Positions 1 through 47,879 of a DNA stretch of 47,879 nt are shown here, piece by piece. Origin of the DNA: a virus; IMG/VR virus record IMGVR_UViG_3300046804_001595, positions 1 to 47,879 of that record; one strand, written 5' to 3'. Within the stretch, counting starts at the first letter, position 1. Every line of letters starts with the position of its first letter. Below the pieces are notes generated by a model that had not been told where the DNA came from, searched no databases, and saw only the letters and a list, made by a program, of their open reading frames with translations. A program made the position numbers and the translations under genes.

Positions 1-393
1 CAAGGTACTCAAGGTCTTCAAGGACATCAAGGTACTCAAGGATTACAAGGTACTCAAGGTACTCAAGGTAATCAAGGTCTTCAAGGACATCAAGGTACTC
101 AAGGATTACAAGGTAATCAAGGATTACAAGGTACTCAAGGTACTCAAGGTAATCAAGGTCTTCAAGGTACTCAAGGTACTCAAGGTACTCAAGGTAATCA
201 AGGTCTTCAGGGAGATCAAGGTACTCAAGGTACTCAAGGATTACAAGGTAATCAAGGCACTCAAGGAAGGCAAGGAACTCAAGGACCAATAAGTGATTTT
301 CAAGGAACTCAAGGGTTACAAAGCACTCAAGGACTCCAGGGTCTTGCGGGAACTGATGACATTAGTTTGGTTATTTTAGCTATGCTATTTTAA
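1..393 (+). CDS. Collagen-like tail fibre protein, C-terminal part (5' truncated)
   Basis: The reading frame is open from the first base and ends in TAA. It encodes 130 residues, almost all Gly-X-Y triplets in the form Gly-Thr/Leu/Asn/His-Gln, so the DNA looks like a tandem CAAGGTACT repeat. After about residue 115 the triplets stop and a short tail, GTDDISLVILAMLF, closes the protein. Gly-X-Y shafts form trimeric triple helices in phage fibres, and the following genes are fibre genes. The N-terminus and attachment domain lie outside the window. The near-identical repeats make copy-number change by slippage likely (inference). Confidence 0.85.
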   Translation, partial: QGTQGLQGHQGTQGLQGTQGTQGNQGLQGHQGTQGLQGNQGLQGTQGTQGNQGLQGTQGTQGTQGNQGLQGDQGTQGTQGLQGNQGTQGRQGTQGPISDFQGTQGLQSTQGLQGLAGTDDISLVILAMLF

Positions 394-403
394 AGATATT
401 AAA

Positions 404-411
404 AATAAATA
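404..411 (+). promoter_or_regulatory. Candidate T4-type late promoter (AATAAATA)
   Basis: This exact octamer lies 21 nt before the next start codon, in an intergenic stretch. It resembles the TATAAATA late promoter used by the gp55 sigma factor of T4. The same octamer recurs at a similar distance before several other genes in the window. Confidence 0.55.
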
Positions 412-432
412 AAACTAATATGAACTAAAAGA

Positions 433-807
433 ATGACAGCTCCTAATATTAGAAACCCGACCAATATTATTGGAAAAACTTCTGTAACGCAGAATGTTTC
501 TACATCTTCTCCACCTACGGCATATTTGACAAACAGTTCTGGTAGTAATAAAGTTTTTAAAATTAATAGTATTTTTGCCGCAAATAAAAATGGTTCAAAT
601 TCTTCAACCGTATCAGTATCAATAAATAACGGATCAGTTGATACTTATTTGGGATATACTATTAACGTTCCTGCCGATGCAACACAAATTCTTTCAACAA
701 AAGAAACTTATTTTTATCTAGAAGAAGGGTGGTCAATAAGAGCTCAAGCTGGAACTGCTAATATTATTGATCTAATTATTTCTTATGAGGAGATTTCTAA
801 CCAATGA
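433..807 (+). CDS. Small virion structural protein
   Basis: A 124-residue protein rich in Ser, Thr and Asn. From memory it resembles a small structural protein widespread in cyanomyoviruses and pelagiphages: it opens with MTAPNI and a 'GKTSV' segment, has a central beta-rich domain, and ends with a YLEEGWSIRAQA motif and SYEEIS. A beta-sandwich decorating or fibre-associated role is probable but not demonstrated. It follows a late-promoter-like octamer and its stop overlaps the next start (ATGA). Confidence 0.7.
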   Translation: MTAPNIRNPTNIIGKTSVTQNVSTSSPPTAYLTNSSGSNKVFKINSIFAANKNGSNSSTVSVSINNGSVDTYLGYTINVPADATQILSTKETYFYLEEGWSIRAQAGTANIIDLIISYEEISNQ

Positions 808-1961
808 GTCCACAAAGCAGTAGTCTTGGATTAATGGGTGGAGATTTTTTTAAAAGTTCAACAGAGAGAACTGGATTTAGATCTGGAATATATCGTCCAG
901 AAGATAATGCTTATATCAGAAATTATGCAGAAAATATTGACAATTTTTATTTGACTGGAAACACTTTTACTTATCCATCTACATTCTCCAATCCTAATAG
1001 TTTAAGTGGAATTTTTATTAAACCAGAATTGGATAGGATATATTCTTGTGGTGGATCTACTGAAGATACAAATGGTAATTCTACTACAGATAATTCCATA
1101 TACATGAATTATTTTAATGAAAATGGTAAAGTATCATCCATTACTTCACCAACAACTAGGCAATTAACTAGATGGATAACAGGAACTTTTAATACTACAG
1201 TAAGTTGGTATCCAGAACCAATCGGACTTTCATTTAAACCAGATGGGACACAACTAATAATGGCAGGAAATTTAATTACATATACTGCTACTGGTATTGA
1301 ATCAGTAAGAGGTCCTGTTATTTTTCAATATTCTATATCTTTAGAAAATGCATGGAACTCTAATCAAATACAAGGATATGGAGTAGGTCAAATTTTTACT
1401 TTTTTAGGAACTGGGTATACAGTGTATGCCGTAAATCCTACTCAATTTGGTGTGGCACCAACTAAAATATATGGATTTAATTCACTAGCAACCAGAATAT
1501 ATGACATATTTGTCCATCCTGATGGAACAACATTTTACTATCTTATGGGAGGTTCTAATGTCAGTACTTTGTATCAGGGTAGTATTTCCTCTGCCTGGGA
1601 TATTGGAAGTGCTGGAGGTAATTTAACTTTTAATACTGCATCTTTAACAATAAATCCGGATTTAGTTAGTTCTTTTAGTTTGATTGGATATTTTTCTGGA
1701 ATTACATTTAATTCCACGGGAACAAAACTATATGCTATATCAAAATCATATGGTGGAACAATTTTTCAATATAATTTAGGAACACCTTGGCAAATAAGCA
1801 CTGCGACTTTTGATCGTTTTTTGGTTGTTGGACAATATAAAGGAGAAATAACAGGATCACCTCAAGGAATTATAATGCTTCCTGATGGAGAGACCATGAT
1901 TTGTGCTGGTCTCAATTCATTCACTGGAACATTATATGATTATTCAGTTTTACCTTACTAA
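804..1961 (+). CDS. Propeller-like tail/adhesion protein, copy 1
   Basis: A 385-residue protein with an N-terminal GIYRPEDNAYI segment and then repeated blades of the type 'G-(hydrophobic)-SFKPDGTQL...', 'HPDGTTFYYL', 'FNSTGTKLYAIS', 'LPDGETMICAG', each followed by a 'QYxLxxPW'-like strand. Such repeats are typical of WD40/YVTN-style beta-propellers. It overlaps the upstream gene by 4 nt and is followed 5 nt later by a paralogue. Its position among fibre genes suggests a surface-binding or host-recognition role. That role is inferred from fold and context. Confidence 0.65.
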   Translation: MSPQSSSLGLMGGDFFKSSTERTGFRSGIYRPEDNAYIRNYAENIDNFYLTGNTFTYPSTFSNPNSLSGIFIKPELDRIYSCGGSTEDTNGNSTTDNSIYMNYFNENGKVSSITSPTTRQLTRWITGTFNTTVSWYPEPIGLSFKPDGTQLIMAGNLITYTATGIESVRGPVIFQYSISLENAWNSNQIQGYGVGQIFTFLGTGYTVYAVNPTQFGVAPTKIYGFNSLATRIYDIFVHPDGTTFYYLMGGSNVSTLYQGSISSAWDIGSAGGNLTFNTASLTINPDLVSSFSLIGYFSGITFNSTGTKLYAISKSYGGTIFQYNLGTPWQISTATFDRFLVVGQYKGEITGSPQGIIMLPDGETMICAGLNSFTGTLYDYSVLPY

Positions 1962-1966
1962 AGCAT

Positions 1967-2989
1967 ATGAAACTCGGTCTTTTAGGTTTTTCTGGAAATA
2001 GTGTTAAAAGTAGAACTGATACTTTGGGAGTTTATCGCCCAGAAAGTAACCGCCATATACAAATTTACAATGGAAAAACAAGATTTTATCAATTTTGGGG
2101 TCAAAAACAAGTTATTAATAGTTCCACTTTAAAATCTATTACTGGATTAACCTTTAAACCAGATGGCACTCAAGTCTATATTCTTGCCGATGGTGACAAT
2201 AGCATTTATCAGTATAATCTTCCCACTCCTTGGGACATTACTTCTATATCTTCAATAACTCCAACATCAAGTGCAGAACTTAGTAATTATTTGTATAGTA
2301 GAACTGGTGCTATTTATACTTTAACTCAAACTACAGGAGTTGCTTTTAGTTCTGATGGATCATTAATGACTATAGTTGATAATAATGATCGCAAGATAGT
2401 ACAATTTACTTTATCTACTCCATGGACTGTTAGTTCCAGAACATTTACAAATACAACAACTGACAATGATCGTACATTGTGGTATTTACCATCTTGTAAT
2501 AGTGTTAGAGATGTTTCTTTTTCTAATGATGGATCTAAATTATTTGCCTTAGTTACAAATACTTCAGATGTTATGTCTATATCTCAATTTACTTTAAATT
2601 CTGGAGCCACTGCATTTAATATTGGGACTAAGGGATCTCCAAACTATACAATTCTTAATTTATTAAATATATCTAATTTAGATACTACGATGAGAGGAAT
2701 GTGTTTTAACAATAGTGGGTCAAAATTATATCTTTGTGGATTAACAAAGGCTCAAATTTATGGTTTAGATTTGACCAGTCCATTTTTATGGGATGAATCA
2801 AATCCAGTTAATTATGATAATGGAAGTTTTTTATATGATGGACTTATTGCTGGGCGTGAAGGTACTCCAGAAGCTGTTTTTATCAACACAGAATCAAATA
2901 ATATGGATTTATATGTGGTTGGAGCTGATAATAGACTTGGTGTAAGCAGGTATAATATAATATATCAATACAAATTAATACAAAAATAA
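1967..2989 (+). CDS. Propeller-like tail/adhesion protein, copy 2
   Basis: 340 residues, paralogous to the gene before it. It shares the N-terminal 'GVYRPESNRHI' box and blade motifs such as LTFKPDGTQVYILA, 'AFSSDGSLMTIV', 'SFSNDGSKLFALV' and 'CFNNSGSKLYLCG', with 'QYNLPTPW' and 'QFTLSTPW' spacer strands. Its end, NIIYQYKLIQK, is echoed by the remnant gene just downstream. Tandem copies of adhesion-type propellers next to fibres suggest diversification of the receptor-binding apparatus. Confidence 0.65.
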   Translation: MKLGLLGFSGNSVKSRTDTLGVYRPESNRHIQIYNGKTRFYQFWGQKQVINSSTLKSITGLTFKPDGTQVYILADGDNSIYQYNLPTPWDITSISSITPTSSAELSNYLYSRTGAIYTLTQTTGVAFSSDGSLMTIVDNNDRKIVQFTLSTPWTVSSRTFTNTTTDNDRTLWYLPSCNSVRDVSFSNDGSKLFALVTNTSDVMSISQFTLNSGATAFNIGTKGSPNYTILNLLNISNLDTTMRGMCFNNSGSKLYLCGLTKAQIYGLDLTSPFLWDESNPVNYDNGSFLYDGLIAGREGTPEAVFINTESNNMDLYVVGADNRLGVSRYNIIYQYKLIQK

Positions 2990-3002
2990 CATTTTATGGT
3001 GA

Positions 3003-3320
3003 CTTGACAACTCACCAGTCTTTGAATATGAATATATTTTATGGAACGACAAAGAAGACATTGATTTATTCATAAAAAATGAATATCCACAATACTGGAA
3101 AATCTATAAAAAGTTACCTTCGCATATGTTAAAAATAGATTTTGCAAGAATTGCAATTATCTATAAGTATGGTGGATATTATTCTGGATTTTTGGGAGGG
3201 ATAGAACGAGATAATGCAAAAATATGTGGTTTTTCAAACGGAAAGGGAGATGGATTTGATACTTTCTGTATTGTTGCTTCCGATAACAAGATATATCAAT
3301 TTGAAGTTATAAAAAGTTAA
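3003..3320 (+). pseudogene. Remnant: truncated GT32-like glycosyltransferase core fused to a tail-protein C-terminus
   Basis: The frame is open from just after an in-frame TGA to TAA. It has no good start until an internal ATG at 3126. Residues read from the left give YEYILWNDKED, KNEYPQYWKIY, 'KLPSHMLKIDFARIAIIYKYGGYYSG'. This is the Trp-x-Asp and 'AD-x-x-R...Y-GG-x-Y' pattern of DXD sugar-transferase (Gly_transf_sug/GT32-like) proteins. The catalytic DxD that should follow GGxY is missing. The last 35 residues (DTFCIVASDNKIYQFEVIKS) instead resemble the C-termini of the neighbouring propeller proteins. A TTGACA lies at 3004, but with only a poor -10. It is either a decayed insertion or a 64-residue product from 3126. 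Confidence 0.55.
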
Positions 3321-3322
3321 AT

Positions 3323-3329
3323 CTAAATA
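3323..3329 (+). promoter_or_regulatory. Candidate late promoter (CTAAATA)
   Basis: A variant of the late-promoter-like heptamer, 28 nt upstream of the LamG-domain gene. It is weaker support than the exact AATAAATA copies. Confidence 0.35.
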
Positions 3330-3357
3330 CTTAAAATTTTTTGAGTTATAAAAGATA

Positions 3358-5016
3358 ATGCCAATAGATGTAAATCAAGCTTCTGCCTTTAACATATTAA
3401 AAAATCTAGAATCTCAATCTAAAAGAATTAACATTGATGGTAAAGATAGTTTAAAAGAAACTAATACAAAATTACCAGACATTGTTAGAAAAAGAAACGT
3501 AACACAAGATTCTAGTGGCAAATGGGATGCTGTTGACGCAGATGATCCAAAACCATTTTCTTCTCCATCCTCACGTCATAAAAATTTTATTGATGAGATA
3601 GATGATACAATTAATCAGTACAAGAAAATTATTAGACCATTTGATGAAAATTTTTATAATATAAATCAAGAAATTAATTCTAAAAAGTCATTGATTGTAT
3701 CTTTAATTAATACTGCAGTATCTTCTGGTTGTACTTATAGTGTAGGAGATGCTGGAAATATTGGAGGAGTTGCATGTGGGATTGGATCAACAATTTATAA
3801 TGATTCCGCATTTGTAAGTTACTATCCAAATCTAACAAAAGATTCATCTCCAGGTTCAAAAATATTTAAAGTAAACACAGAATTATTAGAACCTGCACTT
3901 TTTACCAAAGGATTTCAAAATTCTTTTAAAAATAATTCTGGTAGTATGGTTGGTCTTTATTATACAATTTCAACCGACCCTAACGCACATTTATTTCCAT
4001 TTAATATATCATTTCCCCCATTATCATCATCTCAAGCAAATATTTGTGCAGGGTATGGAAGTTCTATATTAAGTATTGCCCAAGAATTAATTGATTTAAG
4101 ATCTAAAAGAAATAGTATACTGGCAGAAGTTAATTCTTTAAAAGAAGATAAAACTTCAGAAGAAGTTGTTAGTTGGGGAGCAACAAGAAATAAAAAGTCT
4201 AATCAATCTGCAAAAAAACGATTAAATAAACAAATAAACAATATAAGAAAATATTTAGAAGATATAGTTTCGGAAGATTTGATTATACATTTAAATTCTA
4301 CAAAAAGTTATGGCGTTCAATATTATATTGAAAATACAACTGGGGTTGGAATTGTAAGTAGTTTTATAAATCTAAGCAATGAGGCTTCTTCACCAGATCC
4401 AATTAATAAACCAAATTATGTTGGATTTTCTGGGAATGATACCACATTTACCGTTCCTTCAATAAGTTTAAATGGTATCAATCAATATTTTGTAATTAAT
4501 AAAGAATATATTAACGATCCTATTTCTGGAATACCCGATGGAGATACTTCATATAGCATTGAGTCTTGGTTTAAAGTTTCAAGCGATTCAAATCTTTCCA
4601 CTTCACCAACTGATGGTGGATCTACAATTGTAGGAATTAATTCTATACATGGAATAGGATTGCAAGTTTATAAACCAAGTTCAGGTCTTACAGTTAATTT
4701 TGGATCTCGTGGTAGTGGAAGTATTGATAGTGGACAAACTTTATCTTTAAATACTTGGTATCATGTTGTTGCTGTTCGAGAACAAAACGTGAATAGTAGA
4801 ATTTATATAAATTCTGGAATCAGCAGTTTATCTTCAACATCAGGATTAGATATAATTACTACTCCAGGTCTAATGCAAATTGGATATGCTGGAACACACA
4901 TAGGTCAATATTTTTCTGGAAATATTGGAATTATTAGAATTTATAAAAAAGCTTTAAGTGATGCTGAAGTTTTAAGAAATTATGAAGCAGATAAAATAGA
5001 TTTCGGACACTCTTGA
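3358..5016 (+). CDS. Virion/tail protein with C-terminal LamG-like jelly-roll domain
   Basis: 552 residues. The first ~310 residues are mixed helical and low-similarity, including a stretch with 'SLKEDKTSEEVVSWGATRNKKSNQSAKKR'-type charge (about 255-290). From about residue 365 comes a concanavalin-A/laminin-G-3 domain: SLNGINQYFVI, 'DTSYSIESWFKVS', 'LNTWYHVVAVRE', 'RIYINSG', and the closing 'FSGNIGIIRIYKKALSDAEV' segment, all hallmarks of the family. These jelly rolls commonly bind glycans, so a host-polysaccharide contact is likely. No RBS is obvious. A host-type promoter starts right at its stop codon. Confidence 0.75.
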   Translation: MPIDVNQASAFNILKNLESQSKRINIDGKDSLKETNTKLPDIVRKRNVTQDSSGKWDAVDADDPKPFSSPSSRHKNFIDEIDDTINQYKKIIRPFDENFYNINQEINSKKSLIVSLINTAVSSGCTYSVGDAGNIGGVACGIGSTIYNDSAFVSYYPNLTKDSSPGSKIFKVNTELLEPALFTKGFQNSFKNNSGSMVGLYYTISTDPNAHLFPFNISFPPLSSSQANICAGYGSSILSIAQELIDLRSKRNSILAEVNSLKEDKTSEEVVSWGATRNKKSNQSAKKRLNKQINNIRKYLEDIVSEDLIIHLNSTKSYGVQYYIENTTGVGIVSSFINLSNEASSPDPINKPNYVGFSGNDTTFTVPSISLNGINQYFVINKEYINDPISGIPDGDTSYSIESWFKVSSDSNLSTSPTDGGSTIVGINSIHGIGLQVYKPSSGLTVNFGSRGSGSIDSGQTLSLNTWYHVVAVREQNVNSRIYINSGISSLSSTSGLDIITTPGLMQIGYAGTHIGQYFSGNIGIIRIYKKALSDAEVLRNYEADKIDFGHS

Positions 5017-5041
5017 CAAGTTGGGCAAAGTCGCGTATCAT
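5013..5041 (+). promoter_or_regulatory. Sigma-70-type promoter TTGACA-N17-TATCAT
   Basis: The -35 TTGACA at 5013-5018 overlaps the stop of the LamG gene. The -10 TATCAT at 5036-5041 follows at the ideal 17-nt spacing. It would transcribe the small gene and antitoxin-like gene downstream independently of late transcription. Confidence 0.7.
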
Positions 5042-5069
5042 ATGGGGGTAATCAAAAAAAATCCCACAC

Positions 5070-5261
5070 ATGCCTTCCAATACTGAAGAATATCTCACAC
5101 GATGTGTTGTTGATACTCTTGCTCGTAAATTTTACCTATATTCCAGTGAAGGTGGTGAAAAAGTAGTTGAATGTGATACCGTTGATCAATTTATGAATGT
5201 ACTGGAGGTGGTACGCACTCAAGTAAACGAAGATTGTCTTACATACAGTAGTCCTTTTTGA
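5070..5261 (+). CDS. Conserved cyanophage hypothetical protein
   Basis: 63 residues; I recall similar proteins from cyanomyoviruses, with the shared segments TRCVVDTLARKFYL and VECDTVDQFMNVLEVVR. No catalytic motif is visible. It is the first gene behind a sigma-70-type promoter, which points to expression early in infection. The next gene starts 3 nt after its stop. Confidence 0.6.
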   Translation: MPSNTEEYLTRCVVDTLARKFYLYSSEGGEKVVECDTVDQFMNVLEVVRTQVNEDCLTYSSPF

Positions 5262-5264
5262 AAA

Positions 5265-5438
5265 ATGGAAGTTTTTACCGTGGAAGAATTTCAAGAACGT
5301 TTCGATGAACTTATAGAACGAGTTGAGAATGGAGAGAAATTAGGTATCATCAACGAGAACGGGCAGGCAGCAGTTATGATGCCCGCAGATGACGAACTCA
5401 TACGAATACACACAGAACTAAATAACGAAGCACCTTGA
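5265..5438 (+). CDS. Phd/YefM-like antitoxin-type small protein
   Basis: 57 residues. The sequence TVEEFQERFDELIERVENG, then 'EKLGIINENGQAAVMMPADDELI', follows the Phd/YefM pattern: an N-terminal beta strand, a helix with 'F...LDxxxxG', then a 'xxIxxxxGxxxAVMxP' hairpin. Full-length antitoxins run to about 80 residues and carry a toxin-binding tail. This one ends soon after the DNA-binding/dimerisation part, and no toxin gene adjoins it. It could act as a regulator or as an orphan antitoxin against a host toxin (inference). Its last codons overlap the -35 of the tRNA promoter. Confidence 0.6.
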   Translation: MEVFTVEEFQERFDELIERVENGEKLGIINENGQAAVMMPADDELIRIHTELNNEAP

Positions 5439-5463
5439 CAAAGAGTTCCAGATCCTCTATAAT
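5435..5463 (+). promoter_or_regulatory. Perfect consensus sigma-70 promoter TTGACA-N17-TATAAT
   Basis: TTGACA at 5435-5440 and TATAAT at 5458-5463 with exactly 17 nt between. The -35 shares bases with the stop of the antitoxin-like gene. The tRNA-Ile starts 15 nt after the -10, so this drives the tRNA pair. Confidence 0.85.
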
Positions 5464-5478
5464 TAATCTGGTTTTTAT

Positions 5479-5550
5479 GGTTCTGTCGCCTATTGGTTAA
5501 GGCCGACACCTTATAAGTGTCTGAATGGAGTTCAATTCTCCACAGAACCA
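5479..5550 (+). tRNA. tRNA-Ile, anticodon UAU
   Basis: A good cloverleaf: acceptor GGTTCTG/CAGAACC, a 3-bp D stem GCC/GGC, anticodon stem GACAC/GTGTC with loop CTTATAA (anticodon TAT, T33, A37), and T stem TGGAG/CTCCA with loop TTCAATT. The discriminator is A, and CCA is not fully encoded. It reads AUA, a codon favoured by AT-rich phage genes and rarer in many marine picocyanobacterial hosts. It sits directly behind a consensus promoter. Confidence 0.9.
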
Positions 5551-5554
5551 CCTT

Positions 5555-5626
5555 GCTCGTTTAGCTATCTAGGAAAGCACCGATCTCATAAATCGGCATA
5601 GGTCGGGGCAGAACCGACAACGAGCA
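5555..5626 (+). tRNA. tRNA-like gene, anticodon CAU, with non-canonical T loop
   Basis: It starts four nt after the tRNA-Ile. Acceptor GCTCGTT/AACGAGC (7 bp), T8-A9, a 3-bp D stem GCT/AGC with GG in the loop, anticodon stem CCGAT/ATCGG with loop CTCATAA (anticodon CAT), a 5-nt variable region, and T stem GTCGG/CCGAC. The seven-base T loop is GGCAGAA instead of TTCRANY. The anticodon would fit elongator tRNA-Met or a lysidine-modified tRNA-Ile2. The odd T loop means it may be a decayed or divergent tRNA that standard scans miss. Confidence 0.6.
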
Positions 5627-5638
5627 TAAAAACATAAA

Positions 5639-5646
5639 AATAAATA
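5639..5646 (+). promoter_or_regulatory. Candidate T4-type late promoter (AATAAATA)
   Basis: An exact octamer 19 nt before the next start codon, in the gap after the tRNA pair. Confidence 0.5.
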
Positions 5647-5665
5647 TAAGATATGGGAAAACCCT

Positions 5666-5971
5666 ATGTCTTATCGTATTGATCACGCATACTGCTGGTA
5701 CAATAATGGCAGTATGATCGTGAAGATGTATTTCATCAATCATGTTCCTTTCACGTTTGATGAAATGCCTGATGGTCATTTATATGATCAAGATCTTTGT
5801 AGAGCAGCAGATAAGAATCGTACATTTGAACCAGAAGATTTATATAAAAGTTCTTTCTATCTTATAGATGAACAAGCACATCCGTGCCTTTTTTCAATTG
5901 AGTTAGAGAATCCTGAAGATATGCCGGATGATGATTATTATGTCTTTGATGAAGAAGATTTAATGAACTAA
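5666..5971 (+). CDS. Hypothetical acidic protein
   Basis: 101 residues with an acidic C-terminal third (PEDMPDDDYYVFDEEDLMN). I do not recognise the family. It lies between the tRNA island and the giant fibre gene behind a late-promoter-like octamer, so co-expression with the virion genes is likely. A chaperone or assembly role would be a guess. Confidence 0.55.
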   Translation: MSYRIDHAYCWYNNGSMIVKMYFINHVPFTFDEMPDGHLYDQDLCRAADKNRTFEPEDLYKSSFYLIDEQAHPCLFSIELENPEDMPDDDYYVFDEEDLMN

Positions 5972-5975
5972 ATAA
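5969..5975 (+). promoter_or_regulatory. Candidate late promoter (CTAAATA)
   Basis: A variant heptamer overlapping the stop codon of the preceding gene, 31 nt upstream of the giant fibre gene. Confidence 0.35.
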
Positions 5976-6006
5976 AACATAGAAATATTTTGGTTCATAT
6001 AATCCG

Positions 6007-9000
6007 ATGCCTCTCAATAAGTTAGAGAATTTTATAAAGAATTATGAAGGTAGAATTCTTTATGTTAATCCAAATGATCTAGATGCTACTGATAGTATTA
6101 CCAATCAAGGTAATTCTCTCACAAAACCATTTAAAACTATTCAAAGAGCACTTCTTGAGTCTTCAAGATTTTCTTTTGTTTCTGGAAATAACAATGATAA
6201 AAATGATAGAACAACAATTTTAGTATATCCAGCTGAACATATTATTGATAATAGACCTGGTTATGGAATTAAAAAAGTTGGAACTGCTCTGGCAGAAGCC
6301 GTATCTCCTGATGGATCAATAACACTTCCTGCAAGTGATGAATTTACATTAACTTTAGATTCTAATTTTGATTTAACTCAAGAAGATAATATTCTCTATA
6401 AATTTAATAGCGTAAATGGTGGTGTTATTTTACCACGAGGAACTTCAGTTGTAGGATTAGATCTTAGAAAAACTAAAATTCGCCCAAAATATGTTCCAAA
6501 TCCAACTGATTCTGTTGTTCCCAATTCTTCAATATTTAAAATTACTGGAAATTGTTTCTTCTGGAATTTTTCGTTCTTTGATGCTGATGAAAATGAATTA
6601 GTTTATACTAATCATCAAGTTTTTACTAGGTCTTCAGGAAATCAATCCATTCCAACATTTTCTCATCATAAACTAACTTGTTTTGAATATGCTGATGGTG
6701 TAAATGTTCCTCTTGGATATGACATTACAGATCTTGATATGTATTATGCGAAGATTTCTAATGCTTTTAATGAAGGATCTGGAAGACAAATTCCTGCCGC
6801 TCAAAAATGGCCTCTATCTCCACAAGCATTTTCTAAAGAACGTCCCGAATGGGAAATTGTCGGAGCATTTGGTTCGGACCCTATTAATGTATCGTCTTTA
6901 TTCTCTGGAGATTCTGCTACACCAAGTCCAGTTGTAACAGTAAATACTGTTACTGATCATGGTTTAACTGCAGGAACTCCAATTAAAATTAGGGGAGCTA
7001 ATGTTAAAGATTATAATATCACAACAACAGTACAGAGTGTTACTGGACCTAACTCATTTACTTATCTTTTATCTTTTGTAAGACCTGATTTAAATGCAAA
7101 TCCCAGTGGTTCAATAACCGTTACCATTGAAACTGATACTGTAAAGGGTGCTTCTCCTTATGTTTTCAATACTTCATTACGTTCTGTATGGGGTATGAAT
7201 GGTATGCACGCCGATGGAAGCAAGGCTTCTGGTTTTCGTTCCATGGTTGTTGCTCAATTTACCGGAGTATCTCTACAAAAGGATGATAGGGCGTTTGTAA
7301 AATATGATCCCATCTCTAGAAATTATTCTGGGATTCCAATTACAAAATCTCTTGGAACTAAACTTTCTTCCGAATCTGCTTCTATTGATAATTCAACAAT
7401 ATATCACTTAGATAGTGATGCAATTTATAGAAAAGGGTGGGAAACAAGTCATGTTAAATGTTCAAATGATGCAATTATTCAGGTTGTATCTGTTTTTGCT
7501 ATTGGATTTAGCAAGCATTTTGATGCTCAATCTGGTGGTGACCAGTCAATTACAAACTCAAACTCAAATTTTGGACAAATTGCTTTATCTGCAAGCGGAT
7601 TCAAAAAAGAAGCATTTAGTAAAGATGATTATGGATATATTACATCTATTATCACCCCTAGGTCTATTGTATCTACAGAATCAAAAATTGATTGGATTCC
7701 TATAGATGTTGGATTAACAACATCTGTTGGGATTTCAAGTCATTTATATCTTTTTGGATTTAATTCTTTAGATAATGTTCCACCTAATCTTATTCAGGGA
7801 TATAGAGTAGGTGCAAAAAAAGACGATAGATTATATCTGGAACTGCCAAATACAGATATAAAAAGTGCCAAAATTTTAATGACTGATGATGTACTTGTTT
7901 CTGGTGGAGCAAATACTATATCTGGAAGTACATCAGCAATAAAAGAATATATTGTAGGAAGTTTAACAACTGCACCAAATTATGATACACTTCAGTTTAC
8001 TACTGGGCATAATTTACAAACTGGAGAAAAAATAATAATCATTAGTGATATTGGAGATTTGCCGGAAAATATAACGGAACATAAAATATATTATGCAATT
8101 AAAGTAGATAACACTAAAATTAAATTAGCATCTTCTTTTACAAACGCACAAAATGGTGTTGCCTTAAAAATGTATGGAGGATCTGAATTAAAAATTCAAA
8201 GTAGAGTTTCTGACAGAAACTCTGGAGAACTTGGATCCCCAATTCATTTTGACCCAAATCATAATAATTGGTTTATTTATGTTGAGCATAATAACGAACT
8301 TTATAATTCTATTGCTTCTCTTGGTACTGTTGGATTTGATGAGCCAAGGACAGGAGTAACGTATTTGAGAAGAGTCGTAGATTCTCGTAGTTTAGATGAA
8401 AAAATTTATAAAGTTAGAATTGCAATTCCAAAAGAGGCTCCAAACGGAAAAGATCCACAAGATGGATTTGTTATACAAGAATCTAGTACAACTGGAGCAA
8501 TTACAGATTCAGATTTTAGCTATTCATCAATTGATGAAAGTAATTATAATTTTAAGAGAAATTATAGATTTATTAGTACTTGTACAGAATCAAATGGTAC
8601 AGTTACCGTTGTTACAGAACTTCCTCATAATTTAAATGTTAATGATAGAGTTTTAATTAAAAATGTTAAATCATCAACAAATTTAAATGGAGTTGGTGTA
8701 ACAGGATTTAATGGTGATTTTATCGTTTCTGATGTTTCTGATGCAAATACTTTTAGTTATTCTACAACCGATTATAATTCAATAATACATAATGTTGGTA
8801 TTTTTTCTGGTCCAACGTCTAGAAGCACTACGTTACCTAGATTTGAAAGAAATGACTTACAATCTAATTTCTTTATTTACAGATCGGAAACTATTTCCCC
8901 ATATATTTTCAATGTTCAAGACGGTATTTATCATGCTTATGTTCTAAAATCTGATAATGCAGTACCAGATCATTTTACAGATTACAAATATAATCAAAAT

Positions 9001-12000
9001 ATCGTAGATCTTTATCCACAGCAAGATAGAGATAATTATGACGATAATCCACCATCTACCGTAACTTTTGCAAAAAGATCTCCAATTGGAGATGTGGTAA
9101 CCAATGATCTTAAGAAAAGTATTACAAGAGAAACTGTAGATTCTCTTGTCAAAAAACTTGGGGTTACTCCAATAATTCAAAGTGTATCTCCTCTAATTGC
9201 AGGTGTAACAACAGTTACAACTACTCGTGAACATGGATTTAATGGCGTAGTTGGATTTGCTACATTAACAAGTGGAACTGGATATAATAGTGGAACATAT
9301 TATAATGTTAAACTTTTAAATTCGGACGATAGTTGGAATGGTGCAAGAGCAACAGTTGTTATTTCTGGAGTTGCAAATTCAATTACTTCTCTCAGTGTAA
9401 CTTCACCTGGATCTGGATATAATGCTGGTGTTTCTTTGAAAGTAGATGGATTCAGTGGATCTACAATTGGAATTACAACCACGACAATTTCATATTTAAA
9501 TGATAATTCTTTACAGATAACAGGACTTGGAACTGCAACTGACGGACTGTATAGAGTTATTAGAGTTCCTTCAAAGAATCAAATTGCAATTGCAAGAACA
9601 ACTGGAGATCCAGCAATTAATCCAAATCAATATGTATTTAATGTTGCACCAAGCACTCAAATAACAAGTGTTGTTTATAATTCTACTGTTGGAATTTCCA
9701 CTATTACTTGTTTCTCTGCTCATGGATTAGTTGCTGGTAATAGGTTTAGAGTTTTAGATACTAATAATAATAATCTAGGAGATCATATTGTAAATGATAC
9801 TGTAGGTGTAACTACCTTTACAGTTTCTGGAAGTGTTAACACCAATTCTACCAGAATTCTAAAGCATGGATTATCTTCAAATAATTTAATTTCTGATGCT
9901 GGAAGTGAAAACTTAGCAGCAAGAGGAATTTCCTTCTACGATAATGAGTCTGCTATTCTTATAACAGACATAGCAACAGATACTACATCAGGAATTGCAA
10001 CTTTCCCAATTAAATTAGTCAATTCTGGTATTTCAACTGTAACTAGATTCCCAATTGGTAGTTTCATTCAAGTTGACAATGAAATTATGAGGGTTTCAAA
10101 AAGTACCCTGATTGGTTCTGGAAACAATGAAATTACAGTTCTTCGTGGTTATTTGGGAACTCAAAAAGAAACTCACTTAGCAAATTCTTTAATTAAAAAG
10201 ATTAAACCACTTGCAATTGAGTTACGCAGACCTTCAATTTTAAGAGCGTCTGGTCATACTTTTGAATATCTTGGTTATGGTCCTGGAAACTATTCAACTG
10301 GTTTACCACAAATTCAAGTTAAGACCCTGACAGAAAGAGAAGATTTCTTATCACAATCTCAGGAAAGATCTTGTGGAAGTGTTGTTTATACTGGAATGAA
10401 CAGTGATGGAGACTTCTTCATTGGAAATACCAAATACTCTTCAGCTTCTGGTCAACAAACAACTTTTGATATTCCAATTCCAACTATCACAGGACAAGAT
10501 CCTTCAAGACTTAGTGTTGTATTTGACGAAGTTATTGTTAAGGAAAGAATTCTTGTAGAAGGTGGCAAATCAAAACAAATTCTTTCACAATTTGACGGAC
10601 CAACTACATTCAACAACAATGCAATCTTGAATGGTGAAACTAAGATTAATGGAGAAGTAATTCTTTCTAATATTTTAAGACAAAATAATACTACGGATTC
10701 TGTAGATACTAAAACTGGTTCAATTGTATCAAAAGGTGGAGTTGCAATTTTAAGAAACTTAAATGTTGGTGGAAATGTAAGTATTGCAGGCACAACAGTA
10801 CTTAATGGAGAAGTACAATTTAATAGTGGACTTGTTCCAGATTCTATTGAAGACGCTTATGTTGGATCCCCTTCAAAACCTTGGGCTTCTGGATGGTTTG
10901 GTGGGGTTGGTATTGCTACTGAAGGAACTCCTGGCGGAACAGAGATTGAAGATAGAAGAATTACTGGTTGGACAGGTAATCTAGTTTTAAATACTGTTGG
11001 TATTGGAACTTCTGTTGTTGTAGAAAGTAATCTTTTTGTTGAAAAAGATTCTCATATTCTTGGACAATTAAAAATAGGTCCAGCCACAGTAATTATTAAT
11101 GGATCTACAAATGTTATTTCTGTTGGAAATACTGCCACTATTAGTTTATCCCCAACAGGATCTCTTTTATTAACTTCAAATAATGGTGCTCCCCATGAAT
11201 TTGACAATGTTAAAATAACAAACACTCTCGAAACCGTAGGTATAGCAACATTTAAAAATTATGTTGAGGTTCAAGGTCATTTATTTGCTAAATCTAACTT
11301 AAATGTAACAGGTGTAACTACTTCCTCTGCTGGATTTTTCCCATTAACTGATTCGGGTGCTCCTCTTGGATCACTTGCACTTTCATTCTCTGAAGCATTT
11401 GTTGATAATTTAAAATTAGATGGAAACACTTTAAGTTCTACTTCAGGTGGAATTACATTAAGTGCAACTAATGATATTATTGAAACTGTAAATAATGTTA
11501 ATTTTGGAACTGCTGGAGATAATTCAACAGTAACAATTGTTGGTCAACTAAATGCAGACAATTTAAGATTAGATACAAATAGCATTACTTCAACAGATTC
11601 AAATGGAAATATTATTCTTGACGCAAATGGAACTGGTATTATTGATATTAATTCTCCAATTGACGTTGAAGGTCATGCTAACTTCCAGAATACTGCTAAT
11701 TTTGTAGGTGAAGTTACAGTAGAAACTGGAATTATTCCAGATACTGCAGGAGATGCAGCTTATCTTGGCACTAGTGCTTATCCATTTTCAGAAGCACACA
11801 TAGGACTTATTACAATAGGAGACGGAACTACAAGTGCTGAAAATAGAACAGTTACTACATCTAGTGGAGATTTAATTCTTGGTGCAAATTCAAATATTGT
11901 TAATGTTGATAGTAACTTAAGTGTTACTAATAACTCTACTTTTTCTGGAAATGTTACCATTCAAGGTTCTTCCAAAACATTTAGTGTAAATGATAGTTCA

Positions 12001-12792
12001 TCAGTTAGTAAATTTAGTATTGCTTCTGATACTGGAAATACAATAATTGAAGGAACTTTAACTCTTAATGGTGGTCTCACACTTAATGGAAAACTTGGTA
12101 TAACAAATACTACAGATTCTAGTAGCTCTACAGATACTAACGCTTCATTCTATACTTCTGGTGGTGGTTCAATTGCTAAAAAACTTTTTGTCGGTGAAAC
12201 TTTAGCAGCAGCAGATAGAATAACAGCAAGCAATGGTTTGACAGTAACTACTGGTGGTTTAACTGTATCTGCTGGTGGGATTGATGCCGCTGGTCAAACA
12301 GTTACGGCAACTACATTTACTGGCAATGCTGCGTCTGCCACTATAGCTACAAATGTTTCAGGCGGCAGTGGTAGAATATTATATAATAGCGGAACTGACT
12401 CAACAACAACTTCTTCTAATTTAACTTTTGATGGAACAAATTTAGACGTTGGTGGAGAAATTAGAGCAAAAAGTGATATTGTTGCATACTTAAACTCAGA
12501 TGAAAGATTAAAAACAAATATTTCATTAATTGAAAATGCACTAACAAAAGTTTCTGAGATTTCTGGTGTAACTTATAATTGGAATGATTTAGCAATAGGC
12601 AAAGATCAAAATATTCGTGAAGCAGGTGTTATTGCACAAGAAATTGAGAAAGTTTTACCAGAAGTTGTAACTGAAAGAGATAATGGTTTCCTTGCGGTTA
12701 AATATGAAAAACTTGTTCCCCTGTTAATTGAGGCAATCAAAGAACTGAACATTAAAGTTCAAGATATTGAACAAAAATTAACAGATAAATAA
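6007..12792 (+). CDS. Giant tail fibre protein with C-terminal S74 intramolecular chaperone
   Basis: 2261 residues. The N-terminus (YVNPNDLDATDSITNQGNS, then 'KPFKTIQRALLESSRFSF') is the opening of a fibre/structural family that I recall as conserved in cyanomyoviruses. A long beta-rich shaft follows. From about residue 1600 come modules ending in 'PDxxxxAYLGSxxxPFSEAxI'. The last ~100 residues are a Peptidase_S74 / endosialidase-type chaperone: the SDERLKTNISLI cleavage box, 'VTYNWND', 'AGVIAQEIEKVLPEVV', 'VKYEKLVPLLIEAIKEL' and a terminal coiled coil. In this family the chaperone trimerises the fibre and cuts itself off before the Ser of SDERLK. Likely a receptor-binding long fibre. Confidence 0.85.
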   Translation: MPLNKLENFIKNYEGRILYVNPNDLDATDSITNQGNSLTKPFKTIQRALLESSRFSFVSGNNNDKNDRTTILVYPAEHIIDNRPGYGIKKVGTALAEAVSPDGSITLPASDEFTLTLDSNFDLTQEDNILYKFNSVNGGVILPRGTSVVGLDLRKTKIRPKYVPNPTDSVVPNSSIFKITGNCFFWNFSFFDADENELVYTNHQVFTRSSGNQSIPTFSHHKLTCFEYADGVNVPLGYDITDLDMYYAKISNAFNEGSGRQIPAAQKWPLSPQAFSKERPEWEIVGAFGSDPINVSSLFSGDSATPSPVVTVNTVTDHGLTAGTPIKIRGANVKDYNITTTVQSVTGPNSFTYLLSFVRPDLNANPSGSITVTIETDTVKGASPYVFNTSLRSVWGMNGMHADGSKASGFRSMVVAQFTGVSLQKDDRAFVKYDPISRNYSGIPITKSLGTKLSSESASIDNSTIYHLDSDAIYRKGWETSHVKCSNDAIIQVVSVFAIGFSKHFDAQSGGDQSITNSNSNFGQIALSASGFKKEAFSKDDYGYITSIITPRSIVSTESKIDWIPIDVGLTTSVGISSHLYLFGFNSLDNVPPNLIQGYRVGAKKDDRLYLELPNTDIKSAKILMTDDVLVSGGANTISGSTSAIKEYIVGSLTTAPNYDTLQFTTGHNLQTGEKIIIISDIGDLPENITEHKIYYAIKVDNTKIKLASSFTNAQNGVALKMYGGSELKIQSRVSDRNSGELGSPIHFDPNHNNWFIYVEHNNELYNSIASLGTVGFDEPRTGVTYLRRVVDSRSLDEKIYKVRIAIPKEAPNGKDPQDGFVIQESSTTGAITDSDFSYSSIDESNYNFKRNYRFISTCTESNGTVTVVTELPHNLNVNDRVLIKNVKSSTNLNGVGVTGFNGDFIVSDVSDANTFSYSTTDYNSIIHNVGIFSGPTSRSTTLPRFERNDLQSNFFIYRSETISPYIFNVQDGIYHAYVLKSDNAVPDHFTDYKYNQNIVDLYPQQDRDNYDDNPPSTVTFAKRSPIGDVVTNDLKKSITRETVDSLVKKLGVTPIIQSVSPLIAGVTTVTTTREHGFNGVVGFATLTSGTGYNSGTYYNVKLLNSDDSWNGARATVVISGVANSITSLSVTSPGSGYNAGVSLKVDGFSGSTIGITTTTISYLNDNSLQITGLGTATDGLYRVIRVPSKNQIAIARTTGDPAINPNQYVFNVAPSTQITSVVYNSTVGISTITCFSAHGLVAGNRFRVLDTNNNNLGDHIVNDTVGVTTFTVSGSVNTNSTRILKHGLSSNNLISDAGSENLAARGISFYDNESAILITDIATDTTSGIATFPIKLVNSGISTVTRFPIGSFIQVDNEIMRVSKSTLIGSGNNEITVLRGYLGTQKETHLANSLIKKIKPLAIELRRPSILRASGHTFEYLGYGPGNYSTGLPQIQVKTLTEREDFLSQSQERSCGSVVYTGMNSDGDFFIGNTKYSSASGQQTTFDIPIPTITGQDPSRLSVVFDEVIVKERILVEGGKSKQILSQFDGPTTFNNNAILNGETKINGEVILSNILRQNNTTDSVDTKTGSIVSKGGVAILRNLNVGGNVSIAGTTVLNGEVQFNSGLVPDSIEDAYVGSPSKPWASGWFGGVGIATEGTPGGTEIEDRRITGWTGNLVLNTVGIGTSVVVESNLFVEKDSHILGQLKIGPATVIINGSTNVISVGNTATISLSPTGSLLLTSNNGAPHEFDNVKITNTLETVGIATFKNYVEVQGHLFAKSNLNVTGVTTSSAGFFPLTDSGAPLGSLALSFSEAFVDNLKLDGNTLSSTSGGITLSATNDIIETVNNVNFGTAGDNSTVTIVGQLNADNLRLDTNSITSTDSNGNIILDANGTGIIDINSPIDVEGHANFQNTANFVGEVTVETGIIPDTAGDAAYLGTSAYPFSEAHIGLITIGDGTTSAENRTVTTSSGDLILGANSNIVNVDSNLSVTNNSTFSGNVTIQGSSKTFSVNDSSSVSKFSIASDTGNTIIEGTLTLNGGLTLNGKLGITNTTDSSSSTDTNASFYTSGGGSIAKKLFVGETLAAADRITASNGLTVTTGGLTVSAGGIDAAGQTVTATTFTGNAASATIATNVSGGSGRILYNSGTDSTTTSSNLTFDGTNLDVGGEIRAKSDIVAYLNSDERLKTNISLIENALTKVSEISGVTYNWNDLAIGKDQNIREAGVIAQEIEKVLPEVVTERDNGFLAVKYEKLVPLLIEAIKELNIKVQDIEQKLTDK
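12784..12791 (+). promoter_or_regulatory. Candidate late promoter (GATAAATA)
   Basis: A late-promoter-like octamer covering the stop of the giant fibre gene, 17 nt before the next start. An AGGAAA ribosome-binding site lies between. Confidence 0.45.
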
Positions 12793-12808
12793 TTAAAAAC
12801 TATAGGAA

Positions 12809-15800
12809 ATGGCAAATTATAATAAGTCATTTAATTTTAGGAATGGTGTACAAGTTGATGAAGATAATTTTTTAGTTGCTTCCACTGGATTGGTTGGAAT
12901 TGGAACAACAATCCCAAGATATGATTTAGATGTTTATGGAAATACAAATGTAGTAGGACTTATTACAAGTAAAAATTTAGTTGTTTCTGGAATAGCATCA
13001 TTCACAGAAGTAATCATTGGAACTGGTATTACTATTTACGGTAATACTGGTATTATTAGTGCCACTTTTTATGGCGATGGATCAAATTTATTTGGTGTCC
13101 CAACTTCACAATGGGTTGACGTTGACGTTGGACTTGGATTTACTAGCATATACGCTGCAGGAAATGTTGGTGTTGCTACAACAAATCCTTCAAGGATTAA
13201 TTCACTTCAAATTGGAGGGAGTCCAGAATTAGGACAGTCTGGTGTTGGAATTAATTCAATTGGAAATATTAGAGCTTCTGGAATTATCACATCATCTTAT
13301 TTTGATGGTGATGGATCTTCCTTAACAAACTTAAATGCAAGTAATATTTCTTCTGGAACCATAAGTAATTCTAGATTACCATCCAATATATTAGTTGGAT
13401 TTGTATCAGCGACTAACTTTTTAAGTGGTGTTTCAACAGTTGGATTTTTAACAGCAAGCAATGCTTATTTGGGAGTTGCAACTGTAGGATTTTCTACAAT
13501 TTCAAATCTTTACTCCGGAATTGGCACAATAGTTAACTTTAGTTCTACTTTGGTTTCTATTGGTGAAACTATAACTTCCAAAAAATCAGTAACCACTACT
13601 GGAATAGTAACAAATTTAACTGTAGTTTCTGGAATTGTTACCTCATTAACTTCCACATTTTCAAACAGTGGTGTTGGAACTGTTGGAATTTTTACAGCAA
13701 CTCACGCAAACATAGGAGTTGCTACAATCAGTACTTTGTATATTCAGTCGGGAATTACAAGTTCTTTAACATCCGAGTATGCCAACATTGGAATTGCAAC
13801 TGTAGGATTTTCAACGGCGACCTATTCAAATATTGGAATATCAACTGCTTCTAAAATCAATGTTAGTAATGTTCAAATCGCAGTTTCTGGGAATACGGAA
13901 ATTGACACTGTAAGTGGAGAATTAGTTTTAGATTCAAATTCTGGAACAGTAAGAATTGATGATAGATTAATTGTCACTGGCATAAGCACACTTCAAGGAT
14001 CAGTAACTGTTGAAACTGGAATTGTTCCAGATGTTAAAAATGGTGCTTATCTTGGGTCTTCAGCACTACCATTTTCCGATGCTTATATTTCAAGTATTAG
14101 AATTGGATATGCTGGTGTTACTGAAATTGATACAACTAGTGGTAATCTTATACTAACTTCTCAAGAAGGATTTGTAAATGTAAACGATAATTTTTATGTG
14201 AGTGGAATTTCCACATTAACTGGAGAGGTAACTTTAAATACTGGAATTGTTCCAGATGTAGATTTTGATTCTTATATTGGATCTAATACAAAGTCATTCA
14301 CAAATGCATATATTGGTGATATAAGAATTGGAACAGCATCTAGTAATACAATTACAACTAGATCAAAAGAATTAATTTTAGACTCTAATTCTGGAAATAC
14401 TAAGGTTAATGATAATTTAACAGTAACTGGATTTACTTCTATAACAGGAGGTGCATTAAATGTTTCAAGTGGAAACATTTATTCTAGTGGAATTATAAGT
14501 GCATTTAGTGGATTTTTACCATTTGATAATCAAACTTCTCCGCTTGGATCTTCTACTAAAAAGTTTAGTGAAGTTTATGTTGATAACATTAATATAGGAG
14601 TTGGATCTGATAACAAAATAGCATCAAGTAGTGGAGATATTCAATTATCACCTTCAAGTGGAGTTGTTGATCTTGTAGGACAACTAAAAGTTTCAAATGG
14701 AGCAATAATATCAGGAGTAACGACAGTTAATTCTTCATTAGTTCCAAATGTTGATATAACTTCTAACTTGGGGAGTTTAACAAAAGCATTCTCACAGTCA
14801 TACTTAAATGGCATAACTGTTGGTGTTGCTGGAACGACTACAATTAGTACTCGTGGTGGTAATCTAGTATTAGATTCTAGCACAGATCAAGTTGTTGTCA
14901 ATAACAATTTACAAGTGATTGAAGAATTAACAGTAAATGGTTCATTTGTTGTTGAAACTCAAGGTGGATCAAACATAATCAATATTAATGCAACAGATTC
15001 TGTAATTGGAATAGGAACAACAAATCCTTATGTTCTTTCACCAAATAGTAATTTATTAATTTATGATACTGTTACATCTCAACTTGATTTATATTCAACT
15101 TCAAGTACTGGAGAATCTGCCATACAATTTATTACTAATGGTGGAGTAGAAGGTAGATTAGGATTTAGTACTTCGGGTGATTTTACATTAAAAAGTAATG
15201 ATCCTAGAGGAAATATTAGTTTTATATTAAATAATTCTGCTTTTTCCGGAATTAGTAGTGGCAATTTTTATTGGGAAAATGAGTATTATGGCAATAATTT
15301 AGCTACACTTACTTGGGATGGAAAATTTGGCGTTAATAATGATGAACCACAGTTTACATTAGACGTTGTTGGAACTTCTTCAATTACTGACAATTCCTAT
15401 TTTGGTAATAACGTTACAATATCTGGAAATCTTATTGTTAATGGAACGGCAACATTTTCTTCGGGAATTACTTTAACAAATGATAGTTTACCAAATATAA
15501 TTACTAAAAACATTAATGTAACAAGTGGTGTTTCTACTTTTAATACAATTCATTCAAATATCATTGGAATTGGAACAACTACAACTGGATTATTATTAAA
15601 TTTAGTAGATATAGATGCTAAAAATTCAAAAGCTTTATTCCAATCAATTGGTATAGGAACAACAGGTATAACAGAAAATACTTACAGTGATGTTGGATTA
15701 TTAATATCAGGTAAAATGATTGTTGATTCTAGTTCATATATTGGAATTGGAACAACCACAAAATTCTATCCTGGCGGAGATCCTGAATTTATTACTCCAT

Positions 15801-16093
15801 CTGGATTAGAAGGTGATATTCAAATCTTTGATAGTAGTGTAGATTTATATAAGACTTATGTAAATATATACAAACAATCTTCAGTAGGATTTAATACAGA
15901 TCTTCCGAGAGGTGTATTAGATTTTGGATATGCCGATGATACTGCTGATTTTTATCCAGTTGTAATTCTACCAAATATAAATGATACTGCAAGAAATGGG
16001 ATTGGAGATACTGCAACTGGAGCAGTAATTTTTAATACTAGTTCAAATACATTCCAAGGATGGAATGGTAGTGCTTGGGTAAACTTTTACTAA
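12809..16093 (+). CDS. Large tail fibre/structural protein built of repeated LGS/PFSxAYI modules
   Basis: 1094 residues, opening with MANYNKSFNFRNGVQVDED, a start I recall from cyanophage structural proteins. The middle is Ser/Thr/Gly-rich beta repeats ('GVATVGFST', 'TSGITSSL'). Four modules of the form 'GIVPDVxxxxYLGSSxxPFSDAYIxxIRIG' match modules in the preceding gene. The C-terminus ends in a 'GAVIFNTSSNTFQGWNGSAWVNFY' strand set, typical of phage fibre tips. No S74 chaperone is present. It starts 16 nt after the giant fibre gene with a good AGGAAA site. Confidence 0.75.
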   Translation: MANYNKSFNFRNGVQVDEDNFLVASTGLVGIGTTIPRYDLDVYGNTNVVGLITSKNLVVSGIASFTEVIIGTGITIYGNTGIISATFYGDGSNLFGVPTSQWVDVDVGLGFTSIYAAGNVGVATTNPSRINSLQIGGSPELGQSGVGINSIGNIRASGIITSSYFDGDGSSLTNLNASNISSGTISNSRLPSNILVGFVSATNFLSGVSTVGFLTASNAYLGVATVGFSTISNLYSGIGTIVNFSSTLVSIGETITSKKSVTTTGIVTNLTVVSGIVTSLTSTFSNSGVGTVGIFTATHANIGVATISTLYIQSGITSSLTSEYANIGIATVGFSTATYSNIGISTASKINVSNVQIAVSGNTEIDTVSGELVLDSNSGTVRIDDRLIVTGISTLQGSVTVETGIVPDVKNGAYLGSSALPFSDAYISSIRIGYAGVTEIDTTSGNLILTSQEGFVNVNDNFYVSGISTLTGEVTLNTGIVPDVDFDSYIGSNTKSFTNAYIGDIRIGTASSNTITTRSKELILDSNSGNTKVNDNLTVTGFTSITGGALNVSSGNIYSSGIISAFSGFLPFDNQTSPLGSSTKKFSEVYVDNINIGVGSDNKIASSSGDIQLSPSSGVVDLVGQLKVSNGAIISGVTTVNSSLVPNVDITSNLGSLTKAFSQSYLNGITVGVAGTTTISTRGGNLVLDSSTDQVVVNNNLQVIEELTVNGSFVVETQGGSNIININATDSVIGIGTTNPYVLSPNSNLLIYDTVTSQLDLYSTSSTGESAIQFITNGGVEGRLGFSTSGDFTLKSNDPRGNISFILNNSAFSGISSGNFYWENEYYGNNLATLTWDGKFGVNNDEPQFTLDVVGTSSITDNSYFGNNVTISGNLIVNGTATFSSGITLTNDSLPNIITKNINVTSGVSTFNTIHSNIIGIGTTTTGLLLNLVDIDAKNSKALFQSIGIGTTGITENTYSDVGLLISGKMIVDSSSYIGIGTTTKFYPGGDPEFITPSGLEGDIQIFDSSVDLYKTYVNIYKQSSVGFNTDLPRGVLDFGYADDTADFYPVVILPNINDTARNGIGDTATGAVIFNTSSNTFQGWNGSAWVNFY

Positions 16094-16103
16094 TTAATCC
16101 ATT

Positions 16104-17798
16104 ATGACGCATCAAACTGCCCTAGCACCTCTCTTCACGCCAATATTACATCCAAATGGTACATTAACACCTCCTGAAATTAGATTTAGTAAAATTAGAG
16201 ATAGTTTTGGATTTTCAAGTGGAGAATTAAGAGCTTCTAATTTTATTAGAGATACTAACGTTAATAATACAAATCCAAAAATACCAGATGCTACTGAAAA
16301 TTCAAATATTCCAACTAGTTCTACATCTCAATGGAAAGCATCCTATTTTACGAACACTCTTAAAACTTATGAAGTTATTCAATATGACACCGATACAAAT
16401 CTTTCACTTTCTAGCGTTGGTTCTTGGAATTCAAATCTAGGTAAAAATATTCCAAAAATTTATAAGATAAGTGGAAGAATTAATGGAACAACTTCTAATG
16501 GATATGCATTAACTCTAGATGGAACTACTTATAATCTAACAGTTGAAGTCAGGGGTTATGTTCTTGGATATGGTGGTGCTGGAGGTGTTAGAGGAGCTTC
16601 TGGAGTCACAGAAACTGTTAGTTCTAATGTAAGTGCTAATATTAACATAGTTTATAATGACACAGACAATGAAATTGTAAAATTAGTGACATCTGGAACT
16701 GGTACTGCAACAGTGCAGATGTATGCAGGAATGAGAGATTATAGCAACAGGGATAAAAGACCATGGAGATATATTGATTTTCAAGATGATAATGGTTCTC
16801 AAACAGTTTATGTAGAACCTGGATCATCAACTTCAAATTCAGATAGAGAAGAAGATTTTTATATTAATCTTGCAGTGTCGGCAAACGCATCTTATTCTAT
16901 CGATGTTAGACTTTTAAGAAGACCACTTTCTTGGTTTACAAACTATGGATCAAAATCTAATAGTATTCCAGATCGCACAGTTGTTAGTGGATTTTCTATG
17001 AGAGATGTTGATAATGATACTTGTAGAGGTCAGGTTAAAATAAATAGTATAACTCAAGGGTCCTATTCAAGACAACGCCAAGGAACAGATGGTGAAGATG
17101 GTGGTCATGCTATAAATGTTCTTTCTTCTGGATCTAAAATTAAAATAGTTGAATTATCTGGAGGGAATAGAATTCGTGGTGGTGGTGGAGGTGGAGGTGC
17201 TGGAAAAGATGGAGTTGCTGGTACTGGTGGTTTATGCGATACATATGATAAAGCTGTAAATAATAGAACTTCTACTACACGTTGCAGAGCAACTAATATG
17301 GATAGTGATAGAGCAAAATTCATTTGTAAAGATTTAGGATCAGGATATTCGTCATCTAGTAGAAATAATAGTGGTGACTGTTGTGAAAGAGAACCAGATA
17401 GAGTAGTTTGTGTTAGACGGAACGCAAAAGGAGTATGTAAACAAGAAGAAACAAGACGAGGAGCATGTATAAAATGGACTACATACGTATATTGTTGGAA
17501 TAACTACGCAACTAGTGGTGGTGCAGCAGGATTAGGTGGTAATGGTGGGCATGGCCGTGGATCCAATTGGAATCAACTTGATGGATCAACAGATAAACCT
17601 ATTACAGCACCAGATTATGGTGCTATGGCTGGACCAACAAGAGGTGGTGCTGGTGGTGGTTGCGGAGCAACAAGTGGAACTGATGGTGTTAAAGGTGGTG
17701 ATGGTGGTCCTTGGAATACAGCAGGACAAAGTGTTTCAGGTGCAGGGTCAGGTGGTACAGCAGGAATCAAAATATCCGGAACCAACTGGACTTATTGA
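16104..17798 (+). CDS. Glycine-rich tail fibre/adhesin with a cysteine-rich insert
   Basis: 564 residues. The first ~150 are beta-rich (LPLF-type opening, 'PPEIRFSKIRDSFG', then 'WNSNLGKNIPKIY'). A glycine-rich segment (GGGGGGGAGKDGVAGTGG) begins near residue 360 and resumes after residue 470 (GGAAGLGGNGGHGRG, 'GGAGGGCGATSGTDGVKGGDGG'). Such segments recall polyglycine-sandwich tips of phage adhesins. Between them about 95 residues contain many Cys (GLCDTYD, 'TRCRAT', 'FICKDLG', 'SGDCCERE', 'VVCVRR', 'GVCKQEETRRGACIKW'), perhaps a disulphide-bonded knob. It closes the fibre block. Confidence 0.7.
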   Translation: MTHQTALAPLFTPILHPNGTLTPPEIRFSKIRDSFGFSSGELRASNFIRDTNVNNTNPKIPDATENSNIPTSSTSQWKASYFTNTLKTYEVIQYDTDTNLSLSSVGSWNSNLGKNIPKIYKISGRINGTTSNGYALTLDGTTYNLTVEVRGYVLGYGGAGGVRGASGVTETVSSNVSANINIVYNDTDNEIVKLVTSGTGTATVQMYAGMRDYSNRDKRPWRYIDFQDDNGSQTVYVEPGSSTSNSDREEDFYINLAVSANASYSIDVRLLRRPLSWFTNYGSKSNSIPDRTVVSGFSMRDVDNDTCRGQVKINSITQGSYSRQRQGTDGEDGGHAINVLSSGSKIKIVELSGGNRIRGGGGGGGAGKDGVAGTGGLCDTYDKAVNNRTSTTRCRATNMDSDRAKFICKDLGSGYSSSSRNNSGDCCEREPDRVVCVRRNAKGVCKQEETRRGACIKWTTYVYCWNNYATSGGAAGLGGNGGHGRGSNWNQLDGSTDKPITAPDYGAMAGPTRGGAGGGCGATSGTDGVKGGDGGPWNTAGQSVSGAGSGGTAGIKISGTNWTY

Positions 17799-17799
17799 A

Positions 17800-17807
17800 A
17801 ATAAATA
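17800..17807 (+). promoter_or_regulatory. Candidate T4-type late promoter (AATAAATA)
   Basis: An exact octamer 22 nt before the next start codon, just after the stop of the glycine-rich fibre gene. Confidence 0.5.
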
Positions 17808-17829
17808 AATTTGAATTATATTTAATAAT

Positions 17830-18147
17830 ATGAATGAAGAAAATTTTTCCAATTTAACCTGGGAATTGCTTAAATATTTGGCATTTAATTATGATGAAAT
17901 GCTTGATTGTTCCCAAGAAGTTTATAAAAGTAGAATAAGTATTTGTAAATCTTGTGATCAATTTGATGACATTGAAAAAGTTTGTATGGCCTGTGGTTGT
18001 AAATTAGGATCTAAAGCAAGAGCAATTATTGAGTCTTGCCCATTATCAAAATGGGATGTTGATAAATCTGATTGGTCAGAAAGAATGAAAAAAGTAGAAG
18101 AAATTAATATTCAACTAAGTCTTGACAATAATAAGGAATCTGAGTAG
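17830..18147 (+). CDS. Zinc-ribbon-like small protein, paralogue A
   Basis: 105 residues with four or five Cys in the spacing 'ICKSCDQ ... VCMACGCKLG ... SCPLSKW', which would form one zinc-binding ribbon. The same arrangement (CEVCE, 'CKKCGCFM', 'KCPMNKW') occurs in the gene at 43864, so the window holds two paralogues. Function unknown; a protein- or nucleic-acid-binding ribbon in late infection is suggested by the upstream late-type octamer. Confidence 0.65.
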   Translation: MNEENFSNLTWELLKYLAFNYDEMLDCSQEVYKSRISICKSCDQFDDIEKVCMACGCKLGSKARAIIESCPLSKWDVDKSDWSERMKKVEEINIQLSLDNNKESE

Positions 18148-18150
18148 ACT
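18122..18150 (+). promoter_or_regulatory. Possible sigma-70 promoter TTGACA-N17-TAGACT
   Basis: A perfect -35 inside the end of the zinc-ribbon gene with a four-of-six -10 at 17 nt. It would transcribe into the helicase region, but the stem-loop cassette downstream has a better -10. Confidence 0.4.
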
Positions 18151-18201
18151 ACCTTTGTCCTGGTTGAAGATAAGGATCTAAGTTCTTTAAGACACTTGAA
18201 T

Positions 18202-18245
18202 AACTGGCACATGGGGTTCCTGCGGGGACCCCTTTCTGCTATAAT
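18202..18245 (+). promoter_or_regulatory. Box/stem-loop/-10 cassette 1 (PeSL-like)
   Basis: AACTGGCACA at 18202, hairpin GGGGTTCC-TGCG-GGGACCCC at 18213-18232 (8 bp with one G-T pair), then TATAAT at 18240-18245. The box-to-hexamer distance is 38 nt. No usable -35 is present. The hairpin probably ends upstream transcription while the -10 starts the helicase message. Confidence 0.65.
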
Positions 18246-18267
18246 AGTCCCATACGCAACGGAGACC

Positions 18268-19494
18268 TTGTTCCAACTTCGCCCCCATCAACAAATTGCC
18301 CTTGATGCTCTTCGGCAGGTTGCCAAGGGCATCTGTGTTTTCCCTACTGGCGGTGGTAAAACCAACGTTGGTATTTTTGATGCGATTGAGCAGTTCCTTT
18401 CTGATACTGCTCAAACCATCGTAGTGGTTGCTCCTCGCATTCTGCTGGCAGAGCAACTGTCTTCAGAGTACCTTGAGTTCATCACCAATGCTCACGTGAT
18501 GCACGTTCATACGGGTGAAACTCATCACTTCCGCAGCACTCGCCCTAACGTTATCCGTGCCTGGTGGGAGCAAGTGGAAGGTCACAAACTGATCTTTACC
18601 ACTTACAACTCTCTGCAGCAACTGCAACGTGCAGGTATTGCCGTAGATACGATTTACTTTGATGAAGCACACAACTCTGTGAAGCGTAACTTCTTCCCTG
18701 CCACAGAATATTTTGCTTCCGAAGCAAAGCGTTGCTACTTCTTTACTGCAACTCCCAAGTATTCTTCTGTGGTTGGCAAACCTGGTATGAATGACGTTGA
18801 TGTTTATGGTCAAATCATTGCTAAGGTTCCTGCTCCCGATCTTGTGCAGGGTGGTTACATCATTCCCCCCAAAGTTATGATGAAGGAGATGCGCCTTTCC
18901 ATCAAGGGTGAGGACATTGCCCAGCGTGATTGCGAGTATCTTCTGCAAACGATTGCAGATCATCCTGTCAATAAGATCCTGATCTGTGCCAAGGCAACCA
19001 AGCACATCGTTGGTTTGCTTTCCGAAACTGATTTTGCAGATCAACTGGCAGAGCAGGGTTACTCTGTGATGCACATTACTTCTAAGCATGGTGCCTTTAT
19101 TGATGGTAAGATTGTGAACCGTGAGGTGTTCTTTGACACTCTCAACCAGTGGGGTAAGGATGCCGACAAGAAGTTTGTGGTTCTGCACCACAGCATTCTT
19201 GCCGAAGGCATCAATATCTCTGCCCTGGAGGCAGTGGTATTCATGCGCTCTATGGACGTTGTGGGCATTGGACAGACGGTTGGGCGTACTCTGCGCCTAC
19301 ACCCCCAGGATGCTGCTGGGATCCGCTCTGGTGCCCTCCAGGCGGGCAATCTGGAGGCATATGCCAAATCCTATGGTTTGGTGATCTGCCCCACCTTTGA
19401 CAAGGCATCACAGAACACTGCACGGGCAGTACAGAACGTGGTTGACATCATCTTCAAAGACGGTGATGTTGCCGTAAGCACTATCCGCCGCTGA
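18268..19494 (+). CDS. Superfamily 2 DEAD/DEAH-type helicase (Res/UvsW-like)
   Basis: I chose TTG at 18268 because GGAG precedes it by 3 nt and because it lies 22 nt after a TATAAT. The longer frame from 18196 would start inside the promoter hairpin. The 408-residue product has a Q-like LRPHQ motif, Walker A FPTGGGKT (25-32), DEAH (132-135), TATP (160-163), motif V 'LAEGINI' and motif VI GQTVGRTLR (335-343). T4 UvsW is about 500 residues with an extra N-terminal domain that is missing here. Base composition is clearly GC-richer than its neighbours, suggesting separate acquisition. ATP-driven branch migration or R-loop unwinding is the likely activity. Confidence 0.8.
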   Translation: MFQLRPHQQIALDALRQVAKGICVFPTGGGKTNVGIFDAIEQFLSDTAQTIVVVAPRILLAEQLSSEYLEFITNAHVMHVHTGETHHFRSTRPNVIRAWWEQVEGHKLIFTTYNSLQQLQRAGIAVDTIYFDEAHNSVKRNFFPATEYFASEAKRCYFFTATPKYSSVVGKPGMNDVDVYGQIIAKVPAPDLVQGGYIIPPKVMMKEMRLSIKGEDIAQRDCEYLLQTIADHPVNKILICAKATKHIVGLLSETDFADQLAEQGYSVMHITSKHGAFIDGKIVNREVFFDTLNQWGKDADKKFVVLHHSILAEGINISALEAVVFMRSMDVVGIGQTVGRTLRLHPQDAAGIRSGALQAGNLEAYAKSYGLVICPTFDKASQNTARAVQNVVDIIFKDGDVAVSTIRR

Positions 19495-19534
19495 TCTTTT
19501 ATTCAATTATTCAATTCACTGAGGATTTTTTCAA

Positions 19535-19675
19535 ATGAAGTACGTTGTTCAACTCTACGTTGCTGGTAAAGTGTTTAACGAAGAAGTTCAAGCATCTAAT
19601 CCACAAGATGCTCGTACTACGGCAATTGCCCGCAATCCCAAGGCAAAAGTTGTTGGTGTGAACGTTAAATTCTGA
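19535..19675 (+). CDS. Small conserved cyanophage protein
   Basis: 46 residues (YVVQLYVAGKVFNEEVQAS opening, then 'NPQDARTTAIARNP'). I recall this short two-strand/helix protein from many cyanomyoviruses; its function is unknown. The stop overlaps the next ATG. Confidence 0.6.
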   Translation: MKYVVQLYVAGKVFNEEVQASNPQDARTTAIARNPKAKVVGVNVKF

Positions 19676-19899
19676 TGAATAACGTTCAGAACGAAGGTAT
19701 CCTGAATCCTACTCCAGGAACTCCAAATGGATATGTAACCAAGGATGGAATGTGGGCAGCAGTTCCTTGGGGAAAGAAATTTATTATTCTTCATAAGGGA
19801 AGACAAATTCACACCTGCAACAATTATAAGTCCGCAAAAACCTACATTCAAAAGGCAGTAAAAGGCACATCGGTTTCAACTCTGGATGAATTTTTATGA
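19675..19899 (+). CDS. Hypothetical protein
   Basis: 74 residues beginning NNVQNEGILNPTPGTPNGYV, with a compact beta-type middle (MWAAVPWGKKFIILHKGRQI) and a basic helix. Translationally coupled on both sides (TGATG before, ATGA after). No known family recognised. Confidence 0.55.
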   Translation: MNNVQNEGILNPTPGTPNGYVTKDGMWAAVPWGKKFIILHKGRQIHTCNNYKSAKTYIQKAVKGTSVSTLDEFL

Positions 19900-20114
19900 C
19901 TCAAATGTTTACCTGTACTTCTGCTGATCCTTATGATAGGCACACCTATGAAGTTGTTTTGAAAAATGGTAAAAACAAAATTTTTGAACATTGGGAGGAT
20001 GCTCAAGGGTATTGGTTCCAGAACAATCATATTCCAGATTTTTTGGATCTTGTAATTGTAAGAGACAAAAAGAAAAGTAAAGAAAAGGTGAAGAGTGCTG
20101 GATTTGCACAATAA
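19896..20114 (+). CDS. Hypothetical protein
   Basis: 72 residues with a Lys-rich C-terminus (VRDKKKSKEKVKSAG). It overlaps the previous gene by 4 nt and closes this three-gene unit before a late-promoter-like octamer. Confidence 0.5.
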   Translation: MTQMFTCTSADPYDRHTYEVVLKNGKNKIFEHWEDAQGYWFQNNHIPDFLDLVIVRDKKKSKEKVKSAGFAQ

Positions 20115-20117
20115 ATA
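20110..20117 (+). promoter_or_regulatory. Candidate T4-type late promoter (AATAAATA)
   Basis: An exact octamer overlapping the stop of the preceding gene, 21 nt before the next start; AGGAG lies between. Confidence 0.5.
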
Positions 20118-20138
20118 ATTTGAACACAGGAGAAACTT

Positions 20139-20312
20139 ATGTTTACTCTGTTTCTCACAACAATTTTAACGTGTTCTGATATTATAATGATTGCTAATAG
20201 ATTAGTAAATGTTAAATTATTAACTTTTCAACAAAAAACAGAAATTCTTTGGGAACTTAAAAAAGTAGTTCCCTCTTGTCCTTTGATCATTAAATCAGAT
20301 GTACGAAAATGA
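20139..20312 (+). CDS. Small hydrophobic-N-terminus protein
   Basis: 57 residues with a hydrophobic first 25 (MFTLFLTTILTCSDIIMIA), possibly a membrane or signal segment. It starts after an AGGAGAAA ribosome-binding site behind a late-type octamer. It overlaps the next gene by 14 nt in another frame. Confidence 0.55.
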   Translation: MFTLFLTTILTCSDIIMIANRLVNVKLLTFQQKTEILWELKKVVPSCPLIIKSDVRK

Positions 20313-20475
20313 GACTTTAGAAGAAAAGTGGAATCGTGGACTAGACTTGTTCATAGAAAGTGTACATAAACCAGATAACGAACTCCGCCAATGTGCTCAT
20401 AATCAAAAATGTTATAATGAACTCATGGCAGTTAGGGAAACTGTACTAGAGTATCTTAAAACCATAAGAAAATGA
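20299..20475 (+). CDS. Hypothetical helical protein
   Basis: 58 residues, mostly helix-forming and with two Cys (RQCAHNQKCYNEL). Start and stop both overlap neighbouring genes (14 nt, then 4 nt), the usual arrangement of coupled phage genes. Confidence 0.5.
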   Translation: MYENETLEEKWNRGLDLFIESVHKPDNELRQCAHNQKCYNELMAVRETVLEYLKTIRK

Positions 20476-20711
20476 GCACATATTATATCTACTTTGTCAT
20501 ATTCTTTTGTATTGCTTATTTGATTATCACAGATCAATCAGTAGCAAAGGGGTTTTATATGTTAACCCAACTTGCAAGAGTACAATATGAAAAAACTAAA
20601 TGGTGGATACTTCACAATCCAGCAAATCCCATTGTAAAGTATTTCATGTGGAGAAGAGCATATAAACTTGCAAAAGAATTGCAAGAAGAGATAGAATCTA
20701 AAAATAAATAA
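20472..20711 (+). CDS. Small membrane protein
   Basis: 79 residues. Residues 4-22 (YYIYFVIFFCIAYLIITD) form one transmembrane segment, followed by an aromatic and basic cytoplasmic part and a charged helix. Function unknown; the stop overlaps a late-type octamer. Confidence 0.55.
   Translation: MSTYYIYFVIFFCIAYLIITDQSVAKGFYMLTQLARVQYEKTKWWILHNPANPIVKYFMWRRAYKLAKELQEEIESKNK
20704..20711 (+). promoter_or_regulatory. Candidate T4-type late promoter (AATAAATA)
   Basis: An exact octamer that includes the stop of the membrane protein gene, 20 nt before the next start. Confidence 0.5.
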
Positions 20712-20731
20712 TACTATATTTTTATAAAAAT

Positions 20732-21055
20732 ATGTTATCAACACAATATCGTCTTCGTTTGGAATTCATTTGCGATAGAATTGCAAAGCATGAAGAAGTT
20801 CAACTTGAAGATATGATTTGGGCAGAAAAACTTGCAAAAGCAAATCGTTCTGCTTCAACTATACTTCGTCAGGCAAGAAGAAAAGCAGAAAACCCTGATA
20901 TGCAAGAAGGAGACCTAGATGATTTTATGAATCAGTTAGATCTTGGTGGATTGGGTCATGAAAGATTTGGCAAGCGTGGTTTTGATAGTGTTGATGAACT
21001 TGCCGATTGGTTTAAAAGAGATGATGATGAAACTGATTGGAGGCAACGCGATTGA
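20732..21055 (+). CDS. Conserved helical hypothetical protein
   Basis: 107 residues. The helical N-terminus (RLRLEFICDRIAKHEEVQLE) continues to an 'ASTILRQARRKA' segment; the Asp-rich C-terminus has a 'GLGHERFGKRGFDS' loop. I think relatives exist in cyanomyoviruses but cannot name the function. A late-type octamer precedes it. Confidence 0.55.
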   Translation: MLSTQYRLRLEFICDRIAKHEEVQLEDMIWAEKLAKANRSASTILRQARRKAENPDMQEGDLDDFMNQLDLGGLGHERFGKRGFDSVDELADWFKRDDDETDWRQRD

Positions 21056-21249
21056 CTTACGAAGAGTTTGTTAATAAAAGTCCTGAGCATTATATGGATA
21101 TGGTGCGCTTGATTGACATCAAACTCAAACATCGTATGAAATTTACTGAAGAAGAAAAAGAAATAAAAGATCATATTATGGAATTTCAACAACAAACTAA
21201 GATAAATGAATTAAGAGATAAATTTCAAAAATGTTGGGAGATTGAATAA
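21052..21249 (+). CDS. MTYEEF-family small protein, copy 1 (TTG start)
   Basis: 65 residues. The TTG start overlaps the preceding stop (ATTGA), and the product then begins TYEEFVNKSPEHYMDMVRLI. This matches the copy at 26442 (TYEEFLDIPFSSLKDIETI) in opening and layout: a short N-terminal motif, a helix, an 'Exxxx-EEE' acidic patch, then a helix. The alignment with the paralogue is what decides the TTG start. Confidence 0.6.
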   Translation: MTYEEFVNKSPEHYMDMVRLIDIKLKHRMKFTEEEKEIKDHIMEFQQQTKINELRDKFQKCWEIE

Positions 21250-21440
21250 TGAAACATGCATTAGTTCTTTCTCTTTGTTTTCTTCCTCTTGCAATCATTT
21301 ATGTGTTTATGAAAGTTTCATTGTGGTTATCAACTAGCGTATCAGAAATTAAGTATGTAAAGGACGATGCAAAACGATCACACGGACCATACTTGGAAAA
21401 TGTCTATGCAGACGTTGATGAAAAGAATGAAGAGGATTGA
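21249..21440 (+). CDS. Small membrane protein
   Basis: 63 residues with one N-terminal transmembrane segment (ALVLSLCFLPLAIIYVFMKV) and an acidic cytoplasmic tail. It could also be a signal anchor. It overlaps the next gene by 14 nt. Confidence 0.5.
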   Translation: MKHALVLSLCFLPLAIIYVFMKVSLWLSTSVSEIKYVKDDAKRSHGPYLENVYADVDEKNEED

Positions 21441-21573
21441 AATTTCTGATCAAATTGATGAAGCAATTTGGAAATGGTATTTTGAACATGGGAAAGAGGT
21501 TCCTAATTGGAAATATGAAAAAGACCCCCAGTGGTGGATTGATTATCTTGCATCACTTGACAACCAAGAGTAA
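21427..21573 (+). CDS. Small Trp-rich hypothetical protein
   Basis: 48 residues with clustered Trp (AIWKWYFEHGKEVPNW, 'PQWWIDYL'). I start it at the ATG overlapping the previous gene; longer in-frame starts would overlap it much more. Its end carries the -35 of a consensus promoter. Confidence 0.5.
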   Translation: MKRIEISDQIDEAIWKWYFEHGKEVPNWKYEKDPQWWIDYLASLDNQE

Positions 21574-21585
21574 ATACCCTATAAT
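21557..21585 (+). promoter_or_regulatory. Perfect consensus sigma-70 promoter TTGACA-N17-TATAAT
   Basis: TTGACA at 21557-21562 and TATAAT at 21580-21585 with 17 nt between. The -35 lies inside the previous coding end. Downstream bases (ACACCCATATACACC) resemble the initially transcribed region of the stem-loop cassettes. Confidence 0.85.
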
Positions 21586-21607
21586 ACACCCATATACACC
21601 CATTATC

Positions 21608-21811
21608 ATGAACTACAAACCCTACTCACTAGAATGGAGTAGACGGCGATATCTTGCCGAGGCAATCCAACAATATTTTGATACTGATGCATCTCTGGAT
21701 GTTGTATTGGATGATATTGTAAGTGTTCTTGAAGAAAACGTAGAGCATCATAAGAGTCGTGCGGAACGTTTTCAAGAAGTCTTAGATGGTTTGAAATCTT
21801 TACCCTATTAA
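21608..21811 (+). CDS. Hypothetical helical protein
   Basis: 67 residues (NYKPYSLEWSRRRYLAEAIQ opening). First gene behind a consensus promoter, so probably expressed immediately after infection. All-helical composition; no motif recognised. Confidence 0.6.
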   Translation: MNYKPYSLEWSRRRYLAEAIQQYFDTDASLDVVLDDIVSVLEENVEHHKSRAERFQEVLDGLKSLPY

Positions 21812-21813
21812 TT

Positions 21814-22194
21814 ATGACCGAAAAGCAACCTAATGAGTTTGGAAAAGCACTACAAGAGTGGTGGGACTCTGATGCCTGTAAAGAACTTCAAAAATCACAT
21901 AAAGAAGCAAAAGAACGTGCAGTAGGAAAGTATTTCATGCTTTCTGAAGAAGATAAAGTTGATATGGTACAAGCAATCTGCTACCTTATGTGTAAGGCAG
22001 AAGAAGAAGGAACAAGTCACCGTGGACTCCAAGATGCATTAGGAATTTATCCTGTGGGGTTCTGGGTAGATCATCTAATGGAAGTACATAATGCTCTATG
22101 GACTTATTATCATGATAAGAAACAAGAACAAGATCTTAAAGATGATCTTGACTCTTTAGAAAAATTTATAGATAAAAGTGTAGAGCCTGACTAA
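21814..22194 (+). CDS. Conserved cyanophage hypothetical protein
   Basis: 126 residues, charged and helical, with a central 'KVDMVQAICYLMCKAEEEGTSHRG' region and 'GFWVDHLMEVHNALWTYY'. I believe similar proteins occur in cyanomyoviruses; function unknown. It begins 2 nt after the previous stop. Confidence 0.6.
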   Translation: MTEKQPNEFGKALQEWWDSDACKELQKSHKEAKERAVGKYFMLSEEDKVDMVQAICYLMCKAEEEGTSHRGLQDALGIYPVGFWVDHLMEVHNALWTYYHDKKQEQDLKDDLDSLEKFIDKSVEPD

Positions 22195-22198
22195 CACG

Positions 22199-22672
22199 AT
22201 GGACTACTTAAGAATTCAACCTGGAAAAGCAGTTTTAGTATTAAATTCTAGTTACGAACCACTCAACATCACAAGTTGGAAAAGAGCAATAGTTTTACTG
22301 CTTAAGGAAAAAGCACAAGTTCTTTCTGATAGGGTAATTCGCCTTCTTGATTATGTAAAAGTTCCTCTTTCAAAGATCATGTCGCACAAACCATCCAGAG
22401 CGATGATTTATAAGAGAGACAAAAATAGTTGTCAATACTGTGGATCAACAAGAAATTTAACGATTGATCATGTTTTGCCAAGATGTCGTGGTGGTGATGA
22501 TAGTTGGGAAAACCTTGTAGTTGCATGTAGTCCTTGTAACACCAGAAAAGGTAATTCTTTGCTAGAACATACTGGTATGCGATTGCTAAAGCGACCAAGA
22601 GCACCATTTAATAAAATGCAATTCATTCTGGACAATTCTAATATTCAAGAATGGTTGGAGTATAGTTTTTAA
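22199..22672 (+). CDS. HNH endonuclease
   Basis: 157 residues with a complete HNH beta-beta-alpha metal fold: CQYC (78-81), the catalytic IDHVLPRCRGGDDSWENL segment (D90-H91, N105) and the second Cys pair C110/C113 with N114. The N-terminal ~65 residues (VLVLNSSYEPLNITSWKRAI) match the cyanobacterial/cyanophage HNH family rather than homing enzymes inside introns. Likely a DNA nuclease for host-DNA breakdown or marker exclusion. It starts 4 nt after the previous stop. Confidence 0.85.
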   Translation: MDYLRIQPGKAVLVLNSSYEPLNITSWKRAIVLLLKEKAQVLSDRVIRLLDYVKVPLSKIMSHKPSRAMIYKRDKNSCQYCGSTRNLTIDHVLPRCRGGDDSWENLVVACSPCNTRKGNSLLEHTGMRLLKRPRAPFNKMQFILDNSNIQEWLEYSF

Positions 22673-22680
22673 TTAATAAA

Positions 22681-22881
22681 ATGACAGAAAGATCACAAGC
22701 ATTCATGAATGCGATTTGGGAAGCACGTAATAATGGTGCTGATACTGAAGAGAAACTTGTTTCTGCAATTCTTCAAGTAGCAGCAGAGACTGTAAAGTGG
22801 TATAATGCACAAAATAATATGGTTGTTTTAGATAAGACTGACATTCTACAACTCGCAGAGGAACTAAATGGATCTAATTAA
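22681..22881 (+). CDS. Hypothetical protein
   Basis: 66 residues, helical, beginning TERSQAFMNAIWEARNNGAD. It follows the HNH gene by 8 nt and overlaps the next gene by 14 nt. Not recognised. Confidence 0.55.
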   Translation: MTERSQAFMNAIWEARNNGADTEEKLVSAILQVAAETVKWYNAQNNMVVLDKTDILQLAEELNGSN

Positions 22882-23176
22882 TTTTAAGCATCGTAAAACT
22901 TTAATTAAATACAATCACCGCTATGATTATGGACATGATCTGTATTTTCAAATTTTAAACATCAAGCGTTGGAGTTTGCTTCAAATTTCTGTGAGTTGGA
23001 ATGACTATGCTTCTTGGCCGTATCTACAAATTAAATCAGGAAGTGGTGATGTTTTGAGTATTATTTTCTGGGTTTATAAGTTTGGATTTGATATTGATTT
23101 TATGGGTAGAACTTGGTGTTGGGATTATTTGGATAAAATAGATGAAGAAGGGGAAAATAATGAAGGAATTTCCTGA
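22868..23176 (+). CDS. Hypothetical aromatic-rich protein
   Basis: 102 residues with many Trp and Tyr (KRWSLLQISVSWNDYASWPY), a beta-rich middle and an acidic end. It may be a small beta-barrel. Overlaps neighbours on both sides. Confidence 0.5.
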   Translation: MDLINFKHRKTLIKYNHRYDYGHDLYFQILNIKRWSLLQISVSWNDYASWPYLQIKSGSGDVLSIIFWVYKFGFDIDFMGRTWCWDYLDKIDEEGENNEGIS

Positions 23177-23354
23177 TAAACTCAATTTGGATATAATGTG
23201 GACCGTTGCCACATCGACCAGTATTGAAACTGGCACAAGACCCCAATACGGGTTTGCTAAACTGCTGTATGATTACCTCGCTGATAAAGAACCTTATGGA
23301 CTTTCAATCTCCTACGACTCTCAAAGAAAAGAAGGCACTACTGAAGAAACTTGA
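23160..23354 (+). CDS. Hypothetical protein
   Basis: 64 residues (KEFPDKLNLDIMWTVATSTS). The ATG at 23160 is preferred over an in-frame start 18 nt earlier because it lies after GGGGA. It overlaps the next gene by 59 nt in another frame, so one of the two starts could be later than given. Confidence 0.45.
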   Translation: MKEFPDKLNLDIMWTVATSTSIETGTRPQYGFAKLLYDYLADKEPYGLSISYDSQRKEGTTEET

Positions 23355-23586
23355 AACTGCCTACAACACTTGTTTTGATTGTGGTCGAAAGTATGGTGTG
23401 TATTCTGTAGGTTGTTCATCCGTATATGAGTCAAAGTGTGGTGTATGTGGTGAAATCAAACCGATTACAGAGACTCGTGACTTTGCCTATTTTGTAACTG
23501 GTATTCGCAAACTCAAACTAGAAATTCAAAATGAGAAAAGTCAAAGTAAAACCAAAGTCCAGCAAAGCGAAGAATCGTCTAGCTAA
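23296..23586 (+). CDS. Zinc-ribbon-like protein
   Basis: 96 residues with two CxxC pairs, CFDCGRKYG and CGVCG, about 25 residues apart, preceded by a basic helix (LKEKKALLKKLETAYNT). The spacing fits a zinc ribbon, perhaps nucleic-acid binding. The tail is Ser/Gln/Lys-rich and overlaps the following gene. Confidence 0.55.
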   Translation: MDFQSPTTLKEKKALLKKLETAYNTCFDCGRKYGVYSVGCSSVYESKCGVCGEIKPITETRDFAYFVTGIRKLKLEIQNEKSQSKTKVQQSEESSS

Positions 23587-23746
23587 CACTATGGAAGGCA
23601 ATCCTGTCTGCATTGTAGAGCAGGATACTGGTGGTGAGTTGTTTCTCGCATCAGAAAATCGTAAATACTTTTTCTGGGTCAGCACTCGTACAGGTACAAA
23701 CCGTTTTGGTGACAAATCTGACACACATTGGGAGGTAATTGAATGA
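23531..23746 (+). CDS. Conserved small cyanophage protein
   Basis: 71 residues: a basic N-terminus (RKVKVKPKSSKAKNRLAN), then 'EGNPVCIVEQDTGGELFLASENRKYFFWVS' as a small beta domain, ending 'HWEVIE'. I recall this as common in cyanomyoviruses. An alternative start lies at 23591 (MEGNPV). Confidence 0.6.
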   Translation: MRKVKVKPKSSKAKNRLANTMEGNPVCIVEQDTGGELFLASENRKYFFWVSTRTGTNRFGDKSDTHWEVIE

Positions 23747-23919
23747 AGCCTAAGTTCCGTGAAGTATTAGAGATGGCAATCTCTGAAGGAGTTCAGTATG
23801 GATATAGACGTGCTCACAAGCACGTTGAAAATCCCACTGAGGGTGCTATAATTGATAGCATTCAAAAAAATGTAATGGATTGCATTTACGAATGGTTTGA
23901 TTTTGAGGAAAACGAATGA
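23743..23919 (+). CDS. Hypothetical protein
   Basis: 58 residues (KPKFREVLEMAISEGVQYGY), helical, with an acidic end. Start and stop each overlap the neighbour by 4 nt. Not recognised. Confidence 0.55.
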   Translation: MKPKFREVLEMAISEGVQYGYRRAHKHVENPTEGAIIDSIQKNVMDCIYEWFDFEENE

Positions 23920-24110
23920 CTTACGACCAACTCTATGAGCACATTACCTTTTATGTTGATCAAGAACTTGATAACAAGCGTAAATCGTGTCTCATCCTTG
24001 GTGCTGTTATGGAGTTTATGCTTGATTGCCTTGATGAAGGTGTAGATCCTCGCACACTTGATATGACTGGATTTGTGAATGAGAAACTTGATGAACTGGA
24101 GGGCAAATGA
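23916..24110 (+). CDS. Hypothetical helical protein
   Basis: 64 residues, acidic and helical (LILGAVMEFMLDCLDEGVD). Begins with the ATGACT junction shared by many genes of this cluster. Confidence 0.5.
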   Translation: MTYDQLYEHITFYVDQELDNKRKSCLILGAVMEFMLDCLDEGVDPRTLDMTGFVNEKLDELEGK

Positions 24111-24349
24111 GATTCCGTAACATTGAGTTCCGTTGGAGTAAATGTAACAACAAGTATGAACTCGTCAAGTGGTATGGTGAAACTTGTTGTGTAGTTGCGT
24201 TCTTTGATAAAAACAAAGAAGGATACGATATGAGAACCATCGGTACAAGGTTCTTTGAGGATAAAGATGCTTGGGTTGTTGGTAAGTATGGTCTAGAGTT
24301 TCTAAATGAAATCTTTGAGATTGAAAGAATTGAAGAGGAACTGAAATAG
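24107..24349 (+). CDS. Hypothetical protein
   Basis: 80 residues with two beta-type halves (RFRNIEFRWSKCNNKYELVK, 'ETCCVVAFFDKNKEG') and a helical end. Last gene before a stem-loop promoter cassette. Confidence 0.5.
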   Translation: MRFRNIEFRWSKCNNKYELVKWYGETCCVVAFFDKNKEGYDMRTIGTRFFEDKDAWVVGKYGLEFLNEIFEIERIEEELK

Positions 24350-24360
24350 GACACTTGAAG

Positions 24361-24405
24361 AACTGGCACAGGGCATCTCCGCAGGTGCCCTTTTTGCCTT
24401 ATAAT
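24361..24405 (+). promoter_or_regulatory. Box/stem-loop/-10 cassette 2 (PeSL-like)
   Basis: AACTGGCACA at 24361, hairpin GGGCATCT-CCGC-AGGTGCCC at 24371-24390 followed by TTTTT (a good intrinsic terminator), then TATAAT at 24400-24405. The box-to-hexamer distance is 39 nt. It separates two operons. Confidence 0.7.
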
Positions 24406-24426
24406 GACTTCATACACAACAAACCG

Positions 24427-24777
24427 ATGACTGACCTTTCCAACTTTACTTACAAGCAAATACAAGAACTTGAAAGGCAAATTGAAGAACAGAAGAGGTT
24501 GATTCAAGAACGCAAGGAATTTTTGAGTCAAACAAAAGACTGTGCGATTGGATATAAGGTGACTTTTTGTGTGAAGTTTAATCCTTATGCTCACGAACAC
24601 GATGAACTGTGCAGTACGGAGGAATTTGGTGATTGGTTGGTAAATGATGCAACAAATCAAATTATTAGTTACTTTGCTCTCAAAACTCCTTATGAAGATG
24701 TAAGTGGTTTTGAGATTACCGAAATGAATGATGAGGACAAGGAAGAATGGAAATGTTTTTGGGAGGATGAAGAATGA
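24427..24777 (+). CDS. Hypothetical protein with N-terminal coiled coil
   Basis: 116 residues. Residues 5-40 (YKQIQELERQIEEQKRLIQE) form a strong coiled coil; a mixed domain and an acidic end follow. The ATG lies 21 nt after the cassette's TATAAT, so this is the first gene of a promoter unit. Confidence 0.55.
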   Translation: MTDLSNFTYKQIQELERQIEEQKRLIQERKEFLSQTKDCAIGYKVTFCVKFNPYAHEHDELCSTEEFGDWLVNDATNQIISYFALKTPYEDVSGFEITEMNDEDKEEWKCFWEDEE

Positions 24778-25004
24778 CTAAACCTTATCTTTTGATTGTT
24801 GGGGACAACTACTACCCTTCTGCTTATACTGGTGATTGGGTTGCTTGTTATGCTACCGAAGAAGAAGCAAAAGAAAAATGGGAAGAACTATCTAAAGATA
24901 AGTATAGTAATGATTGGTATGAAATCGTTGATTTGAGGGAATGGATGGAAGATACTACATTTGATACTTTTGGACCTACTGGACTTATTGGAGACCCACA
25001 GTGA
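24774..25004 (+). CDS. Hypothetical protein
   Basis: 76 residues (KPYLLIVGDNYYPSAYTGDW, then 'CYATEEEAKEKWEEL'), probably a small alpha/beta fold; function unknown. ATGACT junction with the upstream gene, and its stop overlaps a GTG start. Confidence 0.5.
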   Translation: MTKPYLLIVGDNYYPSAYTGDWVACYATEEEAKEKWEELSKDKYSNDWYEIVDLREWMEDTTFDTFGPTGLIGDPQ

Positions 25005-25261
25005 AATTTTTTCAATACGATAAAAAAGTTTGGGATGATGGTGAAACTTCACACACTTGGCAGTTTGGTATCTTCAACAATAAAGCATTACTCTGGGTTC
25101 ATTATGAAAATCCCAGTAGTTTAGTTCATAGTAATGGTGGATTGCACATCCTACTCTCATTTTTCACTTCCTCTTCTCTGTTTGGAGCAGATTTTCAAGT
25201 TGGTAAGGTTGGTTTGAGTTTCAACTTTTTTACAGAATACTTTGATGGGTGGGATGACTAA
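25001..25261 (+). CDS. Hypothetical protein (GTG start)
   Basis: 86 residues (KFFQYDKKVWDDGETSHTWQ). The start is GTG overlapping the preceding stop (GTGA), the same coupling as at ATGA junctions. Beta-rich and aromatic; not recognised. Confidence 0.5.
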   Translation: MKFFQYDKKVWDDGETSHTWQFGIFNNKALLWVHYENPSSLVHSNGGLHILLSFFTSSSLFGADFQVGKVGLSFNFFTEYFDGWDD

Positions 25262-25439
25262 ACTTTACAATCGTCCTATGAACTTCTTTGAGAAAATCCA
25301 AGTTGGGTGGTGGTGGATTGGGCAAATCTTTGAAGAATGGTGCTATACTATGAGAAGTGAAGACGGAGAGTTCTTTAACTATCTTCAAAGTGATTATGTC
25401 CGTTATGAACAGGATATGTATTATCAGGACACTTTCTAA
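25254..25439 (+). CDS. Hypothetical Trp/Tyr-rich protein
   Basis: 61 residues (KIQVGWWWIGQIFEEW, then 'YVRYEQDMYYQDTF'). The ATGACT junction start is used. Last gene of its unit, before another cassette. Confidence 0.45.
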   Translation: MTKLYNRPMNFFEKIQVGWWWIGQIFEEWCYTMRSEDGEFFNYLQSDYVRYEQDMYYQDTF

Positions 25440-25483
25440 ACTGGCACAAGACCTCACCACAGACCCTGAAAATGCCTTATAAT
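25439..25483 (+). promoter_or_regulatory. Box/-10 cassette 3 (stem-loop lost or weak)
   Basis: AACTGGCACA at 25439 and TATAAT at 25478, 39 nt apart, just as in cassette 2, and the downstream bases (ACTCATAAGCAACC) are also similar. No convincing hairpin lies between, which makes this a natural variant showing that the box-to-hexamer spacing is kept without the stem. Confidence 0.6.
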
Positions 25484-25504
25484 ACACTCATAAGCAACCA
25501 ACCG

Positions 25505-25705
25505 ATGAAAGACGAAGAACTTCTAAACCTTGCTTCTTATTTTCTCACACTTCATCCTATTGATGAAAACAAACCAGAAAACCTTTTGAAGTTTGCCCGA
25601 GCAATCTATGAAGAAGGTTATGATGAGGGTTATACAAAAGGTTTCAAAGTAGGGCACGATGCTGGTTGGGAACTAAATGACGAAGTATCACGCAGAGGAT
25701 TATGA
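25505..25705 (+). CDS. EGYTKGFKVGHDAGW-family small protein, copy 1
   Basis: 66 residues. The N-terminal helix differs from its relative, but the last 32 residues (YTKGFKVGHDAGWELNDEV...) are nearly identical, also in DNA, to those of the gene at 26645. Recent duplication or recombination is clear. Function unknown; the conserved tail is probably an amphipathic helix. Confidence 0.6.
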   Translation: MKDEELLNLASYFLTLHPIDENKPENLLKFARAIYEEGYDEGYTKGFKVGHDAGWELNDEVSRRGL

Positions 25706-25887
25706 CTTCTATTCTCCAACAATACACTCTTGAAGATTTCGTCAAATGTCGTAATCAAAAAGAATGGATTTGTGATGAATGTAGAAATTGTGGTGATAGA
25801 GATTGTTGCTCTGGAAATCACATAATGTTTAGAGTTCCTAAAACTGATGATTGTCTCTGTTCTATTTGTATGAGTAAATTGAAATGA
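25702..25887 (+). CDS. Cysteine-rich mini-protein
   Basis: 61 residues with ten Cys (KCRNQKEWICDECRNCGDRD, 'CCSGNH', 'CLCSICMSKLK'). Cys/His spacing suggests one or two zinc sites. Such small zinc-binders are frequent in phage takeover regions. ATGACT junction at the start. Confidence 0.55.
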   Translation: MTSILQQYTLEDFVKCRNQKEWICDECRNCGDRDCCSGNHIMFRVPKTDDCLCSICMSKLK

Positions 25888-26081
25888 AACTTTCATATAA
25901 TCTCAAACAGTTTTGGTTGCGAAGATTGATGTGGAGATGGTGTTTTGATTGGTGGTTTAGAGTAATGTATCCTCACATTTATTATAGTGAATATGGTAAA
26001 AGGTATGAGGAATATGTGAGTGATGATGATATATTGTGGTTTTGGAACTATCTAAACAACTTTGATAATGAGGTATTATGA
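25884..26081 (+). CDS. Hypothetical Trp-rich protein
   Basis: 65 residues with a Trp/Arg-rich amphipathic first half (FWLRRLMWRWCFDWWFRVMY), possibly membrane-associated, and an acidic second half. Overlaps both neighbours by 4 nt. Confidence 0.45.
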   Translation: MKLSYNLKQFWLRRLMWRWCFDWWFRVMYPHIYYSEYGKRYEEYVSDDDILWFWNYLNNFDNEVL

Positions 26082-26272
26082 CTTTACTTGAAACACTTGA
26101 ATACTTTCTCACAGAAACCGCAGCAGATATGGATGGTTTGTCTTGGGAAATCCGTGAAGAAACTAATTTTGAGGACAATAACATAGAGCATTTGACTGAA
26201 TGTTATGATTTTCAAAAAGAACTTTATGATAATCTCAAACAAATCAAACTGATGATTGAAGAACTGAAATGA
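26078..26272 (+). CDS. Hypothetical acidic helical protein
   Basis: 64 residues (TLLETLEYFLTETAADMDGL), with a helical C-terminus (LYDNLKQIKLMIEELK). ATGACT junction; not recognised. Confidence 0.45.
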   Translation: MTLLETLEYFLTETAADMDGLSWEIREETNFEDNNIEHLTECYDFQKELYDNLKQIKLMIEELK

Positions 26273-26445
26273 CTGAACCAACCGACACAGAAATCCTTGA
26301 GTTTCTACTCAATCAGTTCCAAGGACATTCTCTCAAAATGAATGGTGAAAGTGATTGGGTTTTTATCAATACTGGATTTCCTATGAACCACGCAAAAGGA
26401 CAAACCGCAAGAGATGCTGTGATTGCTGCTATGAGGGCAAAATGA
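26269..26445 (+). CDS. Hypothetical protein
   Basis: 58 residues (TEPTDTEILEFLLNQFQGHS, then 'WVFINTGFPMNHAKGQTARD'). An overlooked small gene that fills the gap between two coupled genes exactly, with 4-nt overlaps on both sides. Unknown function. Confidence 0.5.
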   Translation: MTEPTDTEILEFLLNQFQGHSLKMNGESDWVFINTGFPMNHAKGQTARDAVIAAMRAK

Positions 26446-26648
26446 CTTACGAAGAATTTTTAGATATTCCATTTAGTTCTCTCAAAGATATTGAAACTAT
26501 CCTTATCTTGAAAGACAAACACAATATGGATATTACCGAACAAGAAGAAGATTTGTGTAGGCATATCAGCAAGTATTATGGAGAGCAAATCAAATCTTAT
26601 GAACTCTTCAAGAACAAAGAAAAACTTGAAAAACTTTTTAGAAAATGA
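26442..26648 (+). CDS. MTYEEF-family small protein, copy 2
   Basis: 68 residues, opening TYEEFLDIPFSSLKDIETIL, then 'DITEQEEDLCRHI' and a basic helical end. Paralogue of the gene at 21052. The ATGACT junction fixes the start. Confidence 0.55.
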   Translation: MTYEEFLDIPFSSLKDIETILILKDKHNMDITEQEEDLCRHISKYYGEQIKSYELFKNKEKLEKLFRK

Positions 26649-26857
26649 CTAACGAAGAACTTCTAAAACTTGCTAACACCTATGGGTTTGATAGACACAT
26701 AAGTAAAACAACACACGACATTTACTGGGAATGTGATGAAAAAGACTTCTTGAAGTTTGCCAGAGCACTTTATGATGAGGGTTATACTAAAGGTTTCAAA
26801 GTAGGGCACGATGCTGGTTGGGAACTAAATGAAGAAGTATCACGCAGAGGATTATGA
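26645..26857 (+). CDS. EGYTKGFKVGHDAGW-family small protein, copy 2
   Basis: 70 residues. Its second half repeats that of the gene at 25505, and the preceding 'FLKFARALYDEGY' also matches. The first 30 residues differ. ATGACT junctions at both ends. Confidence 0.6.
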   Translation: MTNEELLKLANTYGFDRHISKTTHDIYWECDEKDFLKFARALYDEGYTKGFKVGHDAGWELNEEVSRRGL

Positions 26858-27423
26858 CTGAAAGGTTAAATCATAAACTTGATACAAGCAAACTCAAAAC
26901 CATCAAAGATATAAAAAATGTCTTTGATACTATGTCTTTGGTTGCTTCTATGGATGAAGATAATGAACGATATGAGATTGCAAAAGAATACTTCACTATT
27001 CCTTATGTTGCTCCTGAACTTAAAGGTACATTCAAATTACCACGCAAGTCATTAGAAGAAATATCCCAAGAATGTGAAGAGAAGTTTGATAAACATATTG
27101 AGAGTATCAAGCATAAGTTTGCTGAACTCAAATGTCATCAAGAGTATCTTTACAATCAAAAGTTCAATAGAATTATTGAGAACTTTGAGTATGCGAAGGA
27201 ACACGGACAATTCCCAGTCAGACTTACAATAGGTAATTTAGATTGTTCTACCCTTGGTGTGAGTAGTGCTGTAGATTGGAGCACAGAATTTAGAATTGGT
27301 AAAGATGAGGTAGGATACTGGGACATCAAACCAAACATCAAAGTGTATCTGAAAAAGAAACCAAATCGTATTGTGAGATACTTTACTAAATTACTTCTTG
27401 ATTTTACTTGGAACGACAAATGA
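26854..27423 (+). CDS. Hypothetical protein
   Basis: 189 residues: a charged helical first half (KLDTSKLKTIKDIKNVFDTM and 'EISQECEEKFDKHIESIKHK'), then a beta-rich segment (FPVRLTIGNLDCST, 'FRIGKDEVGYWDI') and a basic end. No family recognised. Coupled on both sides. Confidence 0.55.
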   Translation: MTERLNHKLDTSKLKTIKDIKNVFDTMSLVASMDEDNERYEIAKEYFTIPYVAPELKGTFKLPRKSLEEISQECEEKFDKHIESIKHKFAELKCHQEYLYNQKFNRIIENFEYAKEHGQFPVRLTIGNLDCSTLGVSSAVDWSTEFRIGKDEVGYWDIKPNIKVYLKKKPNRIVRYFTKLLLDFTWNDK

Positions 27424-27623
27424 CTAAACTATCAGCAGCAGACCTTATGGTAATCCATAATACTCTCTATAAAAGTTTAAATGTCGTGGGAAATAGTATT
27501 TGGACACAAGAAACCAGAGAAAGAGTTATGGATAAGGTGTCTGTTATTATGGAACAAATGAAAGCAGAAGTTGTCTGTGGTGATGTAGAACCTATTGTAG
27601 TGAGTGGAGATGTGGGAGGATGA
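27420..27623 (+). CDS. Conserved small cyanophage protein
   Basis: 67 residues (LSAADLMVIHNTLYKSLNVV, then 'RERVMDKVSVIMEQM'). I recall related sequences in many cyanomyoviruses; unknown role, helical. ATGACT junction. Confidence 0.55.
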   Translation: MTKLSAADLMVIHNTLYKSLNVVGNSIWTQETRERVMDKVSVIMEQMKAEVVCGDVEPIVVSGDVGG

Positions 27624-27667
27624 GTAAAGAAGAAATCAAAACACTTTCTTATGGAGAACTGAAATGA
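27620..27667 (+). CDS. Possible 15-residue micro-gene or gene remnant
   Basis: ATG overlapping the preceding stop, then SKEEIKTLSYGELK and a TGA that overlaps the next ATG. The overlaps at both ends are typical of real genes in the cluster, but the length suggests a degraded gene or a coupling leader. Confidence 0.3.
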   Translation: MSKEEIKTLSYGELK

Positions 27668-27849
27668 TTGAACGTACAAAATTCACACACATCACACGAG
27701 TGATTGACCAAAAGACAGGTATTCATTATCTTGACGGTGTAGATACAAATGGGTATCACTGGACTGCTGAAATGCAAACTGGTGTAGAACGATGGATTAT
27801 CTACAAAGAAGTTTGGAAAAAAGACCCGCAAATGCCATACGACCTATGA
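27664..27849 (+). CDS. Hypothetical protein
   Basis: 61 residues, beta-type (THITRVIDQKTGIHYLDGVD, 'WTAEMQTGVERWIIY'). Start overlaps the micro-gene stop, and its own stop overlaps an ATGACT start. Confidence 0.5.
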   Translation: MIERTKFTHITRVIDQKTGIHYLDGVDTNGYHWTAEMQTGVERWIIYKEVWKKDPQMPYDL

Positions 27850-28073
27850 CTAAACATCCTACATCAGAATGGGAATGGGAAGACACTGCCGAAGTCGCAT
27901 TTCAGGAATGGTTCAACGGAGAGTATGGGAATTTTACATTCCGTAGTGAATGGTTCTTTGGAGATTGTGAAGTTGAGGATGTGAATACTCGTAAGGACTT
28001 GATGACCAAGTGGTTGCACTCTGCCTTCTTGATGGGTTATAATACTGGGAGATGCTCCAAGACCGATGAGTGA
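27846..28073 (+). CDS. Hypothetical protein
   Basis: 75 residues (EWEWEDTAEVAFQEWFNGEY, 'DLMTKWLHSAFLMGYNTG'). Acidic and helical. Overlaps the next gene by 8 nt. Confidence 0.5.
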   Translation: MTKHPTSEWEWEDTAEVAFQEWFNGEYGNFTFRSEWFFGDCEVEDVNTRKDLMTKWLHSAFLMGYNTGRCSKTDE

Positions 28074-28848
28074 TTTAATCTTCTACACAAATGGTGAGGA
28101 AACATCCCGTATACCTTTTCCAACTCCTGGAACCAAATGTCCTGAAACTCAACTTGAAATCAAAATGACTGAAACCGACATCTCAAAAGTTCTCATAGAA
28201 GGAGACTACGCAACCATTATGGGTGTGAAGTATAAGAGAGTAGAAGAACAAGAATTCACACTTGAACTTACACTTGACGAACTTCACATGCTTGATAAGT
28301 ATGTTGAATATTGTGAAGAAACAAAAGAGTTTTTTGATAAACTCAAGAATGCTTATCCTAAACCAAAATCACCAGTAGAAGAAGCATATAAGGATGCTTA
28401 TGGGTATTATCCTGATATGGAACATAATATTAATTCATTTACAATATTCCAGAAAGGTTATGAGGCAGCACAACCCAAAGCAGTTCCAGTTGATGAACCA
28501 GAGTATTATGATGAAGTAGAGTGGGATGAGAAAGATAATCCAAAACCTATGAATGAAGTTATTGATAGGATGCTGAAAAAATGGGAAGAAAATCCACCAG
28601 ACTTTTTGAAGTTTGAACTGGGTAAAACTCTGGAAACACTCATTACTCGTTGGTGGTGTGATGTATTCACAACAAGAGAAGACTGGGATATGGAGACTGC
28701 GATTGATGATTTGATTGACCAGATACAACTTTGGTTGCCTAAAGAACAATCACACGAAGGAACCCAGGATGTTTCTGTAATTGACTTGGTAGACGGATAT
28801 AATGATTGCCTCACCAAAATCAAATCCAAATTGAGGAACAAACGATGA
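28066..28848 (+). CDS. Hypothetical acidic protein
   Basis: 260 residues, one of the longest in the small-gene cluster. A beta N-terminus (IEGDYATIMGVKYKRVEE) is followed by a helical part, then an acidic Pro-rich linker (VPVDEPEYYDEVEWDEKDNP) and a helical C-terminal domain (MNEVIDRMLKKWEE, 'DLIDQIQLWLP'). It looks like two former small proteins joined by a linker; no family recognised. Confidence 0.55.
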   Translation: MSDLIFYTNGEETSRIPFPTPGTKCPETQLEIKMTETDISKVLIEGDYATIMGVKYKRVEEQEFTLELTLDELHMLDKYVEYCEETKEFFDKLKNAYPKPKSPVEEAYKDAYGYYPDMEHNINSFTIFQKGYEAAQPKAVPVDEPEYYDEVEWDEKDNPKPMNEVIDRMLKKWEENPPDFLKFELGKTLETLITRWWCDVFTTREDWDMETAIDDLIDQIQLWLPKEQSHEGTQDVSVIDLVDGYNDCLTKIKSKLRNKR

Positions 28849-29027
28849 CTAAACGAAACCTAAAACAACAACTCCAATATACCTACTATGAGGATATAGA
28901 GGATGGTAGAACAGCTGAAGCGATTGATTATACTGCTTTGATTGAAATTATTGATGATTTGTATGATAAAATTGAAACACTTCAAAGAGATAATGAATTT
29001 CTAAAATCTTATGCTTGGGAACGATGA
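28845..29027 (+). CDS. Hypothetical coiled-coil protein
   Basis: 60 residues; the last 35 (ALIEIIDDLYDKIETLQRDN) form a short coiled coil. ATGACT junctions at both ends. Confidence 0.5.
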   Translation: MTKRNLKQQLQYTYYEDIEDGRTAEAIDYTALIEIIDDLYDKIETLQRDNEFLKSYAWER

Positions 29028-29086
29028 CTAAAGAACAAGCAGATGAAAATTGGAAGAAGTTTCAGGAGAGTTTTAATGAGAATTGA
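29024..29086 (+). CDS. Possible 20-residue micro-gene
   Basis: Starts at an ATGACT junction like its neighbours (TKEQADENWKKFQESFNEN) and overlaps the next start. Either a remnant or a very small peptide gene. Confidence 0.3.
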   Translation: MTKEQADENWKKFQESFNEN

Positions 29087-29252
29087 AATCACTTATACAC
29101 CACATCCAACCAAAGGATATACTGCTACAATCTGGGATGGACCTGATGGTATTGATGAGGATAGTTTTGTTTGTCGTTCTCTTGGGGAATGTTTTGAGCA
29201 GATTGTAATGTGGAGAACACTTAACGCACAAAGTTATCGTGAGGTAGAATGA
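29076..29252 (+). CDS. Hypothetical protein
   Basis: 58 residues: RIEITYTPHPTKGYTATIWD, then 'CRSLGECFEQIVMWRTLNA'. The beta-hairpin followed by a helix resembles a small HicB-like/dsRBD-like layout, but length and motifs do not settle it. Preceded by GGAGAG. Confidence 0.5.
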   Translation: MRIEITYTPHPTKGYTATIWDGPDGIDEDSFVCRSLGECFEQIVMWRTLNAQSYREVE

Positions 29253-29494
29253 TTTCTGAAGAAGACAAGTTTGCTTTACAAGAGTTTCTCCGTGGTGTTA
29301 GTGTATTTCTTGGTGCCTCTGCTGTATTCATCATTATTCTGATTGTACTAGCATACTTTGCCTCTGGTGATAAACCAATCAACTCTGCCTCATTTGAAGT
29401 GGTTGATAAGTATAAAGAGTGTGATGTAGTAAGATATGCACCACACCAAGTTGCGGAGTATAAGTATTTCCTCTACTGCGAGAAGAACAAATGA
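29249..29494 (+). CDS. Small membrane protein
   Basis: 81 residues. One transmembrane helix at about 17-40 (VFLGASAVFIIILIVLAYFA), followed by a domain with two Cys. Orientation and function unknown. Confidence 0.55.
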   Translation: MISEEDKFALQEFLRGVSVFLGASAVFIIILIVLAYFASGDKPINSASFEVVDKYKECDVVRYAPHQVAEYKYFLYCEKNK

Positions 29495-30069
29495 ATGAAG
29501 ACATGCCGTGGGTCAATCTCACACAAGAAGAAGTAGAAGAACTCCGCAACAAAAAACACGAACTCACTGAATACGGAAAACAGAGGTTGAGAGAACTTAT
29601 CTACAAACAGGATATGAAAAAAATGGAAGATGCTGCAAAAGACCTTGTTCTTGAAAATCTCACACACGAAGAGATGCTGGAAATTGCTGAAAAAAGAGAG
29701 GCAGAAAACAAGGCACTTGCTGCCCTTGATGAACTCTATGAGAAGCACGGTGATGCTATGCTGAAACTTGCTGAGATTGAGAAAGATGAGTGGGAACGCA
29801 AAAAACGTGCTGATACTGTATTAGCACGATATAATCACTTCTACAATGAAGAATGTTCTGGGATGCCACATGGCACACCAATCACACCAGAACACATGCA
29901 AGCAATGGCACTGCAATGTATGATGGATGCTCTCATTTGTGAAAATCTGAATGTAGAGTATAATGCGATTGCTATTGATGATGTCAAGGATTTGATTGAA
30001 GGATTGTATCGGCAGAGTGATGAGTTTTTAGAAAGAGTAAGAAAACTTAAGGAGGAAAATAATGGATAA
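29491..30069 (+). CDS. Hypothetical highly charged helical protein
   Basis: 192 residues, rich in Glu and Lys. The first ~120 residues are long helices (TQEEVEELRNKKHELTEYGK, 'MLEIAEKREAENKALAALDE') with coiled-coil potential; the end is a second helix pair. No motif recognised. Confidence 0.55.
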   Translation: MNEDMPWVNLTQEEVEELRNKKHELTEYGKQRLRELIYKQDMKKMEDAAKDLVLENLTHEEMLEIAEKREAENKALAALDELYEKHGDAMLKLAEIEKDEWERKKRADTVLARYNHFYNEECSGMPHGTPITPEHMQAMALQCMMDALICENLNVEYNAIAIDDVKDLIEGLYRQSDEFLERVRKLKEENNG

Positions 30070-30361
30070 ACCATTCTATCGTTTCTTTGCCATTGATTAC
30101 TTTGCCACTGGTGAAGGACGTTCATTCTGGTTGAAAATTTGCCGTAACTATCAAAGAGTTGATGGTAGAGACAGAGAATATGAAAAGTTTGTAAAGTTTG
30201 TTGATTGCGATCATTATATGCACGGATTTGAGGAACTCACCGAAAGAGAGTTTCTGGACAAATATACAAGGTTTATTCCATATTTTGTTGCAGAAATGAT
30301 GCAACGAAGAGATCAACCTGCATTTACTTGGGAAACACATTTACATTTCAATTACTCATAA
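30062..30361 (+). CDS. Hypothetical protein
   Basis: 99 residues, aromatic and basic (FYRFFAIDYFATGEGRSFWL). GGAGG lies 6 nt before the ATG, an unusually strong ribosome-binding site for this cluster. Unknown family. Confidence 0.55.
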   Translation: MDKPFYRFFAIDYFATGEGRSFWLKICRNYQRVDGRDREYEKFVKFVDCDHYMHGFEELTEREFLDKYTRFIPYFVAEMMQRRDQPAFTWETHLHFNYS

Positions 30362-30510
30362 TGAACCTCACATACCGACAACTGATTCTCTTGACAACGG
30401 CTATCACCCTGTTCTATGATGAAGTAGCAAAGACATCCACACCTGAAATGAAACAGGAACTGATGGAACTTGGTGAGATTATTCAAGATGCTGCACTAAA
30501 AGCAAAATGA
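30361..30510 (+). CDS. Small helical protein
   Basis: 49 residues (NLTYRQLILLTTAITLFYDE, then 'EMKQELMELGEIIQDAALKA'). The start chosen is the ATG directly at the preceding stop. Unknown function. Confidence 0.5.
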   Translation: MNLTYRQLILLTTAITLFYDEVAKTSTPEMKQELMELGEIIQDAALKAK

Positions 30511-30689
30511 ACGATGAAAAGAACCCTGATGAGATTGTCGTCAGGGATATTGATATGATACACTTTGAAATGATGGATGATGGTTTCCTCTGGTGTGGAA
30601 TCTATCATAAGAATGGTCAGATTGATCACTTCAACATCACTGCAAAGAAGAACAAACTCTCTACTCTCTGGATGCCCAACTGCGGATAA
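30507..30689 (+). CDS. Hypothetical protein
   Basis: 60 residues, beta-rich (VVRDIDMIHFEMMDDGFLWC, 'IYHKNGQIDHFNITAKK'). 4-nt overlap with the previous gene. Confidence 0.5.
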   Translation: MNDEKNPDEIVVRDIDMIHFEMMDDGFLWCGIYHKNGQIDHFNITAKKNKLSTLWMPNCG

Positions 30690-30693
30690 TACT

Positions 30694-30924
30694 ATGGTGT
30701 GGAAAGAATACTGGCAGATGACCAAATGGGAATGGTTTTTTGAAGGGTTTCGTCATATTGAATATATCATTGATTGTCGTATTACGATGGATCATTTTGG
30801 ATATGATGACTTCTGGGAGTCTCTCAGTTGGGGATGGTGCTGTACCTACATATATCCTTATGATGATCCTTATGATCCTCGCATTTCACCTGAACGCAAA
30901 CTACGATTAGGGAGGTGGACATAA
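30694..30924 (+). CDS. Hypothetical Trp-rich protein
   Basis: 76 residues (WKEYWQMTKWEWFFEGFRHI, then 'FWESLSWGWCCTYIYPYDDP'). It shares the 'W/Y-rich, FGYDDFWESLSWGW' layout with the next gene's 'RYSDFWLNLNHGWDH' segment, so the two are likely distant paralogues. Unknown function. Confidence 0.5.
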   Translation: MVWKEYWQMTKWEWFFEGFRHIEYIIDCRITMDHFGYDDFWESLSWGWCCTYIYPYDDPYDPRISPERKLRLGRWT

Positions 30925-31286
30925 TGGACTTTCCAGTGTTCTTAAACAAATGGATCATCGGATTAAAACCGATTAAGTACACAATTTTCTGGTATTGGTA
31001 TCGTCTAGTAAATCATTCTGGTTGGAGGATGGATGATCACCAACGCTATTCTGATTTCTGGTTAAATCTTAATCATGGTTGGGATCATATGAACTATGTC
31101 CATAAGTTTGAAGAGTTTTGGGGTAAAGGTTCTTATCCACCAGAGAAGATTGTGTTACCAAAAGAAAACTTTGATGCTCTTGTTGAGAGACTTAATGCTC
31201 CACCAGACCCTAAAGTAATTGCAAGATTGAAAGAAATTATGTCCAAAAAAGCACCTTGGGATGATGACTATGAAAGTTCCAAGTAA
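30924..31286 (+). CDS. Trp-rich protein with TacA/DUF1778-antitoxin-like C-terminal tail
   Basis: 120 residues in two parts. Residues 1-70 are aromatic (IFWYWYRLVNHSGWRMDD, 'YSDFWLNLNHGWDHM'). Residues 76-112 read IVLPKENFDALVERLNAPPD, then 'LKEIMSKKAPWD'. This follows the 'L-x-x-x-x-(F/W)-x-x-(F/L)-x-x-x-L-x-x-P-P-x-P ... L...PW' tail by which TacA-type (DUF1778) antitoxins grip GNAT toxins. No ribbon-helix-helix precedes it and no toxin adjoins. A phage decoy that neutralises a host toxin is an inference. GGAGG precedes the start by 9 nt. Confidence 0.5.
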   Translation: MDFPVFLNKWIIGLKPIKYTIFWYWYRLVNHSGWRMDDHQRYSDFWLNLNHGWDHMNYVHKFEEFWGKGSYPPEKIVLPKENFDALVERLNAPPDPKVIARLKEIMSKKAPWDDDYESSK

Positions 31287-31452
31287 AGCAGAACTCCTTC
31301 ACTTTAGGATGCAAGCAGCAATTCGTGAGAATGTATTTGACGAAACTCAATTTCATTATTTGGGGGAACGTAACGGACAATACTGGTATTTTATTGGTGG
31401 GTATGAAGTATCTTCTGATCAACTTGAAGAGTTTGAGGTTGTTGATGAATGA
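31270..31452 (+). CDS. Conserved small cyanophage protein
   Basis: 60 residues (PSKAELLHFRMQAAIRENVF, 'FHYLGERNGQYWYFIGGYEV'). I recall similar proteins in cyanomyoviruses. Of three nearby ATGs I use the third, which gives MKVPSK; the others add 2-3 residues. Confidence 0.55.
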   Translation: MKVPSKAELLHFRMQAAIRENVFDETQFHYLGERNGQYWYFIGGYEVSSDQLEEFEVVDE

Positions 31453-31483
31453 AAATTTATATAAAAGGGTGATGATGATTATT

Positions 31484-31491
31484 AATAAATA
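31484..31491 (+). promoter_or_regulatory. Candidate T4-type late promoter (AATAAATA)
   Basis: An exact octamer 13 nt before the start of the candidate capsid-targeted protein. This is the shortest distance among the copies, so the leader would be only a few bases. Confidence 0.45.
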
Positions 31492-31504
31492 TTTTCAAAA
31501 AGTC

Positions 31505-31681
31505 ATGATTACTTTCAAACAGTTTTTAGGCGAAGCAAAAAAGAAAAAACCACTATACTCTAAAAAACACATAGAAAAGCAATTAAACAAGCAAGGTGGA
31601 ATTGGCGCAAAAGCAGTAGAAAAATATATTGAACAAAATCCAAATCGTGGTCCTCGTGAGTATAGATTAGGTGACAGATAA
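31505..31681 (+). CDS. Candidate capsid-targeted internal protein, MITFKQFLGEA start
   Basis: 58 residues. The N-terminus MITFKQFLGEAKKKK resembles the capsid-targeting sequence of T4 internal proteins (MKTYQEFIAEA), in which gp21 protease cuts after the Glu: here LGE|A fits the (I/L)-x-E|A rule. The mature part would be basic (KKKKPLYSKKHIEKQLNKQG), as expected for a DNA-packed, injected protein. A late-type octamer precedes it. The second candidate of this kind is at 44176. Inference from short motifs; no ribosome-binding site is obvious. Confidence 0.5.
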   Translation: MITFKQFLGEAKKKKPLYSKKHIEKQLNKQGGIGAKAVEKYIEQNPNRGPREYRLGDR

Positions 31682-31844
31682 ATCTAAAATCTTTCATAAC
31701 ATTTGGTGTTGTGCCTACCAAAGGCGTTATATGTATCGCGGCACACCCCGTGAACAGAGGGAACATGATACAATACTCATGTGTTTGAACATGAAGGATG
31801 TGAAATTTTATCAATTTGATACGGAGAAACCACGTTATGTTTAG
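31671..31844 (+). CDS. Hypothetical protein (GTG start)
   Basis: 57 residues. GTG overlaps the end of the previous gene (GTGACAGATAA), the frame stays open through what would otherwise be a 155-nt gap, and the stop overlaps the next ATG. The product (TDKSKIFHNIWCCAYQRRYM, 'REQREHDTILMCLNMKDVKFY') is unknown. Confidence 0.5.
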   Translation: MTDKSKIFHNIWCCAYQRRYMYRGTPREQREHDTILMCLNMKDVKFYQFDTEKPRYV

Positions 31845-32235
31845 TACACCACTTAAAGGAACACATCCAAATAAAACCAAGATGAACTGGTGGCAGTATT
31901 GGATTGGGCACTGCTGGATGACAGGATGGCAGAGTATGCGAATGACATTCCGCATCTGGGCAAATCTGATGACATCAGACTATGATGGTTATGCACTACT
32001 TAAGGAAGATGACCCAGAAACAGAATGTATTGAATGGTTCTGGGCATCTTTGAATGAGGATGATGTTTATCCTAAAGAGTTTCTTGAATATCTGATGCAA
32101 ATAGTTGATGATATTGAAACAGGTAAAGAAAAACTCATTCCACTTGACGAAGATTTCTTTGATAGAATAAAAGAACTTACTGATGGAGTTGAAATTGACC
32201 TTAATGAGGAATTAAAGGATGATGACGAAGTATGA
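31837..32235 (+). CDS. Hypothetical Trp-rich protein
   Basis: 132 residues: an aromatic N-terminal half (MNWWQYWIGHCWMTGWQSMR) and an acidic C-terminal half containing 'IPLDEDFFDRIKELTDG'. That short 'LDEDFFDRI' stretch is similar in position and pattern to the antitoxin-like tail of the gene at 30924, but it lacks the PP...PW ending. Possibly a diverged relative. Confidence 0.5.
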   Translation: MFSTPLKGTHPNKTKMNWWQYWIGHCWMTGWQSMRMTFRIWANLMTSDYDGYALLKEDDPETECIEWFWASLNEDDVYPKEFLEYLMQIVDDIETGKEKLIPLDEDFFDRIKELTDGVEIDLNEELKDDDEV

Positions 32236-32413
32236 TTACTTCTATGATGAACAACATTATGGTTGGGTTGTAGATAAACGCTACGATTGGATCAATATGC
32301 TATCAAAAATGAGAGATAATAATCCACAGCGTTTTGAAGAATTTGAATACTCAAATGCTACGATTTACCATCATTTAGAAAGATTACAACAAGAGCAAAA
32401 CCTTTACGACTAA
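32219..32413 (+). CDS. Hypothetical protein
   Basis: 64 residues (TKYDYFYDEQHYGWVVDKRY, helical end). Two adjacent ATGs are possible starts. Unknown. Confidence 0.5.
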   Translation: MMTKYDYFYDEQHYGWVVDKRYDWINMLSKMRDNNPQRFEEFEYSNATIYHHLERLQQEQNLYD

Positions 32414-32574
32414 TGAACTTTACACCTGAACAGTATAAACTTATTTTCACTGCTGTACGACGTTATCAGTTTGAGAAAACCATCCTTGATAGTAAAGAGT
32501 ATCATGAGTGTGGTGAGATACTTGACGAATTGTTTGATACCGTGTATACTCAACGAGTAGAGCAACCAACATGA
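32413..32574 (+). CDS. Hypothetical helical protein
   Basis: 53 residues (FTPEQYKLIFTAVRRYQFEK, then 'HECGEILDELFDTVY'). It begins one base after the previous stop's first base and overlaps the next ATG. I recall similar cyanophage proteins but no function. Confidence 0.5.
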   Translation: MNFTPEQYKLIFTAVRRYQFEKTILDSKEYHECGEILDELFDTVYTQRVEQPT

Positions 32575-32762
32575 TTAAACCAGTTAAAGAAGAGTTTCCG
32601 CATTTTGGATTTCCCGTTAAAATTGTTCACAAAGACGGTAAAGATCTAAAAGATAAAAAGACATGTTACTTCCAGTGTGAAGCACATGCTAAAAAATACA
32701 TAGAACGTTCTAAACTGAAGAAAAAAGATTACACTATTGTTTTTAAAGAGGACATTAAATGA
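32571..32762 (+). CDS. Hypothetical basic protein
   Basis: 63 residues, Lys-rich (IKPVKEEFPHFGFPVKIVHK, 'CYFQCEAHAKKYIERSKLKK'). Coupled on both sides. Unknown. Confidence 0.5.
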   Translation: MIKPVKEEFPHFGFPVKIVHKDGKDLKDKKTCYFQCEAHAKKYIERSKLKKKDYTIVFKEDIK

Positions 32763-32917
32763 CACTTCGTACCTTTACTGATAAAAATGGAAATGAATGG
32801 GAGTGGGATGAAAATCCTGAGGTTGAGGAAAGACTTAAAAAAATCCACGCTGGTGACTATCAAGGTCCACTTTATGCTCCCCATCCTGATATAAAAAATG
32901 GAAAAGAAACTAATTGA
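32759..32917 (+). CDS. Hypothetical protein
   Basis: 52 residues (TLRTFTDKNGNEWEWDENPE, ending 'APHPDIKNGKETN'). Overlaps the next gene by 20 nt. Unknown. Confidence 0.5.
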   Translation: MTLRTFTDKNGNEWEWDENPEVEERLKKIHAGDYQGPLYAPHPDIKNGKETN

Positions 32918-33104
32918 TGATTGTTTTTACGTCATCCAAAAGAAATATGGACTCTGGGACTCAACCGATCTTGACGGAAATGGATTGGTCACGTCTCTCA
33001 CTGAAGAGCAGTGTATATCAGCAACCCGTTATGTACTTAAAGGACGGCAGGAAGGTTTCCCTGAATCCAAAATTTATGAAGGGCAAGTAGGTGGAAAACT
33101 CTGA
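32898..33104 (+). CDS. Hypothetical protein
   Basis: 68 residues (DDCFYVIQKKYGLWDSTDLD, 'LTEEQCISATRYVLKGRQEG'), alpha/beta. Unknown family. Confidence 0.5.
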   Translation: MEKKLIDDCFYVIQKKYGLWDSTDLDGNGLVTSLTEEQCISATRYVLKGRQEGFPESKIYEGQVGGKL

Positions 33105-33255
33105 TTATCCATACCATGTTTTAGATCCTACTACACCTTGGTATGAGTGGTTGTGCTACTGTGAGATCTGCCATCAACTAAACGTTCAGGGTCAACCAAA
33201 TCTTAATCGTTATATGAGATACAGAAATTATTTGAAAGAGGTTGGTGTTTTATGA
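33091..33255 (+). CDS. Hypothetical protein (GTG start)
   Basis: 54 residues (ENSDYPYHVLDPTTPWYEWL, 'CYCEICHQLNVQGQPN'). GTG within the end of the previous gene, and the stop overlaps the next ATG. Two Cys-x-x-Cys-like residues (CYCEIC) may bind metal. Confidence 0.45.
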   Translation: MENSDYPYHVLDPTTPWYEWLCYCEICHQLNVQGQPNLNRYMRYRNYLKEVGVL

Positions 33256-33479
33256 TTGGAACAAATTGGTTCAGTAAAAAATGGGGTACAGAAATAGACT
33301 ATATTTGTATTGATGAAATTTATCAGAGACTTGCTGAATTAGAGCAAAGAGTTAGAGTTCTTGAAGAAGAAAACATAGAAACTACTAATACACTTTATCA
33401 AATTATGAATTCTGTTGATGCCGTTGATCGTCGTATAGATATTCTTGCAGAGCGTTGTAGGATTGATTACGATGTATGA
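33252..33479 (+). CDS. Hypothetical coiled-coil protein
   Basis: 75 residues. A continuous coiled coil covers about 24-66 (RLAELEQRVRVLEEENIETT, 'DAVDRRIDILAERC'). Probably oligomeric; role unknown. Confidence 0.55.
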   Translation: MIGTNWFSKKWGTEIDYICIDEIYQRLAELEQRVRVLEEENIETTNTLYQIMNSVDAVDRRIDILAERCRIDYDV

Positions 33480-33651
33480 TCTAGATAATTTTGAAAAGGC
33501 ACTTGCACATTTTGGTACTAGAGTAGATATTATCATCGCCCTTGAGATGGGAGGAAAATTAGATGCTGACACTGCTTACAAAAATATTAAAACTGAACTT
33601 AAAGAACTCAAACGAATCCGAAAATCAATCAAAAAAGACAAGGATTTGTGA
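33472..33651 (+). CDS. Hypothetical helical protein
   Basis: 59 residues (YDLDNFEKALAHFGTRVDII, Lys-rich end). Start overlaps the preceding stop region by 8 nt. Confidence 0.5.
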   Translation: MYDLDNFEKALAHFGTRVDIIIALEMGGKLDADTAYKNIKTELKELKRIRKSIKKDKDL

Positions 33652-33766
33652 TAAGTGTGGTACAATAAAACCACTTAATGAAGATAACTTTCAAAAAGTA
33701 AAGTATTTTAGAGAAGGATTTAGTTATTATTGCAATGAATGCTCCAAACCTAAACCCAGAGAATGA
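33563..33766 (+). CDS. Zinc-finger-like small protein
   Basis: 67 residues; the C-terminal part RICDKCGTIKPLNEDNFQKV, then 'FSYYCNECSKPKPRE' has two CxxC pairs. It looks like the zinc-binding front part of HNH nucleases, but no H-N-H catalytic stretch follows, so it may be a remnant. It overlaps the previous gene by 89 nt; the true start may be later. Confidence 0.45.
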   Translation: MLTLLTKILKLNLKNSNESENQSKKTRICDKCGTIKPLNEDNFQKVKYFREGFSYYCNECSKPKPRE

Positions 33767-33917
33767 TTCTCTGAAGATAACACAAAATGAAGATGGGTCT
33801 TTTACAATGGATTGGGACCCACAAGACCCAGATTGGAAATGGTTGAATGGGTTGACTTCCAAGGAAATCCAGGTTATAGTACAGCAAGCAATTCAAAGTA
33901 AACTCAATGACCTCTGA
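33735..33917 (+). CDS. Conserved small cyanophage protein
   Basis: 60 residues (DGSFTMDWDPQDPDWKWLNG, then 'TSKEIQVIVQQAI'). I recall this 'DGSFTMxWDPQDP...LNGxTSKEIQ' form from many cyanomyoviruses. Function unknown. Confidence 0.6.
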   Translation: MNAPNLNPENDSLKITQNEDGSFTMDWDPQDPDWKWLNGLTSKEIQVIVQQAIQSKLNDL

Positions 33918-34671
33918 CTTTGACTACAAGAAGTATTCTCTTGAAAATCTTGAAAAATGGGTTGAAGATGCTCTAAATTCTGCAGAAGCATCCCCACAAG
34001 AAATTTATGACTGTATTCGCAAAGTAGTTGAAGAAAACTATTATTGCTACAAAAATCAGACTTCTCGTTGTTATGAACTCCTTGCACTATTAAATGGTAA
34101 TGGTAAAGGACATATCCCAGCATATGATGAATATCTTGAGAAGAAAGAAAATCTTGTGTGCGATAAGGAAGATCCATCACCAGAATGTAAAAAGTCTTGG
34201 TCTTCCTTCTGGGAAGAGATTTATTATCCAGAAGAGTATAAAGGTTCATCTGTGAGTAGTGTTCAATACACTGATGCAGAACTGAATGCGATGTGCGACA
34301 AAGCAGTATCAGACGAAGAAAAAAATAAGTGTCGTGAGTATAATCTTCGTGAGGCAGAATATTATAACAAACGTGCTGAACTTGATGCTAAACAGGACAA
34401 AGCAAAAAAGTGGGTTATTCCTGTTGAAGCAGATGGTCTAAGTGGAGAATATTATGTTCAATTTCCAGATGATTTGCTAGAAGCAGCAAATATTAAAGAA
34501 GGAGATGCAGTTGAATGGATTGATCAAGGTGATGGATCTTATATGCTCAAAAAAGTGAACAAATATCCTTCTTGGGTCGATGGAAATCAGTTGTCAAAAA
34601 CAAAAACATATGATGAAATGATTGCTGAAGGATGGTCTATGACCGATGATGGTTTCTGGATCAAGGAATGA
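33907..34671 (+). CDS. Protein with C-terminal AbrB/MazE-like swapped-hairpin domain
   Basis: 254 residues. The N-terminal ~165 are charged helical sequence with several Cys. Residues 168-217 (KWVIPVEADGLSGEYYVQFP, 'DDLLEAANIKEGDAVEW', 'GDGSYMLKK') fit the AbrB/SpoVT pattern of 'v-v-xx-x-G-xxxxLPxxLLxxxxxxxGDxxxWxxxxdGxxxL'. In most phage homologues this domain lies at a terminus and may bind DNA or a toxin. A short C-terminal tail follows (YDEMIAEGWSMTDDGFW). DNA-binding regulation or toxin neutralisation is possible. Confidence 0.55.
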   Translation: MTSDFDYKKYSLENLEKWVEDALNSAEASPQEIYDCIRKVVEENYYCYKNQTSRCYELLALLNGNGKGHIPAYDEYLEKKENLVCDKEDPSPECKKSWSSFWEEIYYPEEYKGSSVSSVQYTDAELNAMCDKAVSDEEKNKCREYNLREAEYYNKRAELDAKQDKAKKWVIPVEADGLSGEYYVQFPDDLLEAANIKEGDAVEWIDQGDGSYMLKKVNKYPSWVDGNQLSKTKTYDEMIAEGWSMTDDGFWIKE

Positions 34672-34838
34672 TTGAAACTCTTATATGTGGTTATAATATA
34701 TTATGCCACGTAAAAAATGTGATAGAATATCAAAACCATCAACCACCTGTGGTAAGATATTATGAAGGAGGTAAATCCTGTTATGTGAATGGAACTTTTT
34801 ATACTAAATGTGAGGATAGATTAAATGGCATTAAGTGA
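34668..34838 (+). CDS. Hypothetical protein
   Basis: 56 residues (IETLICGYNILCHVKNVIEY, 'GGKSCYVNGTFYTKCED') with four Cys. Overlaps neighbours on both sides, filling the space between two accepted genes. Contains TATAATATAT-like A+T-rich DNA that could mimic a -10. Confidence 0.45.
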   Translation: MIETLICGYNILCHVKNVIEYQNHQPPVVRYYEGGKSCYVNGTFYTKCEDRLNGIK

Positions 34839-35052
34839 ATCTGTTGAAACTAGTCTGAAAGAAGCAGAAGCATCGTTACGAAATGCACTTGCGTATGCAG
34901 CAAGACAAGAACGTCCAATGGTTTGTAGTGTGATCGCAGATCTTATTAGTCGTATTGAATCTCTACAAACAACTGATAGTCTGTTGGATAAACTGGAAGG
35001 AAGAAAATCTGGTGACTCTGGGTTCTTTGGTCCTTTCTTCAACAAAGACTAA
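34825..35052 (+). CDS. Conserved small cyanophage protein
   Basis: 75 residues (LSESVETSLKEAEASLRNAL, 'VCSVIADLISRIESL', Gly/Ser/Phe-rich end SGFFGPFFNKD). I recall this family from cyanomyoviruses; role unknown. Helical. Confidence 0.6.
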   Translation: MALSESVETSLKEAEASLRNALAYAARQERPMVCSVIADLISRIESLQTTDSLLDKLEGRKSGDSGFFGPFFNKD

Positions 35053-35148
35053 TTGTAAACTAATGTAACATGATCCCAAAGAAAACATTAAGTTTATAGA
35101 TAATCATATATTGATATGCTAACATGTGGGTCACATCACAAAAATTCT

Positions 35149-35355
35149 ATGACACTTTCCAAGTCTGGCACCGAACAACTCACTCAAGAAGAATGGGAAG
35201 AACTTGTTGCATTAAAAAACGCAATAAATGACAATCCAGCATCAGTTCATCCTGAAAAAATGGAATTGTTCACTGAATTATTAGTTCGTTCACTTGAGGG
35301 TAAATGTGATCCTCCGCCACCAAAAAACTGGCGTGGAGCAGCATTAAGTGAATAA
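35149..35355 (+). CDS. Hypothetical protein
   Basis: 68 residues (TLSKSGTEQLTQEEWEELVA, then 'EKMELFTELLVRSLEGK' and PPPPKNW). I prefer the ATG at 35149 because it starts where the conserved-looking helix begins. The ~95 nt before it are A+T-rich with no gene; an in-frame ATG at 35116 would add 11 residues. Confidence 0.5.
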   Translation: MTLSKSGTEQLTQEEWEELVALKNAINDNPASVHPEKMELFTELLVRSLEGKCDPPPPKNWRGAALSE

Positions 35356-35357
35356 AA

Positions 35358-35365
35358 AATAAATA
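35358..35365 (+). promoter_or_regulatory. Candidate T4-type late promoter (AATAAATA)
   Basis: An exact octamer 21 nt before the CP12-like gene. Confidence 0.5.
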
Positions 35366-35386
35366 TTATCATAACGATACAAAACT

Positions 35387-35599
35387 ATGGACAACATCGA
35401 CCAACACATTCAGAAAGATATGCAAATTCTGGATGATCCTCAAACATCTCCTCAAGCAAGAAGGCATACAGAGGAAGAACTTCAAGCACTTCAATCTTAT
35501 AAGGAACACCACCCAGAAGACACACATGATCCAACTTCATTAGAATTATATTGTGATTCCCATCCTGATGCACTTGAATGTAGAGTTTATGATGATTGA
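35387..35599 (+). CDS. cp12: CP12-like Calvin-cycle inhibitor
   Basis: 70 residues. The C-terminus LELYCDSHPDALECRVYDD matches the CP12 signature 'DPLexyCxxxPxxxECRxYDD', with the redox Cys pair at 56 and 65. 'TEEELQALQSYKEHHPEDTHD' matches the core VEELxAxxxHxK helix. The N-terminal Cys pair is absent, as in several cyanobacterial and phage forms. CP12 ties phosphoribulokinase to GAPDH and shuts the Calvin cycle; in cyanophages it redirects NADPH and carbon to the pentose-phosphate route for nucleotide synthesis. A late-type octamer lies upstream. It is not next to other carbon-metabolism genes here. Confidence 0.85.
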   Translation: MDNIDQHIQKDMQILDDPQTSPQARRHTEEELQALQSYKEHHPEDTHDPTSLELYCDSHPDALECRVYDD

Positions 35600-35611
35600 G
35601 TCCAGTTACTA

Positions 35612-35657
35612 AACTGGAACATAGGGTCTTCCAATTTTCTGGGAGACCCTTTATAAT
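35612..35657 (+). promoter_or_regulatory. Box/stem-loop/-10 cassette 4 (PeSL-like)
   Basis: AACTGGAACA at 35612, hairpin AGGGTCTTCC / GGGAGACCCT at 35623-35650 (10 bp, 8-nt loop), then TATAAT at 35652-35657. Box to hexamer 40 nt. Also CCAGTT/AACTGG flank the box as a short inverted repeat. Starts the first methyltransferase cassette. Confidence 0.7.
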
Positions 35658-35678
35658 GTTTACATATACATTTGAACC

Positions 35679-36260
35679 ATGTTTGAACCAGTAGTTCCAT
35701 TTATCAAACACTATATTACAAAACACCACGAACTTTATAGTGGTCAATGTAAGGCAGAATATTGGGAGGAAATTCTTGCACGTTCTCTAAAAGAATCTGG
35801 GTTAGGTAGTGATTGGAAACCAGATTTTAATCATAAGTCTGGTGTTGATCAAACTATGGGCAATGGAATAAGAATTAGTAATAAAGGTGGATCAATTGAT
35901 AAAAATATTATTTCTTTTAGTGGATCACGTCTGACAAAGTATAAAACATTAAATGAAAAACTTGAATTTTTGAGTGATAAAAAAGAAGATTATATTCTTT
36001 GTCTTGCAACAGATAAAGATGAATGGAAGAAAGGATCTAAAAGATATTATTTCGTTGTAATTAATTCAGATACTTTAAACTATCACGAACAAGAATGGGA
36101 AGAAACATACGGACAACGGACAAATATTGGTCAACTTAATGGATGGAAATGTTCTTCCGAAGCATTTGATGCTAAAATTATCAGATCTAACTCTGATCAA
36201 CTCTGGACTGAAATGAAACTTGATTACTACGAAGAATTTTATGAAATTACTATTGGGTGA
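35679..36260 (+). CDS. Unknown partner of DNA methyltransferase, possible restriction-endonuclease-like protein
   Basis: 193 residues. It overlaps the methyltransferase start by 20 nt and lies directly behind a cassette promoter. Residues 52-71 (HKSGVDQTMGNGIRISNKGG) offer D57 and K69 as possible PD-(D/E)XK-type residues, with Ser instead of Asp/Glu two before the Lys. 'SFSGSRLTKYKTLNEKLEFL' and 'YILCLATDKDEW' follow. The 'K-(S/A)-GVD' box is shared with the partner of the second methyltransferase. Family not recognised; nuclease activity is an inference. Confidence 0.5.
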   Translation: MFEPVVPFIKHYITKHHELYSGQCKAEYWEEILARSLKESGLGSDWKPDFNHKSGVDQTMGNGIRISNKGGSIDKNIISFSGSRLTKYKTLNEKLEFLSDKKEDYILCLATDKDEWKKGSKRYYFVVINSDTLNYHEQEWEETYGQRTNIGQLNGWKCSSEAFDAKIIRSNSDQLWTEMKLDYYEEFYEITIG

Positions 36261-37005
36261 TTGTTTAGATATTTTACCAACACTTGCAGATAATTCTGTA
36301 GACATGGTGTTGGTAGATTTACCATATGGTACAACTGCCTGTAAATGGGATTCTATTATTCCCCTTGATAAATTGTGGGAGCAATATAATAGAATTTGTA
36401 AAGAGAATGGCGCAATGGTATTCACTGCCGCCCAACCTTTTACTACCATTCTTGCAGCATCAAATATTGATAATTTTCGTTATGAATGGATTTGGGAAAA
36501 ACCACAAGGAACAAATCCTATGAATTCAAAGGTTATGCCTTTGAAATCTCATGAAAATATCTTGGTGTTCTACCGTAAGAAGTGTACTTACAATCCTCAA
36601 ATGTGGTATTCCACTCCCTATAGTGGGTTTTCATCAAATGTTAGTAAAATTGGTGAAGTATATGGTAGTGCTCAATCAAAACATCGCCACAATCCAGAGG
36701 GTTCTAGATACCCTAAAACAGTTCTGAAATTTAAACAAGAAAAAGGTTTACATCCAACACAAAAACCTGTAGACCTTATAGAGTATTTGATTAAAACATA
36801 CACAAATTCTGGTGATGTTGTATTAGATAACACTATGGGTAGTGGAACAACTGGTGTTGCGGCAGTTCAATCTGGTCGTGATTTTATTGGTATTGAAATG
36901 GATGAAGAATACTATAAGATTGCAAAAGATCGCATAGAAGGTGCTGTGGCAGTTGATGGGGTGGCACAACAAACCTCAAATGCCCTGGTAGATGCCCTAT
37001 ACTGA
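36241..37005 (+). CDS. DNA N6-adenine/N4-cytosine methyltransferase (beta class), cassette 1
   Basis: 254 residues from ATG at 36241 (KLLLGDCLDILPTLADNSVD, the usual family start); an in-frame ATG at 36220 would add seven. Catalytic motif IV is DLPY (26-29), then 'HPTQKP' (171-176) and SAM-binding motif I 'DNTMGSGTTGVAA' (~196-208), followed by 'GIEMDEEYY'. Motif order IV-X-I is the beta class. Target sequence cannot be read. The tail after residue 235 carries a cassette promoter for the next genes. Confidence 0.85.
   Translation: MKLLLGDCLDILPTLADNSVDMVLVDLPYGTTACKWDSIIPLDKLWEQYNRICKENGAMVFTAAQPFTTILAASNIDNFRYEWIWEKPQGTNPMNSKVMPLKSHENILVFYRKKCTYNPQMWYSTPYSGFSSNVSKIGEVYGSAQSKHRHNPEGSRYPKTVLKFKQEKGLHPTQKPVDLIEYLIKTYTNSGDVVLDNTMGSGTTGVAAVQSGRDFIGIEMDEEYYKIAKDRIEGAVAVDGVAQQTSNALVDALY
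36959..37003 (+). promoter_or_regulatory. Box/-10 cassette 5 inside the methyltransferase end
   Basis: GGGTGGCACA at 36959 and TATACT at 36998: exactly 39 nt apart, although both lie in coding sequence. The downstream bases GACAAGGTACTCAA match the start regions of the cassettes at 40451 and 42072. No strong hairpin. Confidence 0.5.
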
Positions 37006-37028
37006 CAAGGTACTCAAGAAAACCACTT

Positions 37029-37262
37029 GTGGAACTCACCAAAGAAAACTATTGTGATCAGCAACCTGTCACAATGGAGTTTACTTACGAAGAACACGAT
37101 CTTCTGAACTCTATTTTGTGCCACGCATCAGATGGAATGTATCTTGCAATTCCTTGCATTTATGATGTTCCGAAAGATTCTGAAATTCGTCAACGATATG
37201 AGATGCTTGAGGAAATGCGGAATCGTTCTTATGATCTTTGGAAAACACGTTTTGGTAATTGA
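37029..37262 (+). CDS. Hypothetical protein
   Basis: 77 residues from GTG (ELTKENYCDQQPVTMEFTYE) or 62 from ATG at 37074. The GTG lies 25 nt after the cassette -10, and the AAGG of the start region could serve as a ribosome-binding site. Helical; unknown. Confidence 0.5.
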   Translation: MELTKENYCDQQPVTMEFTYEEHDLLNSILCHASDGMYLAIPCIYDVPKDSEIRQRYEMLEEMRNRSYDLWKTRFGN

Positions 37263-37264
37263 TT

Positions 37265-37534
37265 ATGAACTTCACTGATCTTAACTTTCATCCACACGGC
37301 AATATGCCAGATGGTATTGCGGCACGACACTTTTTTCCGAATGGATATGGTGTGAGTGTAGTACAGTTTCCTGGTTCTTATGGTTATGAAGAAGGACTGT
37401 ATGAGGTGGCAATTCTCAAAGGACTTGAAGAGGACTGGGAAATCTGCCATGATACTCCCATCACGGATGATGTAATTGGTCATCAATCCGTGGAGGATAT
37501 TGATAATCTTCTTTCACAAGTTGAATCTCTTTAA
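37265..37534 (+). CDS. Conserved phage hypothetical protein
   Basis: 89 residues (NFHPHGNMPDGIAARHFFPN, 'YGVSVVQFPGSYGYEEGLYE', 'TPITDDVIGHQSVEDI'). I recognise the 'FPNGYGxSVVxxxxSYGxxxGLYExAVL...TPITDDVxG' form as a widespread uncharacterised phage family, but know no function. Confidence 0.6.
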   Translation: MNFTDLNFHPHGNMPDGIAARHFFPNGYGVSVVQFPGSYGYEEGLYEVAILKGLEEDWEICHDTPITDDVIGHQSVEDIDNLLSQVESL

Positions 37535-37543
37535 TTCTGATTT

Positions 37544-37735
37544 ATGAAAACTTCTACTGCTCTTGGTTTTGCTTTTGGTGTAATTGTTCTTGTTGTTGCT
37601 GGACTTCTTTTTGAAGCATGGTTACTTGGAGTGATTCTATCTTGGTTTGGTGTTAATTTTACGATCTGGCAAACTTTTGCTATGGTCTTTCTTGCTAATC
37701 TTATTTTCAAAAATACTGGAGTATCTTCTAAATGA
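37544..37735 (+). CDS. Small membrane protein, two transmembrane helices
   Basis: 63 residues, hydrophobic nearly throughout (FAFGVIVLVVAGLLFEAWLL, 'WQTFAMVFLANLIF'), with a short loop between helices. Holin-like in size, but no lysis gene adjoins. It overlaps the SPFH-like gene by 4 nt, suggesting a shared membrane role. Confidence 0.55.
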   Translation: MKTSTALGFAFGVIVLVVAGLLFEAWLLGVILSWFGVNFTIWQTFAMVFLANLIFKNTGVSSK

Positions 37736-38139
37736 AAAATCAAAATGGATTTATTGATCCCACTGTAGCACTTGTTGTTCTTGGTGTGGGTGTATTTGCT
37801 GGTCTAGTCTTCATTGGTGGTCCACAATACAATGTGTGGCAACAATCTCTTGCTGGTAAGGCAGAATTACAGAAAGCAGAATACACTCGCCAGGTAGCAG
37901 TTCTTGAAGCACAAGCAAAGAAAGATAGTGCTCAACAACTTGCTGATGCTGAAATCATCCGTGCTACTGGTGTTGCCAAAGCAAACCAAATCATTGGTGA
38001 TTCACTGAAAGACAATCGTGAGTATCTTCAGTATCTGTATATCACTGGTCTGGAAGATGGTAGTAAGAATGGAAACGTGACCATTTATGTACCCACCGAA
38101 GGTGGAATGCCCGTTCCTACACTTCAGATGAACAAATGA
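37732..38139 (+). CDS. SPFH/band-7-like membrane protein fragment
   Basis: 135 residues: one N-terminal transmembrane helix (VALVVLGVGVFAGLVFIGG), then a coiled coil (KAELQKAEYTRQVAVLEAQA) and 'DAEIIRATGVAKANQIIGDS' with 'NREYLQYLYITGL' and 'VTIYVPTEGGMPVPT'. This is the C-terminal half of stomatin/prohibitin (SPFH) proteins; the SPFH head domain is missing. Phage homologues are known in cyanomyoviruses. It may protect or remodel host membrane complexes. Confidence 0.6.
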   Translation: MKNQNGFIDPTVALVVLGVGVFAGLVFIGGPQYNVWQQSLAGKAELQKAEYTRQVAVLEAQAKKDSAQQLADAEIIRATGVAKANQIIGDSLKDNREYLQYLYITGLEDGSKNGNVTIYVPTEGGMPVPTLQMNK

Positions 38140-38783
38140 CCTACACAGTACAACGTCCTTTTCTCAAGAATCACAAAGTTCATGATTTTCATCAATCTCT
38201 TTCTAAAGAAAAGAGAATTATTGAAAACGGAGAACACCTTTCGGTTATTAATCAATTGAATCTTGAGTTTGAAAAACTTGGACTGAGAATTGACTTTAAT
38301 ACTTTTGAAGATAACTATGGAACTGACAGTTTATCTCAATTCAAAAACAAAGCAGGTGTTGATGCTACGTTTAACTTAATCTCCATTAAATCTGGAAACA
38401 TTGTAAAAGAAGGATTTACGATTGATTATAAGTTTCGTGATCCTAATGCAGTATGGGATGACTTTTTAGCAGAAACTGTAAGTCAAGATTTTATTCGGTT
38501 CAATTCTAAAAAACCAATTGTTCAGGGATGGGCAATTTGCAAACACAAGATCAATGATGCTATACTTTATATTCTTCCCTACCATAAAAAAGCAACTCTT
38601 GTAATGCGTGAAGAATTAAAGAAGGGATTTGAAAAGAATCGTTTCCCTCTTGATGATCGTCGTCGTAAGATTGCAAAAAATAAAGGTTGGGACACTATCA
38701 GTTATGTGATTGATTGGAATCGCCTAACTAAAGTATGTCCAAGCACAATTATATTCAACTATGAGTCATGTAAAACTTTATAA
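38136..38783 (+). CDS. PD-(D/E)XK nuclease-like partner of second DNA methyltransferase
   Basis: 215 residues, overlapping the methyltransferase start by 23 nt. Residues 72-99 (KAGVDATFN ... GFTIDYKFRD) give D76, then 20 residues, then D97-Y98-K99, a canonical D-X20-(D/E)-X-K metal site. A helical 'AETVSQDFIRF' and strand 'VQGWAICK' follow, as in the nuclease fold. The adjacent methyltransferase would protect phage DNA. So this pair could be a compact restriction-modification unit. The residues are seen; cutting activity is inferred. Confidence 0.55.
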   Translation: MTYTVQRPFLKNHKVHDFHQSLSKEKRIIENGEHLSVINQLNLEFEKLGLRIDFNTFEDNYGTDSLSQFKNKAGVDATFNLISIKSGNIVKEGFTIDYKFRDPNAVWDDFLAETVSQDFIRFNSKKPIVQGWAICKHKINDAILYILPYHKKATLVMREELKKGFEKNRFPLDDRRRKIAKNKGWDTISYVIDWNRLTKVCPSTIIFNYESCKTL

Positions 38784-39435
38784 CGAAGACTGTATGAATG
38801 TACTCCCGTCTCTTGCAGATGGGAGTATTTCCCTTACTCTCACAGATATACCTTATGATGAGGTGAATCGTAAGAGTGGTGGATTAAGAAATCTGGATAA
38901 AAGTCACGCAGATATTATCACATTTCCACTTGATGAGTTTATTGATGAAGTTGTAAGAGTAACTTCTGGGAGCATTTATATTTTCTGTGGATCAGTTCAA
39001 GTCTCACATATTCGCAACAGATTGATAGAGTACGGTTTATCTGTGAGACACTGTATATGGGAGAAAACTAATCCTTCTCCTATGAATGGTCAATATATCT
39101 GGCTTTCAAGTATAGAGAATTGTGTGTTTGCCAAAAAGTCTGGTGCAACATTTAATGAGCATTGTAAGTCTGCAGTGTGGCGTTCTCCAACTGAAAGATA
39201 CAAGGATCATCCAACACCAAAACCAGTCAAGTTAATGGAAAGATTGATTGAAGCAAGTTCTAACGTAGGTGATACTGTCTTAGATCCTTGTATGGGAAGC
39301 GGTGCAATTGGTGTTGCTGCTAAACAATGTGGTAGAAACTTTATTGGTATTGAAATGAATGCCGATTACTTTAAATTGACCGAAGAAAGAATTAACAGTC
39401 AAAGTAACAGCATTCTATCTTTCATGGACAGATAA
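38761..39435 (+). CDS. DNA N6-adenine/N4-cytosine methyltransferase (beta class), cassette 2
   Basis: 224 residues: motif IV DIPY (29-32), 'FCGSVQVSHIRN', 'HPTPKP' (150-155), SAM-binding 'DTVLDPCMGSGAIGVAAKQC' (171-190) and 'FIGIEMNADYF'. The first methyltransferase is a distant relative with DLPY and TMGSGTTG, so the two likely recognise different sites. Coupled to the PD-(D/E)XK-like gene upstream; the next element is a cassette promoter. Confidence 0.85.
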   Translation: MSHVKLYNEDCMNVLPSLADGSISLTLTDIPYDEVNRKSGGLRNLDKSHADIITFPLDEFIDEVVRVTSGSIYIFCGSVQVSHIRNRLIEYGLSVRHCIWEKTNPSPMNGQYIWLSSIENCVFAKKSGATFNEHCKSAVWRSPTERYKDHPTPKPVKLMERLIEASSNVGDTVLDPCMGSGAIGVAAKQCGRNFIGIEMNADYFKLTEERINSQSNSILSFMDR

Positions 39436-39437
39436 AA

Positions 39438-39482
39438 AACTGGTACATAGGGGCATCTGGAGCGATCTGGATGCCCTATAAT
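39438..39482 (+). promoter_or_regulatory. Box/stem-loop/-10 cassette 6 (PeSL-like)
   Basis: AACTGGTACA at 39438, hairpin GGGCATC / GATGCCC at 39451-39476, TATAAT directly after at 39477. Box to hexamer 39 nt. The downstream ACTTTCATACACAAG resembles cassettes 1-3. Confidence 0.7.
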
Positions 39483-39509
39483 ACTTTCATACACAAGGGA
39501 ACCAACCCC

Positions 39510-39953
39510 ATGAGCACCACAACCTTTGCTGATTACGCTGCCGCTGCTGAGGCACGGAAAGACATCGCAACTGCCGTTCTAGGGCACACCTATGCCCTTT
39601 GTGAGGCGCTGCGCCAGAACTTCATTGATTATTCTATTCGTAGTCATCAGAAATTTGTTGATGATGCTGATACTCATGAGTATCATCAGAAACAAATTGA
39701 TAAACTGAAGCAAGGCACTTGTGATTATGATTTCTACCCTGAAACGGGTCGCAAGTATCATAAGATCATTATGAATGCGAATGGTAGCAGAAGCGTTCAT
39801 TGCTTTATCGACAAGAAAACAGGACAAATTTACAAAAGCGCCAGTTGGAAAGCACCTGCCAAGGGTGTTCGCTATGATCTGCGCTTGATTGAAGAGCGTG
39901 AATGGTTGCTTGAGAATGCCGATTGGAGCGGGCAATATTTATACGCAAAATGA
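39510..39953 (+). CDS. Conserved phage hypothetical protein
   Basis: 147 residues, GC-richer than its surroundings. 'MNANGSRSVHCFIDKKTGQI', 'YKSASWKAPAKGVRYDLRLI' and 'EREWLLENADWSGQYL' mark an uncharacterised family that I know from many phages. The N-terminal half is helical (TTFADYAAAAEARKDIATAV). Probably an early protein because it opens a cassette unit. Confidence 0.6.
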   Translation: MSTTTFADYAAAAEARKDIATAVLGHTYALCEALRQNFIDYSIRSHQKFVDDADTHEYHQKQIDKLKQGTCDYDFYPETGRKYHKIIMNANGSRSVHCFIDKKTGQIYKSASWKAPAKGVRYDLRLIEEREWLLENADWSGQYLYAK

Positions 39954-40017
39954 ATATGACATCAACTCACAAACTGATCTTCATCTCTTCATTTATTTGG
40001 TTCTTGCATTGGGGTTC

Positions 40018-40494
40018 ATGTCTTACATTACGCATCATGGATACGGTTATTCTAAACGCCTCTGTGAGGACGTTTCCGTTTGGTTTTTAGACAAGTTCTT
40101 TCCACGCCATAAGATTGTAGTAGAGATCCTTCATCGTGGTTTGAAGCGTGAAGGTGTAAATGGTTACTGTGACATGGTTGGATATGCTTATCGCCCTCGT
40201 GAGTTTCTGATTGAACTTGATACTTACATGGATGAGGAGTTGTACATACAAACTCTTTTGCATGAACTGACGCACCTGCGGCAGTGGGTAGTGGGTTCGC
40301 TGCGGTTTCGTTATGGAAAATTGTGTTATTCTAAAGAACCAGTTGAAAAGTATGAGTATTGGTTTCAACCACATGAAATAGAGGCACGGGAGCAAGAAGA
40401 AACACTATATCTGGAGTACCTGCTGGAAACACGGGGTGTGCCAGTCCCACAAGTGGTACAGTTCTTCCCCAACCGCCTGCTGCAGGCAGTATAA
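40018..40494 (+). CDS. SprT-like zinc metalloprotease family protein
   Basis: 158 residues from ATG at 40018. Upstream in-frame starts (39889, 39916) lie inside the previous gene and would add a hydrophobic stretch, so an N-terminally anchored form is possible. The zinc motif LLHELTHLRQW (HExxH, 82-86) and a downstream acidic HEIEAREQE (119-127) that could supply the third ligand are visible. SprT-type proteins act on DNA-protein crosslinks; phage versions are small. The gene is in a GC-richer patch. Confidence 0.65.
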   Translation: MSYITHHGYGYSKRLCEDVSVWFLDKFFPRHKIVVEILHRGLKREGVNGYCDMVGYAYRPREFLIELDTYMDEELYIQTLLHELTHLRQWVVGSLRFRYGKLCYSKEPVEKYEYWFQPHEIEAREQEETLYLEYLLETRGVPVPQVVQFFPNRLLQAV

Positions 40495-40495
40495 T
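40451..40495 (+). promoter_or_regulatory. Box/-10 cassette 7 inside the SprT-like gene end
   Basis: AAGTGGTACA at 40451 and TATAAT at 40490, 39 nt apart; a short GCCTG/CAGGC inverted repeat lies between. Downstream TACAAGGTAATCAA is repeated at 42117 almost exactly. It lies at the end of the coding frame, like cassette 5. Confidence 0.55.
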
Positions 40496-40518
40496 TACAA
40501 GGTAATCAACAAACGCTC

Positions 40519-40716
40519 ATGACCACACGCCAGCAAATGATTGCAAACATCGAAAAAATGGTTGAAGCAAACAAATTGTTTCACGCTATGGATAATGAAA
40601 ATCAACAAGAACTTCTTGAAAACTTCTACTCTGAAGATTGTCACGGTAATATTTCTTGGGATGATTATGTGTTTTCAAATTGCTTTTTGAACGAACTTAC
40701 CGAAGGTAACAACTGA
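40519..40716 (+). CDS. Hypothetical acidic protein
   Basis: 65 residues (QMIANIEKMVEANKLFHAMD, 'NISWDDYVFSNCFLNEL'). First gene behind cassette 7. Unknown. Confidence 0.5.
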   Translation: MTTRQQMIANIEKMVEANKLFHAMDNENQQELLENFYSEDCHGNISWDDYVFSNCFLNELTEGNN

Positions 40717-40718
40717 TC

Positions 40719-40877
40719 ATGATTACTGACACCACGCAGGACGCACAACTCCGACGCACGATCACGAAAAGAGTAGAGCAAATGGATCTGCGCTTGCTGC
40801 AACGTATTGCTTATGAAGTGCGTTGTGAAGAAATGGGCATTCGCCCTGATGGTTGGAAACTCTATCCCGAAAATTGA
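40719..40877 (+). CDS. Hypothetical basic/helical protein
   Basis: 52 residues (ITDTTQDAQLRRTITKRVEQ, 'RIAYEVRCEEMGIRPDGW'). The start lies 2 nt after the previous stop, in the context TGATCATG, which is repeated at the following gene boundary. Unknown. Confidence 0.5.
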   Translation: MITDTTQDAQLRRTITKRVEQMDLRLLQRIAYEVRCEEMGIRPDGWKLYPEN

Positions 40878-40879
40878 TC

Positions 40880-41083
40880 ATGAAACTCTCCAACACTTCT
40901 GTTTCCAAGATTGCCGATGCACTCAAACTTGCAGTGATCAACTACATTTATGAGGATCCTGAATATTCAGAATACATGCACGGTGCTGTGATTGAGGGTA
41001 TTCGTAGTGTAATGGGTGATATGGATGATGATTTACTTTTTGAGATTGGTATGCTAGTATTTGATCGTATTGAATTGAGTTAA
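40880..41083 (+). CDS. Hypothetical protein
   Basis: 67 residues (KLSNTSVSKIADALKLAVIN, acidic end DDDLLFEIGMLVFDRIELS). TGATCATG boundary as above. Unknown; helical. Confidence 0.5.
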   Translation: MKLSNTSVSKIADALKLAVINYIYEDPEYSEYMHGAVIEGIRSVMGDMDDDLLFEIGMLVFDRIELS

Positions 41084-41394
41084 TGATTGGACTGATTGTT
41101 GGACTTACCTGTGGAATCGCAACATTTTATGGTGTAGGCGATGGTTTTCATGGTCAAAAAACCGCAAATGGCGAAAGATTTGATGCTTATCGTTGGACTG
41201 CTGCTCATCCTTACTTACCTATGGGAAGTAAAATTAGAGTCACAAACCAAGACAACCTCAAACAAGTGATTGTGAGAGTCAATGATCGTGGTCCATATTC
41301 ACACGCAGACCTAGATCTTTCTTATGCCGCATTCGCTCATATTGAATCCACAAGCAAGGGTAATGCTGTTGTATGTTGGAGAGTTGTGGGGTGA
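41083..41394 (+). CDS. RlpA-like double-psi beta-barrel protein
   Basis: 103 residues. An N-terminal hydrophobic segment (MIGLIVGLTCGIATF) could export it. 'GERFDAYRWTAAHPYLPMGS', 'IRVTNQDNLKQVIVRVNDRG', 'PYSHADLDLSYAAFAHI' is the RlpA barrel, with H42 and D68, the pair used by lytic-transglycosylase members of the family. In bacteria RlpA trims naked peptidoglycan at septa. Here it may weaken the cell wall for release or entry. The next two genes encode a membrane and a secreted protein. Confidence 0.75.
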   Translation: MIGLIVGLTCGIATFYGVGDGFHGQKTANGERFDAYRWTAAHPYLPMGSKIRVTNQDNLKQVIVRVNDRGPYSHADLDLSYAAFAHIESTSKGNAVVCWRVVG

Positions 41395-41519
41395 ACAAGG
41401 ATAAACTCTATGTTATACTTACCCTTGTTGTATTTTTTCTACTTGACATTGCTGTGATAATTGGTATATTATTATACGGTAAGGCAAACTTTACTGAACT
41501 GATCAAACACCTCAAATGA
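41391..41519 (+). CDS. Small membrane protein (GTG start)
   Basis: 42 residues with one transmembrane helix (YVILTLVVFFLLDIAVIIGI). The GTG overlaps the preceding stop, and the TGA overlaps the next ATG. Possibly a spanin- or holin-like helper of the RlpA-like protein; this is a guess from context. Confidence 0.5.
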   Translation: MNKDKLYVILTLVVFFLLDIAVIIGILLYGKANFTELIKHLK

Positions 41520-41902
41520 AAAAGTTTCTTCCTATTCTTTTCCTTCTGTTCTCTTCTCCTGCCTTTGCTCAGGACCAAACCACAGTACAAAAGAAAGAGT
41601 ATCGTCCTTTTCGTTATGAAACTCCTTGTGTGTTAGAATCGGGTATTCAAACTTATCCTGATGTCTGTGTGGTGATTGAAACCCGTGAGGAAGGTGGAGC
41701 ACTTCGCACTCGTAATATTTTCTCTAACAAACATTCCCTGACTATTAAAGGTCGCTTTGATAAAGAGAAAGGATATATGACCTGGGATAGTCATAATAAG
41801 TTTGAATATAAATGGGAGTATAAAGTTGGTGGAAATCAAGAATTTGGTGCTTGGACTTATGTGATGCCTGGTTTTCTAGTACAAAATGTTAGTTGGGATT
41901 AA
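41516..41902 (+). CDS. Secreted protein with signal peptide
   Basis: 128 residues. MKKFLPILFLLFSSPAFAQD is a clear Sec signal peptide with an AFA|Q cleavage site. The mature part is beta-rich with two Cys (CVLESGIQTYPDVCVV) that may form a periplasmic disulphide. With the RlpA-like and membrane genes it forms an envelope-directed trio. Confidence 0.6.
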   Translation: MKKFLPILFLLFSSPAFAQDQTTVQKKEYRPFRYETPCVLESGIQTYPDVCVVIETREEGGALRTRNIFSNKHSLTIKGRFDKEKGYMTWDSHNKFEYKWEYKVGGNQEFGAWTYVMPGFLVQNVSWD

Positions 41903-41904
41903 AA

Positions 41905-42108
41905 ATGACTGAAATATCTGTAAATCTAAATGTGCATGAGATGGGTATTCTCCTTTCTGCAATTCAAAATCTAGAAAATGTTGATGAACTTCGCCTCTCC
42001 AGAGAGTATGGAAGTGCATCGGCACTGTATAACAAACTGTATTCTCTCTGGGAACAGATGGACAGATCGCAAACTGGACTACGGTACGACGTGGTGCCCT
42101 CGTTCTGA
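41905..42108 (+). CDS. Conserved small hypothetical protein
   Basis: 67 residues (TEISVNLNVHEMGILLSAIQ, 'SALYNKLYSLWEQMD'), helical. Start placed at the ATG behind AAAA because a TTG 12 nt upstream is inside the previous gene. Its end carries a cassette. Confidence 0.5.
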   Translation: MTEISVNLNVHEMGILLSAIQNLENVDELRLSREYGSASALYNKLYSLWEQMDRSQTGLRYDVVPSF

Positions 42109-42116
42109 TCTATAAT
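42072..42116 (+). promoter_or_regulatory. Box/-10 cassette 8
   Basis: AACTGGACTA at 42072 and TATAAT at 42111, 39 nt apart, mostly within coding sequence; a weak GGTAC/GTGCC stem lies between. Followed by TACAAGGTAATCAA as at cassette 7. Confidence 0.55.
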
Positions 42117-42141
42117 TACAAGGTAATCAAGGGAACGCCCC

Positions 42142-42402
42142 ATGCAGATGCCGCAACTGACCAGCAAGGACGGCAACATGATTGTTGACTTTTATCCCGT
42201 GAAGACTCCCTTTGGTGATATTTCTGAAACCTGGGTTCTCCGTGCCGTAACCTTTGCTCCTCATGGTCAAGTATCTAAGAAGTTTCTCAATAAAGTAGAA
42301 ATGCTTTTGGATATTCGTGAGCGCATGGCATACGGTTATGCTCAAACTGGCGACAACTCTAATCTTCCTCAACTTGGAAATCCCATGGCAGGTGCTTGCT
42401 GA
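42142..42402 (+). CDS. Hypothetical protein
   Basis: 86 residues (QMPQLTSKDGNMIVDFYPVK, 'ISETWVLRAVTFAPHGQVSK'). First gene behind cassette 8. Alpha/beta; unknown. Confidence 0.5.
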   Translation: MQMPQLTSKDGNMIVDFYPVKTPFGDISETWVLRAVTFAPHGQVSKKFLNKVEMLLDIRERMAYGYAQTGDNSNLPQLGNPMAGAC

Positions 42403-42551
42403 TGAAAACTCCCTACTGGTTCTTTTTTGTGATTGCCATTCTCATGTACAATGGTCTGATGGCAAGTCGTGATAAAAAAATGTTTGAGGCATATGATAAA
42501 GTCTGTGCCGAACTTTCTCAATCTAATCCAAATTGCCGATACGCAAAATGA
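42402..42551 (+). CDS. Small membrane protein
   Basis: 49 residues with one N-terminal hydrophobic helix (YWFFFVIAILMYNGLMA) and a short tail with two Cys. Overlaps neighbours at both ends. Confidence 0.5.
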   Translation: MKTPYWFFFVIAILMYNGLMASRDKKMFEAYDKVCAELSQSNPNCRYAK

Positions 42552-42760
42552 ACAAAGACGACATCAAACAATTTATCAAAGCATTCATGGATTTCAGCAA
42601 ACATGCAGAAGTTCAGGAAATGTATCATAATGCCAAACAAGAATATTTGCAATATGAACTGCGTAAACAAGAATCTAAAATGATTATTGAAAGCGAACTT
42701 GAAAGAAAAGCGGCAGAACTGGAAGTGACTGTTGATTATTATCTTGCGGAGTTTGTATGA
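42548..42760 (+). CDS. Hypothetical helical protein
   Basis: 70 residues, highly charged (NKDDIKQFIKAFMDFSKHAE, 'MIIESELERKAAELEV'). Coupled on both sides. Confidence 0.5.
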   Translation: MNKDDIKQFIKAFMDFSKHAEVQEMYHNAKQEYLQYELRKQESKMIIESELERKAAELEVTVDYYLAEFV

Positions 42761-42876
42761 TTACGTTTCTATTTGCGTTTGCAGGTTCTATGATTGGTGG
42801 TATTGTAATCAATTACATTTTGAATGCAAACAATCCAAATTGGGAAGAACCGATTAATTATGAACCAAAAGACTAA
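42757..42876 (+). CDS. Small membrane protein
   Basis: 39 residues, mostly one transmembrane helix (ITFLFAFAGSMIGGIVINYI). The GxxxG-like spacing suggests helix pairing. Overlaps the next gene by 17 nt. Confidence 0.45.
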   Translation: MITFLFAFAGSMIGGIVINYILNANNPNWEEPINYEPKD

Positions 42877-43030
42877 ACTAATTCTAGCACTTCAACAGAT
42901 TGATAATCTTACCTCTCTTCTGAATGGTAATGAGTATCAATCTTTTTTGTATTCACATTTGATCAGTATGAAATGTGAACTTGACCGCCAATTGACAAAT
43001 TTCAAACATTCAACTACAATTAAGGAGTAA
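42860..43030 (+). CDS. Hypothetical protein
   Basis: 56 residues (NQKTKLILALQQIDNLTSLL, helical). Ends with an AAGGAG that can serve the next gene. Confidence 0.45.
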   Translation: MNQKTKLILALQQIDNLTSLLNGNEYQSFLYSHLISMKCELDRQLTNFKHSTTIKE

Positions 43031-43043
43031 TTTAAAACAACAA

Positions 43044-43274
43044 ATGAAGTATCTTTACATCGTAACCTACTGGGTTCCTTTTCCTTCTTCCGAATATGGT
43101 GGCACGGTAAGTTTGATTGCAGAGTCCGATGCCGAAGCATTTGAAATTCTTTCAAACTCTGATGACTTTGATGATAGTTACACAGATCGTATTATGGAAC
43201 GTGTGGTGAATGCACACAAGTTTGCACTTGCTAATGAAGAGAATTCCCGTATTATTGATATTTTCATTACATGA
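43044..43274 (+). CDS. Hypothetical protein
   Basis: 76 residues, alpha/beta (KYLYIVTYWVPFPSSEYGGT, 'VSLIAESDAEAFEILSNSDD'). The AAGGAG of the preceding gene end lies about 15 nt upstream, and the sequence pattern resembles small stress-like phage proteins. Unknown. Confidence 0.5.
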   Translation: MKYLYIVTYWVPFPSSEYGGTVSLIAESDAEAFEILSNSDDFDDSYTDRIMERVVNAHKFALANEENSRIIDIFIT

Positions 43275-43277
43275 ACC

Positions 43278-43520
43278 ATGATCTACAATCCACAAGTCAA
43301 TGATTATGTAAAGTGGAATGATGGTAAGGGCGTAGAAGGTTGGGTGTATTTCAAATGTAAGGACTACATCACAATTGAACGATCAGTACGCCCTAAAGAT
43401 TGTGAAAACTATGAGGCATGTTGTCTTCATGCAAACGAAAGATTACTTGTTCTTTGCTATTCAAATCAGTGGAATGAATTAGAATATATCAAATCAAGAG
43501 AAACAGTTTATGAAACCTAA
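43278..43520 (+). CDS. Hypothetical protein
   Basis: 80 residues (NPQVNDYVKWNDGKGVEGWV, 'RPKDCENYEACCLHANERLL'). The N-terminus looks like a small SH3-type barrel ('VxWxxGxGxEGWVxF'), and I recall such proteins in cyanomyoviruses. Unknown function. Confidence 0.5.
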   Translation: MIYNPQVNDYVKWNDGKGVEGWVYFKCKDYITIERSVRPKDCENYEACCLHANERLLVLCYSNQWNELEYIKSRETVYET

Positions 43521-43782
43521 GAACCCATGGAGATGGTGGGCGAAAGCATTGGGAGAGAAAGCATCCAAATGTGATAAAGAGTCTGATAGAGTTGCACTGA
43601 TCCGAACTGTGATCTTTGCAACTTATTTGATTACCAACTGTTTCATTATTGCTGGTGTGATACGTCACTGGAATGATGAAACAACAATTGAAGTTCTCAT
43701 TGAAATTCCCCATGAAGTACCAAGTTATCTACACCAAGAACAAAAAAAAGAAAGTTTCCAAACAGGTCGCAACTTTCTATAA
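43510..43782 (+). CDS. Small membrane protein with extended C-terminus
   Basis: 90 residues: a Trp-rich basic N-terminus (KPKNPWRWWAKALGEKASKC), one transmembrane helix (TVIFATYLITNCFIIAGVI), then 'RHWNDE'. Relatives that I recall end near that point. The last ~30 residues run over the next gene in another frame, so a stop may have been lost. Confidence 0.55.
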   Translation: MKPKNPWRWWAKALGEKASKCDKESDRVALIRTVIFATYLITNCFIIAGVIRHWNDETTIEVLIEIPHEVPSYLHQEQKKESFQTGRNFL

Positions 43783-43867
43783 TATTGAAGACGCCATAAT
43801 GTGGGAAAACCGAATGAAAGAAAATGGTTGTATAGATATTGAAGTTGTACCATTGTTTTCCTTATGA
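43712..43867 (+). CDS. Conserved small cyanophage protein
   Basis: 51 residues from ATG at 43712 (KYQVIYTKNKKKKVSKQVAT, then 'FYNIEDAIMWENRM', ending in VVPLFSL). I recall a family with 'TATFYNIEDAxMWExxxK...EIVP'. It overlaps the membrane protein frame by 71 nt; both frames look coding. Confidence 0.55.
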   Translation: MKYQVIYTKNKKKKVSKQVATFYNIEDAIMWENRMKENGCIDIEVVPLFSL

Positions 43868-44145
43868 GTTCAAATCATACAGAATCATGCGATTCGTGTT
43901 CCAATGAAATGCCGTCTATTTCTCAACAAGGAATTAATTTCTCAAAAACAGTCTTTGATATTATTCAAGATACCATTAAGGGAAATGATCTTCTTGTAGA
44001 CAATTTTGAAAAACAAAGACGTTATAATATTTGTGAAGTCTGTGAATATTTCTTTCAACCACAAGCCAGATGTAAAAAATGTGGTTGTTTTATGGAAAAG
44101 AAGGTTGAATTCCGTGCTGCCAAATGTCCAATGAATAAGTGGTAA
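43864..44145 (+). CDS. Zinc-ribbon-like small protein, paralogue B
   Basis: 93 residues. Cys pattern CDSCSNEM near the N-terminus, then 'ICEVCEYFFQPQARCKKCGC' and 'AAKCPMNKW'. The second block has the spacing of the gene at 17830, confirming paralogy. The two lie 26 kb apart at the edges of different modules. Unknown role. Confidence 0.6.
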   Translation: MSSNHTESCDSCSNEMPSISQQGINFSKTVFDIIQDTIKGNDLLVDNFEKQRRYNICEVCEYFFQPQARCKKCGCFMEKKVEFRAAKCPMNKW

Positions 44146-44147
44146 AG

Positions 44148-44155
44148 AATAAATA
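44148..44155 (+). promoter_or_regulatory. Candidate T4-type late promoter (AATAAATA)
   Basis: An exact octamer 20 nt before the MKTFQEF gene. Confidence 0.5.
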
Positions 44156-44175
44156 AAAATAAAAGCAAAAAAACC

Positions 44176-44634
44176 ATGAAGACGTTTCAAGAGTTTCAGG
44201 AAAGTTATCGTGATCTCTCTGCCAGAGGTGGATTTGATCCAAGATTTGATCGTAAAGGAAAACCAGATCTAGAACGCGGACCAAACCGTTGGACAATCCC
44301 AGATCGTTCACCAACTCTTGGTATGGATAAAATGGCAAGAACACAATATAATGCAAGAGAAAGAATGCTCAGAAAATCTCCTTTAGGCACTACACCAGCA
44401 AGAGAACCAGTCGGTGAATCCAAAGGTGACGGTGCATCTCCTTATGAAGTCTACAAACCAAAACCACAACCAACAAATACTACACCACCACCTGCCGACT
44501 TCAGAGACAAGTATCTTCCAAAACAAACCAAACAGGCACAATTAGTTCCGCCGAAAACAAATACTCCTCTTGATCTTAGAAATCCTGGTGAAAAATTACG
44601 TGCTCTTCAAATTCTAAGAAAGCAACAAGGTTAG
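44176..44634 (+). CDS. Candidate capsid-targeted internal protein, MKTFQEFQES start
   Basis: 152 residues. MKTFQEFQESYRD is nearly the capsid-targeting peptide of T4 internal proteins (MKTYQEFIAEA); here gp21-type cleavage could follow the Glu of FQE|S. The rest is basic, Pro-rich and probably disordered (RKGKPDLERGPNRW, 'PKPQPTNTTPPPADFRDKYL'), fitting a packaged and injected protein. The late-type octamer upstream supports virion expression. Its end overlaps the convergent minus-strand gene by 4 nt. Confidence 0.6.
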   Translation: MKTFQEFQESYRDLSARGGFDPRFDRKGKPDLERGPNRWTIPDRSPTLGMDKMARTQYNARERMLRKSPLGTTPAREPVGESKGDGASPYEVYKPKPQPTNTTPPPADFRDKYLPKQTKQAQLVPPKTNTPLDLRNPGEKLRALQILRKQQG

Positions 44635-45377
44635 TTACGAACGTAAAACCACCAAGATCCTTTCCATGTATATTTTCCAGGATTCTTTAAACTCCTAAGA
44701 ATCCCTTGTTTATCTGTTGTTTCAAATGCTCTTAGTGCGGCATTTATACTCTCATACCGAACTTCAATCTGTTCGGTTTTTTTATTAACTGAAAATACTG
44801 CTCTTTTCTGATCTTTTTCTTCTATAATTTTCCATTTATGTCCATATGCAGTTCTACCTGTACGTGCTGCAAGTATAATGTTTGAATTGTTAATTGCTTT
44901 ACCAGTAACTTGTTCTGCTGCAACTCTTGCACTTTCATAGTCAGTGCATAGTCCAGTTTCTAGATTTTTACCACGTATCTTAAATCCAAAGTGTTTACCA
45001 TTTCCACGATTCTCTTCATTCCATTGAATAAGGTGTGGTGCCGCTTTGTATGAACGTGGTTTCTTTTCTTCTTTTTTTATTTCTTTAATTTCAACTGGTT
45101 GTATTACTTGTTTAATTATGTTATATTCTGGTTTATATTTTTCTATCCAATAGTTTGTTTTTGATTCAAATTCAGATTCATCACATTCATCCAGTTCTTT
45201 AATCATAAAATTGTGTATACCATACTCTCTGAATGCTTTATGTAATGGTTCAGAGGACATTCTTTTAGATTTCTCTATGTGTTGTACCCATTCCTTGTTC
45301 ATTGCAAGTGTGGTATTTCCTATGTACTTGTGTTCATTCTGTTTGTTGAGAATAAGGTAGATAATTCCTCTTTTCAT
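44631..45377 (-). CDS. GIY-YIG family endonuclease
   Basis: 248 residues, the only gene on the minus strand. GIIYLILNKQNEHKYIGNTT is the GIY-YIG core, followed by 'EWVQHIEKSKRMSSEPLHKA', the conserved Arg/His helix, and 'WIEKYKPEYNI' as in Seg-type nucleases. The C-terminal half has NUMOD/helix-type repeats ('DYESARVAAEQVTGKAINNS', 'YESINAALRAFETTDKQG') that bind DNA. No intron is visible around it, so it is likely a free-standing mobile nuclease. Opposite direction and convergent end suggest an insertion. Confidence 0.85.
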   Translation of the reverse strand: MKRGIIYLILNKQNEHKYIGNTTLAMNKEWVQHIEKSKRMSSEPLHKAFREYGIHNFMIKELDECDESEFESKTNYWIEKYKPEYNIIKQVIQPVEIKEIKKEEKKPRSYKAAPHLIQWNEENRGNGKHFGFKIRGKNLETGLCTDYESARVAAEQVTGKAINNSNIILAARTGRTAYGHKWKIIEEKDQKRAVFSVNKKTEQIEVRYESINAALRAFETTDKQGILRSLKNPGKYTWKGSWWFYVRN

Positions 45378-45513
45378 GGTGTATTGTATAGTGTTGTAAT
45401 TATATGTATTTCATGGTATTATGAATATATTTTATGGTGTATGATATTTTAAGGTTTTTGTTACTGGCGATACTTTTAGAGTATTATTGGTAAAAATTCT
45501 TATTTCTTTTGTA

Positions 45514-45676
45514 TAAATGCCTTTAATATCTTATAAATGCCTCTGAGTCTTTATAAATGCCTCTAAATGCCTCTAAATGCCTCTGAGTCTTTATAAATGC
45601 CTCTAAATGCCTCTGAGTCTTGTGAGTCTTTATAAATGCCTCTAAATGCCTCTAAATGCCTCTGAGTCTTGTGAGT
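45514..45676. repeat. 10-bp-phased tandem array of TAAATGCCTC
   Basis: TAAATGC begins at 45514, 45534, 45554, 45564, 45574, 45594, 45604, 45633, 45643 and 45653. Units TAAATGCCTC alternate with TGAGTCTTTA or a 19-nt spacer TGAGTCTTGTGAGTCTTTA. The ten-base phase places every copy on one helix face. Not CRISPR: units are far too short and there are no unique spacers. Confidence 0.85.
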
Positions 45677-45752
45677 TTAGCTTGCATACCATAAGACGCG
45701 CAATTTGTCAAGTTTTACCCCCGCCCAGGTCAGAAAACCCCCCATAAGGAGC

Positions 45753-45933
45753 TACGAGATCCGCACGAGACTCACAATACTCATAAGACTACGAGATCCG
45801 CACGAGATCGCATTACGAGATCTCATAATATAAGCATATCTTAACATTTGTATCATTATATGCATATATAACAGTATCATTATCTTGTACGAGATCTGGG
45901 CGAGCATTATGGGCTTGCGTTCTCTACGAGATC
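45753..45933. repeat. Iteron-like TACGAGATC repeats
   Basis: An 18-bp direct repeat TACGAGATCCGCACGAGA at 45753 and 45790, and single TACGAGATC copies at 45814, 45888 and 45925. Further ACGAG copies continue into the next gene. They flank an A+T-rich block at 45825-45885. Confidence 0.75.
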
Positions 45934-45943
45934 GTGTTACAAT
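45915..45943 (+). promoter_or_regulatory. Sigma-70-type promoter TTGCGT-N17-TACAAT
   Basis: -35 TTGCGT at 45915-45920 and -10 TACAAT at 45938-45943, with a TACGAGATC repeat filling the spacer; a repressor or activator on that repeat would control it. Confidence 0.6.
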
Positions 45944-45972
45944 ATACACACGTTCAACCATCACTACGAGTT

Positions 45973-46125
45973 ATGTACGACGATTACGAGAGCGATTATT
46001 ACGGGAATGATTGCAGTATCGATGAGGATTCGTACTACGAGAACACGCGAGATCTGCATGAGGACGACGATTATGCACGAGATGGGCAAGACTACGAGAG
46101 TCTTGCATATCGCCATTATGCATGA
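45973..46125 (+). CDS. Very acidic mini-protein
   Basis: 50 residues, dominated by Asp, Glu and Tyr (YDDYESDYYGNDCSIDEDSY, 'ENTRDLHEDDDYARDGQDYE'). The high negative charge is like DNA-mimic inhibitors, though the codons also echo the ACGAG repeats, so composition may partly reflect the repeat DNA. Unknown function. Confidence 0.5.
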   Translation: MYDDYESDYYGNDCSIDEDSYYENTRDLHEDDDYARDGQDYESLAYRHYA

Positions 46126-46155
46126 TAGAATACTCAAACATCGCACGAGATACAC

Positions 46156-46305
46156 ATGATCGCACAGAAACGCAAGGTAAGTGTCACTCTATACGTTGAG
46201 TGCTATGATGATCTAGATCTAGAGGATATCAATTGGCGTGAGGTTCTTGATCTACAGGGGGACGAGAATGTACATGCTAGCATCAAAGATCTAGATCCAT
46301 TCTGA
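46156..46305 (+). CDS. Conserved small cyanophage protein
   Basis: 49 residues (KRKVSVTLYVECYDDLDLED, 'INWREVLDLQGDENVHASIK'). I recall the 'DDLDLExxNWREVLDLQGDExVxxxIKDLDPF' pattern from cyanophages. Function unknown. Confidence 0.6.
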   Translation: MIAQKRKVSVTLYVECYDDLDLEDINWREVLDLQGDENVHASIKDLDPF

Positions 46306-46334
46306 TTATGTGACAGTCTCATAAGCGGCACAAG

Positions 46335-46362
46335 CGTTATAGTATAGTATCATGCTATAACG
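46335..46362. repeat. Inverted repeat CGTTATAG...CTATAACG
   Basis: A perfect 8-bp inverted repeat with a 12-nt centre (TATAGTATCATG) just upstream of the next gene. The loop holds TATAGT-like -10 sequences, so it may be an operator over a promoter. Confidence 0.6.
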
Positions 46363-46383
46363 TTAGTGTTATATGAATATTTT

Positions 46384-46773
46384 ATGGCAGGGGAAGTGGC
46401 GATGTATTGTCGTCCACAGGGATACCCTTCCCCTCATCTGATTGTCCTTATAAGATACCACAGCACCGTGCCAATTGGTGTGGGGTTGTGCCACTTTGCG
46501 AACTGGTCCAGTACTTCCCCAGGGCGGTGGTGGAGGGGTTATGTTGGTTCTGTTCAACACAAACGCCCCATGATTTTCCTCACTGTTGCTGATCACGGTT
46601 GTGTGTATACTCTTTCCCAAGAAGACGGGAATGAGTTATATTATGCTCCGATTTATGCTAACGGAAATATTAATCTTGAGGAGTTTGCTCCTGTAGATCT
46701 TGAGAGTGTAGATATGGATCAAATGGAGTTGTTTGATATCCGCAACCGCCTGAGTGCCATGTGCCAGGTTTGA
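46384..46773 (+). CDS. Hypothetical protein
   Basis: 129 residues, beta-rich with Trp and Cys (GVGLCHFANWSSTSPGRWWR, 'LYYAPIYANGNINLEEFAPV'). GC-richer than most genes. A shorter start (ATG at 46402) is possible. Unknown; similar cyanophage proteins seem familiar. Confidence 0.5.
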   Translation: MAGEVAMYCRPQGYPSPHLIVLIRYHSTVPIGVGLCHFANWSSTSPGRWWRGYVGSVQHKRPMIFLTVADHGCVYTLSQEDGNELYYAPIYANGNINLEEFAPVDLESVDMDQMELFDIRNRLSAMCQV

Positions 46774-46819
46774 AACTGACACACACCCCCTTGCACTGCT
46801 GGTGCTGGGGGGTTAAATT
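46774..46819 (+). promoter_or_regulatory. Box/stem-loop/-10 cassette 9
   Basis: AACTGACACA at 46774, stem CCCCC/GGGGG enclosing TTGCAC...GTGC, then TAAATT at 46814 (40 nt from the box; TTGCAC-N17-TAAATT also reads as -35/-10). Downstream ACATTCGTTCAACACC resembles cassettes 10 and 11. Confidence 0.6.
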
Positions 46820-46845
46820 ACATTCGTTCAACACCACACCACCCC

Positions 46846-47259
46846 ATGGCAACTCGCTCACGCATTGGTATTCAACTTGCTGATCAATCTGTGCTTTCGG
46901 CGTATCATCACTGGGATGGATATCCTGAGTGGTTGGGTCGTATTCTTCGCACTCATTATAACAGCAAAGAACTTGCTGCCGAACTAATTGACGGTGGTGA
47001 TATGTCTTCCTGCTGGTCTGATGCTTGCTGGGAAACTAAACTTCCTGTGGGTGAGTATGGTCCTGAATACTACTCACAGCGTGGTGAGGATTGTCCTCCT
47101 TACCTTGATGCTTCTCTGGAAGAGTATCTCTCAGAAGGTGAAGAGTATGCCTACCTTTATACTCTGGAAGGTGAATGGGTGTGCTATGATCGCCACCAGT
47201 TTGAGGACGACAAAGCACCCGAACTGGTAGAAATTCCTGCTGCTGCTCTGGCAGTTTGA
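46846..47259 (+). CDS. Conserved phage hypothetical protein (MATRSRIGI family)
   Basis: 137 residues. ATRSRIGIQLADQSVLSAYH, 'HWDGYPEWLGRILRTHYNS' and 'LIDGGDMSSC' mark a widespread uncharacterised phage family. The C-terminal half is acidic. First gene behind cassette 9. Confidence 0.65.
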   Translation: MATRSRIGIQLADQSVLSAYHHWDGYPEWLGRILRTHYNSKELAAELIDGGDMSSCWSDACWETKLPVGEYGPEYYSQRGEDCPPYLDASLEEYLSEGEEYAYLYTLEGEWVCYDRHQFEDDKAPELVEIPAAALAV

Positions 47260-47260
47260 G

Positions 47261-47306
47261 AACTGGCACAAGGGCACTTGATTAATCCCAGGTGCCCTGC
47301 TACATT
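47261..47306 (+). promoter_or_regulatory. Box/stem-loop/-10 cassette 10 (PeSL-like)
   Basis: AACTGGCACA at 47261, hairpin GGGCACTTG / CAGGTGCCC at 47272-47297 (9 bp, one G-T), TACATT at 47301; TTGATT-N17-TACATT also reads as a promoter. Box to hexamer 40 nt. Confidence 0.7.
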
Positions 47307-47328
47307 ACATTTGTTCCTGAGACACCTC

Positions 47329-47595
47329 ATGCAAACCGTTTACCGTGTGATTGGTTTTGGTCAGAGCAAGGATGGTTTCTTTAATGAGAAATCCTTTGCC
47401 AGCACTATTGGGTATGCTGTGGGTATGTTTAATGCCCACAAGGAAGACCCAGAAATGGAGGGTGCTGTGATCATCAAATCTGAGCATGAGACCTGGGAAG
47501 TGGTCGAAGAGTTTGGCACGGAGGGTATGTCCATCGTGTGTGGACCTTTGTTTACCTTTAAGGTGGAGAAGGCACCCAAACTGGTGATGGTGTGA
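47329..47595 (+). CDS. Hypothetical protein
   Basis: 88 residues (QTVYRVIGFGQSKDGFFNEK, 'GAVIIKSEHETWEVVEEFGT'), alpha/beta. Start placed after the cassette; an upstream in-frame GTG/ATT extension would run into the hairpin. Confidence 0.5.
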   Translation: MQTVYRVIGFGQSKDGFFNEKSFASTIGYAVGMFNAHKEDPEMEGAVIIKSEHETWEVVEEFGTEGMSIVCGPLFTFKVEKAPKLVMV

Positions 47596-47604
47596 CACTC
47601 AACT

Positions 47605-47649
47605 AACTGGACCAGGGGGGTTGACATGTCCCCCAAACCCTGCTACATT
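47605..47649 (+). promoter_or_regulatory. Box/stem-loop/-10 cassette 11 (PeSL-like)
   Basis: AACTGGACCA at 47605, stem GGGGG/CCCCC at 47616-47634 whose loop is a perfect TTGACA (-35), TACATT -10 at 47644 with N17. Box to hexamer 39 nt. Downstream ACATTTGTTCTTGAG repeats cassette 10. Confidence 0.7.
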
Positions 47650-47674
47650 ACATTTGTTCTTGAGGGATCACCCC

Positions 47675-47879
47675 ATGCTCAAAGGCACCGAACTCGTTTC
47701 CAAAGTGGATGAGATGCAGGCACAAGAACCGCCCGCCAAGATGTCTGACATTGTTCGGGCATGTGGTTATGAGGTGGAAGGCAAACTGCACTACACTCAG
47801 TTTTATACTGAACTGTTGAATGCAAAGGGTTTGCTGAACAAAACTGAACCTGCAGATATTTCTGATGAGAATCAGGAAA
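47675..47879 (+). CDS. cyAbrB-like regulator, N-terminal part (cut by window end)
   Basis: 68 residues visible, open at the right edge. KGTELVSKVDEMQAQ, 'SDIVRACGYEVEGKLHYTQF' and 'YTELLNAKGLL' resemble the N-terminal region of cyanobacterial AbrB-like regulators ('LLxKVxEL...KACGY...xxFxxALLxAKG'). Those regulators control carbon/nitrogen genes in cyanobacteria. Placed behind cassette 11 with GGGATCACCCC before the ATG. Confidence 0.55.
   Translation, partial: MLKGTELVSKVDEMQAQEPPAKMSDIVRACGYEVEGKLHYTQFYTELLNAKGLLNKTEPADISDENQE

Follow-up and report, generated by a model that had tools for sequence, protein, structure and literature searches.

Two DNA methyltransferase genes in a T4-like cyanophage each begin inside the 3′ end of an unannotated upstream gene, raising the question of whether the upstream genes encode the nucleases of restriction-modification (R-M) systems. 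Restriction is normally viewed as an anti-phage defence, so it would be unusual for a lytic phage to encode a pair of complete type II R-M units.

The window analysed here is a 47.9-kb IMG/VR fragment of this phage, and all coordinates below refer to its plus strand. The first pair consists of P1 (positions 35679 to 36260; 193 amino acids) and M1 (36241 to 37005; 254 amino acids), and the second of P2 (38136 to 38783; 215 amino acids) and M2 (38761 to 39435; 224 amino acids). The reading frames and overlaps given in a preliminary description of this DNA are exact: the ATG of M1 at 36241 produces a 20-nt overlap with P1, and the ATG of M2 at 38761 a 23-nt overlap with P2. The start of P2 itself overlaps (ATGA) the stop of a protease-family gene (PHROG 11227; 37732 to 38139). 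The 23-nt overlap is found only in this genome and results from one base change (TGA to TCA) that adds five codons to P2, while the other measured P2/M2 loci share an 8-nt ATGAGTGA overlap (23 of 23 distinct loci). That each upstream partner precedes its methyltransferase, and that stop and start codons overlap, suggests that the two genes of a pair are translationally coupled. A scan for promoters and terminators around both cassettes revealed no excess over shuffled sequences, and a hairpin plus TATAAT motif was not enriched relative to shuffles within the window.

Both methyltransferases belong to the beta class, as originally proposed. Motif IV (DLPY, 36316 to 36327 in M1; DIPY, 38845 to 38856 in M2) precedes motif I (TMGSGTTG, 36832 to 36855; CMGSGAIG, 39289 to 39312), and each protein matches the Pfam N6_N4_Mtase model (PF01555; E values of 2e-32 for M1 and 4e-29 for M2). 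M1 also matches PHROG 67 with an E value of 3e-81. The catalytic and AdoMet motifs are intact in both proteins, as in the methyltransferases of type II R-M systems, and M1 and M2 probably protect the virus's own genome. Domain and profile searches identified no helicase or further recognised domain in P1, P2, M1 or M2. As is characteristic of type II systems, neither unit includes an ATP-dependent translocase or specificity subunit.

The upstream proteins are less familiar. P1 and P2 have no significant match in Pfam, PHROGs, NCBIfam, PADLOC or the PDB (phmmer), and tblastn searches of 50,697 phage records with P1, P2 and two divergent P2 relatives gave no match. Among 84,980 species genomes searched, P1 is absent and P2 is present on one contig only, which carries phage replication genes and is binned in a Bacteriovorax MAG. 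AlphaFold2 models of the two proteins (pLDDT 88.7 for P1 and 76.9 for P2) match almost only PD-(D/E)XK proteins, including restriction enzymes, a homing endonuclease and Holliday resolvases, which agrees with the earlier proposal that the partners are nuclease-like. The leading 46 rows of the structural search with P1 are all PD-(D/E)XK nucleases, and nearly all of these are restriction enzymes. The first 20 rows for P2 are likewise all from this superfamily (restriction enzymes, I-Ssp6803I, the SPARDA nuclease domain, Hjc and RecU). Both proteins are predicted to adopt the PD-(D/E)XK core fold on the basis of these models and leading rows, with matches that are individually weak (every Z < 8; best Foldseek E value 7e-3). 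Judging from the models, P1 and P2 are two predicted nuclease families recognised by none of the searched libraries, which makes them candidate new restriction enzymes.

Conservation of the putative active sites is complete for P2 and partial for P1. The full metal site described for the second partner is confirmed as D76-x20-D97-Y98-K99, in which D76 (codon 38361 to 38363), D97 and K99 (D97-Y98-K99 codons 38424 to 38432) are invariant. The G-[VI]-D and D-Y/W-K elements of P2 are retained even in a 35%-identical relative (L112), and the median dN/dS for this protein is 0.18. In P1, D57 (codon 35847 to 35849), N68 and K69 (S67-N68-K69 codons 35877 to 35885) are invariant among 18 relatives, with D57 and K69 kept at ∼50% identity, and the median dN/dS is 0.23; these medians indicate purifying selection on both proteins. 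The middle acid is missing from P1: residue 67, usually D or E, is S or G in 18 of 18 relatives, and the canonical D..(D/E)-x-K arrangement is absent. The preliminary description had named a lack of conserved catalytic residues in homologues as a result that would refute it; instead, conservation extends to all these residues in P2 and to the D and K of P1. Since the PD-(D/E)XK motif occurs in many variations (PMC4081073), the missing acid dents certainty about the activity of P1 more than certainty about its fold. The K-(S/A)-GVD box reported for both partners survives as G-[VI]-D in P2; among the 18 relatives of P1, only G-x-D is conserved.

Gene context provides the strongest evidence that these are R-M units. 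M2 lies directly 3′ of P2 in 24 of 24 P2 loci, and P1 is nearly always located beside a methyltransferase, the clear exception being a 464-kb phage contig (L010) that has no methyltransferase adjacent to P1. Because the arrangement recurs in all P2 loci and most P1 loci, it is far beyond chance, and the possibility raised earlier that homologues would usually be found without a methyltransferase did not materialise. A nuclease gene is situated upstream of M1 at all 59 distinct loci with upstream sequence (P1 at 10 and a second family at 49), a count that holds for close relatives of M1 because the survey covered the closest 80 of 477 loci. P2 is missing from 22 of 45 distinct M2 loci, and at three such empty sites (L080, L081 and L089) the PHROG 11227 protease-family gene is followed directly by M2. 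HNH genes have also invaded sister units. Folds, residues and linkage together support the original comparison of the partner-plus-methyltransferase order with that of compact type II R-M units, and the predicted folds and conserved adjacency point to a separate endonuclease gene next to each methyltransferase.

The second family of M1 partners is PHROG 6927, which matches the PADLOC model PDLC03515, "type II restriction enzyme," with E values of 1e-11 to 1e-6, and in which D69 and E78-x-K80 are invariant. These nucleases (e.g., PSSM7_054 of Prochlorococcus phage P-SSM7) resemble P1 in occupying the upstream slot beside the same methyltransferase lineage, usually with a stop/start overlap, and they have an invariant D..E-x-K. 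They differ from P1 in that the overlap with M1 is usually 4 nt rather than 20 nt. Assignment of P1 to PHROG 6927 or PDLC03515 was rejected, as there is no sequence match and the hhalign probability is 0.6%. P1, P2 and the PHROG 6927 partner have no detectable sequence homology to one another, and hhalign gave no support for a shared origin, a result that still allows for a remote relation within the superfamily. Copies of the PHROG 6927 partner that have no methyltransferase next to them occur in S-SSM4, in ACG-2014f and, in the form of a relative with 31% identity, in S-ShM2, and the partner has no plasmid match. The association of one methyltransferase lineage with alternative nucleases matches expectation for type II R-M. 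The unrelated nuclease that stands in the place of P1 beside M1 offers a natural experiment on how R-M systems can swap partners while their carrier survives.

The best explanation, which we consider likely, is that this lytic cyanophage carries two compact type II R-M units, in each of which the nuclease would cut, and the methyltransferase would mark, the same short site. The upstream gene (P1 or P2) would produce a small PD-(D/E)XK endonuclease that cuts a short specific site, and the overlapping downstream gene an N6-adenine/N4-cytosine methyltransferase that marks it. Phage DNA would exit the previous cell already methylated, so the nuclease would cut only unmarked DNA, whether the host chromosome (for nucleotide recycling and shut-off), competing phage or both. 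The virus may turn a bacterial-style immune weapon on its host or rivals. Cleavage, the shared site, timing and the biological target are the parts of this explanation that we infer.

Bacterial type II systems likewise pair an N6/N4 methyltransferase gene with a neighbouring gene for a separate endonuclease of the PD-(D/E)XK fold; the cassettes differ in being carried by a lytic phage and in having nucleases, P1 and P2, without a family match. The R-M pairs of chloroviruses (CviAI, CviAII, CviJI and others) are always adjacent, and their packaged nucleases are believed to degrade host DNA (PMC7019647). The resemblance to the cassettes, judged by analogy from gene pairing, lies in virus-encoded companion endonuclease and methyltransferase genes, whereas chloroviruses infect eukaryotic algae. 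A marseillevirus GATC system (mel_015/mel_016), which does not degrade host DNA, has been proposed as a weapon against co-infecting viruses (PMC7253447). It too is a complete viral pair, but one with a known GATC specificity and an amoebal host. No report of such pairs in cyanophages was found in the open-access literature.

Other explanations are improbable. P1 and P2 might be free-standing homing endonucleases that settle next to a methyltransferase gene and spread by cleaving partner-free alleles, with each methyltransferase an orphan counter-defence gene. I-Ssp6803I, a homing endonuclease of the PD-(D/E)XK fold, is one of several entries tied as the best structural match of P2 (Z 6.6), and the empty sites with the same neighbours and the HNH genes in sister units are in keeping with this idea. 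However, such sites are equally expected if a restriction gene is lost and its methyltransferase kept, and a co-translated methyltransferase is of no use to a homing gene. P2 is also always directly 5′ of M2 with its fixed 8-nt overlap, and the nuclease in the M1 slot at 59 of 59 close loci mostly belongs to PHROG 6927, with its match to a PADLOC type II restriction enzyme. We assign a similarly small probability to true R-M units whose main role is to persist in phage genomes as selfish addiction cassettes, not to serve as weapons. Patchy occurrence, exchange of nuclease partners, empty sites and partner-free methyltransferases would suit such a role, but a lytic phage gives post-segregational killing little scope. 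Least probable are nuclease-fold proteins that do not cut, but would either assist the methyltransferase, in an accessory or target-recognition role, or act as anti-restriction decoys: the missing second acid in P1 (S/G67) and the frequency of partnerless methyltransferases in phages favour them, but the P2 triad is complete and invariant, D57 and K69 of P1 are invariant across relatives with ∼50% identity, and M1 is accompanied by one or the other of two unrelated partner families, which speaks against a dedicated cofactor. The anti-restriction or modification-factor role offered in the preliminary description is less likely than an R-M role.

The M1 gene is interrupted in some relatives. In nine distinct sister units, exactly TAGC is inserted inside catalytic motif IV, after DLPY, and introduces an in-frame stop; the M1 of the window lacks this insert and its motif is intact. 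Past TAGC, the reading frame remains under selection, and directly next to the insert, at a GGU codon, lies a covarying three-way-junction RNA. Random 4-nt indels and sequencing error were rejected because a search of the viral collection that left the four bases free yielded 13 contigs, every one of them with TAGC. A changed genetic code, with TAG read as a residue, was rejected because the insert shifts the frame too. ARAGORN detected no UAG suppressor tRNA in 11 loci, all of which are fragments. The sequence pattern suggests a programmed event similar to that of T4 gene 60, either a short bypass or a +1 shift, by which ribosomes would either skip 4 nt or incorporate one extra serine. In a broader scheme whose chances we regard as even, offensive R-M would be modular, one methyltransferase lineage working with interchangeable phage-restricted nucleases, and the methyltransferase of sister units would be made only via TAGC recoding, aided by the RNA at the GGU take-off codon. 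Bypassing as in T4 gene 60 is presumed to have counterparts that span shorter distances (PMC5009743). The sister M1 genes with TAGC offer a testable candidate and, if bypassing occurs there, would constitute a short natural counterpart of this kind.

Each of the two gene pairs consists of a predicted PD-(D/E)XK nuclease gene, P1 (35679–36260) or P2 (38136–38783), whose end overlaps the start of a methyltransferase gene, M1 (36241–37005) or M2 (38761–39435). Both cassettes noticed in the preliminary description are confirmed at the positions it gave, and its interpretation of them as restriction–modification (R-M) units, in which a nuclease partner accompanies a methyltransferase, is supported. 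No PF01555 methyltransferases other than M1 and M2 occur in the record. Both have the β-class motif order, and their relatives of solved structure are MboIIA, CcrM, and DpnA. The evidence supports the presence of two phage-borne type II R-M units in the window, and P1 and P2 represent two nuclease families that the searched libraries do not recognize.

Sequence searches of family libraries, the PDB, and phage records with P1 and P2 were uninformative. IMG/VR relatives (50%–97% identity for P1 and 58%–90% for P2) were gathered as alignments for folding the two window proteins. The P1 model has a mean pLDDT of 88.7 and a pTM of 0.85; the P2 values are 76.9 and 0.78, and its N terminus is poorly predicted. 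When the models were examined with VIA-align, the top 46 matches to P1 were all PD-(D/E)XK nucleases, including the Eco15I N-terminal domain (Z 7.1, rmsd 3.9, 112 aligned), NhoI (Z 7.0), DpnI (6.7), HinP1I (6.5), and EcoRV (6.5), with the first unrelated proteins at Z 4.8. The top 20 matches to P2 all belong to the same superfamily, among them I-Ssp6803I (Z 6.6, rmsd 4.0, 125 aligned), the SPARDA nuclease (Z 6.2), 3ndh (5.9), Hjc (5.8), HinP1I (5.7), and RecU/PrfA (about 5), and the first unrelated protein appears at Z 4.6. The individual Z-scores are modest, and the fold is assigned because the top matches are consistent.

Conserved residues fit this assignment completely for P2 and in part for P1. 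P2 carries the motif G74-x-D76-x20-D97-(Y/W)-K99, in which D76, D97, and K99 are invariant among 17 sequences and are retained in a shorter relative with 35% identity (L112). The P1 motif comprises G55-x-D57 and (S/G)67-N68-K69, with D57, N68, and K69 invariant among 18 sequences; the preceding helix also has conserved E30-E31. Residue 67 is S or G throughout, whereas D or E is normal at this position in the superfamily, and thus P1 has a nuclease fold with a noncanonical site. P1 is likely to be an active nuclease, a prediction made with less certainty than for P2. Median dN/dS values of 0.23 (P1) and 0.18 (P2) indicate purifying selection on both.

The strongest test of nuclease pairing is the gene context of M1. 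The 80 best of 477 matches give 59 distinct loci, and in every one a nuclease gene stops at the M1 start or no more than about 20 bases from it. This gene is P1 in 10 loci and belongs to a different family, PHROG 6927 (function unknown), in 49. Members are about 178 amino acids long, have invariant D69 and E78-x-K80, and match the PADLOC type II restriction enzyme model PDLC03515 (E 1e-11 to 1e-6). An isolate member, PSSM7_054 of P-SSM7, lies beside two dam genes, and an S-BM3 relative (31% identity) is annotated “restriction endonuclease.” Profile comparison detected no homology of this family to P1 or P2, or between P1 and P2. The occurrence of apparently unrelated nucleases in one slot beside a single methyltransferase lineage fits partner exchange in type II R-M systems. 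The PHROG 6927-type nuclease possibly has a solitary role in cyanophage isolates where no methyltransferase adjoins it. S-SSM4 and ACG-2014f encode members with 72%–75% identity and no adjacent methyltransferase, each having an N6/N4 enzyme elsewhere in the genome; S-ShM2 encodes a 31%-identical relative, and no PF01555 methyltransferase was found in this phage. A helicase gene adjoins the nuclease gene in S-SSM4 and S-ShM2.

M2 follows P2 at every P2 locus with downstream sequence (24 loci, including some near-identical contigs). Conversely, of 45 distinct M2 loci whose upstream sequence is long enough, 23 have P2 and 22 lack it. In three of the M2 loci (L080, L081, and L089), M2 directly follows the protease-family gene, whereas in the window P2 lies between the two (protease-family gene and P2 together, 37732–38783); these empty sites indicate that P2 is acquired or lost as a whole. 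The P2/M2 overlap is 8 nt (ATGAGTGA) in all 23 distinct P2-bearing loci; the 23-nt overlap of the window reflects an altered P2 stop peculiar to this genome.

M1 lies downstream from P1 in most P1 loci. Elsewhere, P1 is followed by a different DNA methyltransferase (L037; PF01555, E 3e-7), by only a short ORF (L016), or by no adjacent methyltransferase (L010). An HNH-type endonuclease gene is inserted between P1 and M1 in L034/L035 and L012–L014 (L034:5644–6261; L012:5659–6309). L034 retains the original 5′ end of M1 upstream of the HNH gene and has a replacement 5′ end containing TAGC after it, which suggests a homing element bringing a substitute gene end.

M1 is split inside motif IV in these and other sister units outside the window (L047 and L049–L060; e.g., L056:8914–8943, plus strand). 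The window M1 reads D-L-P-Y-G-T-T-A-C-K-W without interruption, whereas the sequence at the G-T junction of the split genes is GGT-TAGC-AC. A scan of viral contigs for this pattern found 14 contigs, and a rescan with four free bases at the insert position found 13, all with TAGC. Reading frames are open and under selection on both sides, and dN/dS beyond the insert (about 0.05–0.15) is the same as in intact genes. The nine distinct TAGC genes are dispersed across a tree built from the downstream part (7 changes), and no bootstrap tree unites them in one clade. Some occur in units with P1 and others in units with the PHROG 6927-type nuclease, and the HNH gene is present in some of these units and absent from others.

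In all 10 interrupted genes, a segment about 100 nt upstream is complementary to the bases directly 5′ of GGT (7–11 Watson–Crick pairs), whereas for 25 of the 27 intact genes the best corresponding helix has only 2–5 pairs. Across eight distinct arm pairs, extracted by hand, four base pairs vary in both partners; none of 500 shuffles reaches the covariation score, and the signal is lost when the partner is slid. The stem abutting GGT closes a Y-shaped three-way junction in nine of 10 genes, L048 having one long stem. Fold z-scores are −3.0 to −6.7 for five TAGC genes versus −1.1 to −2.3 for five intact relatives, and −3.5 for the window. This arrangement closely resembles T4 gene 60, in which UAG follows a Gly take-off codon, a 5′ stem–loop is stimulatory, and a homing endonuclease gene lies on the 5′ side (PMC5009743). 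The TAGC genes are candidates for programmed 4-nt bypass or for a +1 frameshift adding Ser, both of which fit. A group I intron (Rfam RF00028, 77 bits; L060:3802–4027, minus strand) lies in a tRNA-bearing stretch downstream from one interrupted M1.

P1 and P2 probably cut short unmethylated sites, and M1 and M2 would protect the phage genome. Viral precedents cover both possible uses: The nucleases of chloroviruses are packaged and presumed to degrade the DNA of the host (PMC7019647), whereas marseillevirus R-M leaves host DNA undegraded and is proposed to act against coinfecting viruses (PMC7253447). Among 84,980 species genomes, P1 was found in none, and P2 was confined to one contig, which bears phage clamp-loader genes and is binned in a Bacteriovorax MAG. 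Both families appear phage-restricted as far as this search, which finds only fairly close relatives, can reach.

The window, a virus contig of 47,879 bases, is most probably part of a T4-like cyanophage genome, because parts of it share 75%–88% nucleotide identity with the Synechococcus myoviruses S-PM2, S-SRM01, and S-SZBM1 and because it carries a gene for a CP12-like carbon-metabolism regulator (35387–35599), directly upstream of the first cassette. An ORF on the opposite strand (44631–45377) resembles GIY-YIG endonucleases (22.5 bits, just below the Pfam cutoff of 22.6). Two intergenic elements flank the cassette region (35623–35666 and 39451–39491). Each is an inverted repeat followed immediately by TATAATRYTTWCAT, identical in both, a combination present without mismatch at no other window position; these elements are possibly a terminator plus promoter.

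Follow-up and report, generated by a model that had tools for sequence, protein, structure and literature searches.

Internal head proteins and their targeting sequences

The internal proteins of phage T4 are trimmed by the prohead protease gp21, packed with the DNA and injected to block host defences. In the T4 record IPII and IPIII start with MKTYQEFIAEA and IPI starts with MKTFKEFTSTT. All three are small and basic, begin with M-K-T-[FY]-x-x-F followed by a Glu near residue 10, carry a head-protease-like site and have mature parts that are mutually unrelated. PMC9026906 describes T4 gp21 as cutting after L/I-x-E, and targeting by the capsid-targeting sequence (CTS, residues 4 and 7) as separable from its processing (residues 8 and 10). 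Ejection proteins of phiKZ and SPN3US are, according to the same source, head proteins that are cut after a short x-x-E and ejected with the DNA (PMC9026906); the likeness to the protein described below that is considered here lies in x-x-E cutting and ejection.

Virion studies of cyanophages have found enzymes in the particles, where cargo was not distinguishable from contamination, as stated in PMC10665884, and a recognisable loading tag would help to separate the two by sequence. A full-text literature search, with most subscription papers outside its scope, brought up no paper describing a cyanophage CTS. Enzymes listed for the virions of S-CREM2, S-SZBM1 and S-SCSM1 (cytidylyltransferase/NMNAT-like proteins, a SAM lyase/hydrolase and an APH-like kinase) were detected in purified particles by others and have a CTS-like N-terminus; they are folded and mostly have canonical [LI]-x-E sites.

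The 152-residue protein and its surroundings

The window, i.e. the whole stretch of 47,879 nucleotides analysed here, contains a gene for a 152-aa protein with the N-terminus MKTFQEFQE (Table 1). For this protein capsid targeting is preferred, with considerable confidence, over other readings. The gene is real and under purifying selection, with a dN/dS of 0.14-0.21 against three relatives. Five relatives with 75-86% identity were found in IMG/VR by a first relative search, and in all six aligned sequences M1, K2, T3, F4, F7, Q8 and E9 are invariant and the N-terminal 60 residues are largely conserved while the tails diverge. An earlier sequence-only reading had described an ORF behind a late-type octamer, a start close to that of the T4 internal proteins and a basic, disordered remainder. 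ORF and octamer are present as described, MKTFQEFQE compares with MKTYQEFIAEA of IPII and IPIII in the T4 record, and the protein has a pI of 10.1, a net charge of +12, a GRAVY of -1.29, 20 Pro and no Cys. Its AlphaFold2 model, built with six sequences, has a mean pLDDT of 61.5 and a pTM of 0.21, with short helices predicted at residues 4-9, 52-67, 109-113 and 137-151.

Table 1 Features of the tagged gene and of a second CTS-type gene in the window
Feature	Position	Strand	Basis
T4-like late promoter octamer AATAAATA, 28 nt before the ATG of the 152-aa gene	44148..44155	+	motif placement
ORF, 152 aa, basic, largely disordered	44176..44634	+	ATG 44176, stop 44634; relatives, dN/dS, model
CTS-like N-terminus MKTFQEFQE with putative cleavage site after E9	44176..44202	+	invariant residues; motif common to unrelated proteins
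Conserved module, residues 10-60, YRD.SARGGFDPR...PNRW.IPDRSPTLGMDK	44203..44355	+	six-sequence alignment
C-terminal DLR motif TPLDLRNPGEKLRALQILRKQQG, predicted helix 137-151	44563..44631	+	regex counts, AlphaFold2 model
Octamer AATAAATA, 21 nt before the second CTS-type gene	31484..31491	+	motif placement
Second CTS-type gene, 58 aa, MITFKQFLGEAKKKK, canonical LGE/A site	31505..31681	+	20 relatives

Like the T4 internal proteins, the window protein combines this start with aromatic residues at the targeting positions (Y4 and F7 in IPIII, F4 and F7 in the six sequences of the window family). It differs from them in having Glu at position 9 instead of 10, Phe at P3 instead of Leu or Ile, a cyanobacterial host and no homology beyond the tag, and in that we infer its packaging. 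BLASTP against T4 IPIII aligned residues 1-23 (E=0.006) and elsewhere gave chance-level pieces. The L/I-x-E of the T4 CTS is absent from the 152-aa protein, which has FQE at residues 4-6 and 7-9 and VGE at 79-81; the corresponding site in the second gene is LGE/A. The window protein also differs from the cyanophage virion enzymes, being disordered and having no known domain. PHROGs and Pfam held no family for it, and tblastn against 50,697 phage records gave a chance match only. A profile search with the family alignment yielded no new distant family but three loci, two of them on known contigs and the other, L407, on the same contig as L056.

The natural reading of the gene content is that the DNA derives from a T4-like cyanophage. 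Matches to the window helicase occur in 449 phage records, mostly of Synechococcus phages and cyanophages (best S-SCSM1, 57%), and the tail-fibre PHROG together with the order tail fibres, helicase, methyltransferase and small ORFs resembles S-PM2. The window and six relative contigs, all of them fragments, yielded neither gp21 nor gp23. All 20 relatives of the second CTS-type gene keep M[IR]TF[KQR]QFL[EA]EA, and 19 have a TAAATA-type octamer within the 45 nt before the gene. With S-PM2 as positive control, gp21 homologs (68-69% to S-PM2) were found on three of five tested contigs with relatives of this gene, and the contig of relative L003 carries both the second gene and the 152-aa gene.

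Several other features of the window were observed. A small gene directly upstream of the tagged gene, at 43864-44145 (+), and another at 17830-18147 (+) encode proteins with CxxC...CxxCGC zinc-ribbon-like ends. On the other side a GIY-YIG/HNH-type homing endonuclease gene at 44631-45377 (-) converges on the tagged gene with a 4-nt overlap with its stop codon; in T4 the GIY-YIG gene segB likewise lies near ipI. Beyond the start of the endonuclease gene, at 45512-45670, there is a tandem array of about four copies of a 40-bp unit (TATAAATGCCTCTAAATGCC...). Two DNA methyltransferase genes, at 36220-37005 (+) and 38761-39435 (+), belong to one PHROG family.

A tag shared by unrelated phage proteins

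The start MKTFQEFQE represents a variant form of the T4 CTS and not a chance resemblance. Ten complete phage records, those of T4 and nine cyanophages, were scanned with the pattern M-K-T-[FY]-x-[KQE]-F. In T4 it matches exactly four genes, ipI, ipII, ipIII and gp61.1, and in six of the nine cyanophages it matches 13 genes (three each in S-PRM1, S-CAM9 and S-SRM01, two in SynMITS9220M01 and one each in P-TIM68 and DSL-LC02). The DSL-LC02 start, MKTYREFVAEA, agrees with T4 IPIII in nine of 11 residues, and S-SRM01 has a pair of neighbouring genes that start with MKTFQEFQES and MKTFQQFQES. With K and T swapped the pattern has no match in the same ten records. S-PM2, Bellamy and S-SM2 have no exact match, and near variants occur in Bellamy (MKSFKQFQES) and S-SM2 (MKTLKQFLKET); no convincing tagged gene turned up in S-PM2 when it was searched, so that this phage is unusable as a model. 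With residue frequencies per position taken from 437 annotated N-termini of cyanophage proteins, the chance of MKT[FY]..F is 6.6e-5 per ORF, or 9.5e-6 with Glu at 9 or 10, and the window holds 97 plus-strand first-ATG ORFs of at least 60 aa. The product of T4 gp61.1 (NC_000866, 18966-19130, -) is a hypothetical protein with the CTS-like start MKTFKEFIKED.

The search for proteins sharing only this N-terminus that had been suggested for the gene returned many. Three tag scans of IMG/VR gave at least 120 stretches each, class totals thus being lower bounds. All complete tagged proteins of at least 25 aa collected for the first clustering, T4 and isolates included, formed a set of at least 125 distinct proteins, which fall into at least 44 clusters by BLASTP from residue 12 onward. 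Past residue 11, at least 52 clusters were found among at least 110 proteins matching MKTY[KQ][EQ]F[ILVM], and at least 47 among at least 110 matching MKTFQ[QE]F. The presence of the tag on unrelated proteins is therefore established, with at least 44-52 unrelated clusters per set. Among the matches listed, net charge is positive in 95/95, 88/108 and 96/101 tagged proteins of the three sets; the other ORFs on the same contigs have a slightly negative median net charge.

At positions left free by the patterns the class recovers the processing signature of T4 as read from sequence, namely Glu at 10, a hydrophobic residue at 8 and Ala, Ser or Cys at 11. Among the matches listed, 89 of the 110 MKTY proteins have Glu at 10 and 65 have Ala or Ser at 11. 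Of the 110 listed MKTFQ proteins, 87 have Glu at position 9 or 10, compared with a Glu frequency of 6.5% over residues 12-40. Within the latter, residue 8 is hydrophobic in 45 of the 47 listed proteins with Glu at 10 only but in 17 of the 37 with Glu at 9 only (p=3.5e-7). This split implies that there is a register shared with T4, [ILVM]8-x-E10, and another, F7-x-E9, which includes the window protein. Ala, Ser or Cys is preferred at 11 in the E10 register, whereas the E9 register has no such preference and mostly Q, D or K after E9.

The octamer before the 152-aa gene had been described as late-type. It is present and its placement is non-random, but taken alone it says little, as WATAAATA occurs 12 times in the window against 11.5 expected. 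With the count at chance level, it was dropped as late-promoter evidence and only the placement was retained. Of the ten copies on the plus strand, six precede an ORF start by 19-32 nt, a zone that makes up 2.8% of positions (p=1e-7); for permuted A/T words the figure is 21/141. In the class at large, among the matches listed, a [ACT]TAAATA site occurs within 60 nt upstream in 72/100 of the MKTFQ set against 170/1264 other ORFs, and in 50/108 of the MKTY set against 175/1262. The FQ[ED] set, which includes the window protein, shows no enrichment among the matches listed (19/108 against 217/968 other ORFs), because it is dominated by a 51-aa family that lies inside an operon; octamers there precede 1/49 members of this family and 19/46 of the remainder.

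The resemblance to the T4 CTS could in principle be due to chance or to a bias of start regions, and the product be an ordinary cytoplasmic protein. The octamer count and the position of the gene after a run of small ORFs resembling early genes would be in keeping with this, but the empty result for the permuted pattern, the spread of the tag over so many unrelated clusters and the detection of tagged proteins in other cyanophage virions make it the least probable account. Capsid targeting, as proposed in the sequence-only reading, is strongly supported for the tagged class by the unrelated proteins sharing the tag, and for the window protein itself it is likely.

The C-terminus of the window protein carries a further shared element. 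PLDLRNPGEK belongs to a motif, D[LM]R....K, that occurs in nine of 453 tagged but only five of 40525 untagged ORFs, at loci chosen for the tag. Four of the nine tagged ORFs belong to the 152-aa family, and the motif is also found in small tagged proteins with no other relationship to it (L033, L105, L225 and L275).

Virion detection, probable trimming and a proposed pathway

In the virions of other cyanophages published detection coincides with the motif. For S-CREM2, 52 virion proteins were identified by mass spectrometry (Table 3 of PMC10665884). All 219 annotated genes of this phage were translated and scanned for [MVL][KQ]x[FYL]xxFx(x)E; the narrow MK[TS] pattern has no match in S-CREM2. 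The strict form of the motif is found in five proteins, all five in that table (p=6e-4), a statistic that is post hoc, since the motif proteins were recognised only from virion-detected N-termini. They are the SAM hydrolase (MKDFDSFLEE), a kinase (VKRFDAFLTE), the cytidylyltransferase (MKNFSSFLTEA), ORF13 (MKDLHSFLTE) and ORF136 (MQTFSMFFSE). The looser motif has six of nine proteins in the same table (p=0.006). Another S-CREM2 virion protein, ORF12 (L398 7704-10313, -), has a CTS-like RFASFMAEA at residues 18-26, behind the annotated start; its annotation as Cas9 has no Pfam support and was set aside.

With the motif fixed beforehand, S-SZBM1 served as an independent test and gave no significant association by itself. 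The virion list (Table 1 of PMC9146016) has one of three looser-motif proteins and 29 of the 215 remaining proteins (p=0.36), and the single strict-motif protein is absent from it. The one detected is the cytidylyltransferase (MRFRQFIIEA), by the count given in PMC9146016 the only enzyme in the list, and the two undetected ones have 105 and 165 aa. Pooled over both phages, 7/12 looser-motif proteins are in the published tables, against 75/425 other proteins (p=0.002). NMNAT was reported in S-SCSM1 virions in PMC9602691, and the S-SCSM1 gene found by similarity, assumed to be the same ORF, starts with MKSFLQFLKEA. All three virion-reported cytidylyltransferases (S-CREM2, S-SZBM1 and S-SCSM1) start with the motif.

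The tag is also kept by orthologs of these enzymes. A tag-like start is found in 80/80 kept loci of 119 confirmed relatives of the cytidylyltransferase, and the isolates S-ShM2 (MKKFSTFISEA), S-SSM4 (MKKFSDFLTEA), S-CREM1 (MKRYTNFLSEA) and P-TIM40 (MRFLDFIKEA) provide examples; the annotated cytidyltransferase of S-PM2 has a start without the tag. For the N-terminal module of the SAM hydrolase the start is tag-like in 65/80 kept loci of 335 confirmed relatives, the remaining 15 comprising 11 near variants and four without a tag. Pfam assigns this module to S-AdoMet_lyase, which is also present in a P-TIM68 protein starting with MKTYKEFIQDI.

Many tagged genes of cyanophages sit among structural genes generally, as would be expected if the N-terminus addressed proteins to the tail or baseplate. 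This is improbable, for in T4 three proteins inside the head carry the pattern, tagged genes often adjoin terminase genes, and enzymes such as a SAM lyase or a cytidylyltransferase would be more easily placed in a head. Capsid targeting is well supported for the class, which by analogy would use the scaffold as T4 does.

Trimming by gp21, the further step that had been proposed for the window protein, is plausible. Alongside the invariant E9 it draws on the 51-aa tagged family, in which the tag is elsewhere replaced by sequence ending in Glu before a conserved [GS]W. In S-PRM1, S-CAM9, DSL-LC02 and P-TIM68 the 51-aa core is preceded by other sequence with Glu directly before GW, in S-SM2 it comes after an internal KTFEEFRES, and the S-SRM01 protein starts with MGWSEKYKK. 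These module boundaries are compatible with cleavage after E9. FQE, however, is not the canonical L/I-x-E, and the tag might direct the protein to the prohead core and stay uncut, making it an uncleaved scaffold or core part instead of injected cargo. The missing Ala/Ser/Cys preference in the E9 register and the separability of targeting and processing in T4 (PMC9026906) would agree with such a core part; the invariance of E9 in the 152-aa family and the 51-aa module boundaries, which come after Glu at the equivalent place, argue against it. An uncut core protein is a possibility to be taken seriously but rather unlikely, and cutting of the window protein after E9 seems the likelier outcome.

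The gene product is proposed to be an internal head protein that a T4-like cyanophage carries as cargo and that would be expressed late. M-K-T-F-x-x-F-Q-E, with aromatic residues at targeting positions 4 and 7, would bind the prohead scaffold core and so draw the protein into the head, where gp21 would then probably cut after E9 (FQE/S). The very basic, disordered chain of 143 residues left on the packaged DNA may leave the head with it at infection. For the window protein, packing and injection are extrapolated from the T4 proteins and from the detection, by published mass spectrometry, of other tagged cyanophage proteins in virions; injection would follow from the T4 model. The likeliest putative role in the host is early, DNA-bound help against the host, possibly by means of the DLR motif, and the SAM lyase among the tagged proteins is compatible with a role in anti-defence.

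In a wider reading, which is favoured with some reserve, the CTS would be a general address label of T4-like cyanophages and the window protein a DNA-riding carrier made up of CTS, disordered basic linker and DLR motif. The T4 CTS would thereby gain a large group of further bearers among phages of marine and fresh waters. Reading protein starts for [FY]-x-x-F-x-x-E would then list the injected proteome of each phage, including CTS-tagged SAM lyases, NMNAT-like enzymes, kinases, DUF6267 proteins and RlpA-like enzymes. The tag would point to proteins that enter cyanobacteria with the DNA, ahead of phage gene expression, among them likely anti-restriction (SAM lyase) and NAD-related enzymes.

Two observations were made on other loci. 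A DUF6267 protein (L587 3001-4245, +) starts with MITFKQFLAEA, which suggests that this family may be packaged too; it contains VKWDGAP, presumably a KxDG nucleotidyltransferase-like motif. Cyanophage proteins encoded near terminase genes (L131-L138) are made up of small repeated modules that contain Cys and have x-x-E sites between them, as though a head protease cut there.
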